Positions 1-64,000 of a stretch of DNA of 64,000 nt are shown here, in pieces. The notes beneath the pieces were generated by a model. That model was not told the origin of the DNA and did no database searches. It saw nothing but the letters and a program-made list of their open reading frames with translations. A program made the translations under genes and the position numbers. How positions within the stretch are numbered: the stretch's first letter is position 1; each line of letters opens with the position of its first letter. Source of the DNA: Bacteroidales bacterium (lineage in GTDB: Bacteria; Bacteroidota; Bacteroidia; Bacteroidales; P3); contig JAGAYN010000023.1 in the NCBI GenBank assembly GCA_017940465.1, positions 62,001-126,000 of the forward strand, read 5' to 3'.

Positions 1-2
1 TT

Positions 3-1982
3 GTGCGAAGCCTTGATGACATGGCTGAAAGCCGGTTGCACCTGCGTTGCCGCCTGATGGTGCTGAACTCTGCTCAATTGGTAAGTAGCGATTATTATGC
101 CGCCATTCTGAAAGACCACCTCAACCATGACGAGGAGGCAGAAGTGCTGACGGCCGTGCACTATAGCGTTTCCCTGCACCGTCCTGAAGTGGCCTTGTAT
201 TACAACTATTACGACCAGATTCTCGACAATCACCCGGAAGTAAAGAGCGCCATCAACAACGCAGGTCTGTTCAACGAGCCATTCGACGGTGTGCAGCGTG
301 TCCGTTATAACCTACTGAAATGGATTCTCAGACAATCGGTGCTTCGCATTGACCTGGGAGCCGGTATCTGCGTCAAGGAAGGCTGGTTCTTCTTCTATGG
401 ACTGCCAGTCATTGCGCTCTCGGAAATAGGGATCTCGGCCACAACAGAAGCGGCACAAACTGCAGAACTTATCAAGCGGCTCTCGTTTGCCGTCCTTGAT
501 GCTGACGGCAGTCATCTTGTGGGTGCGGATGGGAATCTTGAGGTGGATGACATCGATGCAGAGATAGACAAGGCTGACACGATCATCAACGCTGCCCAAG
601 AGATAGAACAAGCGGCAACGGAACGAAAAAGAACACTGCTCAACACGATAGCAGGAGCCATAGATGCTATCTTGACAGCAGGTGTCACCCACGATAATAT
701 TGCAAAGCTGATGGTCCTGATAGAGCGCAAGGAGCGTTTGCAGACAGAACTGTCAATAGAGTCACGCGAGATTCTGCGGACGCAGATGCTCGTGGTACAG
801 GTGCACGATACCTATACCGTTCTTTTCCAGACGACAGGTATAAATATAGATAGGCAGTACCTGAAAGTGGCAGAGACGGCAGACCATTACGGTATTGTAG
901 ATCCGACAGCTGAGATGATGCGTATGAACTATGCCAACTACCTCAGCCGTCAAAACAGGAACGGTGAGGCCATCAGGATGTATGAGACGGTGATGACGCG
1001 CTTGGATAGCCTTGACGACCGCTCTGAACTGTACCGCTATTATATCGTGCATCTCTACGTTACCTATATCAACCACCTTGCGTTCCTTGCCGAGAAAGCG
1101 CGTGCTACAGCAGCCATCGCAAGGCTGGACGGAATGATGGCAAGGTGGAAGAACTATGGACTTTCAGATCTTGAGCGTACTGCCAACCGCAGTCGCCTGA
1201 TGGCCTGTAAGCTGAGGATAAGACCAATACAGGAGGGCGTAACGCAGTTGCTCAATGAAGCCTTGCTTATTTACAAACATGCATTGAGTCTGCCGGAAGA
1301 AGCTTTCGACTCCTTTATCCGTGATGAGATCTTTTGCGACCTGCCTATCTGCATTGCCAGCACCCTGATGGATGCGCTGCAAAATGGAGTAAGGTTGAAT
1401 GAGAAGCAGGTGGGGCATAATGTGACGAGGTGCCTTGAAAATGTCATACGCTTCACATACCGTTATCCGAATGACATATCCTGCCTCACCTATCGGGGAA
1501 ATGCCTTTCACGACCTTGGCTTCTTCTATTCTAATACTGTAGGCGACCAGCAGGCTGCACGACGTTATTGTAAGGAGGCCTTGGACGTAAGGGAAAGGAT
1601 ATATACCCTGACTCAAAATCCCAATGACCAGTATGACGTGGCACAGACATTATTGTTGTTGGGGGCTACATACGTCAATGACCGACGTGAGCCATTGACA
1701 ATAGATGAACGCGATGAAGCTCTTGGCTATGCCGACAGGTGTCTGGCCATCTATGCTGACCTGAACAAGGAGCATTATCTCGAACAGGACACCCGCTACT
1801 ATGAGGCGTTACAGCTCAAAGGCAGTATCTTATATGCAAGCGGTGGCACGGGAAAGGCGATAGGTCTAACCTTGTTGAAGCAGGTGCGGGACTGGGATGT
1901 GGCACACCCCGAGAACACCTACCACGGCACCTTTCAGGAAGTGGCTGGAAGTATTCTGAAGGCAGAGGGTTGGATTGGGTGA
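3..1982 (+). CDS. Partial TPR-like protein of unknown function (5' end outside window)
   Basis: Open from the first bases of the window, so the true start is probably upstream; the GTG at 3 is only the first in-frame possibility. The visible 659 residues are mostly helical. From about residue 270 onward there are degenerate tetratricopeptide-like repeats (for example around 'YANYLSRQNRNGEAIRMYE' and 'LLLGATYVNDRREPL'), with a hydrophobic patch near residue 125 (GWFFFYGLPVIALSEIG). No catalytic domain is recognisable; one could lie in the missing N-terminus. It is followed at 59 nt by the polysaccharide genes but shows no link to them. TPR-rich C-terminal halves are common in signalling and STAND-type proteins, but assignment to any such class would be a guess. 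Confidence 0.6.
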   Translation: MRSLDDMAESRLHLRCRLMVLNSAQLVSSDYYAAILKDHLNHDEEAEVLTAVHYSVSLHRPEVALYYNYYDQILDNHPEVKSAINNAGLFNEPFDGVQRVRYNLLKWILRQSVLRIDLGAGICVKEGWFFFYGLPVIALSEIGISATTEAAQTAELIKRLSFAVLDADGSHLVGADGNLEVDDIDAEIDKADTIINAAQEIEQAATERKRTLLNTIAGAIDAILTAGVTHDNIAKLMVLIERKERLQTELSIESREILRTQMLVVQVHDTYTVLFQTTGINIDRQYLKVAETADHYGIVDPTAEMMRMNYANYLSRQNRNGEAIRMYETVMTRLDSLDDRSELYRYYIVHLYVTYINHLAFLAEKARATAAIARLDGMMARWKNYGLSDLERTANRSRLMACKLRIRPIQEGVTQLLNEALLIYKHALSLPEEAFDSFIRDEIFCDLPICIASTLMDALQNGVRLNEKQVGHNVTRCLENVIRFTYRYPNDISCLTYRGNAFHDLGFFYSNTVGDQQAARRYCKEALDVRERIYTLTQNPNDQYDVAQTLLLLGATYVNDRREPLTIDERDEALGYADRCLAIYADLNKEHYLEQDTRYYEALQLKGSILYASGGTGKAIGLTLLKQVRDWDVAHPENTYHGTFQEVAGSILKAEGWIG

Positions 1983-2040
1983 GAAGGAGAGATTGTAAAA
2001 ATGAATTGAACAAATTAATAGGATAGTAACATAATAAACA

Positions 2041-2934
2041 ATGAGACCAATTAAGACATTTTTGAGAGACCCGCGTGAAATAACGCAGGGATTGGTGAGG
2101 AAGTTCCTGTCGAGCCGTATCGAGGATGACAGGACATACCTCTCGTATTTGTATGCCGCGACCTTCTGGAAGAAGATGCATTGGGAGAATCCCCAGACCT
2201 TCAACGAGAAGATGACGTGGCTGAAAGTGTATGGGCGTGACCCTAAGTACGCGACTATGGTGGATAAGTACTCCGCCAAGTCGTTGGTTTTCACCCTAAT
2301 AGGGGGGGGGTATTTGGTTGATAATTACGCAGTTGCAGACAGTTGGGACGAGATTGACTGGGCATCGTTGCCTGACCGGTTTGTCATCAAGTGTACCCAC
2401 GATAGCGGAGGAGCCTTCGTTTGCAGAGACAAGAAGAGTTTTGACTTCGGGGGCACACGGAAAATCATAGAAAGAAATCTTAATACATACAATTATAACA
2501 TAGCTCGCGAGTGGCCGTACAAGGATGTGCCACATAGAATCATCGTTGACCGTCTGCTGGACGACCATACAGGTAATGAGTTGCGCGACTATAAGTTCTG
2601 GTGCTTCAATGGTAAGCCTACTTATATGTACTGCACTGTCAAGGCCAAGCAGATTTATGAGAACTTCTATGATATGGACTTCCAGCCCGTGATGATAGAC
2701 CACGGGTTCCCACGTCACCAGCCTGAATTTGAACGCCCCGAGTGCTTTGACGAAATGCGGCAGTTGGCCGAGAAGTTATCTGCCGGTATTCCTTTCGTAA
2801 GGGTGGACTTCTTCCAAGTGGAAGGGAAAGTCTATTTCGGAGAGTTTACCTTCTTCGATTGGGGTGCACACCGTCCGTTCAAGGGAGACTGGGATAGGAA
2901 ACTCGGAGAGCTAATCACGCTGCCTGTTAAGTAA
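2041..2934 (+). CDS. TupA-like ATP-grasp protein, polysaccharide locus
   Basis: 297 residues with the hallmarks of the TupA-like ATP-grasp family (often annotated as glycosyltransferases in capsule and teichuronopeptide loci): 'NPQTFNEKMTWLK' near residue 52, 'MVDKYSAK', 'LPDRFVIKCTHDSGG' near 115, 'LRDYKFWCFNG' near 182 and the C-terminal 'VRVDFFQVEGKVYFGEFTF'. These would form the ATP-binding and ligase fold; the acceptor is unknown. The gene opens the polysaccharide cluster. A G9 tract at 2302-2310 encodes three glycines in a stretch poorly conserved relative to the paralogue at 3009, though both have identical spacing there. Losing or gaining one G would frameshift and truncate the protein, so it may be phase variable. 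Confidence 0.82.
   Translation: MRPIKTFLRDPREITQGLVRKFLSSRIEDDRTYLSYLYAATFWKKMHWENPQTFNEKMTWLKVYGRDPKYATMVDKYSAKSLVFTLIGGGYLVDNYAVADSWDEIDWASLPDRFVIKCTHDSGGAFVCRDKKSFDFGGTRKIIERNLNTYNYNIAREWPYKDVPHRIIVDRLLDDHTGNELRDYKFWCFNGKPTYMYCTVKAKQIYENFYDMDFQPVMIDHGFPRHQPEFERPECFDEMRQLAEKLSAGIPFVRVDFFQVEGKVYFGEFTFFDWGAHRPFKGDWDRKLGELITLPVK
2302..2310 (+). repeat. G9 homopolymer inside TupA-like gene
   Basis: Nine consecutive G in the coding region, in frame at this length. With ten G a TGA follows within four codons; with eight G the reading continues out of frame for several dozen codons. Tracts of this length are typical slippage sites. Confidence 0.9.
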
Positions 2935-2936
2935 CG

Positions 2937-3003
2937 GTTTACTGTTTACGGTTGACCGTTCACGAGGCGGCAGCATCTGAACAAGAATCGTAAAACAGTA
3001 AAC
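2937..3003 (+). repeat. Imperfect inverted repeat between the two TupA-like genes
   Basis: GTTTACTGTTTAC at 2937-2949 is complementary, with one extra A, to GTAAAACAGTAAAC at 2990-3003. The loop is about 40 nt and the right arm ends 5 nt before the ATG at 3009, so the structure could cover the ribosome binding region. It could equally be a dispersed intergenic repeat unit; only one copy is seen here. Confidence 0.55.
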
Positions 3004-3008
3004 AAAAT

Positions 3009-3902
3009 ATGGCAGTAAAATCAGTGATTCAAGCCTCCAAGCATCCTTGGATGGCAGCGTTGTTGCGCATGTGTTCGGACAAGGCGTTCATTCGTCTTAA
3101 GTGGGCCGGCAGAAGGATGCCCTACAAACTTAACTTGAAGAACCCACGGACATTCAATGAGAAACTTCAGTGGATAAAACTCTATGACCACAACCCGCTC
3201 TACACGACGCTGGTTGACAAATATCGAGTGAAGCAGTATGTGACGGAACGAGTAGGGGCAGAGCATGTCATTCCCTTGCTTGGAGCTTGGGACAGGGTTG
3301 AGGATATTGAATGGGAGAAGTTGCCTAATCAGTTTGTCATTAAGTGCTCGCACGATTGTGGAGGGATGGTTATTTGCAAGGATAAATCACAACTGGACAT
3401 ACCCGCAGCTTCTGCAATGCTGAAGAAGAGGTTTGATTATAACTACTATTATGAAGGTCGTGAGTGGCCTTATAAGAATGTTCAACCCAAGGTGTTTGCA
3501 GAGGCTTACAAGGAAGATGAATTCGGTGAACTGCGTGACTATAAGTTCTTCTGTTTCGATGGCGAAGTGAAGGCGTTGTTCATCGCTTCTGACCGTCAGA
3601 ACAAGAATGAGGAGGTGAAATTCGACTTCTTTGATGCAGACTTTAATCACCTTCCTTTCACGCAAGGACATCCTAACGCGAAGAGTTCAAAGCCAAGAGG
3701 CTTTGAAAAGATGAAGCAGCTGGCAGCCAAACTGAGCAAGGGGCTACCTGAGGTGCGGGTGGACTTCTATGACGTGAACGGACATGTGTATTTCGGAGAA
3801 TTCACGCTGTTCCATTTCGGTGGAATGGTGCCGTTTAACCCCACGGAGTGGGACTATAAATTTGGTGAATGGATAAAACTACCAACAACAAAAAGAAAAT
3901 GA
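3009..3902 (+). CDS. Second TupA-like ATP-grasp protein
   Basis: 297 residues, the same length as the gene at 2041 and clearly a paralogue: 'NPRTFNEKLQWIKLYD', 'LVDKYRVKQYV', 'LPNQFVIKCSHDCGG', 'LRDYKFFCFDG' and 'VRVDFYDVNGHVYFGEFTLF' occur in the same order and spacing. This copy keeps the more typical sequence 'ERVGAEHVIPLLGAWD' where the first has the poly-glycine segment. Presumed role is adding a residue to the glycan built by this locus, in the cytoplasm. Its TGA (3900-3902) overlaps the ATG of the next glycosyltransferase (3899), indicating translational coupling. Confidence 0.85.
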   Translation: MAVKSVIQASKHPWMAALLRMCSDKAFIRLKWAGRRMPYKLNLKNPRTFNEKLQWIKLYDHNPLYTTLVDKYRVKQYVTERVGAEHVIPLLGAWDRVEDIEWEKLPNQFVIKCSHDCGGMVICKDKSQLDIPAASAMLKKRFDYNYYYEGREWPYKNVQPKVFAEAYKEDEFGELRDYKFFCFDGEVKALFIASDRQNKNEEVKFDFFDADFNHLPFTQGHPNAKSSKPRGFEKMKQLAAKLSKGLPEVRVDFYDVNGHVYFGEFTLFHFGGMVPFNPTEWDYKFGEWIKLPTTKRK

Positions 3903-4987
3903 AGAGAATACTTTGCCTGATAGACGGGCTTGGCTCAGGTGGCGCAGAACGCCAGATGACCGGCCTTGCCGTGATGCTCAAAGAAAAAGGCTACCACGTT
4001 GACTTGGTGGCCTATCACGAGGAAAAGAATTTTTATGTCTCCCTTGCCAAAGAGGGGGGGATAGAGCCTTTTTTTCTGGAAGTCGGCCCGTCACGATGGT
4101 CAAAGGTGAAAGCCGTAAGGCGTTATATTAAACAGCAGGGAGGTTATGACTGGGTAATCGCTTACAAACCCGGTCCTAATGCCATTGGTTGTATTCTGAA
4201 ACTATTGGGCATGAGGTTTAAGCTGATTGTAAGCGAACGAATTACAGATAGTGAAGTATGGAGAAAGAAGAATCTTTTCAGACTGTACAGGTTTACGGAT
4301 TACATTGTGCCGAATGCTTATTCCCAAGGGGAGTTCTTGTCGAAGACGTTCCCGTGGATGACAAAGAAGATAGTCCCAATAACCAACTTTACAGATACTG
4401 ACTATTTTAAACCGTCAGAATTCTCTGAATCTGATATTTTCAGGGTGCTTACAGTTGCCAGAGTGGCGAAACAGAAGAATGTCCTCAGATATTTGGATGC
4501 TATCGCCCTCTTGAAGAAACGAGGCATTGAGCGTGTGCATTTCGATTGGTATGGTAACGTGGAAAGGGGACAAGACGATTATGCGCAGGAGTGTTATGCA
4601 AAGGTGAAGGAACTGGGATTAGAGGAGCAGATAGAGTTCCATCCTTCGACTTCGGAAATCTTGATGAAGTATCAGGAGTGTGATATGTTTTGTCTGCCCA
4701 GTTTGTTTGAAGGGTTCCCGAATGTGCTCTGTGAAGCTATGAGCTGTGGGAAGCCGGTGGCCTGTGGCAATGTGTGTGATAATGCAAGGATAGCTGCAAA
4801 TGGTAAGAATGGTCTGCTGTTCGATCCGACGAAAGTGGAAGAGATAGCAGATGCCCTTCAAGAGATTTACAGTATGCCGTTAGAAAAGAGGCAGGAATGG
4901 GGAAGGAGCAGTCGTGAGATAGCTGTGGAACTGCTTTCCAAGGAAGCTTTTGTGAATAAGTATATTGAAGTGATAGAAAGGAACTGA
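3899..4987 (+). CDS. GT4-family glycosyltransferase
   Basis: Start taken at ATG 3899 (ATGA overlap with the upstream gene) rather than the in-frame ATG at 3869, because the protein then begins 'MKRILCLIDGLGSGGAERQ', the classical GT4 N-terminus with the glycine-rich GGAER acceptor loop. The C-terminal GT-B half contains 'MFCLPSLFEGFPNVLCEAMSCGKPV' in pieces, with the E-x7-E donor-site motif. 362 residues is a normal length. It would transfer a sugar from a nucleotide-activated donor to the lipid-linked glycan on the cytoplasmic face. A G7 tract lies at 4054-4060 ('AKEGGIEP') and is in frame. Confidence 0.88.
   Translation: MKRILCLIDGLGSGGAERQMTGLAVMLKEKGYHVDLVAYHEEKNFYVSLAKEGGIEPFFLEVGPSRWSKVKAVRRYIKQQGGYDWVIAYKPGPNAIGCILKLLGMRFKLIVSERITDSEVWRKKNLFRLYRFTDYIVPNAYSQGEFLSKTFPWMTKKIVPITNFTDTDYFKPSEFSESDIFRVLTVARVAKQKNVLRYLDAIALLKKRGIERVHFDWYGNVERGQDDYAQECYAKVKELGLEEQIEFHPSTSEILMKYQECDMFCLPSLFEGFPNVLCEAMSCGKPVACGNVCDNARIAANGKNGLLFDPTKVEEIADALQEIYSMPLEKRQEWGRSSREIAVELLSKEAFVNKYIEVIERN
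4054..4060 (+). repeat. G7 homopolymer inside GT4 gene
   Basis: Seven G within an apparently intact coding frame. It is shorter than the other tracts in this locus and so less likely to slip at high frequency. Confidence 0.8.
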
Positions 4988-4992
4988 TAATA

Positions 4993-6063
4993 ATGGCAAA
5001 GCTCATTGTTGCTATAGCAACCTTGGGGTCAGGAGGCGCAGAACGTGTGTTGTCTGTTCTCTCTTCTAATCTGGCAGACAGTTTTGGGTCGGTTCAATAT
5101 GTCTTATGGGATGGTGGAGAGCCTTTCTATCCCATAGATGACCGTGTGAAGATTGTATCTCTACCAGAAATATCAGGGAAGAAAGGACGCAACCACCAGT
5201 TGGCAACGTTCAGGCGGTTGATACAGAAGGAAAGGCCAGAATTGGTGTTGTCTTTCCTAACTCCTTACAGTATACTGGTGCTTCTTTCCACTATAGGGAT
5301 GAAGCAGAAAGTGGTTGTTGCTGAACGCACTGACCCGAAACGACTGTTGGCAGGAGGAAAGGCCGGGCTATGGCTTCGGGATTGGTTGTATAGACGTGCA
5401 GACGGAATTCTGACACAGACGGAATATGCCAAGTCGTGCTATGATGAGAAGTTTGCAGGGAAAACAAAGGTTATTTATAACCCTGTGACAATGAGCGACG
5501 AGCAAGTGGGCATGGCATTGAGGACACCCAAGGAACATGTCTTTGTGACTGCTGGACGCTTGGAACCCGTCAAAGACCAGACGATGATGATTGAGGCTTT
5601 TGAGGCGTTCTATCAGTCTCACCCTGAATACAGGCTGGTGATTTATGGCGAAGGCCCTGCACGGGAATCTTTGCAGAAGATGATAGACGAGAAGAAACTA
5701 CAGAATGTAGTGACATTAGCGGGACGCACTAATGATTTGTGGAATAAGATGGCCAGTGCAGAGGCGTTTCTTCTTACTTCGGAATATGAAGGTATGAGCA
5801 ATGCCTTGATTGAAGCCATGTGCCTGGGGTTGCCGGTTATCTCAACCAAGGTGGCAGGCGCAACGGATTTGATAAAGGACGGAGAGAACGGCTACTTGAT
5901 TGACGTGCATGACAAAGATAGTTTAGCGGATCGAATGGCTTGTTTGGCTGATAGTTCGGATATGCGTTTGCAAATGGGACAAAGTGCATCTGAGGTATAT
6001 GAATTAGTACGTCAGGACAAGATTAACATACAGTGGGTAGAATATCTGAAATCGAAAATATGA
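4993..6063 (+). CDS. GT4-family glycosyltransferase
   Basis: 356 residues. The N-terminus 'IVAIATLGSGGAERVLS' is the GT4 acceptor-side loop. The C-terminal domain has 'VTAGRLEPVKDQTMMIEAF' near residue 186 and 'FLLTSEYEGMSNALIEAMCLGLPVI' (in part) with the EGMSNALIEAM nucleotide-sugar motif near residue 265, followed by 'GENGYLI'. The family is retaining, GT-B fold; the sugar cannot be predicted. It starts 5 nt after the preceding stop, so it is in the same operon. A short broken ORF and then a third GT4 gene follow. Confidence 0.88.
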   Translation: MAKLIVAIATLGSGGAERVLSVLSSNLADSFGSVQYVLWDGGEPFYPIDDRVKIVSLPEISGKKGRNHQLATFRRLIQKERPELVLSFLTPYSILVLLSTIGMKQKVVVAERTDPKRLLAGGKAGLWLRDWLYRRADGILTQTEYAKSCYDEKFAGKTKVIYNPVTMSDEQVGMALRTPKEHVFVTAGRLEPVKDQTMMIEAFEAFYQSHPEYRLVIYGEGPARESLQKMIDEKKLQNVVTLAGRTNDLWNKMASAEAFLLTSEYEGMSNALIEAMCLGLPVISTKVAGATDLIKDGENGYLIDVHDKDSLADRMACLADSSDMRLQMGQSASEVYELVRQDKINIQWVEYLKSKI

Positions 6064-6091
6064 TAAGACACTACACAGAAAAGAATAGTAA

Positions 6092-6301
6092 ATGATACGA
6101 ACAATAATGGAAGAAACCGAAAAGACCGTTGGCATATCATCCAGAGAGGAGACTAACTCTGCCATAGGTTCCTGGTCGGGGTATATCTACCAAGGACTGT
6201 GTGGCGCATTGGTGGTGCTGAGGATGTTGAAGGAGGATACCTCTGCGTATAAGGACTATTCTCTGCAGTTGGATGCCTATGAGGTTTTTTTGTTTAGCTA
6301 A
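6092..6301 (+). pseudogene. Fragment of an unrelated protein, possibly the N-terminus of an ABC-3C/DUF4297-type defence protein
   Basis: A 69-codon ORF that does not resemble a polysaccharide gene. Residues from about 23 to 63 ('AIGSWSGYIYQG', then 'VVLRML', then 'YSLQLDAYE') resemble, from memory, the beginning of proteins with a restriction-like nuclease or ABC-three-component N-terminal domain, where a 'YQG' segment is followed by an 'ExxEDF'-type strand. The ORF runs into a T7 tract (6284-6290) and stops within a few codons; the neighbouring frames also stop quickly, so the rest of the gene is absent. I read it as a remnant left by insertion or deletion in the locus. The family assignment is weak and from memory only. 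Confidence 0.35.
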
Positions 6302-6337
6302 GTATATGAACATGACTGACTTAAGAAAGTGACGAAT

Positions 6338-7462
6338 ATGCAAGGTATTTTGATATTAACGAACAGTATAGGGGGACTACATAGTTTTCGAAAAGAGGTG
6401 GTGAAGGCCATCGTGGATGCGGGACATGAGGTGGTGATCTCCGCACCAGAGATGGTGGAGAAGGCGGAGTATTTCCGCGAGATAGGCTGTAAGATTGAAC
6501 TGATGCCATTCAACCGCAGGGGGATGAACCCTCTGGCGGACTTCAAGCTGATGATGGCCTATAAAAAAATGATGCGGCGACTGAACCCGAAGGCGGTGCT
6601 GACCTATACTATCAAGCCAAACATCTATGGAGGCATGGCGGCAAGACTGTGCGGCGTGCCGCAACTGGCCAATGTGACGGGATTGGGCGATGCCGTGGAA
6701 AACGGCGGATGGCTGAAGCGGCTGACGGTGACGCTCTATAGGATGGGCTTAGGCAGGGCGTACAGGATATTCTTTCAGAACGAGAGCAACCGCAACTTCT
6801 GTATCAAGATGGGGATTGCAGACGAAACCTCAGTGCAGCTGCCAGGTTCGGGCGTAAACCTGCAGCACCACACTTGTCAGGAGTATCCAGCTGACGAGGG
6901 CAGGGTGCGATTCCTCTATATAGGACGTATGCTGAAGGACAAGGGGATAGAGGAGTATTTTGCTACAGCGGAAAAGGTGGTGTCAAGATTCAACAAGACA
7001 CAGGATGGTGGATTGCCGCAGGTGGAGTTTCAGATTTTGGGGAATGTGGAAGGACCGTTTCAGGTGCGATTGGACGACTTAACGGCGCGGGGCGTGGTGA
7101 AGCACCTTGGGGTGACGAGCGACGTGCGGCCATTTATCGGGGCTGTGGAGTGCACCGTGATGCCGTCGTATCACGAAGGGATGTCGAATGTAAATCTGGA
7201 GAGTGCCGCAAACGGACGACCTGTGATTACGGCAAATGTGCCAGGATGCCGAGAGACGGTGGACGACGGGCTGACGGGTCTGCTCTGCGAGGCACGTAGC
7301 GCAGAGAGCCTGACAGCCATTGTGGAGCGTTTCATCGCCCTGCCTTGGGAACAGAAAGTGCTGATGGGGAAGATGGGGCGAGAGAAAGTGGAGCGAGAGT
7401 TTGACAGGCAGATTGTGATTGATGCTTATTTGAATGAAATAAATAAGATTGCTCATGTATAA
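6338..7462 (+). CDS. GT4-family glycosyltransferase (PglA-like group)
   Basis: Start taken at ATG 6338 ('[18 protein letters not shown]'); a GTG three codons upstream is also possible. 374 residues. The N-terminal half has '[13 protein letters not shown]', and '[12 protein letters not shown]' near residue 93, a signature common in Campylobacter PglA-like and Bacteroidota capsule GT4 enzymes. The C-terminal half has '[15 protein letters not shown]' and '[24 protein letters not shown]' in parts, supplying the donor site. It lies directly before the phosphoglycosyl transferase, with a 3' overlap, which fits a role in adding the second sugar to the undecaprenyl-linked primer. Specificity is unknown. 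Confidence 0.85.
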
Positions 7463-8063
7463 ACATTTTTTCAAGAGGGTCTTTGACTTTCTTATTTCGT
7501 TGGTGGCACTGATTGTTATCAGTCCGATATTGCTGGTGGTGACTATCTGGTTGCATCTTGCCAATAAAGGGGCGGGAGCGTTTTTCTTTCAGGAGCGACC
7601 AGGACTGCATGGCAAAATCTTTAAGATTATAAAGTACAAGACGATGACGGACGAGCGGGATGCGGAGGGAAATCTACAGCCTGACGAAGTGCGTCTTACC
7701 AAGGTGGGAAAATTGGTTCGCTCGACTTCGATTGATGAGTTGCCGCAGTTAATCAATGTGCTGAAGGGAGATATGGCGCTAATTGGGCCGCGTCCGTTGA
7801 GAGTGGACTACTTGCCACTGTACTCACTAGAGCAGGCACGTCGCCATGATGTGCGACCAGGTATTTCGGGTTGGGCACAGTGCAACGGTAGAAACTCCAT
7901 CAGTTGGGGGAAGAAATTTGAATTGGACGTGTGGTATGTTGACCATCTGTCATTGACGCTTGACCTGAAGATTATCTTCCTGACCATCAAGAAAGTGCTT
8001 GTCAGAGAAGGAATTTCAGAGGAGGGACATGCCACTATGGAGGCGTTTAATGGACATAACTGA
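7455..8063 (+). CDS. Initiating phosphoglycosyl transferase (PglC/WcaJ-type bacterial sugar transferase)
   Basis: 202 residues from ATG 7455, overlapping the end of the preceding gene by 8 nt. One N-terminal hydrophobic segment ('[20 protein letters not shown]', about residues 9-28) anchors the monotopic fold. Then come '[22 protein letters not shown]', '[19 protein letters not shown]' and '[17 protein letters not shown]', the conserved motifs of the family including the catalytic D-E pair (IDELPQ) and the PRP phosphate-binding loop. It moves a sugar-1-phosphate from a UDP-sugar to undecaprenyl phosphate. The short, single-domain form matches PglC. With the nearby PglD-like acyltransferases and DegT aminotransferase it suggests a modified amino sugar as the first residue (inference). 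Confidence 0.93.
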
Positions 8064-8078
8064 TAAATACGTATATAT

Positions 8079-8828
8079 ATGAGAAGTATAATCATAGGTG
8101 CAGGAACGTATGGGGAAGTCTATCTGGCCTACCTGCAAGAGGCGGGTGTGGAGGTTGTAGGCTTTCTCGATGACAATTCTGAATTAGAAGACAAAACGGT
8201 GAAGAACGTTCCTGTATTAGGAAGGACATCCGAACTGGAGAGTCTAAAAGGAGAATATGCTGTAGAAACCGTCTATTGTCCTATAGGGAATAATAAACTA
8301 CGTGTAAGATTTCTGGAGATGGCTCGCAGTTTGGGTTATAAAACTCCTAACTATATCCATTCGTCTGTTTTGATTGCGCCTCACGTGCAAATAGCAGAAG
8401 AGGGTGTATATATTCTGCAGACCACGCAGATTATGCCTTACGCGCAGATAGAGAAAGATGTGATGATCAGCATGGGGGCCAATATTATCTACCACTCGCA
8501 TCTAAGCCAGGGTACTTTTGTGAGCAACGGTGTATGCTTTGGAGCGAATGTAACCTCGCGGAAATATGCATACGTGGGAATGGGGGCAACGGTGATGACC
8601 GGTGTGAAAACACTGGGTGAAGATTGTCTGGTTGGTGCAGGTGCTGTGGTCATTAAAGATGTTCCTGACGGGGCTGTGATGGCTGGTGTCCCTGCCAAAA
8701 TGCTGAGGAGAAAAGAGGGATATCAGGAAGTTGCTGCCACCCAAAATGGGGGGGGGGGGATCGGTTTGGAGTTTTTAAGTCCTGAGCGAAGAGTTTGGCT
8801 GCGCCCGGAAAGGAGGGCTGCAGCATGA
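8079..8828 (+). CDS. NeuD/PglD-like sugar O/N-acyltransferase with slippage-prone C-terminal tail
   Basis: 249 residues. The N-terminal Rossmann-like part ('MRSIIIGAGTYGEVYLAYLQEAGVEVVGFLDD' in pieces) binds substrate as in PglD. From about residue 90 a left-handed beta-helix of hexapeptide repeats runs to 'GAGAVVIKDVPDGAVMAGVPAKML', where the family normally ends. The extra roughly 40 residues are encoded across a G12 tract (8748-8759) and end in a TGA that overlaps the ATG of the next gene. With other tract lengths the frame stops at 8776 or 8783. The catalytic fold should be unaffected; what changes is the tail and the coupling to the downstream gene. Likely role: acetylation of the amino sugar precursor in the cytoplasm. 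Confidence 0.85.
   Translation: MRSIIIGAGTYGEVYLAYLQEAGVEVVGFLDDNSELEDKTVKNVPVLGRTSELESLKGEYAVETVYCPIGNNKLRVRFLEMARSLGYKTPNYIHSSVLIAPHVQIAEEGVYILQTTQIMPYAQIEKDVMISMGANIIYHSHLSQGTFVSNGVCFGANVTSRKYAYVGMGATVMTGVKTLGEDCLVGAGAVVIKDVPDGAVMAGVPAKMLRRKEGYQEVAATQNGGGGIGLEFLSPERRVWLRPERRAAA
8748..8759 (+). repeat. G12 homopolymer at 3' end of acyltransferase gene
   Basis: Twelve consecutive G, the longest tract in the window, preceded by CCAAAAT. At a length divisible by three the upstream frame terminates on the downstream start codon (ATGA at 8825-8828). At other lengths it terminates at 8776-8778 or 8783-8785, about 40-50 nt before that start. Confidence 0.92.
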
Positions 8829-9445
8829 AGAAACTATATTTGTACGGAGCCAGTGGCCATGGCAAAGTAGTCAAGGATATACTCGATGCTCAGGGAAGAC
8901 CATTAGAGGGTTTCATTGATGATAATCCGCAGGTGGATAGCATCTGCGATATGAAAGTAGAACACCAGGCGCACAACGCTGATGAAATAATCATCTCTGT
9001 AGGTAATAATGAAATCAGAAGACGGATAGCAGAGCGGACAACGTGCGACATTGAGACTGCCGCCATTCACCCCAATACCTGCATTGCTGCAACCGCCTCG
9101 ATAGGTGACGGGACAGTGGTGATGGCTGGGGCTGTGGTGAATGCTGATGCCAAAATTGGGAAACATTGCATTATCAACACTGGAGCGACCGTTGACCATG
9201 AATGCCAGATAGGCGACTATGTGCATATTGCACCAGGAGTGCATCTGTGTGGGCAGGTACAGGTAGGGGAAGGGACGCTCGTAGGAGTGGGCTCCTCGGT
9301 AATTCCCTGCGTAAATATTGGCCGTTGGTGTGTAATAGGTGCAGGGAGTGTAGTTTTGAATGATGTTCCCGATGGAAGTGTTGCCTACGGAAACCCGTGC
9401 CGGGTGGTAAAGCAAAGGGCTTCCGCCTTGAATGGGGGGGGGTAA
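8825..9445 (+). CDS. Second NeuD/PglD-like acyltransferase
   Basis: 206 residues from ATG 8825 ('MKKLYLYGASGHGKVVKDIL'), preceded by a strong purine-rich ribosome site (GGAAAGGAGGG). The N-terminal GASGHGKVV loop and 'GFIDDN' are PglD signatures. The beta-helix includes 'IHPNTCIAATASIGDGTVVMAGAVVNADAKIG' in pieces, a family-typical catalytic histidine candidate in 'NTGATVDHECQIG', and ends 'GNPCRVVK'. The final codons cross a G9 tract and stop at once. If the tract were G8 or G11 the frame would run 25 further codons to a TGA overlapping the ATG of the ATP-grasp gene at 9518. Substrate is probably an amino sugar nucleotide made for this glycan. Confidence 0.88.
   Translation: MKKLYLYGASGHGKVVKDILDAQGRPLEGFIDDNPQVDSICDMKVEHQAHNADEIIISVGNNEIRRRIAERTTCDIETAAIHPNTCIAATASIGDGTVVMAGAVVNADAKIGKHCIINTGATVDHECQIGDYVHIAPGVHLCGQVQVGEGTLVGVGSSVIPCVNIGRWCVIGAGSVVLNDVPDGSVAYGNPCRVVKQRASALNGGG
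9434..9442 (+). repeat. G9 homopolymer at 3' end of second acyltransferase gene
   Basis: Nine G directly before the TAA. Preceded by GAAT and followed about 55 nt later by GGCTGCGC and a GGAAGGAGGG ribosome site, the same order of elements as around the G12 tract. Present length gives an immediate stop; G8 or G11 would give an ATGA overlap with the gene at 9518. Confidence 0.9.
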
Positions 9446-9517
9446 ATATTTAGTTGAGAATTTAAAGTGTAGAGTTTATAGTTGGGGCTGCGCTCTTGAA
9501 GGAAGGAGGGTGGCCGC

Positions 9518-10474
9518 ATGAAGACGAGCATACTGATAACCTCTGCAGGGCAACGTGTGGCGTTGGTGAAAGCCTTCCAGGAATCTTTGAAGCGTTTCTT
9601 CCCCGAAAGTAAGGTCTATACAACGGATATGAATCCGCGAATGGCTCCGGCAGCCTACGTGAGTGACGGATGTTTTGAAGTGCCTCGCTGTACGTCGGAT
9701 GACTATATTGAGACGTTGCTGACTCTATGCTTAGGCAATGGTATTGGGATGATAGTTCCGACAATAGACACTGAACTGGCTGTCTTGTCTGCCAATAAGG
9801 GAAATTTTGCAAAACACGGTGTTTGTGTATCGGTTTCCGACTATGAATTTGTGATGATGTGCCGTGACAAGCGAAACACGGGGGCTTTCTTTGAGCAACA
9901 TGGCATCAGAGTGCCTAAGGAAGTGGATAAATATCATCCTACATTCCCGCTGTTTGCCAAGCCATACGATGGCTCTTTGAGTACCAATCTCCACTATATC
10001 AAGAACGCGGAGGAGCTGACGGAAGAGATATTGAACGACCCGAAACTGCTCTTTATGGAGTATATAGACAAGGCAGTGTATAAAGAGTACACGGTGGATA
10101 TGTACTACGGCATGGATAATCGAGTGAAGTGCATTGTGCCTCGTGAGCGTATCAAGATTAGGGCTGGCGAGATTAACAAAGGACTGACGGAGAAAGAGCC
10201 GTTGACGCAGTATCTGCGGGACAGGTTGGAGACGATAGAAGGATGTGTGGGGTGTATCTGCATACAGTTGTTCTTGAATCCACAGACAGGAGATGTAGTG
10301 GGGATTGAGATAAACCCTCGCTTTGGCGGTGGCTATCCACAGACCTACGCGGCAGGTGGGAACTATGCGGAATACCTGATAAGGGAGTATTTCCTGAGTG
10401 AGAAGATAGAATACATTGATGGGTGGAAAGACCATCTGCTGATGTTGAGATATGATGATGCCGTGTATGTGTAA
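9518..10474 (+). CDS. ATP-grasp domain protein of a polysaccharide locus
   Basis: 318 residues. N-terminal pre-ATP-grasp fold ('ILITSAGQRVALVKAFQ', with 'VYTTDMNPRMAPAAYVSD') and ATP-grasp core with 'PLFAKPYDGS' near residue 150, 'LFMEYIDKAVYKEYTVDMYY' and the metal-binding 'GIEINPRFGGGYPQTYAAG' near residue 267. This is the carbamoyl-phosphate-synthase-large-chain-like family frequently found in Bacteroidota capsule loci beside a HAD hydrolase, as here. It should form an amide or acyl-phosphate-dependent bond on a glycan precursor; the acceptor is unknown. A GGAAGGAGGG site lies just upstream, and the ATG may be translationally coupled to the preceding gene depending on the G tract. Confidence 0.86.
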   Translation: MKTSILITSAGQRVALVKAFQESLKRFFPESKVYTTDMNPRMAPAAYVSDGCFEVPRCTSDDYIETLLTLCLGNGIGMIVPTIDTELAVLSANKGNFAKHGVCVSVSDYEFVMMCRDKRNTGAFFEQHGIRVPKEVDKYHPTFPLFAKPYDGSLSTNLHYIKNAEELTEEILNDPKLLFMEYIDKAVYKEYTVDMYYGMDNRVKCIVPRERIKIRAGEINKGLTEKEPLTQYLRDRLETIEGCVGCICIQLFLNPQTGDVVGIEINPRFGGGYPQTYAAGGNYAEYLIREYFLSEKIEYIDGWKDHLLMLRYDDAVYV

Positions 10475-11123
10475 GAAGGTGGTAGTATTTGACCTTGACG
10501 ATACGCTGTACAAGGAGATTGACTTCTTGAAGTCTGCCTATAGGCACATTGCTTCATTGGTCAGCAATGCGAATGCACCAGAGGAGGCGGTGTATGAACT
10601 GATGCTGAATACCTACCAAACGGGAGGCAACGCGTTTGAAGAGACTGTCAGGCAGTTTGGATTTAGGCTGTACAGCGTGCAATGGATGCTCTGTGTCTAT
10701 CGACATCATAAGCCCAAAATCACCTTGGATGAAAATACCTGGCAGACATTGGAGCAGTTGAAAGCCAATGGCGTGACGATGGGCATCATTTCTGACGGAA
10801 GGCTGCAACAGCAATGGAACAAGATAGAGGCACTGGAACTGATGAAGTTTGTCGATAAGAAGAATATTGTTATCAACGACATAGAAGACAGGTTCAAACC
10901 AGACAGACGTAGTTTCCGCTTCTTTATGGATAAGTTTGGGAAAGAGGCAGACTACTGGTACATAGGTGACAATACCGCAAAGGATTTCGTGGCTCCAAAC
11001 AGCCTTGGCTGGACAACGGTGTGTCTGTTGGATGACGGGAGGAATATACACCGGCAAACAATGCCCACGGGGGCAAACATGGATGTGAGGCATATTAATG
11101 AAATACCGAAAATCATAGGATGA
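10467..11123 (+). CDS. HAD-superfamily hydrolase
   Basis: Several in-frame ATGs (10452, 10455, 10458, 10467) overlap the end of the ATP-grasp gene; the last gives 'MCKKVVVFDLDDTLYKE', the natural start of motif I (DxDxT). Motif II is in 'TMGIISDGRLQQQW', motif III lysine near 'EDRFKPDRRSF', and motif IV in 'YWYIGDNTAKDFVAP'. 218 residues with a helical cap between motifs I and II, as in the phosphoglycolate-phosphatase-like group. The tight 3' overlap with the ATP-grasp gene suggests that the pair acts on the same intermediate, for example removing a phosphate from a product of the ligase; this is inference. Confidence 0.87.
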   Translation: MCKKVVVFDLDDTLYKEIDFLKSAYRHIASLVSNANAPEEAVYELMLNTYQTGGNAFEETVRQFGFRLYSVQWMLCVYRHHKPKITLDENTWQTLEQLKANGVTMGIISDGRLQQQWNKIEALELMKFVDKKNIVINDIEDRFKPDRRSFRFFMDKFGKEADYWYIGDNTAKDFVAPNSLGWTTVCLLDDGRNIHRQTMPTGANMDVRHINEIPKIIG

Positions 11124-11125
11124 CA

Positions 11126-12194
11126 ATGAGAAATACGCTTTTATTTTTTGGAAAGACAAACTCTCGCCGGACGCGAGGTGATGATGGAGTGAGGCTGAAG
11201 AACCGTGTTTTTTCGACTCGGTAAAATCTTATCTCGCTCGGGCAAGCGTCGTTGACCTCGACTTGGTTCGTCAGCCAGCCACATTGCTGAAGTTGCTGGC
11301 GGCTCTGTGGTCGTGGCGGTATCGTACTATTGTTGTGGCCAGTGGAGGAAGTGTACCTTCCTGCCAGTTCGTTTCATTAATACAAAGAATTACCCCCCCA
11401 TTTGGTTCGGGTATGCTAAACTCTATATACTCGGATTAGGTGGCAATATGCATCTCTATCTGCGCGATAATCCTAAAGGGGTGGCAGTGATGAAAAGGAG
11501 TAAGGCCGTTCTGGCGGAAAGAAAGCAGATGAAGAAAGATCTGGAGAAGATGGGTATCACTCCTGTGTACTACATGCCCAACTTCAAGAACATTGTGGCC
11601 TTGCCTGAAAAGAAGAGAAAAGCGAGTGAAGGCAGAATGCGATTCCTATTCTTCTCGCGTATCAACCCGGCAAAAGGTTGTGACTTGATTTTTGAGGCCA
11701 TCGAGATGCTTCGGGACTGGGGGCTTGGAGAAAGGTTTGAGGTGGGCTTTTACGGTATGATGCTGGAGGATTATCGGGAGGAGTTTGAAGGAAAGATAAG
11801 ACGCTACGAGGACAATGCGAGTTATCATGGTGTCCTGGATGGTACAGACACTCGCTCTCACGAAAAGTTAGCAGCGTATGATGTGTTTCTGTTCCCGACA
11901 TTTTGGAGTGACGAGGGCTTTCCTGCCGCCATCGTGGATGCCTTCATAGCAGGGCTGCCGGTCATCGCATCGGATTGGAATTGCAACAGCGAACTGATAC
12001 GTGACGGTGAGAACGGATTCCTCATACCTCCGAAGAATGTCAAGGCTCTTGCTGAACGAATGAGGTGGTTTATTGAGCATCCCGAGTTCATCGAAGAGAA
12101 GGTGGAAGCCATACAACAAGAGGCTTTGCAGTTTGATGTGAAGCATTGCCTCGGGAGGGAAGTGATGGAAGAAATGGGGATGATTAAGAAATAA
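11126..12194 (+). pseudogene. GT4 glycosyltransferase gene interrupted by two homopolymer frameshifts
   Basis: An N-terminal piece begins at ATG 11126 ('MRNTLLFFGKTNS', then 'GDDGVRLKNRVF') and stops at 11222. If the T6 run at 11208-11213 had seven T, the frame would continue as 'FDSVKSYLARASVVDLDLV' and 'SWRYRTIVVASGGSVPSCQF'. At the C7 run (11393-11399) it leaves frame again; eight C would join it to 'IWFGYAKLYILGLGGNMHLYL' and the intact C-terminal GT4 half, which has 'FLFFSRINPAKGCDLI', 'FLFPTFWSDEGFPAAIVDAF' and 'GENGFLI' and ends at 12194. Only two one-base insertions restore a full-length protein of about 357 residues. Real inactivation, phase variation or homopolymer miscalling are all possible. 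An ORF from 11307 alone would lack the acceptor domain. Confidence 0.8.
11393..11399 (+). repeat. C7 homopolymer at a frameshift in GT4 gene
   Basis: Seven C between the two halves of the glycosyltransferase; eight would restore the frame. On the opposite strand the context AAATGGGGGGG resembles the context of the two acyltransferase G tracts. Confidence 0.8.
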
Positions 12195-12532
12195 AAAACG
12201 CGAAATTGGCTGGTGTCTTGAATTAATAGAATTTCAATAAGACGGACACGGAAGTACACGAATTTTTTTAGAATCGGTAAGCGCTGGGCTGTGGGAGAGA
12301 GAAGTCCAGTTATCATCGTATGATGCTGTTGACTGGGGAAAGATACTCCAATTGGCTGAAGAGCATTCGGTAGTAGGACTGCTGGTAGCGGGACTGGAGC
12401 AAGTTTATTTGCTCCTTGGCATAGATTCTCAACAAAGCATTTTGTTGGAATGAGTAACTAATCTTATTTGATGACTTTCTGGGGTCGCATCGTAACGGAT
12501 CTGACCCTCTGCTGGTTTTATCTTTTCCACTT
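12195..12532. other. Decayed stretch between the GT4 gene and the NTP_transf_5 gene
   Basis: 338 nt without an intact gene. Its middle part (12241-12453) is a recognisable gene remnant described separately. The first 45 nt and the last 80 nt are AT-rich and show nothing I can assign. Confidence 0.6.
12241..12453 (+). pseudogene. Remnant of an NTP_transf_5 nucleotidyltransferase N-terminus
   Basis: An open frame without a start codon reads 'FLESVSAGLWEREVQLSSYD', then 'VDWGKILQLAEEHSVVGLL' and 'AGLEQV', ending at TGA 12451-12453. This matches the beginning of NTP_transf_5 proteins; the intact neighbour at 12533 has the same layout ('LLRTALWAREEVWHSL', 'ILKEAEKQTVAALVLDAMD'). The glutamine-rich segment and all catalytic parts of the domain are missing, so this is a broken earlier copy or the scar of a recombination. 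Confidence 0.6.
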
Positions 12533-13618
12533 ATGCTTAACAATTTATTATTTAGCTTACTACGAACTGCCTTGTGGGCCCGGGAGGAAGTATGGCATTC
12601 TCTTCAGACAAAGGATGCTGGGCAAATTCTCAAAGAAGCGGAGAAGCAGACGGTGGCGGCACTGGTCTTAGACGCGATGGACAGGTGTGGGGCGAAGCTG
12701 CCTACGGAGGTAGTGCTCAGCTACTTCAGTTATTCGGTAGCGGTGGCACAAGGGAACCGGCGATTGAATGCGGCGGTGAGGGCATTGGGAAGGTCGTTTG
12801 AGGAGAATAGTGTCAGCTATGCTGTCGTGAAAGGACAGGTGGTGGCGAGCCTCTATCCAAATCCATTACTGCGCCAGTCGGGCGATATTGACTTCTACTG
12901 CGACAACGAGAACATCGACAGGGCAAAAGAGATTTTAAGCAGGGAATGGGGCGTTGTGTTTGATGATACAGACTCGGACAAACATTTGCATTTTGACAAA
13001 AAGGGAGTGACGTTTGAGATGCATTTCTCGCTCACTTCTTTTTATAGTAAGAGGAAGAACGGTTATTGGGAACAGCTATTGCGTGAGGACAAGGGCACCG
13101 AGGTGAGTCTTGACGGGCAGCCTGTCAAAACACTCTCACCGACGCTGCACACACTGTATGTATTCCTGCACCTGTACCACCATCTAATGGAGTTGGGCGT
13201 GGGACTCAGGCAGTTCTGCGATTTAGCCGTCATGCTGCATGCTTACAACACGGAGATTGACCATGACGCTTTGAGACTACATTTGGAGAGGCTTGGCATG
13301 GAAAGAGCTTTCCGTACCTGTGGCAGTATCTTGGTACAGCGGCTTGGATTGCCAGCAGAAGAGTTCCCTTATGCACTAACGGATAAAGAACGGCGCTATG
13401 GCGACAAAATTCTTGATGTGGTGTTCTATCGTGGTAATATGGGGCACTACAACAAGTGCAGCGGCTTCCACGGTTGGAGGCACAATATAGAATCAACTGG
13501 CATCAAAATTTCGCACTTCATGAAGTTTATGCCATTGGCACCTGGCTATTGCTGCAGATGGATAGCACATGAGCTAAAAAGAAAAATATCGACAAAATTG
13601 AAATGGAATGGCAAATAA
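12533..13618 (+). CDS. NTP_transf_5-family nucleotidyltransferase-like protein
   Basis: 361 residues. Features of the family: N-terminal helices ('ALWAREEVW'), 'YAVVKGQVVASLYPNPLLRQSGDIDFYC' in pieces (residues about 97-124) with the G-D-I-D metal-binding pair of the polymerase-beta-like fold, and 'VTFEMHFSLTSFY' carrying a further acidic residue. The C-terminal helical part 'LYVFLHLYHHLMELGVGLRQFCDLAVML' is also characteristic. Such proteins are frequent at the ends of Bacteroidota capsule loci, but their substrate is not established. The 3' end overlaps the aminotransferase gene by 11 nt. Confidence 0.85.
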   Translation: MLNNLLFSLLRTALWAREEVWHSLQTKDAGQILKEAEKQTVAALVLDAMDRCGAKLPTEVVLSYFSYSVAVAQGNRRLNAAVRALGRSFEENSVSYAVVKGQVVASLYPNPLLRQSGDIDFYCDNENIDRAKEILSREWGVVFDDTDSDKHLHFDKKGVTFEMHFSLTSFYSKRKNGYWEQLLREDKGTEVSLDGQPVKTLSPTLHTLYVFLHLYHHLMELGVGLRQFCDLAVMLHAYNTEIDHDALRLHLERLGMERAFRTCGSILVQRLGLPAEEFPYALTDKERRYGDKILDVVFYRGNMGHYNKCSGFHGWRHNIESTGIKISHFMKFMPLAPGYCCRWIAHELKRKISTKLKWNGK

Positions 13619-14864
13619 GAGAATTTACCTGTGCCTGGCACACATGAGCGAGGCTGGATTGGAACAGAAGTATATCAAGGAGGCTTTCGATACAAATTGG
13701 GTGGTGCCCCTTGGACCAAATGTAAATGGGTTTGAGAAAGATCTGGAAACTTTCTGCGGAGAGAACAAACGTGTTGTTGCACTATCTGCAGGAACGGCGG
13801 CGGCGCATCTGGCACTGATCGCCTGCGGAGTGAAGCCTGGGGACGAGGTTATCGTACAGAGTTTCACCTTCTGTGCTTCTTCACACCCGATTACCTATCT
13901 GGGTGCTACGCCTGTGTTTATCGATTCGGAGAAGGATACTTGGAATATGGATCCCGCCCTTCTTGAAGAGGCCATCAAAGACCGTATGGCTAAGACGGGC
14001 AAGAAGCCGAAGGCTATTGTGCCTGTGGCTCTGTATGGCATGCCGTACAAGATAGATCGCATTATGGAGATTGCCGACCGCTATGAGATACCTGTAATAG
14101 AGGATGCTGCCGAGGGCTTCGGCTCTCGCTACAAGGGTCAAGTGCTGGGCACGTTTGGCAAATATGGCGTGCTGTCGTTCAACGGCAACAAGATGATTAC
14201 GACCTCTGGAGGCGGTGCGCTGATTACGGGGAGCGAGGAAGAATGGCGCGAGATTATGATGTACGCCACGCAGTACCGTGAGAGTTACCCCTACTACCAG
14301 CATGAAAAGATTGGCTACAACTATCGCATGTCGAATATCTGCGCGGGTATCGGCCGTGGGCAGATGACGGTTGTGAACGATCACGTGGCCCACCATAAGC
14401 ATGTGCAGAGGATGTACGAGGAGTTGCTGGCCGATGTGGCAGGTGTACATGTGCATTCCCAGCCCGACAATGGTGACTACGACTCGAACTATTGGCTTTG
14501 CACCATCACTCTCGACGGGGATGTGCGGGTGAGAGGTCAGGAGAATGCCTACAAGACCATCGTAAAGGGTGCTGTTGGAGGTGCGGCTGGCGTGATTCAT
14601 GCTGCCTCGTCGGCCACTACGGATTGCCAGCCCAATGATAATGTCGAGGCGCTGCGTGTGGCGCTTGACGAGGCGCAGATTGAAGCGCGCCCGGTGTGGA
14701 AGCCGATGCACAAGCAGCCTGTGTATAAGGATGCTCCGGCATACGTGAATGGGGTATCAGAGGCCATCTTCAAGGAGGGGATGTGTCTTCCTGCGGGCCC
14801 GTGCGTCAGCGACGATGATGTGAGGTATATTGTCGAAAGCATCAAGGCGAATATCATTGGTTGA
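13608..14864 (+). CDS. DegT/DnrJ/EryC1-family PLP aminotransferase
   Basis: 418 residues, fold type I. Motifs: substrate loop 'LGPNVNGFEKDLETF', 'ALSAGTAAAHLALIACGVKPGDEV' in pieces, 'VIEDAAEGFGSRYKG' near residue 163 with the PLP-binding Asp, and 'SFNGNKMITTSGGG' near residue 193 with the Schiff-base lysine. The C-terminal part contains 'QIEARPVWKPMHKQPVY' (family R-P-x-W-K-P-x-H). This places it with PglE/WecE-like nucleotide-sugar aminotransferases that make 4-amino sugars; PglC- and PglD-like partners are in the same locus, but no 4,6-dehydratase is seen in the window. It is the last gene of the locus and is followed by a terminator. Confidence 0.93.
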   Translation: MANKRIYLCLAHMSEAGLEQKYIKEAFDTNWVVPLGPNVNGFEKDLETFCGENKRVVALSAGTAAAHLALIACGVKPGDEVIVQSFTFCASSHPITYLGATPVFIDSEKDTWNMDPALLEEAIKDRMAKTGKKPKAIVPVALYGMPYKIDRIMEIADRYEIPVIEDAAEGFGSRYKGQVLGTFGKYGVLSFNGNKMITTSGGGALITGSEEEWREIMMYATQYRESYPYYQHEKIGYNYRMSNICAGIGRGQMTVVNDHVAHHKHVQRMYEELLADVAGVHVHSQPDNGDYDSNYWLCTITLDGDVRVRGQENAYKTIVKGAVGGAAGVIHAASSATTDCQPNDNVEALRVALDEAQIEARPVWKPMHKQPVYKDAPAYVNGVSEAIFKEGMCLPAGPCVSDDDVRYIVESIKANIIG

Positions 14865-14940
14865 GGACTTGCTTTGATGCGTTTCATTTCTCCTCGGCAA
14901 GGTGGTTCTGCGCCGCGATACGAGGGGATACGCTTTATTT

Positions 14941-14972
14941 GAGAGCACCAGGTGACGGTGCTCTCTTTTTTT
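14941..14972 (+). terminator. Rho-independent terminator of the polysaccharide locus
   Basis: Nine base-pair stem GAGAGCACC / GGTGCTCTC with a 7-nt loop, followed directly by seven T, 77 nt after the aminotransferase stop. Confidence 0.92.
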
Positions 14973-15033
14973 GTTTCCGGTGGTTCCCCTGCGGGTGGGG
15001 TGGGTGTGAGGGAATGGTGGGGTGAAAAAAAAG

Positions 15034-15065
15034 TTTGTGGGGGTGGGGATTTTTTTGTATCTTTG
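15034..15065 (+). promoter_or_regulatory. Bacteroidota promoter with no obvious gene downstream
   Basis: TTTG at 15034-15037, 20-nt spacer, TATCTTTG at 15058-15065, an exact match to the TTTG-N20-TAnnTTTG pattern. The next plus-strand gene is more than 6 kb away, so this would drive a short RNA ending at the hairpin at 15381-15412. Confidence 0.7.
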
Positions 15066-15380
15066 TAGGGACGTTTCCTGGGGCGGCGTGGGTCTAACGC
15101 CGTGGGCCTGTGGGAGATGGGCTGGGGAATGTCAATCATGTTTTTGTAAGTGACTGTTGGAGAGGGAGATGTAGGGGATGGGTTAAAGAACAGTTATGGA
15201 ACAGTTAAAGAACAGTCGAAGTTGATACGGGGCGTAGCCGTAGGTGATACGGGGTGGGTCCGGAGGGGGTATTCGTTGCGGGCGGTGCTGCATGTGCCGG
15301 AGGGCAGCCACGATGTCTGCCGCAGGCATGCGGTGTGGGGACGGTTCGGGCGGTGGAACCTATCGGGGAGCAAAGAAGAA

Positions 15381-15412
15381 GCCCCTGTGCAGTGTGCTGC
15401 ACAGGGGCTTTT
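15381..15412. terminator. Bidirectional terminator hairpin
   Basis: Perfect 12-bp stem GCCCCTGTGCAG / CTGCACAGGGGC with loop TGTG. Followed by TTTT on the plus strand and by CTTCTTC on the minus strand. It lies 24 nt beyond the stop of the S8 protease gene and also ends any transcript from the 15058 promoter. Confidence 0.85.
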
Positions 15413-15436
15413 GCATGGGGGTACGGTGAACGGACG

Positions 15437-18400
15437 CTATCGCACGGCCACGATTTTCACCGGCGTGCGGTCGCCGATGCGGACGAAGTATACGCCAGCG
15501 GCGGGCAACGGCAGGGTGAGGGTGGCGGCGGATGCGGTGCCGCTGTAGAGGGAGCGCCCGACGAGGTCGGTGACGGCCACGGCTTCGCCCGCAGTGCCGT
15601 GGAGGGACAGCAGGGTGCCCTGCAGGGCGATCTGGATGCCGTCGGCTTGCAGGTCGGCGATAGACACTTCGGTTTCAAAGTAGGCGGTGTAGGTGGCGTT
15701 GGCGGTGACGGTCACGGAGCGTGGGTTGGCGGTGTTGTTGTCGTTCCAGCGCACGAAGCGGTAGCCGCTGTTGGGGTTGGCGGTGAGGGTGACGGTGGCG
15801 CCCTCGACATAGGTGCCGCCGCCGAGGACGGTGCCCATGGCGGGGTCGGCGCTGGTGACGGTGAGGGTGTATTGCGTGGGTGGGATGGCCTCGAAGTAGG
15901 CGGTGTAGGTGGCGTTGGCGGTAACGGTCACGGTGCGTGGGTTGGCGGTGTTGTTGTCGTTCCAGCGCACGAAGCGGTAGCCGCTGCCTGGGGTGGCGGT
16001 GAGGGTGGCGGAGGAACCCTCGACGTAGGTGCCGCCACCGCTGACAGTGCCCATGGAGGGGTTGGCGCTGGTGACGGTGAGGGTGTACTGCGTGGGGGCG
16101 GGCGGGGCGGTGTAGGTGGAGATGGTTACGTCGTCAATCAGCAGGTAGGAGCCTCCCAGGGTCATGTAGACAAAGGCCACCAGTACGGTGTCGCCCTGGG
16201 CGACGGTGAAGTTGTAGGAGCGGTCCTGCCACTGAGTGCTGTTGATGGAGTCGAGGAGGTAGGGGGTGGTGGATCCGTCGGGCAGGAGGGCATAGTAGAG
16301 CATCTGGGCCTGGTAGCAGCGGACTTTCCATGAGACGGTATAGGTGCCGGGAGCGAGGATGGCAGGGGAGATGAGGTAGTCGTTGTTGTAGTTGGTGGAG
16401 CGTGTGTTGCTGATGCCGGCGCAGGCACTGTTGTCCACTCCCACGGAGTTGAAGAAGAACCAGGCGTTGTTGCCGTCGTTGGTGGCATCGTTGTCGGGGT
16501 CGTAGATATCCCAGCAGTTGATGTTGCCGTCGAAGTTCTCGGTGTAGGGGAATGAGGTGATGACGCAGGTGTTGGTGTCGAGTGGGCCGGGGGTGGGGTC
16601 TGGGTTGGGATTGGCGGACTGTATGGCGCCTGCGGCGTTGATTTTACCCCATCCGTAGAGGTTGCTGCCGCTGGCGGGTATGGAGCCTGTGTGGCTGTCG
16701 CTGAGGGCTGTGGAGTGGGCCAGTGCCTTCACTGCGGTGTGGGAGAGGGTGGGGTCGTGCTGCAGCCACAGGGCCACCACGCCGGTGACGAAGGGCGAGG
16801 CCATGGAGGTGCCTTGCATGGCGGCGTAGTGCTCGGTGACACCGCCAATGGTGGTGCTGGCGAAGCCGAAGGGGGTGCCGTTATAGTAGGCGGTGTTGAA
16901 GCGGTTCACGGGGGCAACAATGTACTCGCCAGGCGCAATGACGTCGGGTTTGGTACGTCCGTCGAGGGTGGGTCCGTGCGATGAGAACTCGCTCAGGGCG
17001 CCCACAGTATGGTTTATGGTGTAGTGGTAGCTGTTGGCGGCAGTCCATTCATTGCGGGTGACGTAGGAGCCTACGGAAAGCATGGAGTTGCCGGAGCCGC
17101 CCAGCTCGCCGACGGTATAGTCGGTGTTGCCCGGGGTGACTGCGGTGAAGTTGCAGTTGATGAAGCTGGTACCATCGTTGGTTGTCCAGGCATGCAGCGT
17201 CTGTGCCTCGGTGCTCTTCACTACCAGGATTACGCGGTAGACACTACTGTAGTTCTGCAGGGCGTCGGCATCGATAGAGAAGGAGATGTTCTGGCGGTTG
17301 TTGTAGGGGTCGGTGCCGCTTTGATAGACCATGAATGCCACGGCGCCGGCCAGCGTATCGCTGTCGTAGCTGTTGGCGTTGGAGAGGTAGAAGTAGGAAC
17401 TGGCGGCGAATGTGCCGTCGGAGGTGTCGATGATGGAAAGGCCGGCCATGTAGTTCTTGCCGGGTTCGCCCCAGATGTCGATGATGGTGGAACCGTAGTT
17501 GCTTCCGCCGAAGTCGAGGATGCTGTAGAGGAGGGTGTCGGTGGCGGTGAAGGTCTTCTGCAGATGCAGGCGGCTGTCGCCCTCGTTGCCGGCGGCGCCG
17601 ACGAGCACCACGCCCTGTGTCCCTGCGAGCAGCGTGTCGCAATAGCGGTCGAATTCCGAGGTGCCGTCATGGGGTCCAGCGTGGCTGCCGAGGCTCATGT
17701 TGATGACGCAGGGCTTGTTGACCGACTGGGCGTAGTCCATAATATATTGTATGCCGTCGAACACACCAGCGTCAGTCATGGTGGTGGCCACCAGGACGAT
17801 GTCGGCGGCTGGGGCGACACCGCGGTAGACTTTGGCCGTGGCGTTGCTTCCGCCGCAACCGGCGGCGATGCCGGCCACGTGGGTGCCGTGGGTTTCGTCG
17901 GTGGCGTCGGTCTGGGCGGCAATGATGGCGGAGGCGGTGGTGTACTCGGCCCCGTAGTTGTAGCCCGACGGGGCGGTGCCGCTGGAGGTCCTCTGGTTCC
18001 ACACCCGCTTCACCCGCAGGGTGGTGCCGGTGCTGTCGTAGAAAGCGGTGTGGGCGTACTCGAATCCGGCATCGATGATGCCTACCACCACACCGGAGCC
18101 GTCGTAGCGCTGGCTGTAGCCGGTGCCTGCGTAGAGGGCGTTCACGCCGGTGGCGGTACGGGCGAGGTCCATCGTCGGACGCACGGTCACGCCAATGTCT
18201 ATCGTGCTGCACACTCCCGACGTGGCAAGGGCCACGAAGCGGTCTATCGGCACCAGCACGGTGTGCATGCCGCCCAGGGTGCGCTTCACCTCCACGCCGT
18301 AGGCTTTCAGCAGGGAGGCATCGGTTCCAGAGGCCAGCTGCACATAGGCGTTCACGGCAGGGCCATGGGCGGTGCTGACCAGGTTGTAGCGGCGCGCCAA

Positions 18401-18598
18401 CTCGCTGGTGCTCAGGTTGCCCTTCGTGAGGTCGAGCAGGAGGAAAGCACTTGTGGCGCTCAGGCCGTTGGCTTGGCCCTGTGTCTCGACAGGGGCTACC
18501 TGCATGGGCAGGGGCTGCAGGGTCCTGCCCTGTGCCATAGCCATCGCCGACAGGGTCAGCAAGGCTGTCAAAAGGATAGACTTCTTCATGTGTATCAT
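15437..18598 (-). CDS. Secreted S8 (subtilisin-like) protease with adhesin-type domain, InlB-like repeats and T9SS-type C-terminus
   Basis: 1053 residues. A signal peptide ('MKKSILLTALLTLSAMAMA', from the internal ATG three codons in) precedes a propeptide-like segment (about residues 45-140). The catalytic triad is visible: Asp176 in 'VVVGIIDAGFE', His237 in 'ETHGTHVAG' and Ser598 in 'MQGTSMASPFVTG'. After a proline-rich hinge ('PNPDPTPGP') comes a cleaved-adhesin/jelly-roll-like domain ('NFDGNINCWDIYDPDND'). Two nearly identical divergent InlB-type repeats follow ('YTLTVTSANPSMGTVSGGG' and 'YTLTVTSADPAMGTVLGGG', each ending 'ATYTAYFE'). The C-terminus ('GVYFVRIGDRTPVKIVAVR') looks like a type IX secretion sorting domain. 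So it is probably exported through T9SS and kept on or released from the surface. The gene immediately upstream encodes a propeptide-like protein. Confidence 0.93.
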   Translation of the reverse strand: MIHMKKSILLTALLTLSAMAMAQGRTLQPLPMQVAPVETQGQANGLSATSAFLLLDLTKGNLSTSELARRYNLVSTAHGPAVNAYVQLASGTDASLLKAYGVEVKRTLGGMHTVLVPIDRFVALATSGVCSTIDIGVTVRPTMDLARTATGVNALYAGTGYSQRYDGSGVVVGIIDAGFEYAHTAFYDSTGTTLRVKRVWNQRTSSGTAPSGYNYGAEYTTASAIIAAQTDATDETHGTHVAGIAAGCGGSNATAKVYRGVAPAADIVLVATTMTDAGVFDGIQYIMDYAQSVNKPCVINMSLGSHAGPHDGTSEFDRYCDTLLAGTQGVVLVGAAGNEGDSRLHLQKTFTATDTLLYSILDFGGSNYGSTIIDIWGEPGKNYMAGLSIIDTSDGTFAASSYFYLSNANSYDSDTLAGAVAFMVYQSGTDPYNNRQNISFSIDADALQNYSSVYRVILVVKSTEAQTLHAWTTNDGTSFINCNFTAVTPGNTDYTVGELGGSGNSMLSVGSYVTRNEWTAANSYHYTINHTVGALSEFSSHGPTLDGRTKPDVIAPGEYIVAPVNRFNTAYYNGTPFGFASTTIGGVTEHYAAMQGTSMASPFVTGVVALWLQHDPTLSHTAVKALAHSTALSDSHTGSIPASGSNLYGWGKINAAGAIQSANPNPDPTPGPLDTNTCVITSFPYTENFDGNINCWDIYDPDNDATNDGNNAWFFFNSVGVDNSACAGISNTRSTNYNNDYLISPAILAPGTYTVSWKVRCYQAQMLYYALLPDGSTTPYLLDSINSTQWQDRSYNFTVAQGDTVLVAFVYMTLGGSYLLIDDVTISTYTAPPAPTQYTLTVTSANPSMGTVSGGGTYVEGSSATLTATPGSGYRFVRWNDNNTANPRTVTVTANATYTAYFEAIPPTQYTLTVTSADPAMGTVLGGGTYVEGATVTLTANPNSGYRFVRWNDNNTANPRSVTVTANATYTAYFETEVSIADLQADGIQIALQGTLLSLHGTAGEAVAVTDLVGRSLYSGTASAATLTLPLPAAGVYFVRIGDRTPVKIVAVR

Positions 18599-18600
18599 TG

Positions 18601-19047
18601 TTATTGTTTATGTTCTACGGGAAAAGAGATGTGTATCACTTCGGCCACGCCGGAGTCGATGAGTGCGGCCAGCCGTTTGGTCGGGATGAGCACTGAGAAG
18701 GAGTTGCCCACGGTGTGGACGATCTTCACCTTGTAGGGAGAGAGGTCTTTTGTGCTATGCCCTTCGGGGAGTTCCAGCAGGGCTTGCACATAGTAGCGGC
18801 AGCCCTTGCGCTGCAGGGCGTAGTGCTCGATGAGGTCGCTGTCGCTGCGCTTCACGTCGCGCCCCAGGCGGTCCAGGGCGACGCGCAGCATGGCGGCGGC
18901 GGGGGAGAGGTAGGCTGTGGGGGAGGCGGTGGTGGCGACAGGGGCCACCGGCATGTCCGGCCGAGGCCCCAGTTCTTTCTGTGCCGTGGCGGTCAATGTG
19001 CCGGCCACGAGGAGGGCCAGCAGCAGGAGGGGTTTGCGTGTGCTCAT
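18601..19047 (-). CDS. Stand-alone propeptide-like secreted protein next to S8 protease
   Basis: 148 residues from ATG 19047 ('MSTRKPLLLLALLVAGTLTATAQ', a clear signal peptide). The mature part aligns by eye with residues about 45-137 of the downstream protease. 'IEHYALQRKGCRYYVQALLEL' parallels 'ARRYNLVSTAHGPAVNAYVQL' in the protease propeptide, and 'YKVKIVHTVGNSFSVLIPTKRLAALIDSGV' corresponds in pieces to 'YGVEVKRTLGGMHTVLVPIDRFVALATSGV'. There is no protease domain. The gene overlaps the NUDIX gene (ATGA) and stops 2 nt before the protease start, so the two are co-translated. The simplest reading is a separate chaperone or inhibitor of the protease derived from its propeptide; this is inference. 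Confidence 0.75.
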   Translation of the reverse strand: MSTRKPLLLLALLVAGTLTATAQKELGPRPDMPVAPVATTASPTAYLSPAAAMLRVALDRLGRDVKRSDSDLIEHYALQRKGCRYYVQALLELPEGHSTKDLSPYKVKIVHTVGNSFSVLIPTKRLAALIDSGVAEVIHISFPVEHKQ

Positions 19048-19529
19048 GTTGTGAAAGGGATCATGGGGTGGCCGTCCAGTTTGGCGGAGGCCATCTCGTC
19101 GTTTTTGTAGACCAGTTTCATGGAGAAGAAGGATTGCCGCTCGTCCATCAGCAGGCGGAGGAAGAGTTTGTCGCCCTCCCAGAGTGGGAGGCTCATGAGG
19201 TCGTTTTTGTCCACCCAGGCCAGCACGCCCTCGTTGCAGTCGGATGCCAGGGTGCCGTCCCAGCGGTCGGCGGTGAAGAGGTGCATGTATTCGTTGTCCC
19301 AGGTGTCGGAGATGAAGGTGACGATGCCGCGGTAGCGCCAGCGGGACACCCGGAGGCCTGTCTCTTCCTCCACCTCGCGCAGCATGCACTCGTCGGGGCT
19401 TTCGTCGGCCTCGCATTTGCCGCCCACGCCTATCCACTTGCCGTGGCTGGCGTCGTGGGCTTTCTTCACGCGGTGCAGCATCAGGTAGCGGCTACCGTCG
19501 TCGAGGTAGCAGAGGGTGGTCTGTTTCAT
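19044..19529 (-). CDS. NUDIX hydrolase (MutT/8-oxo-dGTPase-like)
   Basis: 161 residues. The NUDIX box is complete: 'GGKCEADESPDECMLREVEEETG' shown here by its key residues G37, E42, R50-E51, E53-E54, E55 and G57. The N-terminus 'TTLCYLDDGSRYLMLHRVKK' and the downstream 'HLFTADRWDG' fit the MTH1-like subgroup that sanitises oxidised purine nucleotides. It is the first gene of the short run NUDIX - propeptide-like - S8 protease; the functional link is not obvious and may only be co-transcription. Confidence 0.9.
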   Translation of the reverse strand: MKQTTLCYLDDGSRYLMLHRVKKAHDASHGKWIGVGGKCEADESPDECMLREVEEETGLRVSRWRYRGIVTFISDTWDNEYMHLFTADRWDGTLASDCNEGVLAWVDKNDLMSLPLWEGDKLFLRLLMDERQSFFSMKLVYKNDEMASAKLDGHPMIPFTT

Positions 19530-19536
19530 GGTTTAT

Positions 19537-19561
19537 AAAAAAAGCCGCTGTTGCAGCGGCC
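19537..19561 (-). terminator. Rho-independent terminator of the small basic protein gene
   Basis: On the minus strand GCCGCTG / CAGCGGC with loop CAA, followed by seven T; located 22 nt after the stop of the 45-codon gene and just upstream of the NUDIX start. Confidence 0.85.
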
Positions 19562-19582
19562 TTCTCCCTGTGTGGAAATACT

Positions 19583-19720
19583 TCAGTCCTCGGCGTTGAT
19601 GATGGCTTTGTGCACTGCATTCCAACCGGCGGAGGTGATGCCCCAGTTGTTGGTGGAGTTCTTGTTGCCGGTCACGCGGACTTTTCTTCTCTTCACTTTT
19701 TTGTTAGCATTGATACCCAT
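19583..19720 (-). CDS. Small basic protein, 45 residues, unknown function
   Basis: ATG at 19720, stop at 19583-19585. The N-terminal part is strongly basic ('MGINANKKVKRRKVRVTGNK'), followed by an asparagine- and tryptophan-containing half ('STNNWGITSAGWNAVHKA') and an acidic end. The gene has its own promoter (TTTG-N20-TATCTTTG, 19797-19828) and its own terminator (19537-19561), so it is a stand-alone transcription unit. I do not recognise the family. The charge pattern would fit a nucleic-acid-binding or ribosome-associated protein, but nothing proves it. Confidence 0.7.
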   Translation of the reverse strand: MGINANKKVKRRKVRVTGNKNSTNNWGITSAGWNAVHKAIINAED

Positions 19721-19796
19721 GGTGTATACTTTTTTATTTGTTTATATCCTTGATTGTCAGTTTGTAATTACAATGTCGTGCATTGTAAATGTCCTG

Positions 19797-19828
19797 CAAA
19801 GATACTAACAATTTCCAAACTGCGCAAA
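19797..19828 (-). promoter_or_regulatory. Promoter of the 45-residue protein gene
   Basis: Minus strand TATCTTTG (complement of 19797-19804) with TTTG (complement of 19825-19828) 20 nt upstream. The start codon is about 75 nt downstream of the box. Confidence 0.8.
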
Positions 19829-19840
19829 TTTTTTTCATTT

Positions 19841-20662
19841 TCAGAATCTTCCGGAGGCGCCTCCGCCGCCGAAACCTCCTCCACCGAAGCCTCCGAAGCC
19901 GCCTCCACCGAAGCCTCCGCCCATGCCGCCGCTGCCCCACATGCCGGGGAAGCCGCCGATGTAGATGCCGCCCCCGCCGCGGCGGTTGTTGTTGTTGTTG
20001 AACTGGTCGGGGTGTTTCTTGGCGTAGCGGCGGATGAGGATGATGGCTATGGCCATGAGGGACAGCGTGATGAGCATGCCGGTGAGGGCGTCGCGTTGTC
20101 CGTCGCGGCGGTACTGCGCGTAGCTGTATTCGCCCCGCACGACGGGTTCAATCACGTCCAGCGCCTGGGTCAGGGCGCGGTAGTAGTCGCCGTCGCCGAG
20201 TGCGGGCAGCATCTGCTCGTCGATGATGTGCCGGCAGAAGATGTCGGGCAGGGCACCTTCGAGGCCGTAGCCGGTGGCGATGGCCACGGCTCCCCAGTTC
20301 TCCTCGACGGTTTTGCTCTTGATGAGGATGACCAGGCCGTTGTCGAATTCATTCCGTCCCACGCCCCATGCCTGTCCGATGCGCTGCGCCACGGCGTTCT
20401 CGTCGTCGCCGTGCAGGGTGGGGGTGATGACGATGGCTATCTGGTTGGAAGTGCTGTCGTCGAGGGCCACCAGTCGGCTCTCCAACACCTCGCGCTGGTT
20501 AGGTGTGAGAATGGCGGAGTAGTCGTTCACCAGCCGGGAGGGCTTCTCCGGCGTCCACTGCGCCTGCACGGCCAGCGGCAGTAGCAGCAGGGCCAGCAGC
20601 AGGAGGCGGATGCTGCCGGGCCGATGGGTTTGGGCGGGCGTATGGTTTGTGTCCGGCGTCAT
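19841..20662 (-). CDS. TPM-domain (YgcG-like) membrane protein
   Basis: 273 residues. N-terminal signal or anchor segment ('IRLLLLALLLLPLAVQAQ'), then a TPM domain starting 'LVNDYSAILTPNQREVLESRL' and containing 'NQIAIVITPTLHG', 'GVGRNEFDNGLVILI' and 'ATGYGLEGALPD'. A transmembrane helix ('ALTGMLITLSLMAIAIILIRRY', about residues 190-212) follows, and the C-terminal tail is almost only glycine with phenylalanine ('GGFGGGGFGGFGGGGFGGGG'). This layout matches YgcG-type proteins that are usually next to LemA, as here. Cellular role is poorly defined, possibly in envelope stress or repair. Confidence 0.9.
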   Translation of the reverse strand: MTPDTNHTPAQTHRPGSIRLLLLALLLLPLAVQAQWTPEKPSRLVNDYSAILTPNQREVLESRLVALDDSTSNQIAIVITPTLHGDDENAVAQRIGQAWGVGRNEFDNGLVILIKSKTVEENWGAVAIATGYGLEGALPDIFCRHIIDEQMLPALGDGDYYRALTQALDVIEPVVRGEYSYAQYRRDGQRDALTGMLITLSLMAIAIILIRRYAKKHPDQFNNNNNRRGGGGIYIGGFPGMWGSGGMGGGFGGGGFGGFGGGGFGGGGASGRF

Positions 20663-20672
20663 GGCAGGGGGG

Positions 20673-21266
20673 TCAGAAGTCGAACTTCACCTCCACCGGT
20701 TCGGCGGCCTCGGCCGGGGCGGTGAAGTAGCCTTTCTTCTGGAAGCCGAGCATGCCGGCGATGAGGCTGGCGGGGAAGCGGCGCAGCTTGGTGTTGTAGG
20801 CCTGCACGGCCTCATTGAACTTGCCGCGCTCCACGGCGATGCGGTTCTCGGTGCCTTCGAGCTGGGTCTGGAGGTCGCGGAAGCCTGCGGTGGCGGTCAG
20901 TTCGGGGTAGCGCTCGACGGTCACCTTGATGGTGTTGGCCACCGCCTTGGAGAGTTTGTCCTGCGCCTGCTGGTAGGCTTTGATCTGCTCTTCGCTGAGG
21001 GTGGAGGGGTCCACGGTGGTGTTCTCCACGCCGGCGCGGGCGTTGGTCACCTCGGTCAGCACACTCTTCTCGTAGTTGGCGGCTCCCTGCACGGTGTTCA
21101 CCAGCTGCGGGATGAGGTCCATGCGGCGTTTGTAGACGTTCTCCACCTGGCTCCAGGCCTTGCTGACGTTCTCCTCTTCGGTGACGAGTTTGTTGTTCAC
21201 TCCCACGCCCCACAGCACGATGACTGCCAGCGCGGCCACAATGGCGATAATGGTTCCTTTTTTCAT
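20673..21266 (-). CDS. LemA family protein
   Basis: Start at ATG 21266 ('MKKGTIIAIVAALAVIVLWG'): 197 residues with one N-terminal transmembrane segment and the long helical LemA fold. Family landmarks: 'NVSKAWSQVENVYKRRMDLIPQLVNTVQG', here cited in pieces, and 'RFPASLIAGMLGFQKKGYF' near the C-terminus. The longer in-frame extension upstream of 21266 is not used because it lacks LemA character. The TPM gene follows after 10 nt, so both form one operon. Confidence 0.93.
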   Translation of the reverse strand: MKKGTIIAIVAALAVIVLWGVGVNNKLVTEEENVSKAWSQVENVYKRRMDLIPQLVNTVQGAANYEKSVLTEVTNARAGVENTTVDPSTLSEEQIKAYQQAQDKLSKAVANTIKVTVERYPELTATAGFRDLQTQLEGTENRIAVERGKFNEAVQAYNTKLRRFPASLIAGMLGFQKKGYFTAPAEAAEPVEVKFDF

Positions 21267-21487
21267 CTTGATTGTTTTATAGGTATGTTGTTCTGTGATT
21301 GAATCTCTGTCTTCTTGTACCAATCCCATAGCGCGTTGGCGGCCTCGGGGTGCAGCCTGCTGTATTCTCTGACGATGCCTTGTGCGATTATATGCATATC
21401 GTCTATCTAACGTGCCTGAGGGTAAAATATTTTGTGCGGGGGTGATATTTTTTTGTGTTCGGGGGTGGGGGTGGGGTGGGGATTGTG

Positions 21488-21541
21488 TATCTTTGCAGGC
21501 GGAAGTATGCTCCGGACTTCGGTTTGCCGGGGGCTTTTTAA
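21488..21541 (+). promoter_or_regulatory. TATCTTTG box followed by a bulged terminator-like hairpin
   Basis: TATCTTTG at 21488-21495; no TTTG at the usual distance. About 15-45 nt downstream GCTCCGG can pair with CCGGGGGC (one G-T pair and one bulge), followed by five T. It could be an early terminator or attenuator of a short transcript. Confidence 0.4.
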
Positions 21542-21561
21542 TCATGTGGCTCATATCCGGT

Positions 21562-21646
21562 CATATCGGTTCTCAGTCGAAGTAAATACCTATGGGATAC
21601 CTACCGGATACCTATGGGATGCCTGGTGGGTCCCCGACGGGTGCGG
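21562..21646 (+). repeat. Dispersed repeat, copy 1
   Basis: Begins CATATCGGTTCTCAGTCGAA and continues with three tandem TACCTA units separated by GGGA or CCGGA. Nearly identical to 42311-42380 and to the complement of 55810-55870. Copies 1 and 2 also share GGGTCCCC shortly after the units. Confidence 0.88.
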
Positions 21647-21755
21647 AGGGGTATGGAGACGGGTGGCTGGAGGACTATGGTCTGATAGACAGCTTTTTAG
21701 ACGGGATATGCGGTTGCGGAGGAGAATTTTTGGGTGCTGTTCTTGGGAATTTGTG

Positions 21756-21763
21756 TATATTTG
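21756..21763 (+). promoter_or_regulatory. Promoter -7 box of the methyltransferase gene
   Basis: TATATTTG, 48 nt before the ATG at 21812. The upstream TTTG at 21729 is 23 nt away, a little long. Confidence 0.6.
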
Positions 21764-21811
21764 CAGCGCGTTCGCCGCCGGGACGACGGCGGTGGGCGTT
21801 GATATAACGCT

Positions 21812-22699
21812 ATGGTTATGAACGATATGAAAGACTGGTTGCTGGATATTCTGCGCGACCCGGAGACGGGTGGGCGACTTGTTTACGACCCATCGGCGGG
21901 CCGCCTGGCTTCGCCGACGGAGGAGTTCGCGGTGGAGGAGGGCGTGCCTTCCTTTGTGAAGGCCGAGCCTTCGGGAGAGGGTTTCGACTATGCGGCGCAC
22001 TATACGGCCGACGCCGAGCAGTTTGACTACTTCGTGGAGGACTTCGACCCGCTGACCGCCGTCCATCTGGGCATGCTCCGCGAGACGGTGCTGCGCACGG
22101 TGCCGCGCGGAGCGGGCCTGCTGTTGGACGTGGGTTGCGGCAGCGCTTTCGTGGCGGGCCGCATGTGTCCGCAGGGGGCGCGCGTGGTGTCGCTGGACAT
22201 TGCGCGGGCCAATCCCCGCAAGGCGCTGGCGAAGTACCCCTATGAGAACCATGCGGGTGTGGTGGCCGACGCCTACCGCCTGCCTTTTGCCGACGGCACG
22301 TTCGACTGCATCGTGGCGTCGGAGATTATCGAGCACACGGTGGATCCGCAGGGGTTCTTGGCGTCGTTGCTGTCGAAGCTCAAGCCCGGCGGCACCCTGG
22401 TGGTCTCCACTCCCTACAAGGAGAAGATTGTCTACTCGCTCTGTATCCACTGCAACCGCAAGACCCCCCTCAACGCACACCTGCATTCCTTCGACGAGGG
22501 CCGGATGCGACGCATGGCATCGGCGGTGGGTGCCGAGGTGGAGGGGCTGAGGCTGGTGGGGAACAAGCTGTTGCTGCGCACCCATTTGTCGCGCCTGGCG
22601 GCACGGATGGGCTACGGGGTGTGGAGGTGTTGCGACGGGACGGCCAACCGCGTGGTGCGCAAGGCCGAGCATTTCGTCGTCGCGTTCCGCAGGCGTTAG
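21812..22699 (+). CDS. Class I SAM-dependent methyltransferase with Trm112-like N-terminus
   Basis: 295 residues. The first 55 residues ('LLDILRDPETGGRLVYD', 'EFAVEEGVPSF') resemble a Trm112-like leader without the zinc cysteines. The Rossmann domain follows: motif I 'LLLDVGCGSAFVAG' near residue 109, acidic residue in 'VVSLDIA', 'GVVADAYRLPFADGTFDCIVASEIIEH' in pieces, and 'LLSKLKPGGTLVVSTP'. This is the UbiE/Methyltransf_11 type; substrate unknown. It is a single-gene unit convergent with the TonB-dependent receptor gene, the stops being only 7 nt apart. Confidence 0.88.
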   Translation: MVMNDMKDWLLDILRDPETGGRLVYDPSAGRLASPTEEFAVEEGVPSFVKAEPSGEGFDYAAHYTADAEQFDYFVEDFDPLTAVHLGMLRETVLRTVPRGAGLLLDVGCGSAFVAGRMCPQGARVVSLDIARANPRKALAKYPYENHAGVVADAYRLPFADGTFDCIVASEIIEHTVDPQGFLASLLSKLKPGGTLVVSTPYKEKIVYSLCIHCNRKTPLNAHLHSFDEGRMRRMASAVGAEVEGLRLVGNKLLLRTHLSRLAARMGYGVWRCCDGTANRVVRKAEHFVVAFRRR

Positions 22700-22706
22700 C
22701 CGCGGG

Positions 22707-25064
22707 TCAGAAGGTGAGCGTGGCGCCCAGGCAGGCGAGGATGGGCAGCTGGTTCACGCGTTCAAAGGTGATTCTGTTGAAATAGAAGATGTTCTGCCGG
22801 CTGTAGAGGTTGGTGGCGGAGAGGTTGAGTTCCAGGACGGAGCGGCGGCCGAGGGAGAATTTGCGCTTGACGCCCACGTCGAGGCGGTGGTAGGCCGGGA
22901 GGCGGCCCTTGTAGATGTCGGCGTAGTGGATGCTGTATTCGCCGTTTTCGCGCGTGTAGTCCGAGCCTACGCCCTGGGGGAAGAAGAGGCTTTGGTAGAC
23001 GCCTTGCGTCTGGGTGAAGGGGAATCCCGAGCCGTAGGTCCAGCGGGCGCTGAGTTCCCATTGGTGCTGTTCGCCGAGGGCATAGGTGGCGAGGAGGTTG
23101 ACGGTGTGTCGGCGGTCGTAGTGTGGGTTGTAGGAATAGGACTGGTCGGTGACGGCGGGTTCGGTCATCTGTCCGCTGCGCTGCACGTAGCCCAGCGAGT
23201 AGGTGGCCCAGAGGTAGAGCCGTTCGAGGTCGAGGGTGGCGCTGATGTCGAAGCCGGCGGCGTAGCCTTCCTCGATGATGTAGTCTTTGCGGAGGTATTC
23301 CGAGCGGTAGAGGGGCGAGGAGGCCTGGGAGTAGGCCGGGTCGGTGTCGTCGTACATCTTGTTGCGGTTGGCGTTGAGGAGCTGGTCGAAGTGCTTGTAG
23401 TACACTTCGGCGTTGAGGGTGATGTGGTCGGTGAGGTCGTATTCGGCGCCGATGACGAGGTGCTTGGCCTTCTGGACGCAGGAGGAGACTTCCTGCCCGA
23501 GGAAGGAGGAGGGGAGGTTGAGGTCGGCGGCGCCGGTGAGGAAGCCTGTGAAGAGGTTGACGATGTCGTTGTCCGAGCGCGCGTCGAGGAAGACCTGGCT
23601 GTAGAGGCCGGCGGCCAGTTTGAGGCGCAGGTCCGGTCTGGCGTTGAACTTGGCCGCCAGGCGGGGCTCGAGGCGCGGGGTGTTGAGCGGGGAGGCATAG
23701 TAGACGAAGCGCACGCCGGGGTCGAGCAGCCAGCGGCCGCTGTTGAACTTGTAGGTGGCGAAGAAGGAGAGGTTGGTGGAGGGTTGCTTCTGTGTGATGT
23801 GGAATCCGTAGGCGTTCACGAAGCGGTAGTCGGTGGTGTAGCCCTCGATGGAGAGGCCGTATTTGAACTTGTTGTTGCCGTGGAAGTTGGTGATTTGCAT
23901 GGCCATGTTGAAGCCGCCTATTTCGCTGTACTTGTCCATGCCGGAGCCGTCGTCGAGGGTGATGCGGTAGTTGGAGTAGGCGATGGTGCCGTCGAGTATG
24001 GCCGAGGCGCCGGTGACGAGCATGAAGTTGGTGCCGGCGCCGTAGTTGAGCCAGTGGTAGTCGGCCAGGGCCTGGTAGTGGTGCACGGAGTCTTCGAAGC
24101 GGAAGCCGAAGAGGTTCAGTTTGCTGCCGGTGCCGGAGTTGAAGGAAAGTTTGCCGTAGAGGTCGAGGAAGTCGAAGGGGAGGCCGCCGTCGATGTAGGG
24201 GTAGAGCTTTCCGGAGGTCTTGGAGAGGAAGGAGTTCTTGGCGGTGAGGAGGTAGGAGACGGTGGTTTTGGAGTTGGTGTTCTCTCTCTTGAGGGGGCCT
24301 TCGAGGATGAGGTTGGCGCCGAAGGTGTTGATGCCCAGCTTGCCGCTGTGGCGTTTTTTGTTGCCGTCGCGGGTGGTGATGTCCATGATGGAGGACATGC
24401 GTCCGCCGTATTCGGCTCCGAAGGCGCCGGTGTAGATGTCGGCGTTGAGGATGACGTCGGTTTCAAAGATGGAGTAGAGGCCGATGGAGTGGAAGGGGTT
24501 GTAGACGATCATGCCGTCCAGCAGGGTGAGGTTCTGTATCATGGAGCCGCCGCGGATGTAGAGCTGTCCGCCCTGGTCGCCGGTGGAACTTACGCCCGGG
24601 AGCACCTGCATGTACTGCGCTATGTCGGCCTGGCCGCCGATGGAGGGCATCTGCTGTATCTGGCTGGCGGTGAGTTTCTCGACGCTCACTTGGGTCTGCA
24701 TGCGCCGTTCCTCGGCTTTGTTGTCGGTGATGTCGACGGCTTTGAGCAGCTGGGCCGAGGGTTTGAGGTGGATGGTGCGGGTGAGGGTCTTGTTGCGTTC
24801 GAGGGTGACGGCTTCGGTGTACTCTTCGTAGCCGATGTATTTGACGCGGAGGGTGTAGCTTCCGGGGGGCACTTTGTTGATGAGGAAGAAGCCGTTCACG
24901 TCGGTGGCGCAGCCGTGGGTGGTGCCTTCCAGCACCACGTTGGCGAAGGGGATGGCCTCGCCGTTGCTTTCGTCGAAGAGGACGCCCTTGACGGTGCACT
25001 GTGCGAGGGCGGTCTGTGCGACGCAGATGAGGAGGAGGAGCGGGAGGAGGGCTTTTTTCATCAT
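22707..25064 (-). CDS. TonB-dependent outer-membrane receptor
   Basis: 785 residues. Signal peptide 'MMKKALLPLLLLICVAQTALAQ'; a carboxypeptidase-regulatory-like domain (about 23-105) with 'AIPFANVVLEGTTHGCATDVNG' in pieces; plug domain with 'VLPGVSSTGDQGGQLYIRGG', 'LLDGMIVYNP' and 'GAFGAEYGGRMSSIMDI'; then a beta-barrel ending in a phenylalanine ('ACLGATLTF'), the usual OMP C-terminal signature. No SusD-like partner is adjacent, so it is a stand-alone receptor; ligand unknown. It is separated from holA by 33 nt and may be in the same transcript. Confidence 0.92.
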   Translation of the reverse strand: MMKKALLPLLLLICVAQTALAQCTVKGVLFDESNGEAIPFANVVLEGTTHGCATDVNGFFLINKVPPGSYTLRVKYIGYEEYTEAVTLERNKTLTRTIHLKPSAQLLKAVDITDNKAEERRMQTQVSVEKLTASQIQQMPSIGGQADIAQYMQVLPGVSSTGDQGGQLYIRGGSMIQNLTLLDGMIVYNPFHSIGLYSIFETDVILNADIYTGAFGAEYGGRMSSIMDITTRDGNKKRHSGKLGINTFGANLILEGPLKRENTNSKTTVSYLLTAKNSFLSKTSGKLYPYIDGGLPFDFLDLYGKLSFNSGTGSKLNLFGFRFEDSVHHYQALADYHWLNYGAGTNFMLVTGASAILDGTIAYSNYRITLDDGSGMDKYSEIGGFNMAMQITNFHGNNKFKYGLSIEGYTTDYRFVNAYGFHITQKQPSTNLSFFATYKFNSGRWLLDPGVRFVYYASPLNTPRLEPRLAAKFNARPDLRLKLAAGLYSQVFLDARSDNDIVNLFTGFLTGAADLNLPSSFLGQEVSSCVQKAKHLVIGAEYDLTDHITLNAEVYYKHFDQLLNANRNKMYDDTDPAYSQASSPLYRSEYLRKDYIIEEGYAAGFDISATLDLERLYLWATYSLGYVQRSGQMTEPAVTDQSYSYNPHYDRRHTVNLLATYALGEQHQWELSARWTYGSGFPFTQTQGVYQSLFFPQGVGSDYTRENGEYSIHYADIYKGRLPAYHRLDVGVKRKFSLGRRSVLELNLSATNLYSRQNIFYFNRITFERVNQLPILACLGATLTF

Positions 25065-25097
25065 CGTTCTTCGGTTATCATTCTTTGTTTTCGGTTC

Positions 25098-26105
25098 TCA
25101 GTGTATTACTTTGAATATGAGTTCTTTCATCAGTTCGCCGTCGGTGACGCTGCCGCTGTTGCGGACGCCTTTGGAGCGGAGGTCGGCGTCGTGGAGGTAG
25201 CCGATGCAGGTGGCGAGTTTGCCGAGGGGGTAGTTGGCGGCGGCGGCGGCGTAGTCCTTGACGAAGGAGGGGGCCACGCCGAGCACCTTGGCGGCGTCGG
25301 ATTTGTCGGCCAGCTGGTGGTAGAACATCACCTTGAGGAAGTAGCCGTAGAGCACCGGCAGGAGCATCTGTATGGGGTTTTTCTTGGGGTTGGCGGCGAA
25401 GTGGTTCACGATGCGGTTGCACATCACGGGGTCGCGCCGCCCGATGGCTTTCTGCAGCTCGAAGACGTTGTAGTCCTTGCTGATGCCGATCTGCTGTTCG
25501 ACCAGTTCCTCGGTGATGGCCGCGCCGGGGGAGAGGAGGGGATAGAGCTTGCGGAGTTCGTTGACGATCTTGCCCAGGTCGCTGCCGATGGACTCGGCGA
25601 TGAGGGCGGCGGCCTTGTCGCTGATGGCGAAGCCTTGCGCCGCCACCTCGTTTTTGATCCAGCCGGGCACCTGGTTGTCCCACACCTTGGGGGCCTCGTA
25701 GACGACGCCTTTCTTGTCGATGGCCTTGTAGGCGGCGGTGCGCTTGTCGAGTTTCTTGTGGCGGTAGCAGAAGACGATGACGCCCCGGTCCGACGGGTGC
25801 TCGAGGTAGGCGGCCAGCTGTTCCCACTGGCGTGTGTCGATGTCCTGCGCCTCCTTGACCAGCACCAGGTGGACGGGCGACATCATGGGGAAGCGTTTCG
25901 CGTCGCTCACCACCGAGGCCATGTCCGTGTCGCGGCCGTAGACCACGGTGAGGTCGAAGTCGCGCATGGCTTCCTCTATCACCTGCTGCTCGAAGAAGTC
26001 GGACATCAGGTCGATGTAGTGGTTCTCCTCGCCTGTCAGCAGGTAGACGGGTTTGTAGTGGCCGGCCTTTACGTCCGCAATCAGTTGTTTATCAGTAACT
26101 GCCAT
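25098..26105 (-). CDS. holA: DNA polymerase III subunit delta
   Basis: 335 residues. N-terminus 'KPVYLLTGEENHYIDLMSDFF' matches the first strand and degenerate P-loop region of the delta clamp-loader subunit. 'VYGRDTDMASVVSDAKRFPMMS' and 'LVLVKEAQDI' follow, then 'VFCYRHKKLDKRTAAYKAI', and the C-terminal helical collar including 'FELQKAIGRRDPVMCNRIVNHFA'. Length and order agree with Bacteroidota HolA. It opens the sliding clamp within the clamp-loader complex. A good promoter sits 26 nt upstream of the start codon. Confidence 0.93.
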   Translation of the reverse strand: MAVTDKQLIADVKAGHYKPVYLLTGEENHYIDLMSDFFEQQVIEEAMRDFDLTVVYGRDTDMASVVSDAKRFPMMSPVHLVLVKEAQDIDTRQWEQLAAYLEHPSDRGVIVFCYRHKKLDKRTAAYKAIDKKGVVYEAPKVWDNQVPGWIKNEVAAQGFAISDKAAALIAESIGSDLGKIVNELRKLYPLLSPGAAITEELVEQQIGISKDYNVFELQKAIGRRDPVMCNRIVNHFAANPKKNPIQMLLPVLYGYFLKVMFYHQLADKSDAAKVLGVAPSFVKDYAAAAANYPLGKLATCIGYLHDADLRSKGVRNSGSVTDGELMKELIFKVIH

Positions 26106-26131
26106 CGATAGCGTGCATATTTATCAGTGCG

Positions 26132-26163
26132 CAAAGTTACACTTTTTTCCCGACGTGGCCAAA
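26132..26163 (-). promoter_or_regulatory. Promoter of holA
   Basis: Minus strand TAACTTTG (complement of 26132-26139) with TTTG (complement of 26160-26163) exactly 20 nt upstream. Confidence 0.85.
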
Positions 26164-26250
26164 TATTTTCTCCCGCCCGGAGAAAGAAAGCCTCCAGGGG
26201 GCTGGAGGCCAATGGGTTGCGCGATGGGTGTCCGAGTGGGCGCAGGGGGG

Positions 26251-26303
26251 TCGGAGTTGACTCGGAGTTGACTCGGAGTTGATACGGAGTTGTCTCGGAC
26301 TTA
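26251..26303 (+). repeat. Inverted-pair repeat, copy A (overlaps rnr stop)
   Basis: Built of three CGGAGTTGA(C/T) units followed by CGGAGTTGTCTCGGACTTA. It is the near-exact complement (few mismatches over about 52 nt) of 30725-30776. The rnr stop codon (26301-26303) lies at its right end. Confidence 0.9.
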
Positions 26304-28598
26304 CTTTTTCTCCTTCCGCCTCCGGCTGCCGCCGCGGTGCCCGCGATGGGTCTTTTTCTTCCCCTGGGTGGAGGGTTTCTCCCTGGTTTTCTGCGGCTTG
26401 CGGCCGGGGGTGGGTTCGGGGTCGTCGTCGGCCAGCTCGAAGTCGATCTGCTTCTTCAGCATGTCCACCCGCTTGACGCGGATGTGGACGGGGTAGCCCA
26501 GCTTGTAGCACTTGCCGTGGCGGCGGCCGATGACTTGGTAGTTGTCCTCGTCGAGCATGTAGTAGTCGTCCTTGAGCGAGCCGATGGGAATCATGCCTTC
26601 GCACTTGTTGCCCTCGATTTCGGCGTAGATGCCCCACTTGCTGACGCCGCTGATGAGGGCGGGGAAGACCTGCCCGAGCTTGTCGCTGAGGAACTCCGCC
26701 TGCTTGTACTTGACGCTGGTGCGCTCGGCGTCGGCGGCCTTTTTCTCCATGACGGAGCAGTGCTTGCAGTACTCTTCGTACTCCTCCCGCCCCACCGAGT
26801 CGCCGCCGGCCAGGTAGCGTTCCAGGAGGCGGTGCACCATCAGGTCGGGGTAGCGGCGGATGGGGGAGGTGAAGTGGGTGTAGTAGGGGAAGGCCAGGCC
26901 GTAGTGGCCTATGTTCTCGGTGCTGTAGTACGCCTTGCTCATGGTGCGGATGGCGATGGTGTCGATCATGTTCTCCTCGCCGCGGCCGGCGATGTTCTCG
27001 AAGAGACGGTTGTAGCTCTCGGCCAGCGCCTTGCGGCTGCCCACCTTCATGGTGAAGCCCAGCTTGGAGACGAACTCAACGAAGGTGTTGAGCTTCTCGG
27101 GGTTGGGCTCGTCGTGGACGCGGTAGACGAAGGTTCTGGTTGAAGTAGTGGAGCCGGTTTTGCTGGTCTTGCCGGTTTTACTGGATTTGCCGGTGGGCTT
27201 GCCGATGCTCTCGGCGACGGTCTTGTTGGCCAGGAGCATGAACTCCTCGATGAGCCAGTTGGCCTCCTTGCTTTCCTTGATGTATACGCCGATGGGGTGG
27301 GCGTTTTCGTCGAGTTGGAACTTGACCTCCTGGCTCTCGAAGTTGATGGCGCCGCTCTTGTAGCGCTGCCCGCGCAGCCGGGTGGCCAGGGAGTGCAGCT
27401 TCAGGACAGCCTCGCCGACGGCGTCCCCGGCCTTCCCGCCCTCGATGATCTCCTGTGCCTCCTCGTAGGCCATGCGGCGGTCGCTGCGGATAACGGCCTT
27501 GCCCATCCAGCAGTCCGCCACCTTGCCCTTGGCGTCCATCTCCATCACCACGCTGAAGGTGAGCTTGTCCTCGTCCTGCCGCAGCGAGCATACCTCGTTG
27601 CAGAGCTTCTCGGGCAGCATGGGGATGGTGCGGTCGACCAGGTAGACGCTGGTGCCGCGCTCGTATGCCTCGCGGTCGATGGCGGTGCCGGGCTTGACGT
27701 AGTGGCTCACGTCGGCGATGTGCACCCCCACCTCCATGCGCCCGTCGGGCAGTTCGCGGAAGGAGAGCGCGTCGTCGAAGTCCTTCGCATCGGCGGGGTC
27801 GATGGTGAAGGTCAGCACCTCTCGGAAGTCGCGCCGCCCGGCGAGCTCCTTCTTGGTGGGGTTCTTGATCTTGCGGGCCTCGGCTTCGGCCTCGGCGGGG
27901 AACTCCAGAGGGAAGTCGTATTCGGCCAGTATGGACTGCATCTCCACGTTGTTGTCCCCCGGCTTGCCCAGTCTCTTGACCACGCGGCCCACGGGATTGT
28001 TCATCCGCTCCGGCCAGTCGGTCATCTCCACCAGCACCTTCTCGCCGTTCCCGGCACCGGCCAGGTCGTCCACATGGATGAAAATGTCCACGTTCATCGT
28101 GCGCGAGTCGCTCACCATGAAGGCGAAACGCTCCTGCTTCTGGATGACTCCCACGAAGCGCGACTTGGCGCGTTTGAGGATTTCCACCACCTGTCCCTCC
28201 GGCTTGTGCATCTTGCGTTGCGGGAAGAGGAGCACCTTCACCGTGTCGCCGTGCAGGGCGTGGTTGGTGTTGTTGGGGGCTATCTGCACGTCCTCGCGCC
28301 CCTCTTCGTGGGGGATGACGTAGGCTTTGCCGCCCTGTTTCATGTCGATGGTGCCGGTGATGTAGTTGTGCGGCACCAGGTCGTCGAGGGGTGTCTTGGG
28401 GTTGATTTTGTATTTTCCCTTGTGGCTGTCCGCCACCAGTTGCCGGCTTTCGGCCAGTTCCTGCATGATCCGGATGACCTCCTGCCGCTCGGCCTTGCTG
28501 GAGGCGCCGATGCGGGAGGCGATCTGCTTGTGGTTGAATGCGTCGAAGGGGTTGTTTATGAATACTTTGAGTATCTGTTTTGTCAGTTGTTCGTTCAT
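26301..28598 (-). CDS. rnr: Ribonuclease R
   Basis: Start at ATG 28598 ('MNEQLTKQILKVFINNPFDAF'), giving 765 residues; the frame upstream is only fortuitously open. Order: winged-helix HTH (about 1-70), cold-shock domains with 'GTIDMKQGGKAYV' and 'FVGVIQKQERFAFM', the RNB catalytic domain with 'FTIDPADAKDFDDALSFREL' carrying the metal-binding aspartates, then an S1 domain near 'FPALISGVSKWGIYAEIEG', and a basic tail ('GRKPQKTREKPSTQGKKK'). A processive 3'-5' exoribonuclease. Unusual is a low-complexity insertion of about 20 residues in the RNB domain ('PTGKSSKTGKTSKTGST', near 27128-27200) between 'ANKTVAESIG' and 'FVYRVHDEPNPEKL'. Confidence 0.95.
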   Translation of the reverse strand: MNEQLTKQILKVFINNPFDAFNHKQIASRIGASSKAERQEVIRIMQELAESRQLVADSHKGKYKINPKTPLDDLVPHNYITGTIDMKQGGKAYVIPHEEGREDVQIAPNNTNHALHGDTVKVLLFPQRKMHKPEGQVVEILKRAKSRFVGVIQKQERFAFMVSDSRTMNVDIFIHVDDLAGAGNGEKVLVEMTDWPERMNNPVGRVVKRLGKPGDNNVEMQSILAEYDFPLEFPAEAEAEARKIKNPTKKELAGRRDFREVLTFTIDPADAKDFDDALSFRELPDGRMEVGVHIADVSHYVKPGTAIDREAYERGTSVYLVDRTIPMLPEKLCNEVCSLRQDEDKLTFSVVMEMDAKGKVADCWMGKAVIRSDRRMAYEEAQEIIEGGKAGDAVGEAVLKLHSLATRLRGQRYKSGAINFESQEVKFQLDENAHPIGVYIKESKEANWLIEEFMLLANKTVAESIGKPTGKSSKTGKTSKTGSTTSTRTFVYRVHDEPNPEKLNTFVEFVSKLGFTMKVGSRKALAESYNRLFENIAGRGEENMIDTIAIRTMSKAYYSTENIGHYGLAFPYYTHFTSPIRRYPDLMVHRLLERYLAGGDSVGREEYEEYCKHCSVMEKKAADAERTSVKYKQAEFLSDKLGQVFPALISGVSKWGIYAEIEGNKCEGMIPIGSLKDDYYMLDEDNYQVIGRRHGKCYKLGYPVHIRVKRVDMLKKQIDFELADDDPEPTPGRKPQKTREKPSTQGKKKTHRGHRGGSRRRKEKK

Positions 28599-28611
28599 AG
28601 TGTGGTTGTGT

Positions 28612-30630
28612 TTATTGGTTGATGAGGCCCATGCGCCGCAGGAGTGCCTGCGGGTCTGGGTCGCGGTGCATGAAGCGGCGGAAGAGGACGGCGGGGTGTT
28701 CGGTGCCGCCGCGGGAGAGGATTTCGCGGCGGAAGCGCGCGGCGGTGTCGGCGTTGAAGATGCCATCCTCGCGGAAGCGGGAGAAGATGTCGGCGTCGAG
28801 CACCTCGGCCCACTTGTACCCATAGTAGCCGCTGGCGTAGCCGCCGCCGAAGATGTGGCTGAAGTTGGTGGCGGTGCAGCAGCCGTCGATGCGGGGGAGG
28901 AGGTTGGTCATGGCCGCCGCCTCCACGCTTTCGGCGCTCCACTGGCCGCCGTTGTCCTCCATGGTGTGGAAGGCCATGTCGGTGAGTCCCAGGTTGAGTT
29001 GGCGCAGGCAGTACCATGCCGCCAGGTGGTTTTGCGCGGCGCGTATCCTGGCGATGCTGTCCTCGGGCAGGGGCTGGCCGGTGCGGTAGTGGCGGGCGAA
29101 GGTGGAGAGGAAGGCAGGCTCGTAGCACCAGTTCTCCATCACCTGCGAAGGCATCTCCACGAAGTCGCGCTTGACGTTGGTGCCGCTGAGGCTTTCATAG
29201 CGTACCTCGGAGAGCATTCCGTGCATGGCGTGCCCCATTTCGTGCATGAAGGTCTCCACTTCGGAGAAGCGCAGGAGCGAGGGGGTGTCGGCGGTGGGCT
29301 TGGAGAAGTTGCAGACGACCTGTATCTGGGGCCGCGACGCGCCGTGCTGTCCGCGGAATTCGGTCATCCATGCGCCGCTGCGTTTGGAGGGACGGGGGTG
29401 CATGTCGAGGTAGAGGAGCCCCATCTCGCGGCCGCCGTCGTGCACCCGGAAGACGTGCACGTCGGGGTGGTAGACGGGCACTTCGGGGGCTGGGGTGAAG
29501 CGCAGGCCGTAGAGCCGTCCGTAGAGGCTGAAGATGCCGTCGCGCACGGCGTCGAGGGGGAAGTAGGGGCGGAGGGCCTCCTCGTCGAGGTCGTAGCGGC
29601 TGTGCTTGAGCTGTTCGGCGTAGAAGGCGAAGTCCCACGGCATGAGCGGCTGCGGTGCGCCGGCGGTGTGCTGCACCTCCTCGAGGTCCTTCCGCGCGGC
29701 GGGCAGCACGGCGTCCAGCAGGCGCTGCATGAATTGGCGCAGGTTGTCGAGGCTTTGCACCATACGGTCCTCGAGGACGTAGTCGCAGTAGGTGCGGTAG
29801 CCGAGCAGCGCGGCCTGCTCGCTGCGCAGGGCCACGATGCGGCGGATGACGGCGTTGTTGTCGTGCGCGTCGCCGTGGTTGCCGATGGCGCCGTAGGCGC
29901 GGTACATGCGTTCCCTCAGGTGGCGCTGTGTGCTGTAGGTCATGAAGGGGACGTAGGAGGGCGCCGAGAGGGTGAACACCCAGCCCTCGAGCCCCCGTGC
30001 GGCGGCCTCCTCGCGGGCGGCGGCGCGCTGGCTCGCGGGCAGCCCGTCGAGGTCGGCCTCGTCGGTCAGGTGCATGGTCCAGGCGTTGAGGTCGGCCAGC
30101 GCGTTCTGCGAGAAGCGCAGTTTCAGTTCGCTCAGCTCCTCCTCGTTGCGCTTGTAGCGTTCCGACGCCTCGCCTTCGAGGCCCACGCCGTGGCGGAGGA
30201 ACGACTTGAGTGTGTTCTCCAGCAGGGTCTGCTCCTCGGGCGGGAGGGTGGGGGAAGAGGGGTCCCCGGATTGGACGAGGCGGTGCACCTCCTGCACGCG
30301 CCGGTAGAGGCGGCGGTCGGTGGAGACTTTCATGCCGAAGCGCGTGATTTCGGGCTCCAGCCGCATCACCACCTCCTGCAGTTCCTCGCTGGTGCAGCAC
30401 TCGTTGAGGTTCATCATGACGGCGCTCACGCGGTCGAGCCGGAGCGAGGCGGTCTCGAGGGCCTCGACGGTGTTGGCGAAGGTGGGCGGTTCCGTATGGG
30501 TGGCGATGGCTTCGATGGCGGCCTCCGCCTCGGCGATAGCGGCGCGGATGGCGGGCTCGTAGTCGCCGGTGGCCACGGCCTCCAGCGGCGGCAGCTCCCA
30601 TTCGCGCAGCAGTGGATTGGTTGTGTTCAT
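28612..30630 (-). CDS. M3-family metallopeptidase (oligopeptidase A / Dcp-like)
   Basis: 672 residues without a signal peptide, so cytoplasmic. The zinc site is 'ETFMHEMGHAMHGML' (HExxH) with the third ligand in the following helix ('SLSGTNVKRDFVEMPSQVMENW' contains the conserved E). The C-terminal signatures 'FSHIFGGGYASGYYGYKWAEVLDAD' (in pieces) and 'EILSRGGTEHPAVLFRRF' are typical of oligopeptidase A and peptidyl-dipeptidase Dcp. Both would degrade short peptides; I cannot decide between the two. It ends 13 nt before the rnr start, so the two genes are probably co-transcribed. Confidence 0.93.
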   Translation of the reverse strand: MNTTNPLLREWELPPLEAVATGDYEPAIRAAIAEAEAAIEAIATHTEPPTFANTVEALETASLRLDRVSAVMMNLNECCTSEELQEVVMRLEPEITRFGMKVSTDRRLYRRVQEVHRLVQSGDPSSPTLPPEEQTLLENTLKSFLRHGVGLEGEASERYKRNEEELSELKLRFSQNALADLNAWTMHLTDEADLDGLPASQRAAAREEAAARGLEGWVFTLSAPSYVPFMTYSTQRHLRERMYRAYGAIGNHGDAHDNNAVIRRIVALRSEQAALLGYRTYCDYVLEDRMVQSLDNLRQFMQRLLDAVLPAARKDLEEVQHTAGAPQPLMPWDFAFYAEQLKHSRYDLDEEALRPYFPLDAVRDGIFSLYGRLYGLRFTPAPEVPVYHPDVHVFRVHDGGREMGLLYLDMHPRPSKRSGAWMTEFRGQHGASRPQIQVVCNFSKPTADTPSLLRFSEVETFMHEMGHAMHGMLSEVRYESLSGTNVKRDFVEMPSQVMENWCYEPAFLSTFARHYRTGQPLPEDSIARIRAAQNHLAAWYCLRQLNLGLTDMAFHTMEDNGGQWSAESVEAAAMTNLLPRIDGCCTATNFSHIFGGGYASGYYGYKWAEVLDADIFSRFREDGIFNADTAARFRREILSRGGTEHPAVLFRRFMHRDPDPQALLRRMGLINQ

Positions 30631-30724
30631 GCCCTTGATAACGAGGCTTTATGCTTTTTATTGTGGAAAAGGAAAGTTTCGGAACAGGCGGTGTCTCAGT
30701 GCCTTGGCGGGAAGGGGAGGTAGC

Positions 30725-30776
30725 AAGTCCGAGACAACTCCGTGTCAACTCCGAGTCAACTCCGAGTCGCTCCGAG
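30725..30776 (-). repeat. Inverted-pair repeat, copy B
   Basis: AAGTCCGAGACAACTCCG followed by tandem TCAACTCCGAG units; complementary to 26251-26303. With copy A it brackets the rnr and M3 peptidase genes. Confidence 0.9.
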
Positions 30777-30826
30777 ATGTCGGAGGGGGTGCGGAGGGGA
30801 CGGGCCGGAGAGGGAAATGTTAAAAA

Positions 30827-30858
30827 TTTGTACGGGTGTGGAATGTTGTGTATATTTG
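30827..30858 (+). promoter_or_regulatory. Promoter of the Fn3/T9SS surface protein gene
   Basis: TTTG at 30827-30830, 20-nt spacer, TATATTTG at 30851-30858. A small hairpin (GTCGGAG / CTCCGAC) lies in the leader shortly downstream. Confidence 0.88.
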
Positions 30859-30923
30859 CATCGTCGGAGTTGCTCCGACATAGCATTAAAACACTATCAA
30901 TTAATAGTTTAAAACATCATTGA

Positions 30924-33900
30924 ATGATGAAAAAATCATTACGTCTTGCCATCCTTGCGTGTGCATTGATGGCGATGCCGGCAGCAGCCGTGGCCGACAC
31001 GCTGACCGTGGCCACCGGCAACCAGTCAAGCGTCCGCTACCCGTTCATGGGTGCCGCCGCCACCAGCGGCCACCATGTGCAGCTCATCTACAAGGCTTCG
31101 CTGCTCACCGAGATGGTGGGCGGCACCATCACGCAACTCTCCTTCTACGTGAACGGGGAGGCCCTGCCCGTGGGCGACCTGACGCTCCGCCTGGCCCCCA
31201 CCACCGCGGACGCCATCCCTTACGACCCCTCGGAGTATGACTACAACTTCATCCCGATGGCCACGGCCGATGTGGTCTACAGCGGCCCCTGCACCCTCAC
31301 AGACTCGATCTTCACCATCACCTTCACCACCCCCTACACCTACGACGGCGGCAACCTGGTGATGGACCTCGTCTACGCCCCCCAACCCACCGGCTGGAAC
31401 TCGCAGTCGCTCTCCTTCCGCGGCATGGACGACCCGGACGGGGACGAGGTCGCGGCCGTGGACAACATGGGCTTCGGCGTCCCCTACTGGGTCAACGACT
31501 TCACCCCCATGGCCACCTTCATCTACCAGATAGGCACCTGCCCGCGCCCGGGCACGGTCGCGGCCGCCACCACCCTCACGGGGGCCACGCTGCGGTGGCC
31601 GGCGGTGAGCGGCGCGGCGGGCTACCGGGTGGAATGCAACGGCACCGCCTACACCACCACCGACACCTTCTACACCGTCGCCTCCCTCGCCCAGGGCATC
31701 GTCTACACCGCCTCGGTGAGCACCCTCTGCGGCGACGGCGACACGAGCGCCCCGCGCCTGGCCACCTTCCAGATCCCCGTGGAGGCCGCCACGGTGCCCT
31801 ACGCCACCGGCTTCGAGCCGGGGCAGGACAGCCTCTGGATGCTCATCGGCACCGGCAACCGCTGGCACATCGGCACCGGCGCCGCCGCCACCGGCTCGCG
31901 CGCGCTCTACATCTCCTACAACGGCAACGCCAACACCTACGCCTCCGGCGAGGCCGTCTCCTACGCCTACCGCCGCCTCGCCTTCCCCCAGGCCGGCACC
32001 TACACCGTCAGTTTCGACTGGCGCTGCCTCGGCGAGCATACCTACGACTACATGCGGGCCTTCCTCGCGCCCGACACCGTCACCCTCCGCCCCAACCTCT
32101 ACCCCAACGGGAGAGGCATCGACCTCGGCTACAACCACTACACCGACTCGCTGGAGAACGGCTGGATCGACCTCGGCGACGGGCAGATGCAGGGCCACAG
32201 CGACTGGACCTCGGTCACGAAGCTCTACAACGTCTCCGCCCCGCAGTCGATGTACCTCCTCTTCATGTGGGTCAACGACAACAGCGACAACTATAATCCC
32301 CCCGCCGCCATAGACAATGTGGATGTAGACCTCGTCACCTGCTTCGCGCCGCTGGACGTGACCATCGACACCGTGGCCCACGACTATATCGGCCTCTCCT
32401 GGCGGCCTGCCGGCAACGAGACCGAATGGGCCGTCACCCTCAACGACGGCGAGCCCGATCTGGTGAACGACACCGCCTTCTACTTCACCGACCTCACCCC
32501 CAGCACCGACTACACCGTAAGCGTCCGCGCCGTCTGCTCCGTGGGCGACACCAGCCTGGCACTCTCCGCCTCCGCCTCCACCCCCTGCGCACCCTTCTTC
32601 CACGAGGACCTGCCCATCGTGGAGAACTTCAACAGCTACGACAGCGACATAGACCACTGCTGGCACAAGTTCACCGAGAACTCCCCCTCCAACAACAACC
32701 CCACCCTCATCACCGTCCAGAACCACGGCGGCGCTGGCAAGTGCCTCCGCTTCTACCCCACGGGCGGCAATCGCAACTACTTGGTGATGCCCGAGATGGA
32801 CAACTTTGACAGCCTCATGCTCTCCTTCTGGCTCCACATCGCCAGCGTGGACCGCATACGGATGCAGGTGGGTGTCATGACCGACCCCACCGACCCCTCC
32901 ACCTTCCAGCTCGTCTACACCGCCATCAACACCATGCCCAGCGAATGGACCGAGCACCAGTGCGTCTTCACCTCCTACACCGGCACCGGCCGCTACATCG
33001 CCTTCCGCACCGACGGCGCCAACGCCCTCAACATCTACCTGGACGACATCACCCTCGACCGCATGCCCGAGTGCGCACGGCCCATGTCGGTCAGCGTGTC
33101 GAACGTGACCGCCACCTCGGCCGACGTCGATATCGACAACCCCTTCAGCCCCGCCGTCTACCACCTCTACCTCACCCACGGCGACGTGACCGACACCATC
33201 GAAACCACCACCGACACCTACACCCTCCAGGGCCTGCTGCAAGGCACGGCCTACAGCCTGTCCGTAGGCACCCTCTGCTCCAATGACAGCGTCTCGGCCA
33301 CCGTCGGCACCTCCTTCCTCACCGAGGTCGCGCCCGCACAGATGCCCTACTCCAATGGCTTCGAGACAGGCGACGACCTGCTGTGGTTCCTCGTCAACGG
33401 GCCCAACGCATGGTCGGTGTGCGTGGCCGACACCGCCACCGGCAACCACGCCCTCACCGTGTCGGCCTACCCCGACTCCATACGCTACAGCATCACCTCG
33501 CCCACCGTCTCCTACGCCGTCAGGGAAGTGGAGTTCGAGTACGAGGGCGACTACATCTGCACCTTCAACTGGAAGGGCATGGGCGAAGAGGACTACGACT
33601 ACCTCCGCGTATGGCTCGCCCCCGCCACCAGCACCCACACCGCCAACATCTTCCCCAACGGCACCTCGCCCAACACCCTCAGCGGCACCGCCGACTACAT
33701 CAACACCACCCCCGCCGGGTGGATAGACCTGGCCGACGGGCCCGTGAGAGGCTCCACCGCCTGGCAGTACAGCGAGAAGGGCTTCACCGTCCCCGCCACC
33801 GGCATCTACAAGCTCGTCCTGATGTGGGCCAACGACCCCTACAGCGGCAGCGGCGACCCCGTCATGGTGGACAACCTCGACCTGCACGAGATCTCCTGCC

Positions 33901-35171
33901 CCGCACCCTCTGACCTCACCCTCGACCAGGCCGATACCAACGCCCTCGACTTCCACTGGACCTCCAACGGAAACGAAACCACCTGGAGCGTCACCATCGA
34001 CGGCCACACCTACCACACCCCCTCCAACTACTTCTCCGCCACCGACCTCACCCCGGGTACTGCCTACGACATCAGCGTCCGCGCCGTCTGCGGCCCGGGC
34101 GACAGCAGCCTGGCTGTCGGCACCTCTTTCACCACCACCACCCCCTTCTGCGCCATGCCCACCGACCTGGCCGCCAGCAACATCGACTACACCGCCGCCA
34201 CCATCGCATGGATCCCCGGCGACGAGGAGAGCGAATGGGACATCGAGGTCGGCGACACGGTGTTCACCGTCACCGCCATCCCCTTCACCTTCACCGACCT
34301 GGACGAGGACACGCAGTACGAGGTCAGGGTCCGCTCCCGCTGCTCGGCCTACCTCTACAGCGATTGGTCCGCCTCCATCACCTTCACCACCCTGCTGCAC
34401 GTCTGTCACACCCCCGTGGGCCTGACCACCGTCAGCGTGACCGACACCGCCGCCACCCTCGCCTGGTCCTCGGGCAGCGAGGCTATCGGCTGGGAACTGG
34501 CCCTCGGCGACTCCGTCATAACCGTCGCCTCCAACCCCTTCACCCTCACCGGTCTGCAGCCTACCACGCGCTATACGGTCAAGGTGCGCTCGCACTGCAC
34601 CATGCCCGACTACAGCGACTGGAGCGACATCTTCGTCTTCTACACCACCGACACCCCCGAGCCCTGCTGCGAGGCCCCCATCGAGGTGACCTGCCACAGC
34701 GTGACCGACACCTCCGCCATTGTCGTATGGGAGGCTGACTGCGACCAGGTGCAGCAGTGGATTATCGACTGCAACGGCGTCACCGCCGCCACTGTCACCA
34801 CCACGGCCCACCTCCGCGGCCTCGACCCCGCCACGGGATACACCGTCAGAATCATGGCCGATTGCGGTAACGCACAGTCAGATTGGAGCACCCCCGTCAG
34901 CTTCACCACGCTCAACGCCGTGGGCATCCTCGCCGCCGACGGCATGCAGGTGACCCTCCAGCCCAATCCCGCCTCCGTCTCGGTCACCGTCTCCGGCCTG
35001 GAGCCCGCCGCCCAGGTGGCGCTGATCGACATGAACGGGCGCGAGATCGGCCGCTGGCAGAGCGCCGGCACCTCCCTCGCCATTGACCTGCACCACGTGG
35101 CCCGCGGCGCCTATTTCGTGCGCATCGCCGACAAGCAGGGCGTGGCGATAAGGAAACTGATTGTGAAATAA
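30924..35171 (+). CDS. Large secreted multi-domain (Fn3 and jelly-roll) protein with T9SS-type sorting domain
   Basis: 1415 residues. Signal peptide 'LRLAILACALMAMPAAAVA'. After an N-terminal beta domain (about 25-205), Fn3 modules alternate with MAM/jelly-roll-like modules. Two of the latter are clear repeats ('VPYATGFEPGQDSLWMLIG' near residue 290 and 'MPYSNGFETGDDLLWFLV' near 807, each followed by a 'YDYMRAFLAP' or 'YDYLRVWLAP' motif and 'GWIDL'). Four to five further Fn3 units of the type 'TAATIAWIPGDEESEWDIEV' and 'TRYTVKVRSHC' follow. The end ('AYFVRIADKQGVAIRKLIVK') is a type A T9SS-like sorting domain. Probably a surface adhesin or matrix protein; no enzyme domain is seen. The coding strand is extremely C-rich, which leaves a long but meaningless open frame on the opposite strand. 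Confidence 0.9.
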   Translation: MMKKSLRLAILACALMAMPAAAVADTLTVATGNQSSVRYPFMGAAATSGHHVQLIYKASLLTEMVGGTITQLSFYVNGEALPVGDLTLRLAPTTADAIPYDPSEYDYNFIPMATADVVYSGPCTLTDSIFTITFTTPYTYDGGNLVMDLVYAPQPTGWNSQSLSFRGMDDPDGDEVAAVDNMGFGVPYWVNDFTPMATFIYQIGTCPRPGTVAAATTLTGATLRWPAVSGAAGYRVECNGTAYTTTDTFYTVASLAQGIVYTASVSTLCGDGDTSAPRLATFQIPVEAATVPYATGFEPGQDSLWMLIGTGNRWHIGTGAAATGSRALYISYNGNANTYASGEAVSYAYRRLAFPQAGTYTVSFDWRCLGEHTYDYMRAFLAPDTVTLRPNLYPNGRGIDLGYNHYTDSLENGWIDLGDGQMQGHSDWTSVTKLYNVSAPQSMYLLFMWVNDNSDNYNPPAAIDNVDVDLVTCFAPLDVTIDTVAHDYIGLSWRPAGNETEWAVTLNDGEPDLVNDTAFYFTDLTPSTDYTVSVRAVCSVGDTSLALSASASTPCAPFFHEDLPIVENFNSYDSDIDHCWHKFTENSPSNNNPTLITVQNHGGAGKCLRFYPTGGNRNYLVMPEMDNFDSLMLSFWLHIASVDRIRMQVGVMTDPTDPSTFQLVYTAINTMPSEWTEHQCVFTSYTGTGRYIAFRTDGANALNIYLDDITLDRMPECARPMSVSVSNVTATSADVDIDNPFSPAVYHLYLTHGDVTDTIETTTDTYTLQGLLQGTAYSLSVGTLCSNDSVSATVGTSFLTEVAPAQMPYSNGFETGDDLLWFLVNGPNAWSVCVADTATGNHALTVSAYPDSIRYSITSPTVSYAVREVEFEYEGDYICTFNWKGMGEEDYDYLRVWLAPATSTHTANIFPNGTSPNTLSGTADYINTTPAGWIDLADGPVRGSTAWQYSEKGFTVPATGIYKLVLMWANDPYSGSGDPVMVDNLDLHEISCPAPSDLTLDQADTNALDFHWTSNGNETTWSVTIDGHTYHTPSNYFSATDLTPGTAYDISVRAVCGPGDSSLAVGTSFTTTTPFCAMPTDLAASNIDYTAATIAWIPGDEESEWDIEVGDTVFTVTAIPFTFTDLDEDTQYEVRVRSRCSAYLYSDWSASITFTTLLHVCHTPVGLTTVSVTDTAATLAWSSGSEAIGWELALGDSVITVASNPFTLTGLQPTTRYTVKVRSHCTMPDYSDWSDIFVFYTTDTPEPCCEAPIEVTCHSVTDTSAIVVWEADCDQVQQWIIDCNGVTAATVTTTAHLRGLDPATGYTVRIMADCGNAQSDWSTPVSFTTLNAVGILAADGMQVTLQPNPASVSVTVSGLEPAAQVALIDMNGREIGRWQSAGTSLAIDLHHVARGAYFVRIADKQGVAIRKLIVK

Positions 35172-35176
35172 AAGCA

Positions 35177-35203
35177 CCCTCCCCTAAGAGATTCTGGGGA
35201 GGG
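35177..35203 (-). terminator. Hairpin between convergent genes
   Basis: CCCTCCCC / GGGGAGGG with an 11-nt loop. On the minus strand it is followed by TGCTTTTATTT, so it can end the ABC ATPase transcript; the plus side lacks a T tract. It overlaps the stop codon of the minus-strand gene. Confidence 0.55.
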
Positions 35204-36881
35204 CGTCGATGAGCGACCGCGTATAGTCGGTCCTGGGAGTGCGGAACACCTCGTCGGGCGTCCCGCACTCCACTATTTTACCCTGCCGCATCACCATGAT
35301 GCGGTCGGCCATGTAGTGCACCACCGAGAGGTCGTGGGTGATGAAGAGGTAGGTGAAGCGGTGGTGCTCCTTGAGGTCGTTCAGCAGGTTGAGCACCTGC
35401 GCCTGCACACTGACGTCGAGCGCCGACACGCTCTCGTCGCACACCACCAGCTCCGGCTGCAGGATAAGGGCGCGGGCGATGCAGACACGCTGGCGCTGGC
35501 CGCCGCTGAGCTCGTGGGGATAGCGGCTGTACCAGTCGGCCTTGAGGCCCACCTGCTCCATCAAATCGACGACAGCATCCCTCGGATGGGCCGTGTCAAT
35601 CTGATTGTCCAGGGTGATCTTGTGCACCTTCAGCGGTTCGGCGATGGCCTCGCCGATGGGGATGCGGGGGTTGAGCGAGGAATAGGGGTCCTGGAAGATA
35701 ATCTGCAGCTTGGGGCGCAGGGCGCGCATCTGGCGCGAGGAAAGGGTGTCCAGGGGGGTGTCGCGGTAGGAGATGCTGCCGGACGAGTGGCCGATCAGGC
35801 GCAGCAGGGCCCGCCCGAGGGTGCTCTTACCGCAGCCGCTCTCGCCCACCAGCCCCAGCGTCTCGCCCTCCAGGATGTCGAACGAGAGGCCGTCCACCGC
35901 CTGCAGCGTCTGCAACGGCTTGCCGAAGAGGCTGCGCTTCAGGGTGTAGGAGACCGAAAGGTCGCGGACGGAAAGCAGGGGGGGGCGGGGCGTTTCGGGC
36001 CGCGGGCGGGGATTGGAACCGGCTTCCCTCGCTGCCTCGTGGCCGATGCCTGCGGCATTCTCCATATAGTCCTCCACCGTGGGCAGCCGACGGGGCCGGC
36101 TGTCGAGCGGCGGCCGGCAGGCCAGCAGCCCCTGGGTGTAGGGATGCTGCGGGTGGTGGAGCACCGTGTCGGCCGTCCCCTCCTCCACCACCTTGCCGCG
36201 ATACATCACCAGGATGCGGTCCGCAATCTGGCTGATGACGCCCAGGTCGTGGCTGATGAAAAGGATGGCGGTGCCGTATTTCCGCTGCAGGCTCCCGAGG
36301 AGCTCGAGGATGGTCTTCTGCACCGTCACGTCGAGGGCGGTGGTGGGCTCGTCGGCGATGAGGATGTCGGGGCGGTTGATGAGGGCCATGGCAATCATCA
36401 CGCGCTGCTTCTGTCCGCCGGAAATCTCGTGTGGGTAGCTGTCGAATATCTTCTCCGGCCGGGGGAGGAGCACCTCGCGGAAGAGGTCGAGGGCCCGCTC
36501 GCGGGCCTCGGCGGCGGTGACGGCCTCGTGCTGCCGCAGCATCTCCACCACCTGCGCCCCGCAACGCTGCACGGGGTTGAGGCTTGTCATCGGCTCTTGG
36601 AATATCATGGCGATGCGCTTTCCGCGGATGTGCCGCCGCTCCTCCTCGCCGAGGGCGAGCAGGTCGGTGCCGCCAAGCAGGGCGCTGCCGCCGACCGTAG
36701 CCTGCCGAGGCAGCAGACCCATCAGCGCCAGCGAGCTGACACTCTTGCCCGAGCCGCTCTCGCCCACAATGCCCAGCGTCTCCCCGCGCCGCAGCGTGTA
36801 GCCCACGCCTTCCACTACACGCCGTCCCTCGAAGGCCACCGCCAGGTCGCGCACCTCTAATATGGCTTTGTTCTCTGTCAC
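35184..36881 (-). CDS. Fused double ATP-binding protein of a peptide-type ABC transporter (DppD-DppF/YejF-like)
   Basis: 565 residues with two complete ABC ATPase domains. Domain 1: Walker A 'GESGSGKS', signature 'ISGGQKQR', Walker B 'ILIADEPTTALDV'. Domain 2: Walker A 'GESGCGKST', signature 'LSGGQRQR', Walker B 'LVVCDESVSALDV'. Each is followed by the oligopeptide-type C-terminal segment ('HPQHPYTQGLL', 'PRTDYTRSLI'). This is the YejF/DppDF arrangement for dipeptide or oligopeptide import. No permease or binding-protein gene is adjacent, so partners must be elsewhere. A G8 tract at 35978-35985 lies in the linker between the domains and is in frame. Confidence 0.92.
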   Translation of the reverse strand: MTENKAILEVRDLAVAFEGRRVVEGVGYTLRRGETLGIVGESGSGKSVSSLALMGLLPRQATVGGSALLGGTDLLALGEEERRHIRGKRIAMIFQEPMTSLNPVQRCGAQVVEMLRQHEAVTAAEARERALDLFREVLLPRPEKIFDSYPHEISGGQKQRVMIAMALINRPDILIADEPTTALDVTVQKTILELLGSLQRKYGTAILFISHDLGVISQIADRILVMYRGKVVEEGTADTVLHHPQHPYTQGLLACRPPLDSRPRRLPTVEDYMENAAGIGHEAAREAGSNPRPRPETPRPPLLSVRDLSVSYTLKRSLFGKPLQTLQAVDGLSFDILEGETLGLVGESGCGKSTLGRALLRLIGHSSGSISYRDTPLDTLSSRQMRALRPKLQIIFQDPYSSLNPRIPIGEAIAEPLKVHKITLDNQIDTAHPRDAVVDLMEQVGLKADWYSRYPHELSGGQRQRVCIARALILQPELVVCDESVSALDVSVQAQVLNLLNDLKEHHRFTYLFITHDLSVVHYMADRIMVMRQGKIVECGTPDEVFRTPRTDYTRSLIDALPRIS

Positions 36882-36999
36882 GTCCCCTATAACGCACTGC
36901 GGAAGAAAAAAGTATGTCCCGCCGCCGTCCCCGCGCCGATAAACCGCCCACCGTCCGCAAAAACCTCAAAAAAAAACAAGGACATTCGGAAAAAATGTG

Positions 37000-37007
37000 T
37001 ATATTTG
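37000..37007 (+). promoter_or_regulatory. Promoter -7 box of the ornithine aminotransferase gene
   Basis: TATATTTG, 46 nt before the ATG at 37054; no good TTTG is seen at the -33 position. Confidence 0.65.
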
Positions 37008-37053
37008 CACCAGATTTAGGAAAACAAATACAAACATTAAACACATTGTAACT

Positions 37054-38274
37054 ATGACAAAATCAGAACAATTCATGGAGATGGAAGCCCAATACGGCGC
37101 CCATAACTATCATCCGCTGCCCGTGGTGCTCGCCAAGGGCGAAGGCGCATTTGTGTGGGACGTGGAGGGGAAGAAGTATTTCGACTTCCTTTCGGCCTAC
37201 AGCGCCGTCAATCAGGGTCACTGCCACCCCAAGATTGTCAAGGCCATGTGCGACCAGGCCCACGAACTGACCCTCTCTTCGCGCGCGTTCTATAACAACT
37301 GCCTCGGCGAGTGGGAGAAGTACATGACCGAGTACTTCGGCTACGACAAGGTGCTGCCGATGAACACCGGTGCCGAGGCCGACGAGACGGCCCTCAAGCT
37401 GGCCCGCCGCTGGGGCGTGGTGAAGAAGGGCATCCCCAATGACGAGGTGATGATTGTCTGCTGCGAGGGCAACTTCCACGGCCGCACCATCACCATCATC
37501 ACCATGAGCAACGACCCGGAGAGCTACGCCAACTACGGCCCGATGACCCCCGGCTTCCTGCGCATCCCCTACAACGATGCCGACGCGCTGGAGAAGGTGC
37601 TGGCCGAGCACGGCAAGAAAGTGGCCGGCTTCCTGCTGGAGCCCATCCAGGGCGAGGCGGGCGTCTACGTGCCGGACGAGGGCTACCTGAAGAAATGCTA
37701 CGACATTTGCAAGAAGTACAACGTGCTGTTCATGGCCGACGAGGTGCAGTGCGGCATCGCGCGCACCGGCAAGATGCTGGCCTGTGACCACGAGGGCGTG
37801 CGCCCCGACATTGTCATCCTGGGCAAGGCCCTGGGTGGCGGCGTGATGCCCGTCAGCGCCGTGCTGGCCGATGACGACATCATGCTCAACATCAAGCCCG
37901 GCGAGCATGGCTCCACCTTCGGCGGGAACCCCATCGCCTCCAAGGTCTCCATCGCCGCCCTGCAGGTGATCAAGGACGAGCACCTCATGGAGAATGCCGA
38001 GCGCCTCGGCAAGATTTTCCGCGAGGAGATGAGCGCCTTCAAGAGCCCGTTGATTGAGAAGGTGCGCGGCAAGGGTCTGCTGAACGCCATCATCATCAAG
38101 CCCCACAACGGCAAGGAGGCCTGGGACGTGTGCATCAAGATGCGCGACTTGGGCGTGCTGGCCAAGCCGACCCACCAGCACATCATCCGCTTTGCCCCGC
38201 CGCTGGTCATCACCGAGGAACAGCTCCGCGAGGCGATGGAACTGATTAAGCAGGCTATCAAGTCGTTCGAGTAA
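37054..38274 (+). CDS. rocD: Ornithine--oxo-acid aminotransferase
   Basis: Start at ATG 37054 ('[19 protein letters not shown]'), 406 residues; the upstream in-frame ATG at 36997 lies within the promoter region and is rejected. Class III PLP aminotransferase: '[20 protein letters not shown]', '[19 protein letters not shown]', '[18 protein letters not shown]', Walker-like '[16 protein letters not shown]' and the PLP lysine in '[18 protein letters not shown]'. The specific '[13 protein letters not shown]' N-terminus is characteristic of ornithine aminotransferases, which interconvert ornithine and glutamate semialdehyde. Single-gene unit with its own promoter. Confidence 0.95.
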
Positions 38275-38309
38275 CCGGAAACGATAGGAATATCTACCTG
38301 GATACGTGT

Positions 38310-38335
38310 AAGGCAGCCCAAGGATGGGTTGCCTT
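38310..38335. terminator. Bidirectional hairpin between rocD and queG
   Basis: AAGGCAGCCC / GGGTTGCCTT (one G-T pair) with a 6-nt loop between the two convergent stops (38274 and 38342). Only weak T runs follow. Confidence 0.6.
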
Positions 38336-38341
38336 ATGCGT

Positions 38342-39082
38342 TTATATACGGGCGGTGTCGCCGGACTGGTTGAAGGGGCAGGCCAGCTGGCAGAGGTCGC
38401 AGCCGAAGGTGTAGCCCCGGGTGTCGATGTCTTGCGGGACGGGGAGTTTGCTCTGTGTGGTGTGGAAGGAGATGCAGCGGCTGGCGTCGAGCATCGGGGG
38501 GCCGTCGGGGGCAATGGCGTGGTTGGGGCATGCGGTGACGCAGCGTTTGCAGGCGTCGCAGCGGCCACGGGGCGGCAGGGGGGAGTCATAGTCGGTGCAT
38601 TCCTCGGGGGTGACCAGTTCCCCCAGGTTGACCCATGTGCCCCAACGGGGGGTGACGAGGAGGGTATGGCGGCCGATCCATCCGAGTCCTGCGCGGGCGG
38701 CCCAGTACTTGTCGGCAATGGGGACGGTGTCCACGCAGGGCTTGGCCTGTATGCCGAGGCGTTCGCGCAGGAGGAATAGCCTGGACTTCAGTTCGGTGTG
38801 GTAGTCGCGAATGGCGGCAAAGGCGGCGGTGCCGCCGGGGGAGGCTGGGGGAGGGTAGGCGCTGACGACGCAGATGACCGAGCGGGCGCCGGGGACGAGG
38901 ATGCGGGGGTCGAGGCGCATGTCGGGGTTGCGCTCCATATAGCCCATGGAGGCGTTCCAGCCGCGCCGGAGCCATTCGCGGAGGGGGTACTCGCTGTCCT
39001 CGAGGCGGTCGGCGCGTGCGATGCCGCAGTCGTCGAATCCCGCCTCCAGCGCGAGGCGTTTCACCTCGGCGCTATTCAGCAT
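38342..39082 (-). CDS. queG: Epoxyqueuosine reductase QueG-like iron-sulfur protein
   Basis: Start taken at ATG 39082 ('MLNSAEVKRLALEAGFDDCG'), overlapping the end of rlmL by 11 nt; an in-frame ATG at 39145 would add 21 low-complexity residues. 246 residues. QueG landmarks: 'WNASMGYMERNPDMRLDPR', 'KYWAARAGLGWIGRHTLLV', and two 4Fe-4S ferredoxin motifs 'CDACKRCVTACPNHAI' and 'CDLCQLACPFN'. It would reduce epoxyqueuosine in tRNA to queuosine using cobalamin. Shorter than E. coli QueG because the C-terminal HEAT-like part is absent, as in many Bacteroidota. Confidence 0.9.
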   Translation of the reverse strand: MLNSAEVKRLALEAGFDDCGIARADRLEDSEYPLREWLRRGWNASMGYMERNPDMRLDPRILVPGARSVICVVSAYPPPASPGGTAAFAAIRDYHTELKSRLFLLRERLGIQAKPCVDTVPIADKYWAARAGLGWIGRHTLLVTPRWGTWVNLGELVTPEECTDYDSPLPPRGRCDACKRCVTACPNHAIAPDGPPMLDASRCISFHTTQSKLPVPQDIDTRGYTFGCDLCQLACPFNQSGDTARI

Positions 39083-40298
39083 TCTGCTGGTACTTGGCTT
39101 TCTTGCTGCCTTCGTAGAGCTCGAAGTGGAGGAATCGGCAGTCAAGGGCGCCGTTCTGCACGGGTATCTTGGCCGAGGGGCGGAGGCCGATGTGCTTCAT
39201 GGCCTCGAAGTCGGAGGTGATGAGCCACACGTCGCAGTCCTTGCCGTAGCGTTGCTTGAAGGTGTCGCCGAGGCGCCCGTACATGGCGTTGAGGTCTTCC
39301 ACCTTGATGCGTTCGCCGTAGGGGGGATTGGTGACGATGAGGGTGGGTCCTTCGGGCGGGTCCTGGTCCTCGAAGGAGCCGATGTGGAGCATCACGTCCT
39401 TGTGGAGCTTGGTGAATTCCAGGTTGCGTTCGCATTGCGCGATGACCTGCTCGTCGATATCGTTGCCCCAGATTTCGCACTCAAAGTCGATCGAGCCGAT
39501 TTTGCGGTCCTCTTCCTGCTTGACGCTTTTCCATTCGCCGAGGTTGAATTCCTTCCAGCGCATGAAGGCGAAGCGGTTGTCGCGGTAGTACTGTGCGGGG
39601 ATGCAGTTGGCCATCATGGCGGCTTCGATGAGCATGGTGCCGGATCCGCACATGGGGTCGTAGAAATGGGTGTCGCATTTCCACCCGGCCAGTTTAAGCA
39701 GGCCGGCGGCGAGCACCTCGTTGATGGGGGCGATGCCGACCCCCTGGCGGTAGCCGCGCTTGTGGAGCGAGTCGCCGCTGGAGTTGAGCAGGAGGGTGAC
39801 CTGGTTGTCGCGGATGTGGAGGTTGAGTTTATAGTCGGGGTTTTCCGTGTCGATGGAGGGGCGCTTGCCGAAGTGGCGACGGAAGCGGTCGACGATGGCG
39901 TCCTTGGTCTTGAGGGCGGCGTAGTAGGAGTGGGTGAAGATTTCTCCGCTGGTGGTGGAGTCGATCATGAAGGTGGCGTCCACCTCGAGGATTTTCTCCC
40001 AGGGGATACGGAAGACCTGGTCGTAGAGCTGCTGGTCGTCGTTGGCCTCGAATTCGGCGAAGGGCTTGAGGATAGCCAGTGCGGTGCGGCAGGAGTAGTT
40101 GGCGCGGTAGAGGAGGCGCATGTCGCCCTCGAATTCCACGGCGCGGGTGCCCACCGTGACGTTCTCGGCGCCCATGGCGCGCAGTTCGTCGGCCAGCACC
40201 TCTTCCAGGCTGACCATCGTCTTGGCCACCATCTTGAACTTGTTCTTCATTGTGGTGGCCGGGTTGACCACCTTCCCGTTATTCTTCTGGATTATCAT
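39072..40298 (-). CDS. rlmL: THUMP-domain 23S rRNA guanine-N2 methyltransferase (RlmL-type)
   Basis: Up to 408 residues; 'MKNKFKMVAKTMVSLEEVLADELR' starting at 40250 is an equally good start and the more family-like one. N-terminal ferredoxin-like/THUMP domain (about 20-170), then the methyltransferase with 'APINEVLAAGLLKLAGW', motif I 'FYDPMCGSGTMLIEAAMMA' near residue 217, and catalytic 'LIVTNPPYGERI' near residue 322. It corresponds to the RlmL half of the E. coli RlmKL fusion, modifying G2445 of 23S rRNA. It sits in a four-gene minus-strand run with nadC, yihY and queG, each overlapping the next. Confidence 0.9.
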   Translation of the reverse strand: MIIQKNNGKVVNPATTMKNKFKMVAKTMVSLEEVLADELRAMGAENVTVGTRAVEFEGDMRLLYRANYSCRTALAILKPFAEFEANDDQQLYDQVFRIPWEKILEVDATFMIDSTTSGEIFTHSYYAALKTKDAIVDRFRRHFGKRPSIDTENPDYKLNLHIRDNQVTLLLNSSGDSLHKRGYRQGVGIAPINEVLAAGLLKLAGWKCDTHFYDPMCGSGTMLIEAAMMANCIPAQYYRDNRFAFMRWKEFNLGEWKSVKQEEDRKIGSIDFECEIWGNDIDEQVIAQCERNLEFTKLHKDVMLHIGSFEDQDPPEGPTLIVTNPPYGERIKVEDLNAMYGRLGDTFKQRYGKDCDVWLITSDFEAMKHIGLRPSAKIPVQNGALDCRFLHFELYEGSKKAKYQQNAE

Positions 40299-41313
40299 TG
40301 TTGAAAATTTGTATCTTGTTGCGTAGTTCGCGGCGTGCCAGGCGGTTCTTCTGGCGGATGGTGCCGTTGTAGATGCTGGTGTTCAGCTCGTAGCCGACCA
40401 GGATGACGATGCAGCTGAAGTAGATCCAGAGCATCAGCAGCAGGAGTGTCCCGATGGAGCCGTAGAGCAGGTTGTAGCGGCTGAAGTTGTTGATGTAGAT
40501 TCCGAAGCCCCAGCTGAGCACGAAGAACATGGCTGTGGCCAGCACGCTGCCGGCCGAGAAGAAGCCTACCCGCTGGCGGCTGGCGGGGGCGAAGTAGTAG
40601 ATGAAGGCCAGTGCAAAGAGCATGGCGAGGGAGAGCAGCACCCAGCGCCCGATGTTGAACATCAGGGTGTTGGCCTTGGTGTCGGTGAGCCAGCCCTGGC
40701 TGAAGATGAGTTGCAGGAGGTACTTGTGGCCGATGAGCAGTCCGAGGACCAGCACCACGATGACGTAGAGCACGAATACCATCATGATGCAGAGGAGGAA
40801 GCGTTGCAGGAAGGGTCGTTTCTCCACGGTCTGGTTGGCGAAGTTGAGGGAGAGGATGAATCCGTTCATGCCGTTGGCTGCCAGGATGATGGAGGTGATG
40901 AAGCCGATGGAGAGGAGGGTGGTGTGCTTGTGGCCCATGACGTCGTTCACCGTGTCCGAGAGGGGTTCCATGATTTTTCCGGGAACGATTTCGCCCAGTT
41001 CGTTGAGGAATTCGTTCTGCAGGCCGTCGAAGGGGAGGTAGGCGATGAGGGAGAAGATGAAAATCATCAGTGGCGGCAGGGCGGAGAGGAAGCTGTAGGC
41101 CAGCCCCTTGGCACGCTGCGCGATGGAGCTTCCGAAGGAGCCCGCGATGAAGTAGCTGAGGATGTCGTAGAGCGGCACGCCGCGTCCGCCGGGGAGCGAG
41201 AAGTTGTAGAGGAAGTAGAGCACCTGGCGCACCCATCGTTTGTAGATCAGGTGCCGCCGTTGCCGTTTGGCCCACAGGCGCAGGGTTCGTATCCGGACGT
41301 TGAGCCAGGTCAT
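40279..41313 (-). CDS. YihY/BrkB-family inner-membrane protein
   Basis: 344 residues with about six transmembrane helices. After a basic N-terminus ('RLWAKRQRRHLIYKRW') comes 'FSLPGGRGVPLYDILSYFI', then 'RAKGLAYSFLSALPPLMIFIFSLIAYLP' in pieces and 'GFITSIILAANGMNGFI'. The C-terminal half has 'FYYAP'-like 'FIYYFAPASRQRVGFFSAGSVLAT' and 'LYGSIGTLLLLMLWIYFSCIVILVGYELN' in pieces, both hallmarks of the YihY/BrkB family. Often misnamed ribonuclease BN; real function not established. Overlaps nadC (ATGA) and rlmL. Confidence 0.92.
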   Translation of the reverse strand: MTWLNVRIRTLRLWAKRQRRHLIYKRWVRQVLYFLYNFSLPGGRGVPLYDILSYFIAGSFGSSIAQRAKGLAYSFLSALPPLMIFIFSLIAYLPFDGLQNEFLNELGEIVPGKIMEPLSDTVNDVMGHKHTTLLSIGFITSIILAANGMNGFILSLNFANQTVEKRPFLQRFLLCIMMVFVLYVIVVLVLGLLIGHKYLLQLIFSQGWLTDTKANTLMFNIGRWVLLSLAMLFALAFIYYFAPASRQRVGFFSAGSVLATAMFFVLSWGFGIYINNFSRYNLLYGSIGTLLLLMLWIYFSCIVILVGYELNTSIYNGTIRQKNRLARRELRNKIQIFNNDNPEE

Positions 41314-42155
41314 TTTTTCACCAGCGAGATGTCGAGGCTTTTGATGTGGTGGGTCAGTGCGCCGACGGAGATGAAGTCGACGCCTGTCTCGGCGTACCGG
41401 CGGAGGGTCGTCTCGGTGATGCCGCCGGAAGCCTCTGTCTCGTAGCGGCCTCCGATGCGGCGGACGGCCTCGCGGAGGGTGTCGGGGTCGAAGTTGTCGA
41501 GCATGATGCGGTCCACGCCGCCGTGGTCCAGCACACGCTGCAGTTCCTCCAGGTTGCGTACCTCGATTTCTATCTTGAGCTGCTTGCCTTTCGCCCGGAG
41601 GTAGTTGTGGGTGCGGTCGATGGCCTGCTCGATGCCGCCGGCGAAGTCGATGTGGTTGTCCTTGAGCATGACCATGTCGTAGAGGCCGATGCGGTGGTTG
41701 GTGCCGCCGCCGCAGTGGACGGCGTATTTTTCCAGCAGGCGCATGTTGGGCGTCGTCTTGCGCGTATCCAGCAGGCGGCAGTCCAGCCCGTCCAGCATCT
41801 GCACCATGCGGTGGGTCTCGGTGGCGATGCCGGAGAGGCGCTGCATGAAGTTGAGTGCCGTGCGTTCGGCGGTCAGGATGGAGCCGCTGTGGCCCTCGAC
41901 GGTCATGATGATGTCGCCCACCCGCACGGGCTGCCCGTCGGCGATGAGGATATTGACATTCAGACTGTTGTCTGCGATTTTGAACACGCGTTGCCCCACT
42001 TCGGCGCCGCAGAGGATGCCCTCCTGCTTGGCCACCATCTTGGCCGAGCCCGTGGCATCGGGGGGGATGCAGGCGAGGGTGGAGTGGTCGCCGTCGCCGA
42101 TGTCCTCGCGCAGAGCTGTTTTAATCAACTCGTCCAAATTGTCAATGTTCGTCAT
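41310..42155 (-). CDS. nadC: Nicotinate-nucleotide pyrophosphorylase (quinolinate phosphoribosyltransferase)
   Basis: 281 residues. Family motifs: 'ALREDIGDGDHSTLACIP', 'GILCGAEVGQRVF', 'ERTALNFMQRLSGIATETHRM' with the catalytic Arg, 'LLDTRKTTPNMRLLEKYAVHCGGGTNHR' in pieces, 'MVMLKDNHI' and 'IEIEVRNLEE' plus 'IMLDNF'. It converts quinolinate and PRPP to nicotinate mononucleotide in de novo NAD synthesis. First gene of the minus-strand run; promoter box 65 nt upstream of the start. Confidence 0.96.
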   Translation of the reverse strand: MTNIDNLDELIKTALREDIGDGDHSTLACIPPDATGSAKMVAKQEGILCGAEVGQRVFKIADNSLNVNILIADGQPVRVGDIIMTVEGHSGSILTAERTALNFMQRLSGIATETHRMVQMLDGLDCRLLDTRKTTPNMRLLEKYAVHCGGGTNHRIGLYDMVMLKDNHIDFAGGIEQAIDRTHNYLRAKGKQLKIEIEVRNLEELQRVLDHGGVDRIMLDNFDPDTLREAVRRIGGRYETEASGGITETTLRRYAETGVDFISVGALTHHIKSLDISLVKK

Positions 42156-42219
42156 AAAGTGCTGGTTTTAATCTTTTTAAACCTAAAATGCGGTCTCCTA
42201 CGGGGCGGAAGCCGTGGTG

Positions 42220-42227
42220 CAAAGGTA
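42220..42227 (-). promoter_or_regulatory. Promoter -7 box of nadC operon
   Basis: Minus strand TACCTTTG. The region around -33 is a run of T rather than a clear TTTG. Confidence 0.65.
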
Positions 42228-42310
42228 CGAAAAAAAACGGAATGTGCACATTTTGAGGTAAAAAAAGCACCGGCGGGGCTGTCTTCTCCGACAAGTGGTC
42301 CATAAGCGTC

Positions 42311-42380
42311 CATATCGGTTCTCAGTCGAAGTAAATACCTAGGGGATACCTACCGGATACCTACAGGGTCCCCGGCGGTC
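42311..42380 (+). repeat. Dispersed repeat, copy 2
   Basis: CATATCGGTTCTCAGTCGAA followed by TACCTA units and GGGTCCCC; differs from copy 1 at only a few positions. It lies about 70 nt upstream of the promoter of the kinase gene. Confidence 0.88.
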
Positions 42381-42429
42381 GGGAGGCCGGAACAGGGGGT
42401 GCGGAGGTGTGTGCCGGAAAGAAAAAATA

Positions 42430-42459
42430 TTGCAAATATAAAAAAAATGCGTATATTTG
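42430..42459 (+). promoter_or_regulatory. Promoter of the deoxynucleoside kinase operon
   Basis: TTG at 42430-42432, 19-nt spacer, TATATTTG at 42452-42459; start codon 80 nt downstream. Confidence 0.75.
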
Positions 42460-42539
42460 CCACTTAAAACAAGTGGTAGAATTGCGCCATGTGTTTCTTT
42501 TCCAGCGGGAAAGGAAAAATGTGGCTTGAAAAAAAGTGT

Positions 42540-43166
42540 ATGCAGATAGCAATAGCAGGAAATATAGGGGCCGGAAAGACCGAACTGACAACCCTCTTGT
42601 CGAGGCACTACGGCTACCGTGCCGTCCACGGCCCGTCGGAGGAGAACCCCTATCTCGACAGTTTCTACGAAGACATGCGCCGCTGGTCCTTCAACATGAT
42701 GGTCCACTCCCTGACGGCGAACATGGAACTCCTGGCCGAGCTGGCCCGCACGGGCGAGAGTTTCGTGCGCGACCGTTCGCTCTACGACGACGCCGAAATC
42801 TTCGCACCCAACCTGCAAAGCATGGGGCTTATGAACTCGCGCGACCTGGCCACCTACACACGCCTCTTCGAGCTGGCCTGCACACTGCTTCCGCAGCCCG
42901 ACCTGCTCATCTACCTCCGCGCCGACGTGCCCACCTTGATACGCCACATACAGAAGCGCGGACGCGACTATGAGAGCAGCATCCGGCTGGACTATCTCAC
43001 CAACCTCAACAAGCGCTACGAAACCTGGGCCGCCGCCTACAAGGGCAAGATGCTCATCGTGGACACCGAGGAACTGGACTTTGTGGAAAACCGCGAGCAC
43101 TTTGGACGCATCATCAACCGCATCGATGCCGAATTCAACAGTCTTTTTGCCGACGGCAATGAATAG
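42540..43166 (+). CDS. Deoxynucleoside kinase
   Basis: 208 residues from ATG 42540 ('MQIAIAGNIGAGKTELTTLL'); the frame upstream lacks family similarity. P-loop GNIGAGKT at residues 7-14, then 'SEENPYLDSFYEDMRRWSF', the 'FVRDRSLYDDAEIFA' segment with the catalytic D-R-S, and the LID arginine region 'HIQKRGRDYESSI'. These define the dNK/dGK/dAK family that phosphorylates deoxynucleosides for salvage. It leads a run with kdsB and the HU-CCDC81-SPOR gene (6-7 nt spacings). Confidence 0.92.
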   Translation: MQIAIAGNIGAGKTELTTLLSRHYGYRAVHGPSEENPYLDSFYEDMRRWSFNMMVHSLTANMELLAELARTGESFVRDRSLYDDAEIFAPNLQSMGLMNSRDLATYTRLFELACTLLPQPDLLIYLRADVPTLIRHIQKRGRDYESSIRLDYLTNLNKRYETWAAAYKGKMLIVDTEELDFVENREHFGRIINRIDAEFNSLFADGNE

Positions 43167-43172
43167 GGAACG

Positions 43173-43946
43173 ATGAAGACACTGGCCGTTATACCCGCAC
43201 GCTACGCCTCCACGCGCTTCCCCGGCAAGCCCCTGGCCCTGCTGGGAGGGCGAGCCATAGTCGACTATGCCTATGAGACGGCCCGTCGCACCCAGGGCGT
43301 GGCCCGCGCCGTGGTGGCTACGGACGACGGGCGCATCTTCGCCCATGTGCAGGAGGTGTTCGGCGAGGGCAGCGCGATGATGACCTCGGCAGAGCACCGC
43401 AGCGGCACCGACCGCTGTGGCGAGGTGGTGGCGGCGCTGGAAAGGCAGGGGGAACGCTACGACGTGGTCGTCAATCTGCAGGGCGACGAACCTTTCGTGC
43501 AACCCTCGCAGCTGCAGCTGCTTGCTGGCTGCTTCGAGGACGATTCCGTCTCCATCGCCACGCTGAAGACCCGTATCACCTCTACGGAAGAACTCCTGTC
43601 GCCCAACAATGTCAAGGTGGTGTGCACCGATTCCGGCAAGGCGCTCTATTTCAGTCGCCAAGCGATTCCCTACCGTCGCGACGTCGAACCCGCGCAGTGG
43701 CTCGCCGAAGGCCGGTATTTCAAGCATGTGGGCATCTACGCTTTCCGTCCGCAGGTGCTGGCGGAGGTCTGCGCCATGCGGCAGAGTCCGCTGGAAACCA
43801 GCGAGAAACTGGAGCAGTTGCGCTGGCTGGAGGCCGGCTGCAGCATCGCCGTCCGCGAGACGGACACCGCCAATATCGGCATCGACACGCCTGCCGACCT
43901 CGAGGCGGCGGCGATAGTATTGAGAAAAATGAACGAAAAACACTGA
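43173..43946 (+). CDS. kdsB: 3-deoxy-manno-octulosonate cytidylyltransferase
   Basis: 257 residues. N-terminus 'LAVIPARYASTRFPGKPLALLGG' (cited in part) has the nucleotide-binding R-x-x-S-x-R-x-P-x-K signature. 'VVATDD', 'SAEHRSGTDRCGEVV', 'VVNLQGDEPFVQPSQL' with the catalytic D, and 'YFSRQAIPYRRD' follow. C-terminal 'TSEKLEQLRWLEAGCSIAV' and 'GIDTPADLE' are KdsB-specific. It makes CMP-Kdo for the inner core of LPS, showing that the organism makes Kdo-containing LPS. Confidence 0.97.
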   Translation: MKTLAVIPARYASTRFPGKPLALLGGRAIVDYAYETARRTQGVARAVVATDDGRIFAHVQEVFGEGSAMMTSAEHRSGTDRCGEVVAALERQGERYDVVVNLQGDEPFVQPSQLQLLAGCFEDDSVSIATLKTRITSTEELLSPNNVKVVCTDSGKALYFSRQAIPYRRDVEPAQWLAEGRYFKHVGIYAFRPQVLAEVCAMRQSPLETSEKLEQLRWLEAGCSIAVRETDTANIGIDTPADLEAAAIVLRKMNEKH

Positions 43947-43953
43947 AAACAAT

Positions 43954-46014
43954 ATGAATATAACCGAATTAATCGTTGAACTGCTTGAGCAAGGACAGCG
44001 GGTGGAACTGCCCGGGATAGGCACTTTCGACAGTGTGATGCAGAGCCCGCACCACGACCCGGTCTCCCGCATCTACTATCCCGCCACGCGTGAGGTTGTC
44101 TTCCATCAAGGGACCACCGGCGACAACGGCATTGTGAAGACCATAGCGTCACGCGAGTGTGTCGGCGAGGATGTGGCCCTGCAGATGTGGAACAACTATA
44201 CAGATGCCTTGATCGACAAGATGGGACGCACGGGCGAACACGCCTTCGGCGCCCTCGGTACACTCTACAAACGTCCCGACGGATACTCGTTCCAGATGGC
44301 GGAAGGCGTCGTCATTGAGGCCGGTGGCAGCAGCGAGAAGCCCCTCTCCGAGGTGCGCACCTATACCCATAGCGAGAGCGATGACCCCTTTGCACAGTTC
44401 GATGACACTCCGGAAGTGACCGTCGTCCAAAAGCCCGAACCCCAGCCCATGATACCCACCGCCATGGCCAAGCCAGAGCCTGAGCCCGAACCCGAGGAAC
44501 TGGACGAGGAATGGCAGGACAATCTCAAGAAGCTGGAGGAACTCCCCAAGTCGAAAGCCGCCCTCAAAGCCGAGGCGAAGGCCGAAAAGGCCCGCCTCAA
44601 GGCCGAGGCAAAGGCCGAGAAAGAGCGCGCCAAGATGCGCAAACGTGCCCAGAAAGAGCACAGCAGTGCCGAACGGCGCATAGAGGAGGACCGCGATGCC
44701 GCCTTGCGTCGCGAGGCCGAGGAGAAGCGCAGGGCCGAGGAGGTACTCTACAATGCCGAGCAGCGCGCCGAGGAAGAGCGCGTCAAGGCCGAAAAAGAGG
44801 CCGAGGCGGCACGTGTACGTGCCGAACAGAAAGCCCACGAGGAACGGCTGAAAGCCGAGAAGCGTGCCGCAGCACTGGCAGCAGTGGCGGCTGCACACAT
44901 GCCGGATGAAGGCACCTCCACTGCGGCACCTGTGGCCGATGTCAATACCAAACTCCTCAAGGAACAGAAGGAGGCCGAACATCAGGCCGCCAAGGAGGCT
45001 GCACGGCGCCTCAAGGAGGAACAGAAGCAGGCCAAGGCCGACGCCAAGGAGAAGGCCCGCCTTGAGAAGGCGGAGCGCAAACGTGCCGCCCAGGAAGCCA
45101 AGGAGGAAGCCCTCCGCAGCCGCGAGGTCGAGTCTGGCGAGGAGGACGGGAAGAAGAGCCGCAGGTGGCTTCTCTGGCTGCTATTGTTGCTGTTGCTCCT
45201 GCTGGCAGGCGCAGGTGCCTACTACCTGCTCAAGAACCGTGGTTCCAGTGCCGGAGTGGGTGACGGCGTGACGATGCAGGGGCGCCATTTCAGCACCTCG
45301 AAGGCCAATCAGTTCACCTTCAATACCGATATGCTGGAGTATGGCGACCGCGAGATATCGCGTAATTGCGACCGCGTGTGCCAGAATATGTCCAACTATA
45401 TAAACGAATACCTCGCCGACCGTGGCTATCGCAATGCCCGTGCGCAGGTCATGGACCGTGTGCGCCAGTATGCCGGAAGCCGTATGGATGAACTGATGGG
45501 CACACGTCTGGCTGCCCAGCGATTCATCCCGTATGAGGATTATATCTACCAGACGGCCGAACCTTGGCTGCGCCGTACCTATGCCAATACGTCGTGCAAC
45601 AGGGTTCAGGGAGAACTGATGGGCATGTTGGGTACCATGCTGGATGAGGTGATCGACGAGTACGGTCTCCAGCCCGATGCCGCCCAGGCCCCGGCTCAGC
45701 CCCAGCCTGCACAACCCGCACAGCCGACCGCCAAGAAGACCACCCTGCCCGACGACAACCCGGTGTATGTCTATGTGGAGAAGAAGAGTAAGCAGGGATT
45801 CGACATTGTGGCCGGATTCTACCTCAACAAAGCCACCGCCGCCAAGATGGCAGCCAGGTTGCATGAGTTGGGTTGCGACGCCTATATCATCGAGAAGAAC
45901 GACATGTACTACGTCAGTATGGGCTCCGCTCCCACCCGCACCAAGGCAGAGGCCCTGTACAAGCATATCAACAGCTGGTATGACGGCGACATTGTAATCA
46001 AGCAACTCGATTAG
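43954..46014 (+). CDS. HU-CCDC81 and SPOR domain protein with a long coiled coil
   Basis: 686 residues. An N-terminal HU-like fold (residues about 1-130; 'VELPGIGTFDSV', 'FGALGTLYKRPDGYSF') of the Bacteroidota-specific HU-CCDC81 type. Then a proline/glutamate linker and a highly charged helical region of about 220 residues dominated by K-A-E-A-K-A-E-like repeats (about 190-400). One transmembrane helix ('WLLWLLLLLLLLLAGAGAYYLL') follows near residues 408-430, and a C-terminal SPOR domain ('KQGFDIVAGFYLNKATAAKM' to the end). Topology would be cytoplasmic DNA- or protein-binding head, long cytoplasmic stalk, periplasmic peptidoglycan-binding SPOR. Likely role at the division site; inference. 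Confidence 0.92.
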   Translation: MNITELIVELLEQGQRVELPGIGTFDSVMQSPHHDPVSRIYYPATREVVFHQGTTGDNGIVKTIASRECVGEDVALQMWNNYTDALIDKMGRTGEHAFGALGTLYKRPDGYSFQMAEGVVIEAGGSSEKPLSEVRTYTHSESDDPFAQFDDTPEVTVVQKPEPQPMIPTAMAKPEPEPEPEELDEEWQDNLKKLEELPKSKAALKAEAKAEKARLKAEAKAEKERAKMRKRAQKEHSSAERRIEEDRDAALRREAEEKRRAEEVLYNAEQRAEEERVKAEKEAEAARVRAEQKAHEERLKAEKRAAALAAVAAAHMPDEGTSTAAPVADVNTKLLKEQKEAEHQAAKEAARRLKEEQKQAKADAKEKARLEKAERKRAAQEAKEEALRSREVESGEEDGKKSRRWLLWLLLLLLLLLAGAGAYYLLKNRGSSAGVGDGVTMQGRHFSTSKANQFTFNTDMLEYGDREISRNCDRVCQNMSNYINEYLADRGYRNARAQVMDRVRQYAGSRMDELMGTRLAAQRFIPYEDYIYQTAEPWLRRTYANTSCNRVQGELMGMLGTMLDEVIDEYGLQPDAAQAPAQPQPAQPAQPTAKKTTLPDDNPVYVYVEKKSKQGFDIVAGFYLNKATAAKMAARLHELGCDAYIIEKNDMYYVSMGSAPTRTKAEALYKHINSWYDGDIVIKQLD

Positions 46015-46021
46015 GCCACCC

Positions 46022-46684
46022 ATGGGACATCACAAGTTGCAACGCTTTGCGGAGAACCTCACGTTCGGGAACCTCTTCCAAGTGGGTTTTGAACAGTTGG
46101 AGAAGGAGGGTTTTGCCCTCCGCGGTCGCTGGCACGAGCATTTCGGCAACAACAATCCCATCACTTTGGAACTGGGCTGCGGCAAGGGGGACTACACCAT
46201 CGCCCTGGCCCGCATCCACCCCGAGCGCAACTATATCGGCGTGGATATCAAGGGGGCGCGTCTTTGGCGCGGTGCCAAGACTGCCGTAGAGGAACCGCTT
46301 CCCAACGTGGCTTTCATCCGCACACGCATCGAGTTGATTGACCGCTTCTTCGGCCCAGGCGAGGTGAACGAGGTGTGGATTACCTTCTGCGACCCACAGC
46401 CCAAAAAACCAGGCAAGCGTCTCACCTCGCCGCGATTCCTCGCCACCTACCGTCGCTTCCTGGCCACTGACAGTGTGCTGCACCTGAAGACCGATTCGCA
46501 GGAACTCTACGAATACACCCTGAATGAGGTTCTGCCCAACGAGGATTGCGAGGTGATGTTCAGCACGGCCGACCTCTACAATACCCCCTACGACGGCGAG
46601 GCCAAGCTTACGCAGACCTTCTACGAGCGCATGTTCCTTGCCGAGGGGAAGCCGATTACCTATATTCAATGGAAGATATTATAA
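46022..46684 (+). CDS. trmB: tRNA (guanine-N7-)-methyltransferase
   Basis: 220 residues. 'PITLELGCGKGDYTIALAR' is motif I near residue 46; 'ERNYIGVDIKGARLWRGAKTA' follows, then 'VWITFCDPQPKKPGKRLTSPRFL' in pieces, the family's active-site loop (usually 'FPDPWPKKRHxKRR'). C-terminal 'TFYERMFLAEGKPI' is also diagnostic. The proline loop has the Bacteroidota-type 'CDPQPKKPGKR'. Forms m7G46 in tRNA. It starts 7 nt after the SPOR gene. Confidence 0.95.
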   Translation: MGHHKLQRFAENLTFGNLFQVGFEQLEKEGFALRGRWHEHFGNNNPITLELGCGKGDYTIALARIHPERNYIGVDIKGARLWRGAKTAVEEPLPNVAFIRTRIELIDRFFGPGEVNEVWITFCDPQPKKPGKRLTSPRFLATYRRFLATDSVLHLKTDSQELYEYTLNEVLPNEDCEVMFSTADLYNTPYDGEAKLTQTFYERMFLAEGKPITYIQWKIL

Positions 46685-46704
46685 ACTAAATACATTAAAT
46701 TATT

Positions 46705-47445
46705 ATGTCAGGACACAACAAATGGTCAAAGATTAAACGCGCCAAAGGCGCCGCCGACGCTAAACGCTCCAAACAATGGAGCAACATCCTCAAACAGGTC
46801 TCCATCGCCGTACGCGAAGGCGGCCCCGACCCCGACAGTAATCCCCGCCTGCGCCTGCTCGTACAGAATGCTCGCGGTGTCAACATGCCCAAGGACACCC
46901 TCCAGCGCACCATCACCAAGGCCAACGACAAAGACGCTGCACAGATGCAGGAACTTACCTTCGAGTGCCACGTCGGACACGGCATCGCCCTTTTCATCGA
47001 GGCGCTCTCCGACAACAATAACCGCACTGTGGCCAACGTGAAATCCATCATGAACAAATATGGTGGCACCCTCGAGACCAACGGCAGCCTCAGTTTCCTC
47101 TTCGACCGCAAAGGTGTCTTCGTGGTACCCCGCAAGGCCGACATGAACATCGAGGAACTGGAAATGGAACTCATCGACGGCGGCCTGGAAGAGATGGAGG
47201 CCGACGACGAGTACCTCACCCTCTACACTGCCTATGAGGATTTCGGCAACATGGTAAAGATGCTCGAGGAAAAAGGCATCGAGGTGGAAAGCGCCGAACT
47301 GCAACGCATCCCCAACGCCACTCGTCAGTTGGATGCCGAGGCCATACGCAAGGTGATGAAAATCATCAACCTCCTCGAGGAGGACGACGACATCACCAAC
47401 GTCTACCACGACATGGAAATCCCCGACGACTTCGAGGAGGAGTAA
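46705..47445 (+). CDS. YebC/PmpR-family regulatory/translation protein
   Basis: 246 residues. Starts 'SGHNKWSKIKRAKGAADAKR', the invariant YebC N-terminus, followed by 'SNPRLRLLVQNARGVNMPKD' and 'YGGTLETNGSLSFLFDRKGVF' in pieces. The C-terminal acidic tail extends slightly beyond E. coli YebC. Members have been described both as transcription regulators and as factors that relieve ribosome stalling. The rsmI start codon follows its stop with no gap. Confidence 0.95.
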   Translation: MSGHNKWSKIKRAKGAADAKRSKQWSNILKQVSIAVREGGPDPDSNPRLRLLVQNARGVNMPKDTLQRTITKANDKDAAQMQELTFECHVGHGIALFIEALSDNNNRTVANVKSIMNKYGGTLETNGSLSFLFDRKGVFVVPRKADMNIEELEMELIDGGLEEMEADDEYLTLYTAYEDFGNMVKMLEEKGIEVESAELQRIPNATRQLDAEAIRKVMKIINLLEEDDDITNVYHDMEIPDDFEEE

Positions 47446-48111
47446 GTGAAACTATACCTCGTACCGACCCCTGTGGGGAACCTCGGCGACATGACCTACC
47501 GTGGCGTCGAGGTGCTCCGCTCGGCCGACCTCATACTGGCCGAGGACACTCGCACCAGCCGCGTGCTGATGCAGCACTACGGCATCGATACCCCCCTACA
47601 GAGCTACCACATCTTCAACGAGCACCAGACGGTGCAGAGATTGGTTGAAAGGTTGCTGGGCGGCACCAGTATCGCTGTGGTTACCGACGCCGGCACCCCC
47701 GGCATCTCCGACCCCGGTTTTCTGCTGGTACGCGAGGCTGTGAAAGCCGGCGTAGAGGTGGAATGCCTACCGGGTGCCACGGCATTCGTTCCGGCGCTCA
47801 TAGACAGCGGTCTGCCATGCGACCGCTTCGTATTCCTCGGTTTCCTGCCCCACAAAAAAGGCCGGCAGTCAGCCCTCCAAGCACTGGCTTCCGAGGAGCG
47901 CACCATGGTCATCTACGAAAGCCCCTACCGCCTGGTGAAACTGCTGGAACAACTCGTTGAGGTGCTTGGGGGAGAGCGCCAAGTCTCCGTGAGCCGAGAA
48001 ATCAGCAAGTTGCACGCCGAGACCGCCCGTGGCTCCTTGGCCGAAGTCCTCGCCCACTTCAAAGAGAAAGAGGTCAAGGGCGAAATAGTGGTTGTGGTCG
48101 GTGGGAAGTAG
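47446..48111 (+). CDS. rsmI: 16S rRNA (cytidine-1402-2'-O)-methyltransferase
   Basis: GTG start immediately after the TAA of the YebC gene; 221 residues. 'LYLVPTPVGNLGDMTYRGVEVL' (cited in part), 'LILAEDTRTSRVLMQHYGI', 'VVTDAGTPGISDPGFLLVR' and 'CLPGATAFVPALIDSGLP' are tetrapyrrole-methylase-fold motifs specific to RsmI. 'FLGFLPHKKGRQSALQAL' and 'VIYESPYRLVKLL' complete it. Shorter than the E. coli enzyme because the C-terminal extension is missing. Modifies the ribosomal P-site region together with RsmH. Confidence 0.95.
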   Translation: MKLYLVPTPVGNLGDMTYRGVEVLRSADLILAEDTRTSRVLMQHYGIDTPLQSYHIFNEHQTVQRLVERLLGGTSIAVVTDAGTPGISDPGFLLVREAVKAGVEVECLPGATAFVPALIDSGLPCDRFVFLGFLPHKKGRQSALQALASEERTMVIYESPYRLVKLLEQLVEVLGGERQVSVSREISKLHAETARGSLAEVLAHFKEKEVKGEIVVVVGGK

Positions 48112-48164
48112 ACATGTTCAGTAACTAATCGCCAATTTTCAATTCTCAAGTTCCAATTCAAGAA

Positions 48165-48614
48165 GTGCCCATAGAAACTTTCATCTTCCGCCTTGCCTGC
48201 GCACTGGTCGCAGGCATTGCCATCGGCGCACAGCGCGAACTTCGCCAACGACAGGCCGGACTGACCACCAACTCGCTGGTGTCGGTCGGAGCCTGCATCT
48301 TCATCCTCATCAGCGAAAGCGTCATCATGGGAGCGCAACTGGGGGGCGGCCCTGTCAACAACGACAACCTACGCGTGCTATCGCAAGTGGTAACTGGCAT
48401 CGGATTCCTCGGTGCCGGCGTCATCATGAAGAACGGGCTCACCATACACGGACTCTCCTCGGCCGCCACCATCTGGTGCTCCGCGGCAGTAGGATGCCTG
48501 TGCGGCTACGGCATGTGGCGCGAAGCCGCCATCGCGGTGGGTGTCATCCTGCTCATCAACTGGGGGCTCAAAAGCATCGAAATCTATTTCAAGAACAAAA
48601 ACAACCACGAATAA
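48165..48614 (+). CDS. MgtC/SapB-family membrane protein
   Basis: 149 residues from GTG 48165. N-terminal 'IFRLACALVAGIAIGAQRELRQRQAGLTTNSLVSVGACIF' in pieces matches the MgtC family core: E-R-(E/Q)-x-R-x-x-x-A-G-L-x-T. Then 'QVVTGIGFLGAGVIMKNG' and 'HGLSSAATIWCSAAVGCLCGYG'. Four to five transmembrane helices; the soluble C-terminal domain of Salmonella MgtC is absent. Family members are linked to magnesium homeostasis and acid survival. Confidence 0.92.
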   Translation: MPIETFIFRLACALVAGIAIGAQRELRQRQAGLTTNSLVSVGACIFILISESVIMGAQLGGGPVNNDNLRVLSQVVTGIGFLGAGVIMKNGLTIHGLSSAATIWCSAAVGCLCGYGMWREAAIAVGVILLINWGLKSIEIYFKNKNNHE

Positions 48615-48618
48615 CGGG

Positions 48619-48651
48619 AAGGCCGCCTATTGTATGGCAAGAGGCGGCCTT
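48619..48651. terminator. Bidirectional terminator between mgtC-like and M16 genes
   Basis: Perfect 10-bp stem AAGGCCGCCT / AGGCGGCCTT with a 13-nt loop, 5 nt after the MgtC-like stop and 26 nt beyond the stop of the convergent M16 gene. Confidence 0.8.
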
Positions 48652-48676
48652 CTGTTATATACATTTTAGAGGGTTG

Positions 48677-51577
48677 TCATTCCGCGCTGCCTTGCGAGTC
48701 ATCCTCGGGTCGCAATGACACGGCGACATAGTTGTCGAGGTCTATATAGCGCTTGGCCAACTCGCGGAGTTGCTCGGGAGTGATAGCACGCACAATCTCG
48801 TCGTAGCGCACAACATGGTCGCGGCTCTCGCCCAGGTAGTACCCGTTCTGTATCTGCCCGTGCCAAAAGCTGTTCTGCTGTCTGGCGGTGCCGCGGTTCA
48901 CGACCATCTGCTCCTTCACCTTGGCCAGCGTCTTCTCGTCGGGAACCCTCCTGATGTACTGCTTCAGTATCTTGATGCAGTCCTTCTCTATCTTCTTCAC
49001 CTTGTCGGGGTCGCAGCCCACGTAGAACATCCAGCTCACCTCGCCGTGGGGCAGCACCTGGCTGCTGACCGAGGCCGAGGGCGAGTAGGCGTCGCCGTTC
49101 TTCTCGCGCACCACCTCCAGCGTGGTGATCTCCAGCGCGGCGCTGAGGGCGTCGAGCGCGATACGGGTCTCGGGGTCCAGTTCCTCGCCCGGCACGGCCT
49201 TCTCGCCGTACACCAGCAGCATCCCCTGCCGCTCGATGCCCTTGACGGCCTCGGCGTGGACCACGCCCCGGGCAAACTCCGGCGAGCGGTCGATGGCACG
49301 CTCGCCGCGGTGGCTGCCATCGGCAGGCAGCAGGTTGAGGTAGCGCGCAATGAGGCGCACGTCGTCGTCGCTCACGTTGCCGGTGAAGAAGAACACCTGC
49401 TCCGAGGCGTCGGCGAAGTGGGCGCGGTAGAGGTCGTACATGCGGTCCAGGTCAAGGCCACGCACCTGCTCCTCGGTAGCCACCAGCACCGTGCGCTTGT
49501 CGCCGGGGTAGGCCGTCTCCATGTATTTCTTCTGGAAAGCCACCTGCGGATTGTTCTCGATGAGCTTCAGTTGCGTGAGGGTGGCCTCCACGATGCGGTC
49601 ATACATGTCGCGATCCTTTCGGGGGGAGGTGAAGTAGAGGTTCACCAGCTGCAGGGCGGTCTCCAGGTCGTCCGGCGAACAGCTGCCGCTGATGCCCTGC
49701 ATCTCGCTGCTGATATAGGGCGCCACACTGACACTCTTGCCCTTGAGGCGTTTCTCGAGCTGCGAGGCACTGAAGCCGGCCACGCCGCCCGCGCGGATGA
49801 AGGCCGCCGTGTTCTGCGTCAGGTAGGCCATCGTGTCGGGGTAGAGCGACGTGCCGCCACCGCCAAAGGAGGAGATGAGTATCTCGTCGGCCTTGAGGTC
49901 GGTCCGCTTCACCACGAAGCGCACCCCGTTGGGGCACTGGTACTCCGTGTAGTCGAGCACGGAGTTGATCCTGTTCACCTTGTAGGGCACCCGCTGCGGC
50001 ACCTCGGCGGTGAACAGCGGCTTGTCCTCGAAGGTGTCCACCCAGGGCTCGGTCTTCGCCTGTTTGCTCCCGGCGATGAGGCGGCGCACCTCGGCCTCGG
50101 TGGGCACGCGGTAGCCATCGCGCTCGGGCGCGGTGAGGTAGTAGACCATGTTCTCGTCGGTAATCCAGCCGGCCATGACCCGGTTGCACTCCTCGAGGCT
50201 CACCTCGGGAATGAACTCCTTGGCGTAGCGCCACTCCTGGCGGATGCCGGGGATGACCTCGCCGGTGAGGAAGTGGCGCGTGTACTCGCTGGCCAGGTCC
50301 TCGCTCTCGGTCTTGTCGGCCTCCTTGGCGGCGCGGGTGTAGTAGGACAGCAGGTCCTCCTTGGCGCGGTCGAGTTCGCTCTGCAGGAAACCGTGCTGGT
50401 CCAGGCGGCGCATCTCGGCCAGCAGCAGCGCCGTGGCTTCCTCGATGCGGTTCTCCTTGGGCGAGCACTCGAGGGTGAAGTCGCTGGCCTCACGCACATA
50501 GCGGGCTATGAAGCCGTTGTGGCCCGCGGCGGCACCCATCATGGGGGCGGAGGGCTTCTCACAGAGGTCGGTCAGGCGCTCGTTGACCATGCTGGTGACG
50601 AGCGTGTGGATAAGGTCGCGGCGGTAGTCGCCCACCGTGCCCACAGGCTGCCTGGCGTGCTTCCACACCATGGCCATGCCGGTCGAGGTGGCCTCCCGGT
50701 CGGTGGCGATGGCCACCAGGGGCTCGCGGCTGCCCTCGATGGTGAAGACCGGGCGCGGCTTGGGGCTGCTGGCCGCGGCATGGCGGCTGAAGACATCCCT
50801 CACGCGCTGCTCCATGGCCTTGTCCCCCTTGAGGCCGGCGTACTCGAACCGCGAGAGGTCGCCCACGACGACGATGGCCTGTAGGTCGGGACGGTACCAG
50901 TCATTGAAGAAGTCCACGATGGCCTGGCGCCTGAAGTTCATGATGACCTCCTCCTTGCCGATGGGCAGGCGGTCGGCGTAGAGCGAGCCGCTGAAGACGG
51001 TGGGGAAGGTCTTCTGGCGCATGCGGTCGCCGTGGCCTATGCCGCCGCGCCACTCCTCGTGTATCACGCCGCGCTCGCTCTCTATCTCCTTCTGGTCAAA
51101 GAGGATGTTGCCCGCCCAGCCGTCGAGGATGTCGATGCCCATGCGCACCATGGCGGTGTCGGAGGCCGGCATGTCGACATAGTAGACCGTCTCGTCGAAC
51201 GAGGTCCAGGCGTTGATGCCGCGGCCGAACTCGATGCCATGCTCCTGCAGCCTCTGTATCATCGTGTTGTGGGGATATCCCTTGATGCCGTTGAAGGCCA
51301 TGTGCTCGCAGAAGTGCGCCAGGCCCTGCTGGTCGTCGCGCTCGAGGATGGATCCGGCGTTGCTCACCAGGCGGAACTGTATGCGGTCCTCCGGCTTGCG
51401 GTTGTCCCTGATATAATAGGTGAAGCCGTTGTCCAGCTTGCCGATGCGCACCTTCTTGTCGACAGGCACCCGGGCCGCGAGGTCGCTCTTCTTCTCCTTT
51501 CCAGTCCCCGGCACCTGGGCCAGGGCGCCGCCGCAGAGGAGCACTGCCAGCAGCATCAGTGTGAATGTCCGTTTCAT
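48677..51577 (-). CDS. M16 (insulinase/pitrilysin) family zinc protease
   Basis: Start at ATG 51577 ('MKRTFTLMLLAVLLCGGALAQ', signal peptide); 966 residues. The inverted zinc motif HxxEH appears as 'GLAHFCEHMAFNG' near residue 91, with the distal glutamate in 'IESERGVIHEEWRGG'. Four M16-type half domains can be expected over this length; the third carries 'ILISSFGGGGTSLYPD' and the fourth 'MYDLYRAHFADASEQVFFFTG'. A periplasmic or lipoprotein-like PqqL-type peptidase that degrades short peptides. Single-gene unit. Confidence 0.94.
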   Translation of the reverse strand: MKRTFTLMLLAVLLCGGALAQVPGTGKEKKSDLAARVPVDKKVRIGKLDNGFTYYIRDNRKPEDRIQFRLVSNAGSILERDDQQGLAHFCEHMAFNGIKGYPHNTMIQRLQEHGIEFGRGINAWTSFDETVYYVDMPASDTAMVRMGIDILDGWAGNILFDQKEIESERGVIHEEWRGGIGHGDRMRQKTFPTVFSGSLYADRLPIGKEEVIMNFRRQAIVDFFNDWYRPDLQAIVVVGDLSRFEYAGLKGDKAMEQRVRDVFSRHAAASSPKPRPVFTIEGSREPLVAIATDREATSTGMAMVWKHARQPVGTVGDYRRDLIHTLVTSMVNERLTDLCEKPSAPMMGAAAGHNGFIARYVREASDFTLECSPKENRIEEATALLLAEMRRLDQHGFLQSELDRAKEDLLSYYTRAAKEADKTESEDLASEYTRHFLTGEVIPGIRQEWRYAKEFIPEVSLEECNRVMAGWITDENMVYYLTAPERDGYRVPTEAEVRRLIAGSKQAKTEPWVDTFEDKPLFTAEVPQRVPYKVNRINSVLDYTEYQCPNGVRFVVKRTDLKADEILISSFGGGGTSLYPDTMAYLTQNTAAFIRAGGVAGFSASQLEKRLKGKSVSVAPYISSEMQGISGSCSPDDLETALQLVNLYFTSPRKDRDMYDRIVEATLTQLKLIENNPQVAFQKKYMETAYPGDKRTVLVATEEQVRGLDLDRMYDLYRAHFADASEQVFFFTGNVSDDDVRLIARYLNLLPADGSHRGERAIDRSPEFARGVVHAEAVKGIERQGMLLVYGEKAVPGEELDPETRIALDALSAALEITTLEVVREKNGDAYSPSASVSSQVLPHGEVSWMFYVGCDPDKVKKIEKDCIKILKQYIRRVPDEKTLAKVKEQMVVNRGTARQQNSFWHGQIQNGYYLGESRDHVVRYDEIVRAITPEQLRELAKRYIDLDNYVAVSLRPEDDSQGSAE

Positions 51578-51747
51578 ATCTTGACGTATTAATTCTTGGT
51601 TTTTATTCTGAATTAGCCCCCCCCTTCCCCCCATCTTCCAGGCACTCTCCTACAGGGGAAGAAGAAGGGAAGAAGAGGGTGGCTGTTACAACAAGATTGT
51701 CAGCCAGTTACAATCGGGCCATTTTAGCCCTTTCTACGGCTTTCCAA

Positions 51748-52659
51748 TCAAAATTTGCACGTGATTTCGCAGCCCGTGTGGCGACCCCTTTCGTCGGCAT
51801 GGTGCTGCTCATGGAACGAGGCACCGAGGCGGAGCGACACGGACTGCATCTGCTCCATGGCGCGGTGGCACTTGCGGTCGCGCCGCGGGAAGGAGCGCAC
51901 AGCGTGGAAGGTGCAGCTGTCGTGCTGGTCGGCGTCACTGGTGCTGTGGCGAATCTCGATAGCATTGAATCCGTTGGCGTTGGCCTGCTGCTCCAGCAGT
52001 TCCATGCGGACGGCGCACTGCGAGGTGTCCGCATCGTCATCCCACTCCTCGTCCCAGTCTTCGTCGCCGACCAGCAGGGAGTCGAACACGATGTCGCCCA
52101 CGCTGATGTTGCGGTCAGAGAGGTGGTGGATAATGGCGTACTGCAGCAGGGGCTGCACCTCGGGCCGGGTGAGCAGGGCGTCGGTCTCGAGCGACTTGTC
52201 GGCCGCCACGAACAGGCACCGGGCCTGGGTCAGCACGTAGGCCTTGAGGTCGAAGGCCACACCCTCGGCCGAAGCCTTGGGCGGGGTGGTCTTGAGGCCG
52301 TAGCGGATGGCGGAGTTGTCGTTGTGCTTGAATCGCCAGTTGCCTCCCTTGAGGGGGAGGAAGTGCCAGGCGGTGTCCGCGCTGTAGACTTCGTCCTGCT
52401 CGAGGGTGCCGTGGCCAGTGCTGTCGGTGGGGAAGAGTTCCACGGTATGGAAGATTGCGCTGTCGCGCCAGGCGTAGACCACCACCTGGCGGTCTTCGAG
52501 GTTGCCGATGAGGGCATAGTCATAGCCTCCGGCCTGCACCGCGGCGCGCACCCGGTCGGGGGTGAGGCCGTCGCCGTAAGGCTCGAAGCCGCTGCCACTG
52601 CGGTGGCAGGATGCCAGCAGGCCCACGGCCGCCAGCAGTAGAAGCATTGTCTTTTTCAT
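51748..52659 (-). CDS. Predicted lipoprotein, last gene of the GntR/ABC set
   Basis: 303 residues. Lipobox 'AAVGLLASCHR' with Cys17 after a hydrophobic signal. The body shows no family I recognise; visible are a segment 'YDYALIGNLEDRQVVVYAWRD', an acidic stretch 'DEDWDEEWDDDAD' near residue 203 and a basic, histidine-rich C-terminus. Its ATG overlaps the stop of the GntR gene (ATGA), so it belongs to the same operon and its product may serve the same envelope-linked transport function. Confidence 0.7.
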   Translation of the reverse strand: MKKTMLLLLAAVGLLASCHRSGSGFEPYGDGLTPDRVRAAVQAGGYDYALIGNLEDRQVVVYAWRDSAIFHTVELFPTDSTGHGTLEQDEVYSADTAWHFLPLKGGNWRFKHNDNSAIRYGLKTTPPKASAEGVAFDLKAYVLTQARCLFVAADKSLETDALLTRPEVQPLLQYAIIHHLSDRNISVGDIVFDSLLVGDEDWDEEWDDDADTSQCAVRMELLEQQANANGFNAIEIRHSTSDADQHDSCTFHAVRSFPRRDRKCHRAMEQMQSVSLRLGASFHEQHHADERGRHTGCEITCKF

Positions 52660-53000
52660 TGCTGCAGGTGATTAAGGAGTTCGTCGGTACTGATGTCCAA
52701 AGCCTTGAGGCGCTGGCGGATGGCGGGGAGGTCGTCCTCGAAGAATTCGCGGCGCTGGGCGGCGAGGATGCGCTGGCGGGCGTCGGCGCTGACGAAGTAG
52801 CCCACGCCGCGGCGCTGGTAGATTATCTCGGCGTTCTGAAGGTGGTCGAAGGAGCGCACCACGGTGTTGGGGTTGACCCCCATGGCGGCAGCCACCTCGC
52901 GCACCGACGGCATGCGATCGTCGTCCACGCCGGCCAGTATCTGCTCCATCAGCCGGTCGGCTATCTGGAGGTAGATGGGTTTTTGTTTCTGGAAGTCCAT
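52656..53000 (-). CDS. GntR-family transcriptional regulator, YtrA type
   Basis: 114 residues: a single winged helix ('PIYLQIADRLMEQILAG', 'MPSVREVAAAMGVNPNTVVRSFDHL', 'VGYFVSADAR') and a short C-terminal helical tail with no effector domain, the mark of the YtrA subfamily that controls adjacent ABC exporters. Encoded within the ABC operon. A palindrome of GTGTA/TACAC type at the promoter of the OM protein gene (58388) is a plausible operator. Confidence 0.92.
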   Translation of the reverse strand: MDFQKQKPIYLQIADRLMEQILAGVDDDRMPSVREVAAAMGVNPNTVVRSFDHLQNAEIIYQRRGVGYFVSADARQRILAAQRREFFEDDLPAIRQRLKALDISTDELLNHLQQ

Positions 53001-53015
53001 AGTGGGGTGGGGGTA

Positions 53016-53855
53016 TTAATAAGCCATTCTTTTGAGGCGGCGCCAGGATAACCAGCCGAAGAGGGCCATCTCGGCCACGTTGACAACCGTCATCCAGAAG
53101 AGGAAGCGGCCGGCGAGCCACTCCTCGTCGTAGCGGTCGAGGAGGGTGGCGACCCACTCGCCGAAGCCGGGCTTGCTGACGATGGCCAAGGTGACTGGGA
53201 TGAGAATGAGGGTGATGACAAACTGGATGAGGTAGAGCCAGAGGAAAGTCTGCAACACCTTGTGGCGGCGGAAGAGAGTGGAGGTGAAGACAAAGAGGAG
53301 CGTGCTGCCGATGTAGCCCAGCCACGAGAGGGTAATCCACCAGGAGCCATAGTAGCGCAGAATCTGGTCCTCCTCGCCGCCTCCGAGGTCGGCCAGCAGC
53401 GAGTAGTCGAGGGTGAAGGGGAACCCCATCGCGCCCTGCCAGAGCCAGTTGCCGTACGCCCCTACAGGCAGCGCGGTGAGGAGCATGTCGAGCGCCAGGC
53501 CGCCGAGGAACACTGCCAGAGGGCAGACGACGAGCGTGTAGAGCAGTGCGGAGAGGAACTTCTCCAGCTTGGAGGCGGGGAGCATGGCAAAGTAGATGCC
53601 CTCGTCGCGGAGGTTCCAGGTGCGGTAGAGGCGCGAGGGAGCCATGAGGGCGGCAAACATGGCCAGGCCCTCGATGATGAGCAGGCGCAGGTCGGCGGGC
53701 ACGGTGGCGGTGCGGTCGACGACAATCAGGAGCAGCCACAGCGCGAAAGGCAGGGCGGCAAGGATGAGCATGGTGGTGCCGAATGTGGGCCAAAGGTTGC
53801 GGAAGTCCTTGTGCACCACCTTGCAGAAACGGTTCCAGTCGAATGTGTTGTTCAT
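53016..53855 (-). CDS. ABC-type membrane protein, putative permease A
   Basis: 279 residues with about six hydrophobic segments ('TTMLILAALPFALWLLLIV', 'LLYTLVVCPLAVFLGGLALDMLL', 'YIGSTLLFVFTSTLF', 'FLWLYLIQFVITLILIPVTLAIV', 'WMTVVNVAEMALFGWLSW'). The segment 'GIYFAMLPASKLEKFLSALLYTLVV' parallels 'GMYFALLPASKCEKYWSMFVVSLVI' in the next protein, so the two are paralogues and probably form the membrane part of one exporter with the ATPase at 54615. Substrate not predictable. Confidence 0.8.
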   Translation of the reverse strand: MNNTFDWNRFCKVVHKDFRNLWPTFGTTMLILAALPFALWLLLIVVDRTATVPADLRLLIIEGLAMFAALMAPSRLYRTWNLRDEGIYFAMLPASKLEKFLSALLYTLVVCPLAVFLGGLALDMLLTALPVGAYGNWLWQGAMGFPFTLDYSLLADLGGGEEDQILRYYGSWWITLSWLGYIGSTLLFVFTSTLFRRHKVLQTFLWLYLIQFVITLILIPVTLAIVSKPGFGEWVATLLDRYDEEWLAGRFLFWMTVVNVAEMALFGWLSWRRLKRMAY

Positions 53856-53886
53856 ATTGAGAATTGAAAATTGAAATTATTAAGGA

Positions 53887-54618
53887 TTAATATTGCATCC
53901 GGTCCAGGCGCCGGCGGCCGACGAAGACCATCAGGGCGGCGAGGGCGAGCTGGAGGGCGAAGATGACTGGCAGTATCCACTGCGACGCAGAAGGCTCGTC
54001 CCAAACGGCCACCATGGAGACCACGCTGACGCCCACCCACAGGCAGAACACCACAAAGGCGATGGCCGCAAGGGGTCGACTGCGGAAGGTGCTGACCCAG
54101 ATGGAGACGGCCATGGCCTGCGCGGCCAGGGTCAACGCGACGGGGGCGAACCAGCGAGGGAAGGGATGGGCCAGGTCGCCAATCTGCCAAGCGAACTGCT
54201 GCCAGGGGCCGATGCGGAAGAGGGCCACGAGCGTGTCGAGCGCCAGCGAACCCACTATCAGCACGGCAGGCACGATGACCAGCGAGACGACGAACATGCT
54301 CCAGTACTTCTCGCACTTGGAGGCCGGCAGGAGGGCGAAGTACATGCCGCGGTCTTTCTTGTCCGTACGGAAGAAGATGTTTGCGGGCAGGATGAGCGCC
54401 CAGAAGACGGGGAAGCCCACAGCCAGCAGCAGGCGGTAGAGGGGTTCGCCGGCGTTGTCAGCATTGCCCAGCAGGGTCTGCATCACCACCATCAGCACGG
54501 GGAACAAGATGGCGGAGACCATCGACGCGCCCTGCACGCTGTAGCGCGGGTCGCACAGCTGCAGGTCGTGGCGCACCAGGCGGCCGAAACGGCGCAGATT
54601 GAAGGTGTCGGTCTTCAT
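53887..54618 (-). CDS. ABC-type membrane protein, putative permease B
   Basis: 243 residues, about six transmembrane segments ('GASMVSAILFPVLMVVMQTLL', 'LLLAVGFPVFWALILPANIFF', 'FVVSLVIVPAVLIVGSLALDTLV', 'FVVFCLWVGVSVVSMV', 'FALQLALAALMVFVG') and the shared motif 'RGMYFALLPASKCEKYW'. Its ATG overlaps the stop of the ATPase gene by 4 nt. Ends 'RRRLDRMQY', similar to 'RRLKRMAY' of the partner, further evidence of common origin. Confidence 0.8.
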   Translation of the reverse strand: MKTDTFNLRRFGRLVRHDLQLCDPRYSVQGASMVSAILFPVLMVVMQTLLGNADNAGEPLYRLLLAVGFPVFWALILPANIFFRTDKKDRGMYFALLPASKCEKYWSMFVVSLVIVPAVLIVGSLALDTLVALFRIGPWQQFAWQIGDLAHPFPRWFAPVALTLAAQAMAVSIWVSTFRSRPLAAIAFVVFCLWVGVSVVSMVAVWDEPSASQWILPVIFALQLALAALMVFVGRRRLDRMQY

Positions 54619-55442
54619 TTAAACAACTCTTTGAACGTGTTCTTGTTACGCAGCACGGCATTGAACAGCGCCTCGATGTTGAGCTGGCTCTCCTGCCCGT
54701 CGGTGTTGGGCACGACGTTGAGGTAGCCGCCGGGCTGCATCTCGCTGTACAGCGCGTCTTGACGCTGCTCGGCGCCGTACTCGAACAGCAGTTTCTCCGT
54801 GATGTGCTGCACCGAAGCGTTGAGCAGCACGGCGTTGTTGGAGAGGATGACAATCGGGTCGATGAGGTTCTCCACGTCGCGCACCTGGTGGGTGGAGATG
54901 ATGATGGTGGAGCACTCGTCGGCGCGCTTGCTGAGGATGGAGCGGAACTGGGCCTTGCTCGGGATGTCGAGGCCGTTGGTAGGCTCGTCGAGGAGGATGT
55001 AGTCGGTGCCGAGGCTGAGGGTGGCGGCGATGAGGCTCTTCTTCTGCTGGCCGAAGCTCATCTCGCGGAACTTACGGTCGGGCTCCACCTCCAGTTCCTG
55101 CATCAGGTGGAGGAAGGTGCCCTGCGCGAAGGTGGGATAGAACGGGGCCAGCTCGTCGACGTAGCTCTGCGGCGTGCTGCTGTCCGGCAGGTTGACGGCA
55201 TCGGGCAGGAAGACGATGCGCTGCAGCATCGAGGGCAGGCGGTCGTGGCTGGTGAGGCCGTCGATCTTGCAGGTGCCCTGCACGGGGCGCTGCAGGCCGC
55301 AGATGAGTTTCAACAACGTGGTCTTGCCCACGCCGTTCTCGCCCAGCAGGCCGTAGATGGAACCTTCGGGGAAGGTCAGACTGATGTCGCTGAAGACGGG
55401 GGTCTTCTTGTAGCTGAAGTCAAGGTTGCGTATTTCTATCAT
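54615..55442 (-). CDS. ABC transporter ATP-binding protein
   Basis: 275 residues. Walker A 'GLLGENGVGKTTLLKL' near residue 34, Q-loop region near 'IVFLPD', signature 'MSFGQQKKSLIAATL' (degenerate LSGGQ: FGQQK), Walker B 'YILLDEPTNGLD' and the switch histidine in 'IIISTHQVRD'. Similar to YtrB-type ATPases that work with small GntR regulators. The C-terminal 50 residues are an accessory segment. Co-translated with the permease genes. Confidence 0.93.
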   Translation of the reverse strand: MIEIRNLDFSYKKTPVFSDISLTFPEGSIYGLLGENGVGKTTLLKLICGLQRPVQGTCKIDGLTSHDRLPSMLQRIVFLPDAVNLPDSSTPQSYVDELAPFYPTFAQGTFLHLMQELEVEPDRKFREMSFGQQKKSLIAATLSLGTDYILLDEPTNGLDIPSKAQFRSILSKRADECSTIIISTHQVRDVENLIDPIVILSNNAVLLNASVQHITEKLLFEYGAEQRQDALYSEMQPGGYLNVVPNTDGQESQLNIEALFNAVLRNKNTFKELFK

Positions 55443-55445
55443 GGC

Positions 55446-55757
55446 TTATCTGTATTTAATGGCGGTTCCATAGACGAGCACCTCGGCGGCCTGGGCCATG
55501 ATGGCGCTGGTGGTGTAGCGGATGCCGATGACGGCGTCGGCGCCGAGGCGCACGGCCTGGTCGACCATGCGCTGGGTGGCCTGCTCGCGGGCACGTTCCA
55601 TCATGCCGGTGTAGCTCTTCAACTCGCCGCCCACGATGGACTTGAGGCCCTGGCCGAGGTCGCTGAACATGTTCTTGCTCTGGATGGTGCTTCCGGTCAC
55701 CACCCCGAGTTCTTCGTAGCGTTCCCCTTGGAGGGTTTCTACTGTGATTAGTTTCAT
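55446..55757 (-). CDS. YbjQ/UPF0145 family protein
   Basis: 103 residues covering the whole YbjQ fold: 'LGVVTGSTIQSKNMFSDLGQGLKSIVGGELKSYTGMM' in pieces, 'ARLGADAVIGIRYTTS'-like 'RLGADAVIGIRYTTSAI' and the end 'VYGTAIKY'. Members form pentameric rings of unknown function. It sits 3 nt upstream of the ATPase gene, so it is the first gene of the ABC set. Confidence 0.93.
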   Translation of the reverse strand: MKLITVETLQGERYEELGVVTGSTIQSKNMFSDLGQGLKSIVGGELKSYTGMMERAREQATQRMVDQAVRLGADAVIGIRYTTSAIMAQAAEVLVYGTAIKYR

Positions 55758-55809
55758 GATTTTATCTTTTTTTAAGTTAATATTAACGCTTTTTATGATT
55801 TTCCTGTTG

Positions 55810-55870
55810 GGACCTTATAGGTATCCTATAGGTATCCCCTAAGTATTTACTTCGACTGAGAACCGATATG
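55810..55870 (-). repeat. Dispersed repeat, copy 3
   Basis: Complement reads CATATCGGTTCTCAGTCGAA, then TACTTA and TACCTA units and GGTCCC. It lies between the OM beta-barrel gene and the YbjQ gene, in the same orientation as those genes. Confidence 0.88.
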
Positions 55871-55891
55871 GGCCCTTATGAACCATTTGTC

Positions 55892-58363
55892 CTACATTTG
55901 TGGTGTCGTTCCCTCGCTGCCGCCCTGGCGGGCCTTGCTCTCGAGCTCCATCTTGCCGATGCGCCACGTGATGCCGAGGCTGACGAAGCGCGAGTCGAAC
56001 CGCTGGCCACCGGTGGTCTGGTACTGCGGTGCCGTGGTGTTCTCGCCCCACTCGGCCATGCCGAAGATGTCGTTCACGTTGAAGTACACGCTCAACTTGC
56101 GGTCCAGGAAATCGGCCGAGCAGCCGAGGTCGATGCCCTTGTTGGCATTGGTGAGGCTGTAGAGGCCCAGGCGCGGCGACGAGTAGTGCGCGTTGGCAAA
56201 GACCTCCAGCTTGTTCCACAGCTTGGCCCAGAGGTTGAGGCGGGCGCTCCAGGAGACCTTGCTGTCGGAGAAGCCCTGGTACTCGTAGGCGTAGTTGAAC
56301 ACCGAGGCGTTGAAGCGGAGGTTGAACATGGCCGTGGGACGGTACATGACGCTGGCTTCGAGGCCCTCGGTGTGGCTGGAGCCGATATTGTCGGGGTAGG
56401 TGTAGTTGACCAGCTGCGACGCGGGGAAGTAGTCCGGGGCGTAGCCGGCGGCGGTCATGGTGCCTATCTCGTCGGTGTTGGCGCGCCAGTAGGCGTTGAG
56501 GCCCACGGTGCCGAAGCCCATGATGTACTTGCTCCAGGCGGCCTCCAGGTTGTGGGTGTAGCTGCGCAGCAGGTTGGGGTTGCCGGTCTCGTAGCTGTAG
56601 TCGTCGTAGCGCACAAAGCGGTTGAGCTTGGTGGAGCCCGGATTGGCGTGGCGGAGGGTGTAGGAAAGGCTGTAGGAGGTGAAGGTCTTGGTCTGGTAGC
56701 TCAAGTGGAGCGAGGGAACGAGGCCGAAGAAATGGGTGTCGACCACGGAGGTACCCGAGCCGTCGGCATAGTTCCAGGTGCTGCGCGGCCAGGCGTTTTC
56801 GGCGCGGAGGCCCACCTTGGCGGTGAATCCGCCCCAGCGCTTCTGGGCGGTGGCGTAGAGGTCGAGGTCGGTGCCACGCTCCACCCCCTCGTGCGAGCGC
56901 AGGAGGACGCGCTCATATCGGCCGGCGGCCATGGTGTCCAGCGTCCGCCGCTCGGTGCCGCCACCGGTGCTGGCGGCCACGCCGGCGGCCAGCTCCCAGT
57001 CGTGCTTCAGGGGGTGGACATAGTCGAGGTTGAAGCCGATGGTGGGGTTGCGGGTGAGCGAGTAGTCGCGGCGGAAGAGGGTGTCGCGCAGCGGGTCGTG
57101 GTAGGCGAAGCTGCTGGTGCTGGTACCGCCGTTGCTCGAGGTGTTGCCGTTGACGGAGAAGGAGAGTTTGCGGCCCGTGCTGTCGAAGCGGTGTTCGAGC
57201 CAGGCGCCGAGGTAGCCGCCCCAGAAGAAGCCGTCGTCGTTGTCGTGCGTGTAGCGGTAGCCGAGGTTGGCGCGCGAGGGGTACTCGAAGTAGTCGAGGT
57301 CCACCGTGCTGTGGCTGCGCCCCCAGTAGGGGTAGATGCCGGCCCAGGTGGCGAGGTGGGTGCGGTCGCTGATGTTCCAGTTGAGGTTCACCCCGGTGTA
57401 GCCGCCGAAGTTGTTGCTGACGGTGGTGTCGCGGTGCGACTGGTAGCGGGCGGTGTCGCCGGGAGCGCGGAGCAGGGCGCTGGTGCCGTCGCCATAGCTG
57501 TCGTGGTGGCCGTGGTAGGCATTGACGTAGACGTTGATGTCGAACTTCTCGTTGGCGTAGACGTATGAGGCCCAGGGCGAGAAGCTCGGCATGGTGTTGG
57601 CACGGAAGCCGAGGCTGAGGAACTCGTTGCGCTTCACGGTCTGGTTGGTGACAATGTTGATGACGCCGCCTTTCGACGAGTAGCGCGCCGAGGGGTTGGT
57701 GATGACCTCGATGCGCTCGATGGCGTTGGCCGGCAGCTGCTTGATGTACTGCTTGAGGGCCTCCTCATTCATGTGGCTGGGGCGGTCGTTGATCCAAATC
57801 TCGACGCTGCTCACGCCGCGCAGGGTGATGTTGCCCTCGGCGTCCACCTCCACGCCGGGGGCGTTCTGCAGCGCGTCGCTGGCGGTGCCGGTCTGGATGG
57901 AGGGGTCTTCCTTGGTGTTGTACATGTTCTTCTCGCCGTCCATGGCGTAGAGGGGCTTGTCGGCCACGACCTCGACCTCGGCCAGGGTGGTGCCGGGGCG
58001 CAGCCTGATGTCTAATTTGTCCAGTTTCTCCAGAACCTCTATGGTCTCCAGAACAGTCTCATACCCCACGAAGGAGACCTGCATGAGATACTCGCCGGGG
58101 GCCACGTCGCCGATGAGGAAGCGCCCCGTGGGGTCGGTCGTCGCGCCACGCATAAATATGGTATCGTGCGTGCGCATGAGGGCCACATTGACGAAAGGCA
58201 TCGCCTCGCCGCTCTGCATGTCGCTCACACGGCCGCTGATGCTGACCGGCTGCTGCCCCCAAGCCTTCCCGCCGAGGCCGAAAAGGAGCGCAAGGAGGCA
58301 TGTGTAGCCAAATTGTCGCCACAGGGACCTGGTCTTGTTTGTGTGTAACTTGTTGTATTTCAT
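55892..58363 (-). CDS. Outer-membrane beta-barrel protein of the TonB-receptor type
   Basis: 823 residues. Signal peptide near 'YTCLLALLFGLGGKAWG'. Carboxypeptidase-regulatory-like domain (about 40-130; 'GEAMPFVNVALM', 'GEYLMQVSFVGYE'), a plug-like domain with 'DALQNAPGVEVDAEGNITLRG', 'WINDRPSHMNEEALKQYIKQLP' and 'IERIEVITNPSARYSSKGG', and a large beta-barrel with many aromatic strands. This is the 'outer membrane beta-barrel' (OMP_b-brl_3) class frequently found with GntR and ABC genes in Bacteroidota. The promoter carries a palindromic site. Ligand unknown. Confidence 0.92.
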   Translation of the reverse strand: MKYNKLHTNKTRSLWRQFGYTCLLALLFGLGGKAWGQQPVSISGRVSDMQSGEAMPFVNVALMRTHDTIFMRGATTDPTGRFLIGDVAPGEYLMQVSFVGYETVLETIEVLEKLDKLDIRLRPGTTLAEVEVVADKPLYAMDGEKNMYNTKEDPSIQTGTASDALQNAPGVEVDAEGNITLRGVSSVEIWINDRPSHMNEEALKQYIKQLPANAIERIEVITNPSARYSSKGGVINIVTNQTVKRNEFLSLGFRANTMPSFSPWASYVYANEKFDINVYVNAYHGHHDSYGDGTSALLRAPGDTARYQSHRDTTVSNNFGGYTGVNLNWNISDRTHLATWAGIYPYWGRSHSTVDLDYFEYPSRANLGYRYTHDNDDGFFWGGYLGAWLEHRFDSTGRKLSFSVNGNTSSNGGTSTSSFAYHDPLRDTLFRRDYSLTRNPTIGFNLDYVHPLKHDWELAAGVAASTGGGTERRTLDTMAAGRYERVLLRSHEGVERGTDLDLYATAQKRWGGFTAKVGLRAENAWPRSTWNYADGSGTSVVDTHFFGLVPSLHLSYQTKTFTSYSLSYTLRHANPGSTKLNRFVRYDDYSYETGNPNLLRSYTHNLEAAWSKYIMGFGTVGLNAYWRANTDEIGTMTAAGYAPDYFPASQLVNYTYPDNIGSSHTEGLEASVMYRPTAMFNLRFNASVFNYAYEYQGFSDSKVSWSARLNLWAKLWNKLEVFANAHYSSPRLGLYSLTNANKGIDLGCSADFLDRKLSVYFNVNDIFGMAEWGENTTAPQYQTTGGQRFDSRFVSLGITWRIGKMELESKARQGGSEGTTPQM

Positions 58364-58387
58364 ATTATAAACTGTATTACTGTGTTA

Positions 58388-58409
58388 GTGTATTAGTTCA
58401 CTAGTACAC
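58388..58409. promoter_or_regulatory. Operator-like palindrome at the OM beta-barrel promoter
   Basis: GTGTATTAGT and ACTAGTACAC face each other across TC with one mismatch in ten pairs. Further half-sites lie on both sides (GTGTTAGT from 58382, TAGTACAC at 58418-58425 overlapping the -7 box). The position just downstream of the box suits a repressor; the YtrA-type GntR encoded in the same set is the natural candidate. Confidence 0.65.
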
Positions 58410-58411
58410 TG

Positions 58412-58443
58412 CAAAGGTAGTACACTTTTTGAAACTGACCAAA
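58412..58443 (-). promoter_or_regulatory. Promoter of the OM beta-barrel gene
   Basis: Minus strand TACCTTTG (complement of 58412-58419) with TTTG (complement of 58440-58443) 20 nt upstream. Confidence 0.85.
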
Positions 58444-58749
58444 TTTTTTTGCCTCTTTTTTGAAAATATTTTGCAACCTATTGGAATACAATTCAGTAGA
58501 GGATGGAAATTTTTTCGCACAAAAATCGGAAAAAACTGCAGACAGGGCCGATTTTTGCCCGTTTGAAACAGGCTGTCTCCCAGCAGGTTGCAGGTATCCT
58601 CTTCTTCCCCTCTCCTTCCCCTCCTGCACCCCTCCAGGTGTGCCCAAGGGGTGGGGGAGGGTGGTGGGGAGAAAATTTGGAGCCGTACATACTAAAGCAG
58701 GGGCGCCGTCGTTATGGACATCATAACAATATAAAAAAACATTTTTGAC

Positions 58750-59610
58750 ATGCAAGAACAGAACCACACGTTGAGCAACCGATACGGCCACGAGGCCACC
58801 CTCCGTTTCTTCCGCCGTTGGTGGAAGGTGCTGACCATCGTCTTTGTGGCTGCCGCCGTGGTGTCGCTGGTGGTGTCGCTGCTCATCACGCCGCGCTTCA
58901 AGTCGACGGCCGTCATCATCCCCTCCAACTCGAACCGCCTCTCCAAGGCCATCATGAGCTACCACTACTCGATGGACTTCATGGACTACGGTTCCGAACG
59001 CGACTGCGAGTACGCCATCCAGATCTTGAGCTCGAAACAGATGCAGCACGTTGTATTCCAGCGTTTCAACCTGGCCGAGCACTACGAGATACCCGCCGAC
59101 CACCCCCATCCGCAATTCCAGCTGGAGACCCTGTTCGAAAAATACATCTCCCTCAAGCGGACAGAGTACATGGGATTGGAAATCAGCGTGATGGATAAGG
59201 ACCCCCAGATGGCGGCGGACATAGCCAACTTCATGGCTGCCTACTACGACACGCTCTGCCGCGAGATCCACCACGACCGCGCCGAGTCGGCCGCCCGCGT
59301 GATGGCCGGCGTATGCGCCGCCATGGAGGCCGAGATCGACTCCATCGCCGCCGCCGGCGTGGACACGCAGTGGAAGAAGGACATGCTGGCCGACAAGTGC
59401 AAGCAGCTGGCCGACCTGCAGACCCGCGCCACGCAGACCCGCGTGGACAAGGACCAGGTGGTGAGCTACAAGTACGTCGTCGACCCCGCCGTGCCCGCCG
59501 ACAAGAAGGCCTACCCCAAGCGCCTCTTGGTGGTGGTGGGCGGAAGCGTGGGCGCCCTGGTGCTCTGCATCCTCTGCCTCATGCTGTTTGCCAAACCGGA
59601 GGAGGAATAG
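58750..59610 (+). CDS. Wzz-like polysaccharide chain-length/co-polymerase protein
   Basis: 286 residues. First transmembrane helix 'VLTIVFVAAAVVSLVVSLLI' (about 27-46) followed by 'TPRFKSTAVIIPSNSNRLSK', the usual Wzz-domain beginning. A large periplasmic helical region follows, with coiled-coil segments around 'MAADIANFMAAYYDTL' and 'DMLADKCKQLADLQTRATQTR'. Then comes the pre-membrane proline segment 'VDPAVPADKKAYPKR', and the second helix 'LLVVVGGSVGALVLCILCLMLF'. Fits a polysaccharide co-polymerase without a kinase domain. Directly upstream of the O-antigen-ligase-family gene, so it probably helps set glycan length. Confidence 0.87.
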   Translation: MQEQNHTLSNRYGHEATLRFFRRWWKVLTIVFVAAAVVSLVVSLLITPRFKSTAVIIPSNSNRLSKAIMSYHYSMDFMDYGSERDCEYAIQILSSKQMQHVVFQRFNLAEHYEIPADHPHPQFQLETLFEKYISLKRTEYMGLEISVMDKDPQMAADIANFMAAYYDTLCREIHHDRAESAARVMAGVCAAMEAEIDSIAAAGVDTQWKKDMLADKCKQLADLQTRATQTRVDKDQVVSYKYVVDPAVPADKKAYPKRLLVVVGGSVGALVLCILCLMLFAKPEEE

Positions 59611-59659
59611 CCACCAGCGGGCTTGCCGGTACGGAATGTAACGTCAGACGTAATCTGTC

Positions 59660-61162
59660 ATGAAGGCCTTCCTGCATAAACACGGGGCACTCCTGTCGGC
59701 GGTGGTGGTGGCGCTGCTTTTTGTGGTCCTCTACGCCGTCGACATGGTGCGGAACGACTCCTTCCTGATGCTGTTGCTTCCGGCTGCGGCCGTGGTGCTG
59801 TGGCTGGCCGTGGCGCGCCTCGAGTATGCCCTGCTGGCCGTGGCGCTGCTCACACCTTTCTCCATCAACCTCGACCTCTTCGACGGCATGGAACTCTCCC
59901 TGCCGGCCGAGCCGCTGATGATTCTCTGCATGGGCGTGGTGCTCTTCCGGCTGCTCCTCCAGCGCGGCTACGACCGGCGCCTGCTGCGCCACCCCGTGAC
60001 GATGATTCTGATGGGAATGCTGGCCTGGATGGCCGTCACGTCGGCCACGTCGGTCCTGCCCACGGTGGCCTTCAAGCGCACCCTGTCGCAACTCTGGTTC
60101 ATCGTCCCCTTCTACTTCGCCGCCGCACGTATCTTCCAGGACCGCAAGCGCATACGCCAGTTCTACTGGGCCTATGCCCTCGGCCTGGCGGTGGTGGTGG
60201 CCATTACCACTGCCAAGACACTGGGCAACTTCAGCGACCTGCAGACCCTGCACCGCGTCATGCGGCCCTTCTACAACGACCACACGGCCTACGGATGCGT
60301 CCTCGCGCTCTTCCTCCCCATAGGGGTGCACCTCCTCCTCTCGCGCGACGGCGGGCTCTGGAAACGCATTGCCGCGCTGGCGCTGGTGGCCCTCTTCGGC
60401 ACAGGCCTCTTCCTCTCCTACTGCCGCGCTGCATGGATCAGCATCGTGGCCGCCCTGGGGGTCTACCTCCTCGTGCGTATGGGCATGAAACTCAAATGGA
60501 TGGTGGCGCTGTTCGGCCTTGGCGTGGGCCTCTTCTTCGTCCACCAGGGCGACGTGCTCTACAAGTTGGGCAAAAACCGGCAGGACTCCAGTTACACGCT
60601 GGCCGACCAGGTGAAGTCCATCTCCAACATCTCCACCGACGCCTCCAACCTCGAGCGCCTCAACCGCTGGGCCTCGGCCTTCCGCATGTGGGGAGAACGC
60701 CCCCTGTTCGGCACAGGACCCGGCACCTACCAGTTCCTCTACGGCAGCTACCAGAAGAGCTACCAGCTCTCCACCATCAGCACCAACGCCGGCGACCTGG
60801 GCAACGCCCACAGCGAATACATAGGCCCCCTCACCGAACAGGGCGTGCCCGGAGCGGCACTCGTCATCGCCCTCTTCCTCGCCACCTTCGCCACCGGCGT
60901 CCGCGTCTACCGCACCGCCCAGGACCCCGCCGTGGGTCGTCTGGCGCTGGCGCTGGCCCTCGCCCTGCTCACCTACTACGTCCATGGCGTCTTCAACAAC
61001 TTCCTCGACACCGACAAACTCTCCGTCCCCTTCTGGGCCTTCACGGCCGCCGTGGTGGCCCTCGACGTCTACAGCGAGAAGAAGGACGGTTCACTCGTCG
61101 CTGGTGTCGCTGATGAAGCGGCGGTAGGCACTGAAAGTATTGGCGCGGGAGAGAAAGCCTAA
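59660..61162 (+). CDS. O-antigen ligase/polymerase family membrane protein
   Basis: 500 residues with about 11-12 transmembrane segments. The Wzy_C/WaaL region is visible as 'FLSYCRAAWISIVAALGVYLL' followed by a periplasmic loop with 'NLERLNRWASAFRMWGERPLFGTGPGTYQFLYG' (pieces) and 'NAHSEYIGPLTEQGVPGAALVIALFL'. These are the conserved R and H-x-x-Y/E features of the family. It could be the polymerase or ligase for the region 1 glycan, although 44 kb separates them; no ligase or polymerase is present in region 1. The last 24 codons overlap the 3' end of the convergent ClC gene by 72 nt. Confidence 0.88.
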   Translation: MKAFLHKHGALLSAVVVALLFVVLYAVDMVRNDSFLMLLLPAAAVVLWLAVARLEYALLAVALLTPFSINLDLFDGMELSLPAEPLMILCMGVVLFRLLLQRGYDRRLLRHPVTMILMGMLAWMAVTSATSVLPTVAFKRTLSQLWFIVPFYFAAARIFQDRKRIRQFYWAYALGLAVVVAITTAKTLGNFSDLQTLHRVMRPFYNDHTAYGCVLALFLPIGVHLLLSRDGGLWKRIAALALVALFGTGLFLSYCRAAWISIVAALGVYLLVRMGMKLKWMVALFGLGVGLFFVHQGDVLYKLGKNRQDSSYTLADQVKSISNISTDASNLERLNRWASAFRMWGERPLFGTGPGTYQFLYGSYQKSYQLSTISTNAGDLGNAHSEYIGPLTEQGVPGAALVIALFLATFATGVRVYRTAQDPAVGRLALALALALLTYYVHGVFNNFLDTDKLSVPFWAFTAAVVALDVYSEKKDGSLVAGVADEAAVGTESIGAGEKA

Positions 61163-62917
61163 GTAGTTGTCCTGCTCATCGACCACCACCAGGTTGTAGC
61201 GGTCTCCGATTTTGAACTTCTCCACCACATTGCTCAGCGTGTCGGTGTTGCGCACCAGGTCGCCCTCGCTCATGGGGTGCATCAACTCGTCGACCACGAT
61301 GGAGTCATACAGTTCCGGGCGGAAGATGATCTTGCGCACGTCGTCCAACACGATGACGCCGAGGAACTTGTCGTCGTCCGTAAGCACAGGGAAAATGTTG
61401 CGGCGCGACGTCTGGATGACCTCCACCAGGTCGCGCAGCAGGTTGCCGCTGCGCACGATGACGAAGTTGGTCTCGATGAGGTTCTGCATGTTGAGCAGGT
61501 GCCAGGCCGAGGCATCCTTGTCGTGGGTGAGCAGGTCGCCCCGTTCGGCCAGCTTGCGGGCGTAGATGGAGTGGCGCTCGAAGGGATTGACACAGAGGTA
61601 GGTGACTGCCGAGGCGGTGAGCAGGGGCACCAGGAGCTGGTAGCCGCCCGTGATGTCGGCGATGAGGAAGGTGGCCATGAACGGGGCATGCATGACCCCC
61701 GTCATGACGGCGGCCATGCCTACAAGGGCGAAGTTGGCCGTGTCCTGCGGGCTGAAACCCAGCTGGTTGCTTACCATGGCTACAAAATATCCCGACAGGC
61801 CGCCCAGGATGAGCGATGGACCGAAGGTGCCGCCCACGCCGCCGGAGCCGATGGTGGCGGCCGTGGCCACCGCCTTGAGCAGGATGAGGAAGAAGAGCAC
61901 CCCCAGGGTGACCCACACGTTGCCCGCCAGGGCGCTGTAGACCGTATTGTTGAATAGGCTGGAGGAATCGCCGTTGAGCAACTCGGTGAGCATCCAGTAG
62001 CCCTCGCCGTAGAGCGGCGGGAAGAGGTAGATGAGCACTCCGAGCAGCAGGCCGCCGACAGCCACCTTCACCCAGGGGTTCTTCATCCGCTGGAAGCGCC
62101 CCTCGACCCAGTCGGTGGTGCGCAGGAAGTAGAGTGACACGGCAGCGCAGAACACCCCAAGGACCACATAGAAAGGCAGTTGCGAAAGGGTGAAGTGCTG
62201 GGTCACCTCGAATTGGAACTGCACCTCGCGCCCCATGAGGAAGTAGGCCAGCGAGGCCGAGACGAGGGCCGAGATGAGAAGCGGCAGGGCGGTGGTGGCG
62301 GTGAGGTCGAACAGGAACACCTCCACCACAAACAGGATTCCCGCGAAGGGAGCCTTGAAGATGCCTGCAATGGCGCCGGCGGCACCGCAGCCCAGCAGGA
62401 GGCGTACATGCCTGGGACTCAGTCGGAACCATCGGCCCATGTTGCTGCCTATGGCCGAACCGGTGGAGGCTATCGGAGCCTCCAGACCGACGCTTCCGCC
62501 GAAGGCTACCGTGAGCGTGGAGGCTACCAGCGAAGTCCACATGTTCTTGGGCGGCAGCTTGGAATCCTTGCGACTGATGGCCAGCAGGACGGTGGGAAGT
62601 CCGTGGCCGATGTCGCCCCGGACTATGTATTTGACAAACAACACGGTAAGCAGGATGCCCACCAGGGGGAACACCAGCATCATCACGTTGCCGCCCATAG
62701 GCGTCAGGTCGCCGAACCGTGACACCAGTTTGCCTGCGTAGTGGACCACATTTTTCAGCGCCACCGCCGCCAAACCGCTCATCACGCCTACCGCTACAGC
62801 CAGCAGGAGCAACAGGGTACGGTCGCTCAGGTGGCGTAGTCGCCAACGATGTATGCGCTTGTAGAACTGCAACTTTTTTCCAAAAAATCGGGTGCAAAGA
62901 TACGAAAATAATTTCAT
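61091..62917 (-). CDS. ClC-family chloride channel/antiporter with CBS pair
   Basis: 608 residues. ClC signatures: 'GGSVGLEAPIASTGSAIGS' (GxxGxExP near residue 142), 'CGAAGAIAGIFKAPFAGILFVVEVF' in pieces, and 'ATIGSGGVGGTFGPSLILGG' near residue 355. About residues 455-590 form two CBS domains ('RNIFPVLTDDDKFLGVIVLDDVR', 'YNLVVVDEQDNYLGFLSR' in pieces). The annotated ATG at 62917 is doubtful: the only promoter box (TATCTTTG, 62895-62902) lies inside the first codons. If that box is used, translation must start downstream, perhaps at the TTG at 62872. Converges on the O-antigen-ligase-family gene with a 72-nt overlap. Confidence 0.92.
   Translation of the reverse strand: MKLFSYLCTRFFGKKLQFYKRIHRWRLRHLSDRTLLLLLAVAVGVMSGLAAVALKNVVHYAGKLVSRFGDLTPMGGNVMMLVFPLVGILLTVLFVKYIVRGDIGHGLPTVLLAISRKDSKLPPKNMWTSLVASTLTVAFGGSVGLEAPIASTGSAIGSNMGRWFRLSPRHVRLLLGCGAAGAIAGIFKAPFAGILFVVEVFLFDLTATTALPLLISALVSASLAYFLMGREVQFQFEVTQHFTLSQLPFYVVLGVFCAAVSLYFLRTTDWVEGRFQRMKNPWVKVAVGGLLLGVLIYLFPPLYGEGYWMLTELLNGDSSSLFNNTVYSALAGNVWVTLGVLFFLILLKAVATAATIGSGGVGGTFGPSLILGGLSGYFVAMVSNQLGFSPQDTANFALVGMAAVMTGVMHAPFMATFLIADITGGYQLLVPLLTASAVTYLCVNPFERHSIYARKLAERGDLLTHDKDASAWHLLNMQNLIETNFVIVRSGNLLRDLVEVIQTSRRNIFPVLTDDDKFLGVIVLDDVRKIIFRPELYDSIVVDELMHPMSEGDLVRNTDTLSNVVEKFKIGDRYNLVVVDEQDNYLGFLSRANTFSAYRRFISDTSDE
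62895..62902 (-). promoter_or_regulatory. Promoter -7 box of the ClC gene
   Basis: Minus strand TATCTTTG, located inside the annotated N-terminal codons of the ClC frame, which questions the ATG at 62917. Confidence 0.55.
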
Positions 62918-62953
62918 TCGCGTTATGGAAGGTGAAAATAAATAGCAAGAAAT

Positions 62954-63964
62954 ATGAAAAAGCCCCTGTTACTGTGTGCATTGGCCTCTGTGATGGCCAC
63001 CTCGTGCGTTACGCTGAACGAGTTTGAGAACCTGCAGGCCAAATACGACCAGACCTCCCGCCAATACACCCTCACCAAGCAGGAATTGGAAGAAATCAAG
63101 GAGGAGAACGCTGCCTTGGCGCGGCAGAACACCGCCCTCACCAGCGACTACAGCGACCTCACGCTCGCCAAGAGCCGCAGCGATGCCGCTGTGGACAGCC
63201 TCGGCCGTGCCTTGGAGCAGTTGCGCCACCACTACGACACCACCATGGAGAACTACATGCAGGAGGTGGCCGGCAAAAACCGCGACCTTACCCGCTCGCA
63301 GAATCTCCTTGCCGCGCGTACCAAGGAACTCAATGACAAGGAGACCCTCCTCCAGATGCAGCAGAACCAGTTCCAGCAGCAGGAGACCTTCCAGCTGCAG
63401 CGGAGCGAGCTGATAGCCAAGCAGAAGCAACTGGAACAGGAGGAGGCCGCCACGCGGGCCCAGCTGGAAGCCAAGGAACGCGAACTGGAGGCTGTGCGCA
63501 ACGCCGTTGCGAACGCTCTCACCGGCTTTGCCGACAAGGGCCTCAACGTGGAGACCAAGGACGGCAAGGTCTACGTGTCTATGGAAAACAAGCTCCTGTT
63601 CCCCTCCGCCAGCTGGACCGTCAGCAAGGAGGGTCAGAATGCCATCAAAGAGCTGGCCCGTGTGTTGGAACAGGACAGCACGCTGAGCGTCATGGTGGAG
63701 GGCCACACGGACAATGACCCCTACCGTGGATCCACCGCCGTCAAGGACAACTGGGACCTCAGCGTGATGCGCGCCACGGCCATCGTAAAACTCCTGCTGC
63801 AGCACGGCAAGGGTATCAACCCCGCCCGCATCGAGGCTTGCGGCCATGGCGAATTCGCCCCGAAGGTGCCCAACGACTCTCCGGCCAACAAAGCCATCAA
63901 CCGCCGTACCGAAATCGTGCTCACGCCCGATATCCAGAAGGTGCTCCGGCAGTTGGGCCGCTAA
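62954..63964 (+). CDS. OmpA-family lipoprotein with coiled coil
   Basis: 336 residues. Lipobox 'ASVMATSCVTL' with Cys18. Residues about 22-195 form a long coiled coil rich in Q, E and K ('QLQRSELIAKQKQLEQEEAATRAQLEAKERELEAV' in pieces). The C-terminal OmpA-like domain begins near 'LNVETKDGKVYVSMENKLLFPSAS' and contains 'SVMVEGHTDNDPY', 'NWDLSVMRATAIVKLL' and 'ARIEACGHGEFAP' with the peptidoglycan-binding Asp and Arg ('NRRTEIVL'). An outer-membrane lipoprotein that would tether the membrane to the cell wall. Confidence 0.93.
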   Translation: MKKPLLLCALASVMATSCVTLNEFENLQAKYDQTSRQYTLTKQELEEIKEENAALARQNTALTSDYSDLTLAKSRSDAAVDSLGRALEQLRHHYDTTMENYMQEVAGKNRDLTRSQNLLAARTKELNDKETLLQMQQNQFQQQETFQLQRSELIAKQKQLEQEEAATRAQLEAKERELEAVRNAVANALTGFADKGLNVETKDGKVYVSMENKLLFPSASWTVSKEGQNAIKELARVLEQDSTLSVMVEGHTDNDPYRGSTAVKDNWDLSVMRATAIVKLLLQHGKGINPARIEACGHGEFAPKVPNDSPANKAINRRTEIVLTPDIQKVLRQLGR

Positions 63965-64000
63965 AGGAATCGCTCATTTTCAAAACCTCATTATATGTAT

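Follow-up and report, generated by a model that had tools for sequence, protein, structure and literature searches.

Described systems of repeat-driven phase variation

Poly-G tracts in surface-glycan genes are known from Campylobacter, where they act as classic on/off switches of the gene itself. The locus described here would share with the poly-G phase-variable genes of that genus (PMC6321876) a switching that is driven by a repeat. A different type of variation has been described in Helicobacter canadensis, where several genes end in poly-G tracts that give C-terminal phase variation (Snyder et al. 2010, PMC2823697). Its likeness to the window (the whole stretch of 64,000 nt analysed here, from the genome of a Bacteroidales bacterium) is considerable: the tracts lie at gene 3' ends, several of them in or near a glycan cluster, and each offers three alternative tails. 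Moreover, the tract at HCAN_0660/0661 can merge two genes (PMC2823697). On the other hand, H. canadensis belongs to a different phylum, and tract-length variation has been seen there, whereas the tracts of the window type are known from one genome per species. The main text of that paper (PMC2823697) contains neither 'coupl' nor 'overlap', and Ala-Ala ends and strong Shine-Dalgarno (SD) sites are features of the window and its relatives.

Neisseria provides further examples. C-terminal phase variation with a fusion phase is known from Neisseria gonorrhoeae (PMC5320596), and a poly-A-mediated fusion from pglB2 of N. meningitidis (Viburiene et al. 2013, as cited in PMC5320596). In these cases, too, a repeat near the 3' end leads to alternative tails or to fusion with the next gene. 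PglB, which combines acyl transfer with phosphosugar transfer (PMC6959607), stands for the same biochemical step as the window enzymes. However, pglB2 relies on poly-A and on fusion, whereas the tracts here are poly-G and, in all eight junctions where a phase reaches the next gene, the stop overlaps the next start; G141 is the only fusion among the family cases, unlike pglB2, which is of the fusion type (PMC5320596). A survey of frame transitions distinguishes phase variation, translational coupling, and other classes (PMC3711429).

Among the matches listed from the open-licence literature, we found no report of a coupling or degron version of C-terminal phase variation, nor of repeat-driven phase variation in Bacteroidetes or Alistipes. 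The usual explanation for how gut Bacteroidales switch their capsules is the inversion of promoters. The family of the window's genome appears to use repeat tracts in its sugar-coat loci, both at gene ends and inside genes. An earlier note on this DNA had proposed that tract slippage switches the coupling between successive genes and knew of no described system that does exactly this, which is too strong in view of H. canadensis (PMC2823697) and the gonococci (PMC5320596). Its interpretation is thus partly supported and has a described relative. New, by comparison, are the recurrence in a Bacteroidales family, the single phase whose stop overlaps the start of the following gene, the SD sites, and the Ala-Ala ends.

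A polysaccharide locus with two G-tract modules

The source assembly comprises 2.24 Mb in 56 contigs. Positions 2000-14900 of the window hold a polysaccharide locus with a GC content of 0.48, versus 0.62 after the locus. It encodes two TupA-like ATP-grasp proteins, glycosyltransferases, a sugar transferase, and two NeuD/PglD-family acetyltransferases, along with an ATP-grasp protein, a HAD hydrolase, one more glycosyltransferase, and a DegT aminotransferase. The relevant features are the following.

2302..2310, + strand: another sense G9, mid-gene in a TupA-like ATP-grasp gene (2041-2934)
7449..8063, + strand: bacterial sugar transferase (phosphoglycosyltransferase) preceding the modules; Pfam PF02397, E 8.6e-61
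8079..8828, + strand: gene 1, NeuD/PglD-family sugar acetyltransferase; TIGR03570, E 2.3e-47, residues 4-207 of 249
8748..8759, + strand: G12 tract of module 1, preceded by AAT
8760..8824, + strand: linker 1, 65 nt, with GGCTGCGC at 8797-8804
8807..8817, + strand: strong SD site GGAAAGGAGGG, a 9-nt match to the anti-SD complement
8825..8828, + strand: ATGA overlap of the gene 1 stop (deposited phase) and the gene 2 start
8825..9445, + strand: gene 2, NeuD/PglD-family sugar acetyltransferase; TIGR03570, E 3.3e-64, residues 3-193 of 206
9434..9442, + strand: G9 tract of module 2, preceded by AAT
9443..9517, + strand: linker 2, 75 nt, with GGCTGCGC at 9486-9493
9501..9510, + strand: SD site GGAAGGAGGG in linker 2
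9518..9521, + strand: ATGA at the gene 3 start, which is the gene 2 stop in the read-through phase
9518..10474, + strand: gene 3, carbamoyl-phosphate-synthase-like ATP-grasp protein; PF21360, E 1.3e-23; NF009405, E 5.7e-111

Both acetyltransferases pass the curated cut-off of TIGR03570 (NeuD/PglB/VioB acetyltransferase; 160.8 bits), gene 1 with 161.2 and gene 2 with 216.2 bits, and gene 3 scores 370.5 bits against NF009405, below that model's cut-off of 390. The observation made in the earlier note is confirmed: the G12 and G9 tracts after AAT, the linkers of 65 and 75 nt with GGCTGCGC, the ribosome sites, and the ATGA junctions are all in place, and so are the frames and distances of both modules. 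At tract 1, the deposited phase stops 69 nt past the tract, on the ATGA, whereas the other two stop at 19 and 26 nt. At tract 2, the deposited phase stops at 3 nt and the second at 11 nt, and it is the third that continues for 79 nt and stops on the ATGA. The extended tails (...RPERRAAA and ...EGRRVAA, each followed by the stop) both end in R-R-x-A-A, as that note had read them. The short phases end 39-72 nt ahead of the next start. Each tract thus has one phase out of three that puts the upstream stop within ~10 nt of the downstream start, and this is the deposited one only at tract 1. As deposited, junction 1 (gene 1 to gene 2) is in the read-through phase, and junction 2 (gene 2 to the ATP-grasp gene) is in a short one, with the gene 2 stop directly after its own tract.

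Both tracts lie near the 3' end, past the conserved domain (whose last residue is 207 of 249 in gene 1 and 193 of 206 in gene 2), and the three frames give three different tails with the enzyme core kept. Owing to this position, changes in length would affect how the protein ends and whether its frame overlaps the following gene, and would leave the acyltransferase core intact, which bears out the suggestion that slippage would not switch the enzyme itself.

Judging from the sequence, we consider it probable (roughly 0.6) that this surface-polysaccharide operon undergoes phase variation of the C-terminal type, with both tracts as the variable poly-G repeats. Replication slippage would shift each acetyltransferase gene end among three phases. 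Two of these would yield a short tail and a stop well before the next start. In the third, the frame would cross the strong SD site and stop on the next start codon, so that ribosomes would be brought to the downstream start, with a chance to initiate again there; the same phase would also furnish the acetyltransferase with a longer tail ending in Ala-Ala.

Gene-end and mid-gene tracts in relatives

A search with TIGR03570 across the family gave 38 matches in 26 of 189 genomes. Among the 28 ends examined out of these 38, six have a sense tract of at least eight G within 60 nt past the domain, namely those of G100, G158, G168, and G141 and the window's own two (genes 1 and 2). Outside the family, no such tract was found within that distance at any of 89 examined ends (Fisher P 1e-4 versus the family), these being part of a larger set of matches, with one piece ending early at a contig end. 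One outside genome (G566) has a G10 at 153-162 nt past the domain.

In named genomes, the relatives of gene 1 with the highest identity come, among others, from metagenome-assembled genomes (MAGs) of Bacteroidales, Tidjanibacter, and Alistipes, which points tentatively to a Rikenellaceae-like family. In a Tidjanibacter MAG (locus L057), a gene-2 homologue is followed by a G8 and then by a gene-1 homologue, an order opposite to that of the window. Both homologues score over the TIGR03570 cut-off, and the arrangement occurs in one of 17 gene-1 relatives in named genomes; in three of the nearest others (L056, L059, and L060) there is no G run of 8 within 8.6 kb. The order-wide search with gene 2 matched 29 of 393 genomes including its own, and one further case was found among the other 28, the above-mentioned G141, in which a G8 joins two TIGR03570-type acetyltransferase domains in one 441-aa frame. 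At E 1e-20, gene 1 was found in one of 119 genomes of the genus, namely its own, and in this set no other species has the same locus; a search of viral contigs gave no match.

The runs of at least eight G have a clear orientation in these loci. Across 20 family regions (359 kb), 17 are sense, none antisense, and 5 intergenic, versus 3, 4, and 4 in 398 kb of own-genome background (strand assigned by a longest-ORF rule). They include mid-gene tracts in acyltransferase-3, glycosyltransferase, AMP-binding, and TupA-like genes. As deposited, 4 of 11 mid-gene tracts sit at a frame break, which is expected of phase-variable genes or of assembly errors. Homopolymer lengths are error-prone in metagenome assemblies. 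The window's own mid-gene G9 at 2302 would be of the Campylobacter on/off kind.

Sense-only G tracts would also be expected if RNA polymerase or the ribosome slipped on a tract of fixed length, in which case every cell would hold a mixture of short and read-through tails, and indeed every junction can give both forms. We regard this as very improbable, however, since such slippage is less usual on poly-G than on poly-A, and the lengths and deposited phases vary by locus (G8, G9, and G12), which fits heritable length states. The variation seen is one among species and loci; variation between strains or within a population is a different test.

One phase reaches the next start

Nine gene-end tracts have a nearby downstream gene: the two of the window, L057, L140 (G100), L141 (G158), L143 (G168), L145 (G159), L155 (G039), and L146 (G056). 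Six of their carriers are NeuD genes, the others being a hexapeptide acetyltransferase (L155), a LicD gene (L145), and a TupA-like gene (L146). In eight of the nine, one phase stops between -6 and +14 nt from the next start, where shuffled linkers lead one to expect 3.4 (P 4e-4; some junctions share sequence, window 1 with L141 and window 2 with L155, so that all P values given here overstate independence). The relatives contribute six of these reaching tracts, all G8-G9. The arrangement thus returns in further species, where the linkers differ. L057 has two reaching phases instead of one, and at L146 (position 1870) no phase reaches the next start. Three of the eight loci (window 1, L057, and L141) are deposited in a reaching phase.

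Some assignments need specification. For L141 we took as start the ATG at +57, which has an SD site, where a mechanical scan had given the ATG at +24. The fusion in G141 (L142) was left out of the gene-end set, and so was the tract at L034 (position 12483), whose frame is antisense to the retained ORF and whose phases would miss the next start too. At L268 (position 5977, G9), the downstream ORF overlaps the deposited stop by 4 nt, with neither an SD site nor an Ala-Ala end (WAE); since one of its other phases has no stop for 466 nt, this tract was counted among the mid-gene ones.

Taken singly, each of the eight loci has a phase open to the next start in 0.11-0.64 of shuffles, and the significance belongs to the whole set only. 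That an open phase is so common by chance at single loci speaks for a reading without any regulation, in which glycan genes that move laterally collect tracts in tails they can do without, and the frames go back to ancestral overlapping pairs. The position of the tracts beyond the conserved domain agrees with it, as does the GC content of the locus, which differs from what follows (0.48 versus 0.62). Critically speaking, neutral tracts should neither shun the antisense strand (17 versus 0) nor prefer junctions that have strong SD sites and Ala-Ala tails. The same loci also contain mid-gene tracts, and we consider this reading rather unlikely.

Shine-Dalgarno sites at the junctions

An SD match of at least 7 nt precedes the downstream start at five of the eight junctions, compared with 9 of the 223 adjacent gene pairs that served as controls (P 2e-5). 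The matches were scored against a general anti-SD sequence, not one read from this genome, since a search of its assembly for the 16S rRNA gave no match. The junctions lacking a strong SD are L057, L145, and L143.

Bacteroidia ribosomes are reported not to recognise SD sequences (PMC9976891). The same source describes an exception, the extended SD of rpsU, which serves the autoregulation of bS21; it was found in other orders, no Bacteroidales meeting that paper's criteria. Strong SDs at rpsR in Bacteroidales are also cited there. Both the rpsU site and the window sites are thus strong SDs in a class said not to recognise them, but the former belongs to bS21 autoregulation (PMC9976891), whereas those of the window and its relatives are predicted sites at polysaccharide gene junctions. 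Conceivably, a strong SD might here serve ribosomes that the upstream frame has already delivered. In any case, the junctions offer a natural setting in which to ask what a strong SD does in bacteria whose ribosomes reportedly ignore it.

Ala-Ala ends of the read-through tails

The read-through tails end in Ala-Ala at six of the eight junctions, versus none of the 223 upstream genes of the control pairs. When the window's tail pattern is tested on the relatives alone, four of six have it (RRVAA, RRAA, GHAA, and RYAA; P 1.3e-7), the two lacking it being L057 and L145. None of the 15 non-reaching tails of the eight loci ends in this way, and among 928 ORFs only three do, two of which are window gene 1 and L141. 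The Ala-Ala codons stand just ahead of ATGA in window 1, window 2, and L141 and ahead of TGATG in L155; in L140 and L143, they fall within the opening codons of the next gene, and the tail stops at a TAA. To retest the pattern, another 376 kb flanking the family loci were examined, and these yielded no new test junction.

The tmRNA tag of the genome (GENNYALAA) ends in ALAA, and an Ala-Ala end may therefore mark the acetyltransferase for proteolysis. None of the six tails closes with Leu-Ala-Ala, the residue before the Ala-Ala being A, V, H, V, Y, or R. An ssrA-like end that arises by slippage would have a precedent in MucA of Pseudomonas.

These tails could be all that is switched: the varying trait would then be the C-terminal tail, acting through acetyltransferase stability or partner binding, with the overlap with the next gene being incidental. 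In favour of this count the Ala-Ala end itself, the commonest shared feature and one reached via different nucleotide solutions, its presence at L143 without a strong SD, and the ALAA end of the genome's own tag. Yet the strong SD at five of eight junctions implicates the downstream start, and at all eight the stop of one phase overlaps it, which makes such a restriction to the tail quite improbable in our view.

The phase-variable reading can be extended to a heritable reciprocal switch at the family's polysaccharide junctions. In one phase, the upstream acetyltransferase would be removed by its Ala-Ala degron, while the ribosomes that had translated it would supply the next gene by way of a strong SD to which free ribosomes do not respond; the other two phases would keep the upstream enzyme stable and starve the next gene. 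We put this forward as a speculative and doubtful extension. If it holds, one slip would trade one sugar-modifying activity for that of its neighbour. More generally, should the phase govern coupling as well as the stability of the protein, then changing one base would shift the balance between neighbouring enzymes, rather than switch one off.

Origin of the modules

A tract such as the G12 is expected 0.19 times by base composition in 461 kb of the own genome. The pattern G8-N20-80-GGCTGCGC occurs in this genome only at the two modules; elsewhere, it was found in one of 189 other family genomes, where the match looks unrelated, and a reversed control pattern gave none. A tract followed by an SD site and an ATG was found in 4 of 188 family genomes (the own genome, G039, G158, and G117, the last match being merely G-rich), with none for the control.

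A dispersed repeat and a local duplication were considered and rejected. As to the former, searches of the own genome with the linkers gave only weak matches apart from the queries. Long G tracts also lie between genes in other parts of this genome; most of them are followed by another motif, and they are not the same element. As to local duplication of one module, linkers 1 and 2 are no more alike than their shuffles (a pair counting as alike if no more than 50 of 1000 shuffles reach its score). The description of the module as 'duplicated' is thus wrong as far as a local event is concerned. Instead, each module matches that of another genome: module 1 resembles the module of G158 (L141) and module 2 that of G039 (L155), with 0 of 1000 shuffles scoring as high in either case.

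Further G tracts in the locus and in the genome

Apart from the gene-end tracts, the window carries a sense G9 (2302-2310) in the middle of a TupA-like ATP-grasp gene, and the deposited frame is open across it. This is possibly a classic on/off tract within the same locus as the gene-end tracts.

Elsewhere in this genome, long G10-G14 tracts that look intergenic occur in stretches L023, L024, L026, L027, L029, and L031. A TGAAAATCAGCATGTTA-like motif recurs after them, apparently as a dispersed element, and at some of them a GCAAAGATAC box, which would be promoter-like on the opposite strand, follows or precedes at a distance of about 50 nt.

Tracts, linkers, and fusions in other genomes

In a relative's locus (L145, from G159:C149), positions 2668-10887 hold six G8-G9 tracts, all sense, over about 8 kb of consecutive genes, several of which are glycan genes according to Pfam. 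Two of the six tracts coincide with frame breaks in the deposited sequence, and the stretch is possibly a dense group of contingency genes.

CAATAA[C/G]TTACAATA is common to linkers of two species (L057 3959-3973, a Tidjanibacter MAG, and L155 4379-4393, from G039) and lies at an equal distance from the tract in both; none of 1000 shuffles reached this likeness.

A genome of a different family also encodes two NeuD domains in a single open frame of 428 aa (G196:C24:83215-84444). No G or C run of at least 8 is present in stretches L178 and L251, and this would be a fixed fusion for comparison with that in the relative G141, which is made via a G8.

Strong Shine-Dalgarno sites at genes without tracts

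Very strong Shine-Dalgarno matches of 10-12 nt also stand at 4-nt overlaps in the window's own genome (L047 3490, L047 4641, and L052 13789). These few genes have no tracts, so the organism may make broader use of Shine-Dalgarno sites where genes overlap.
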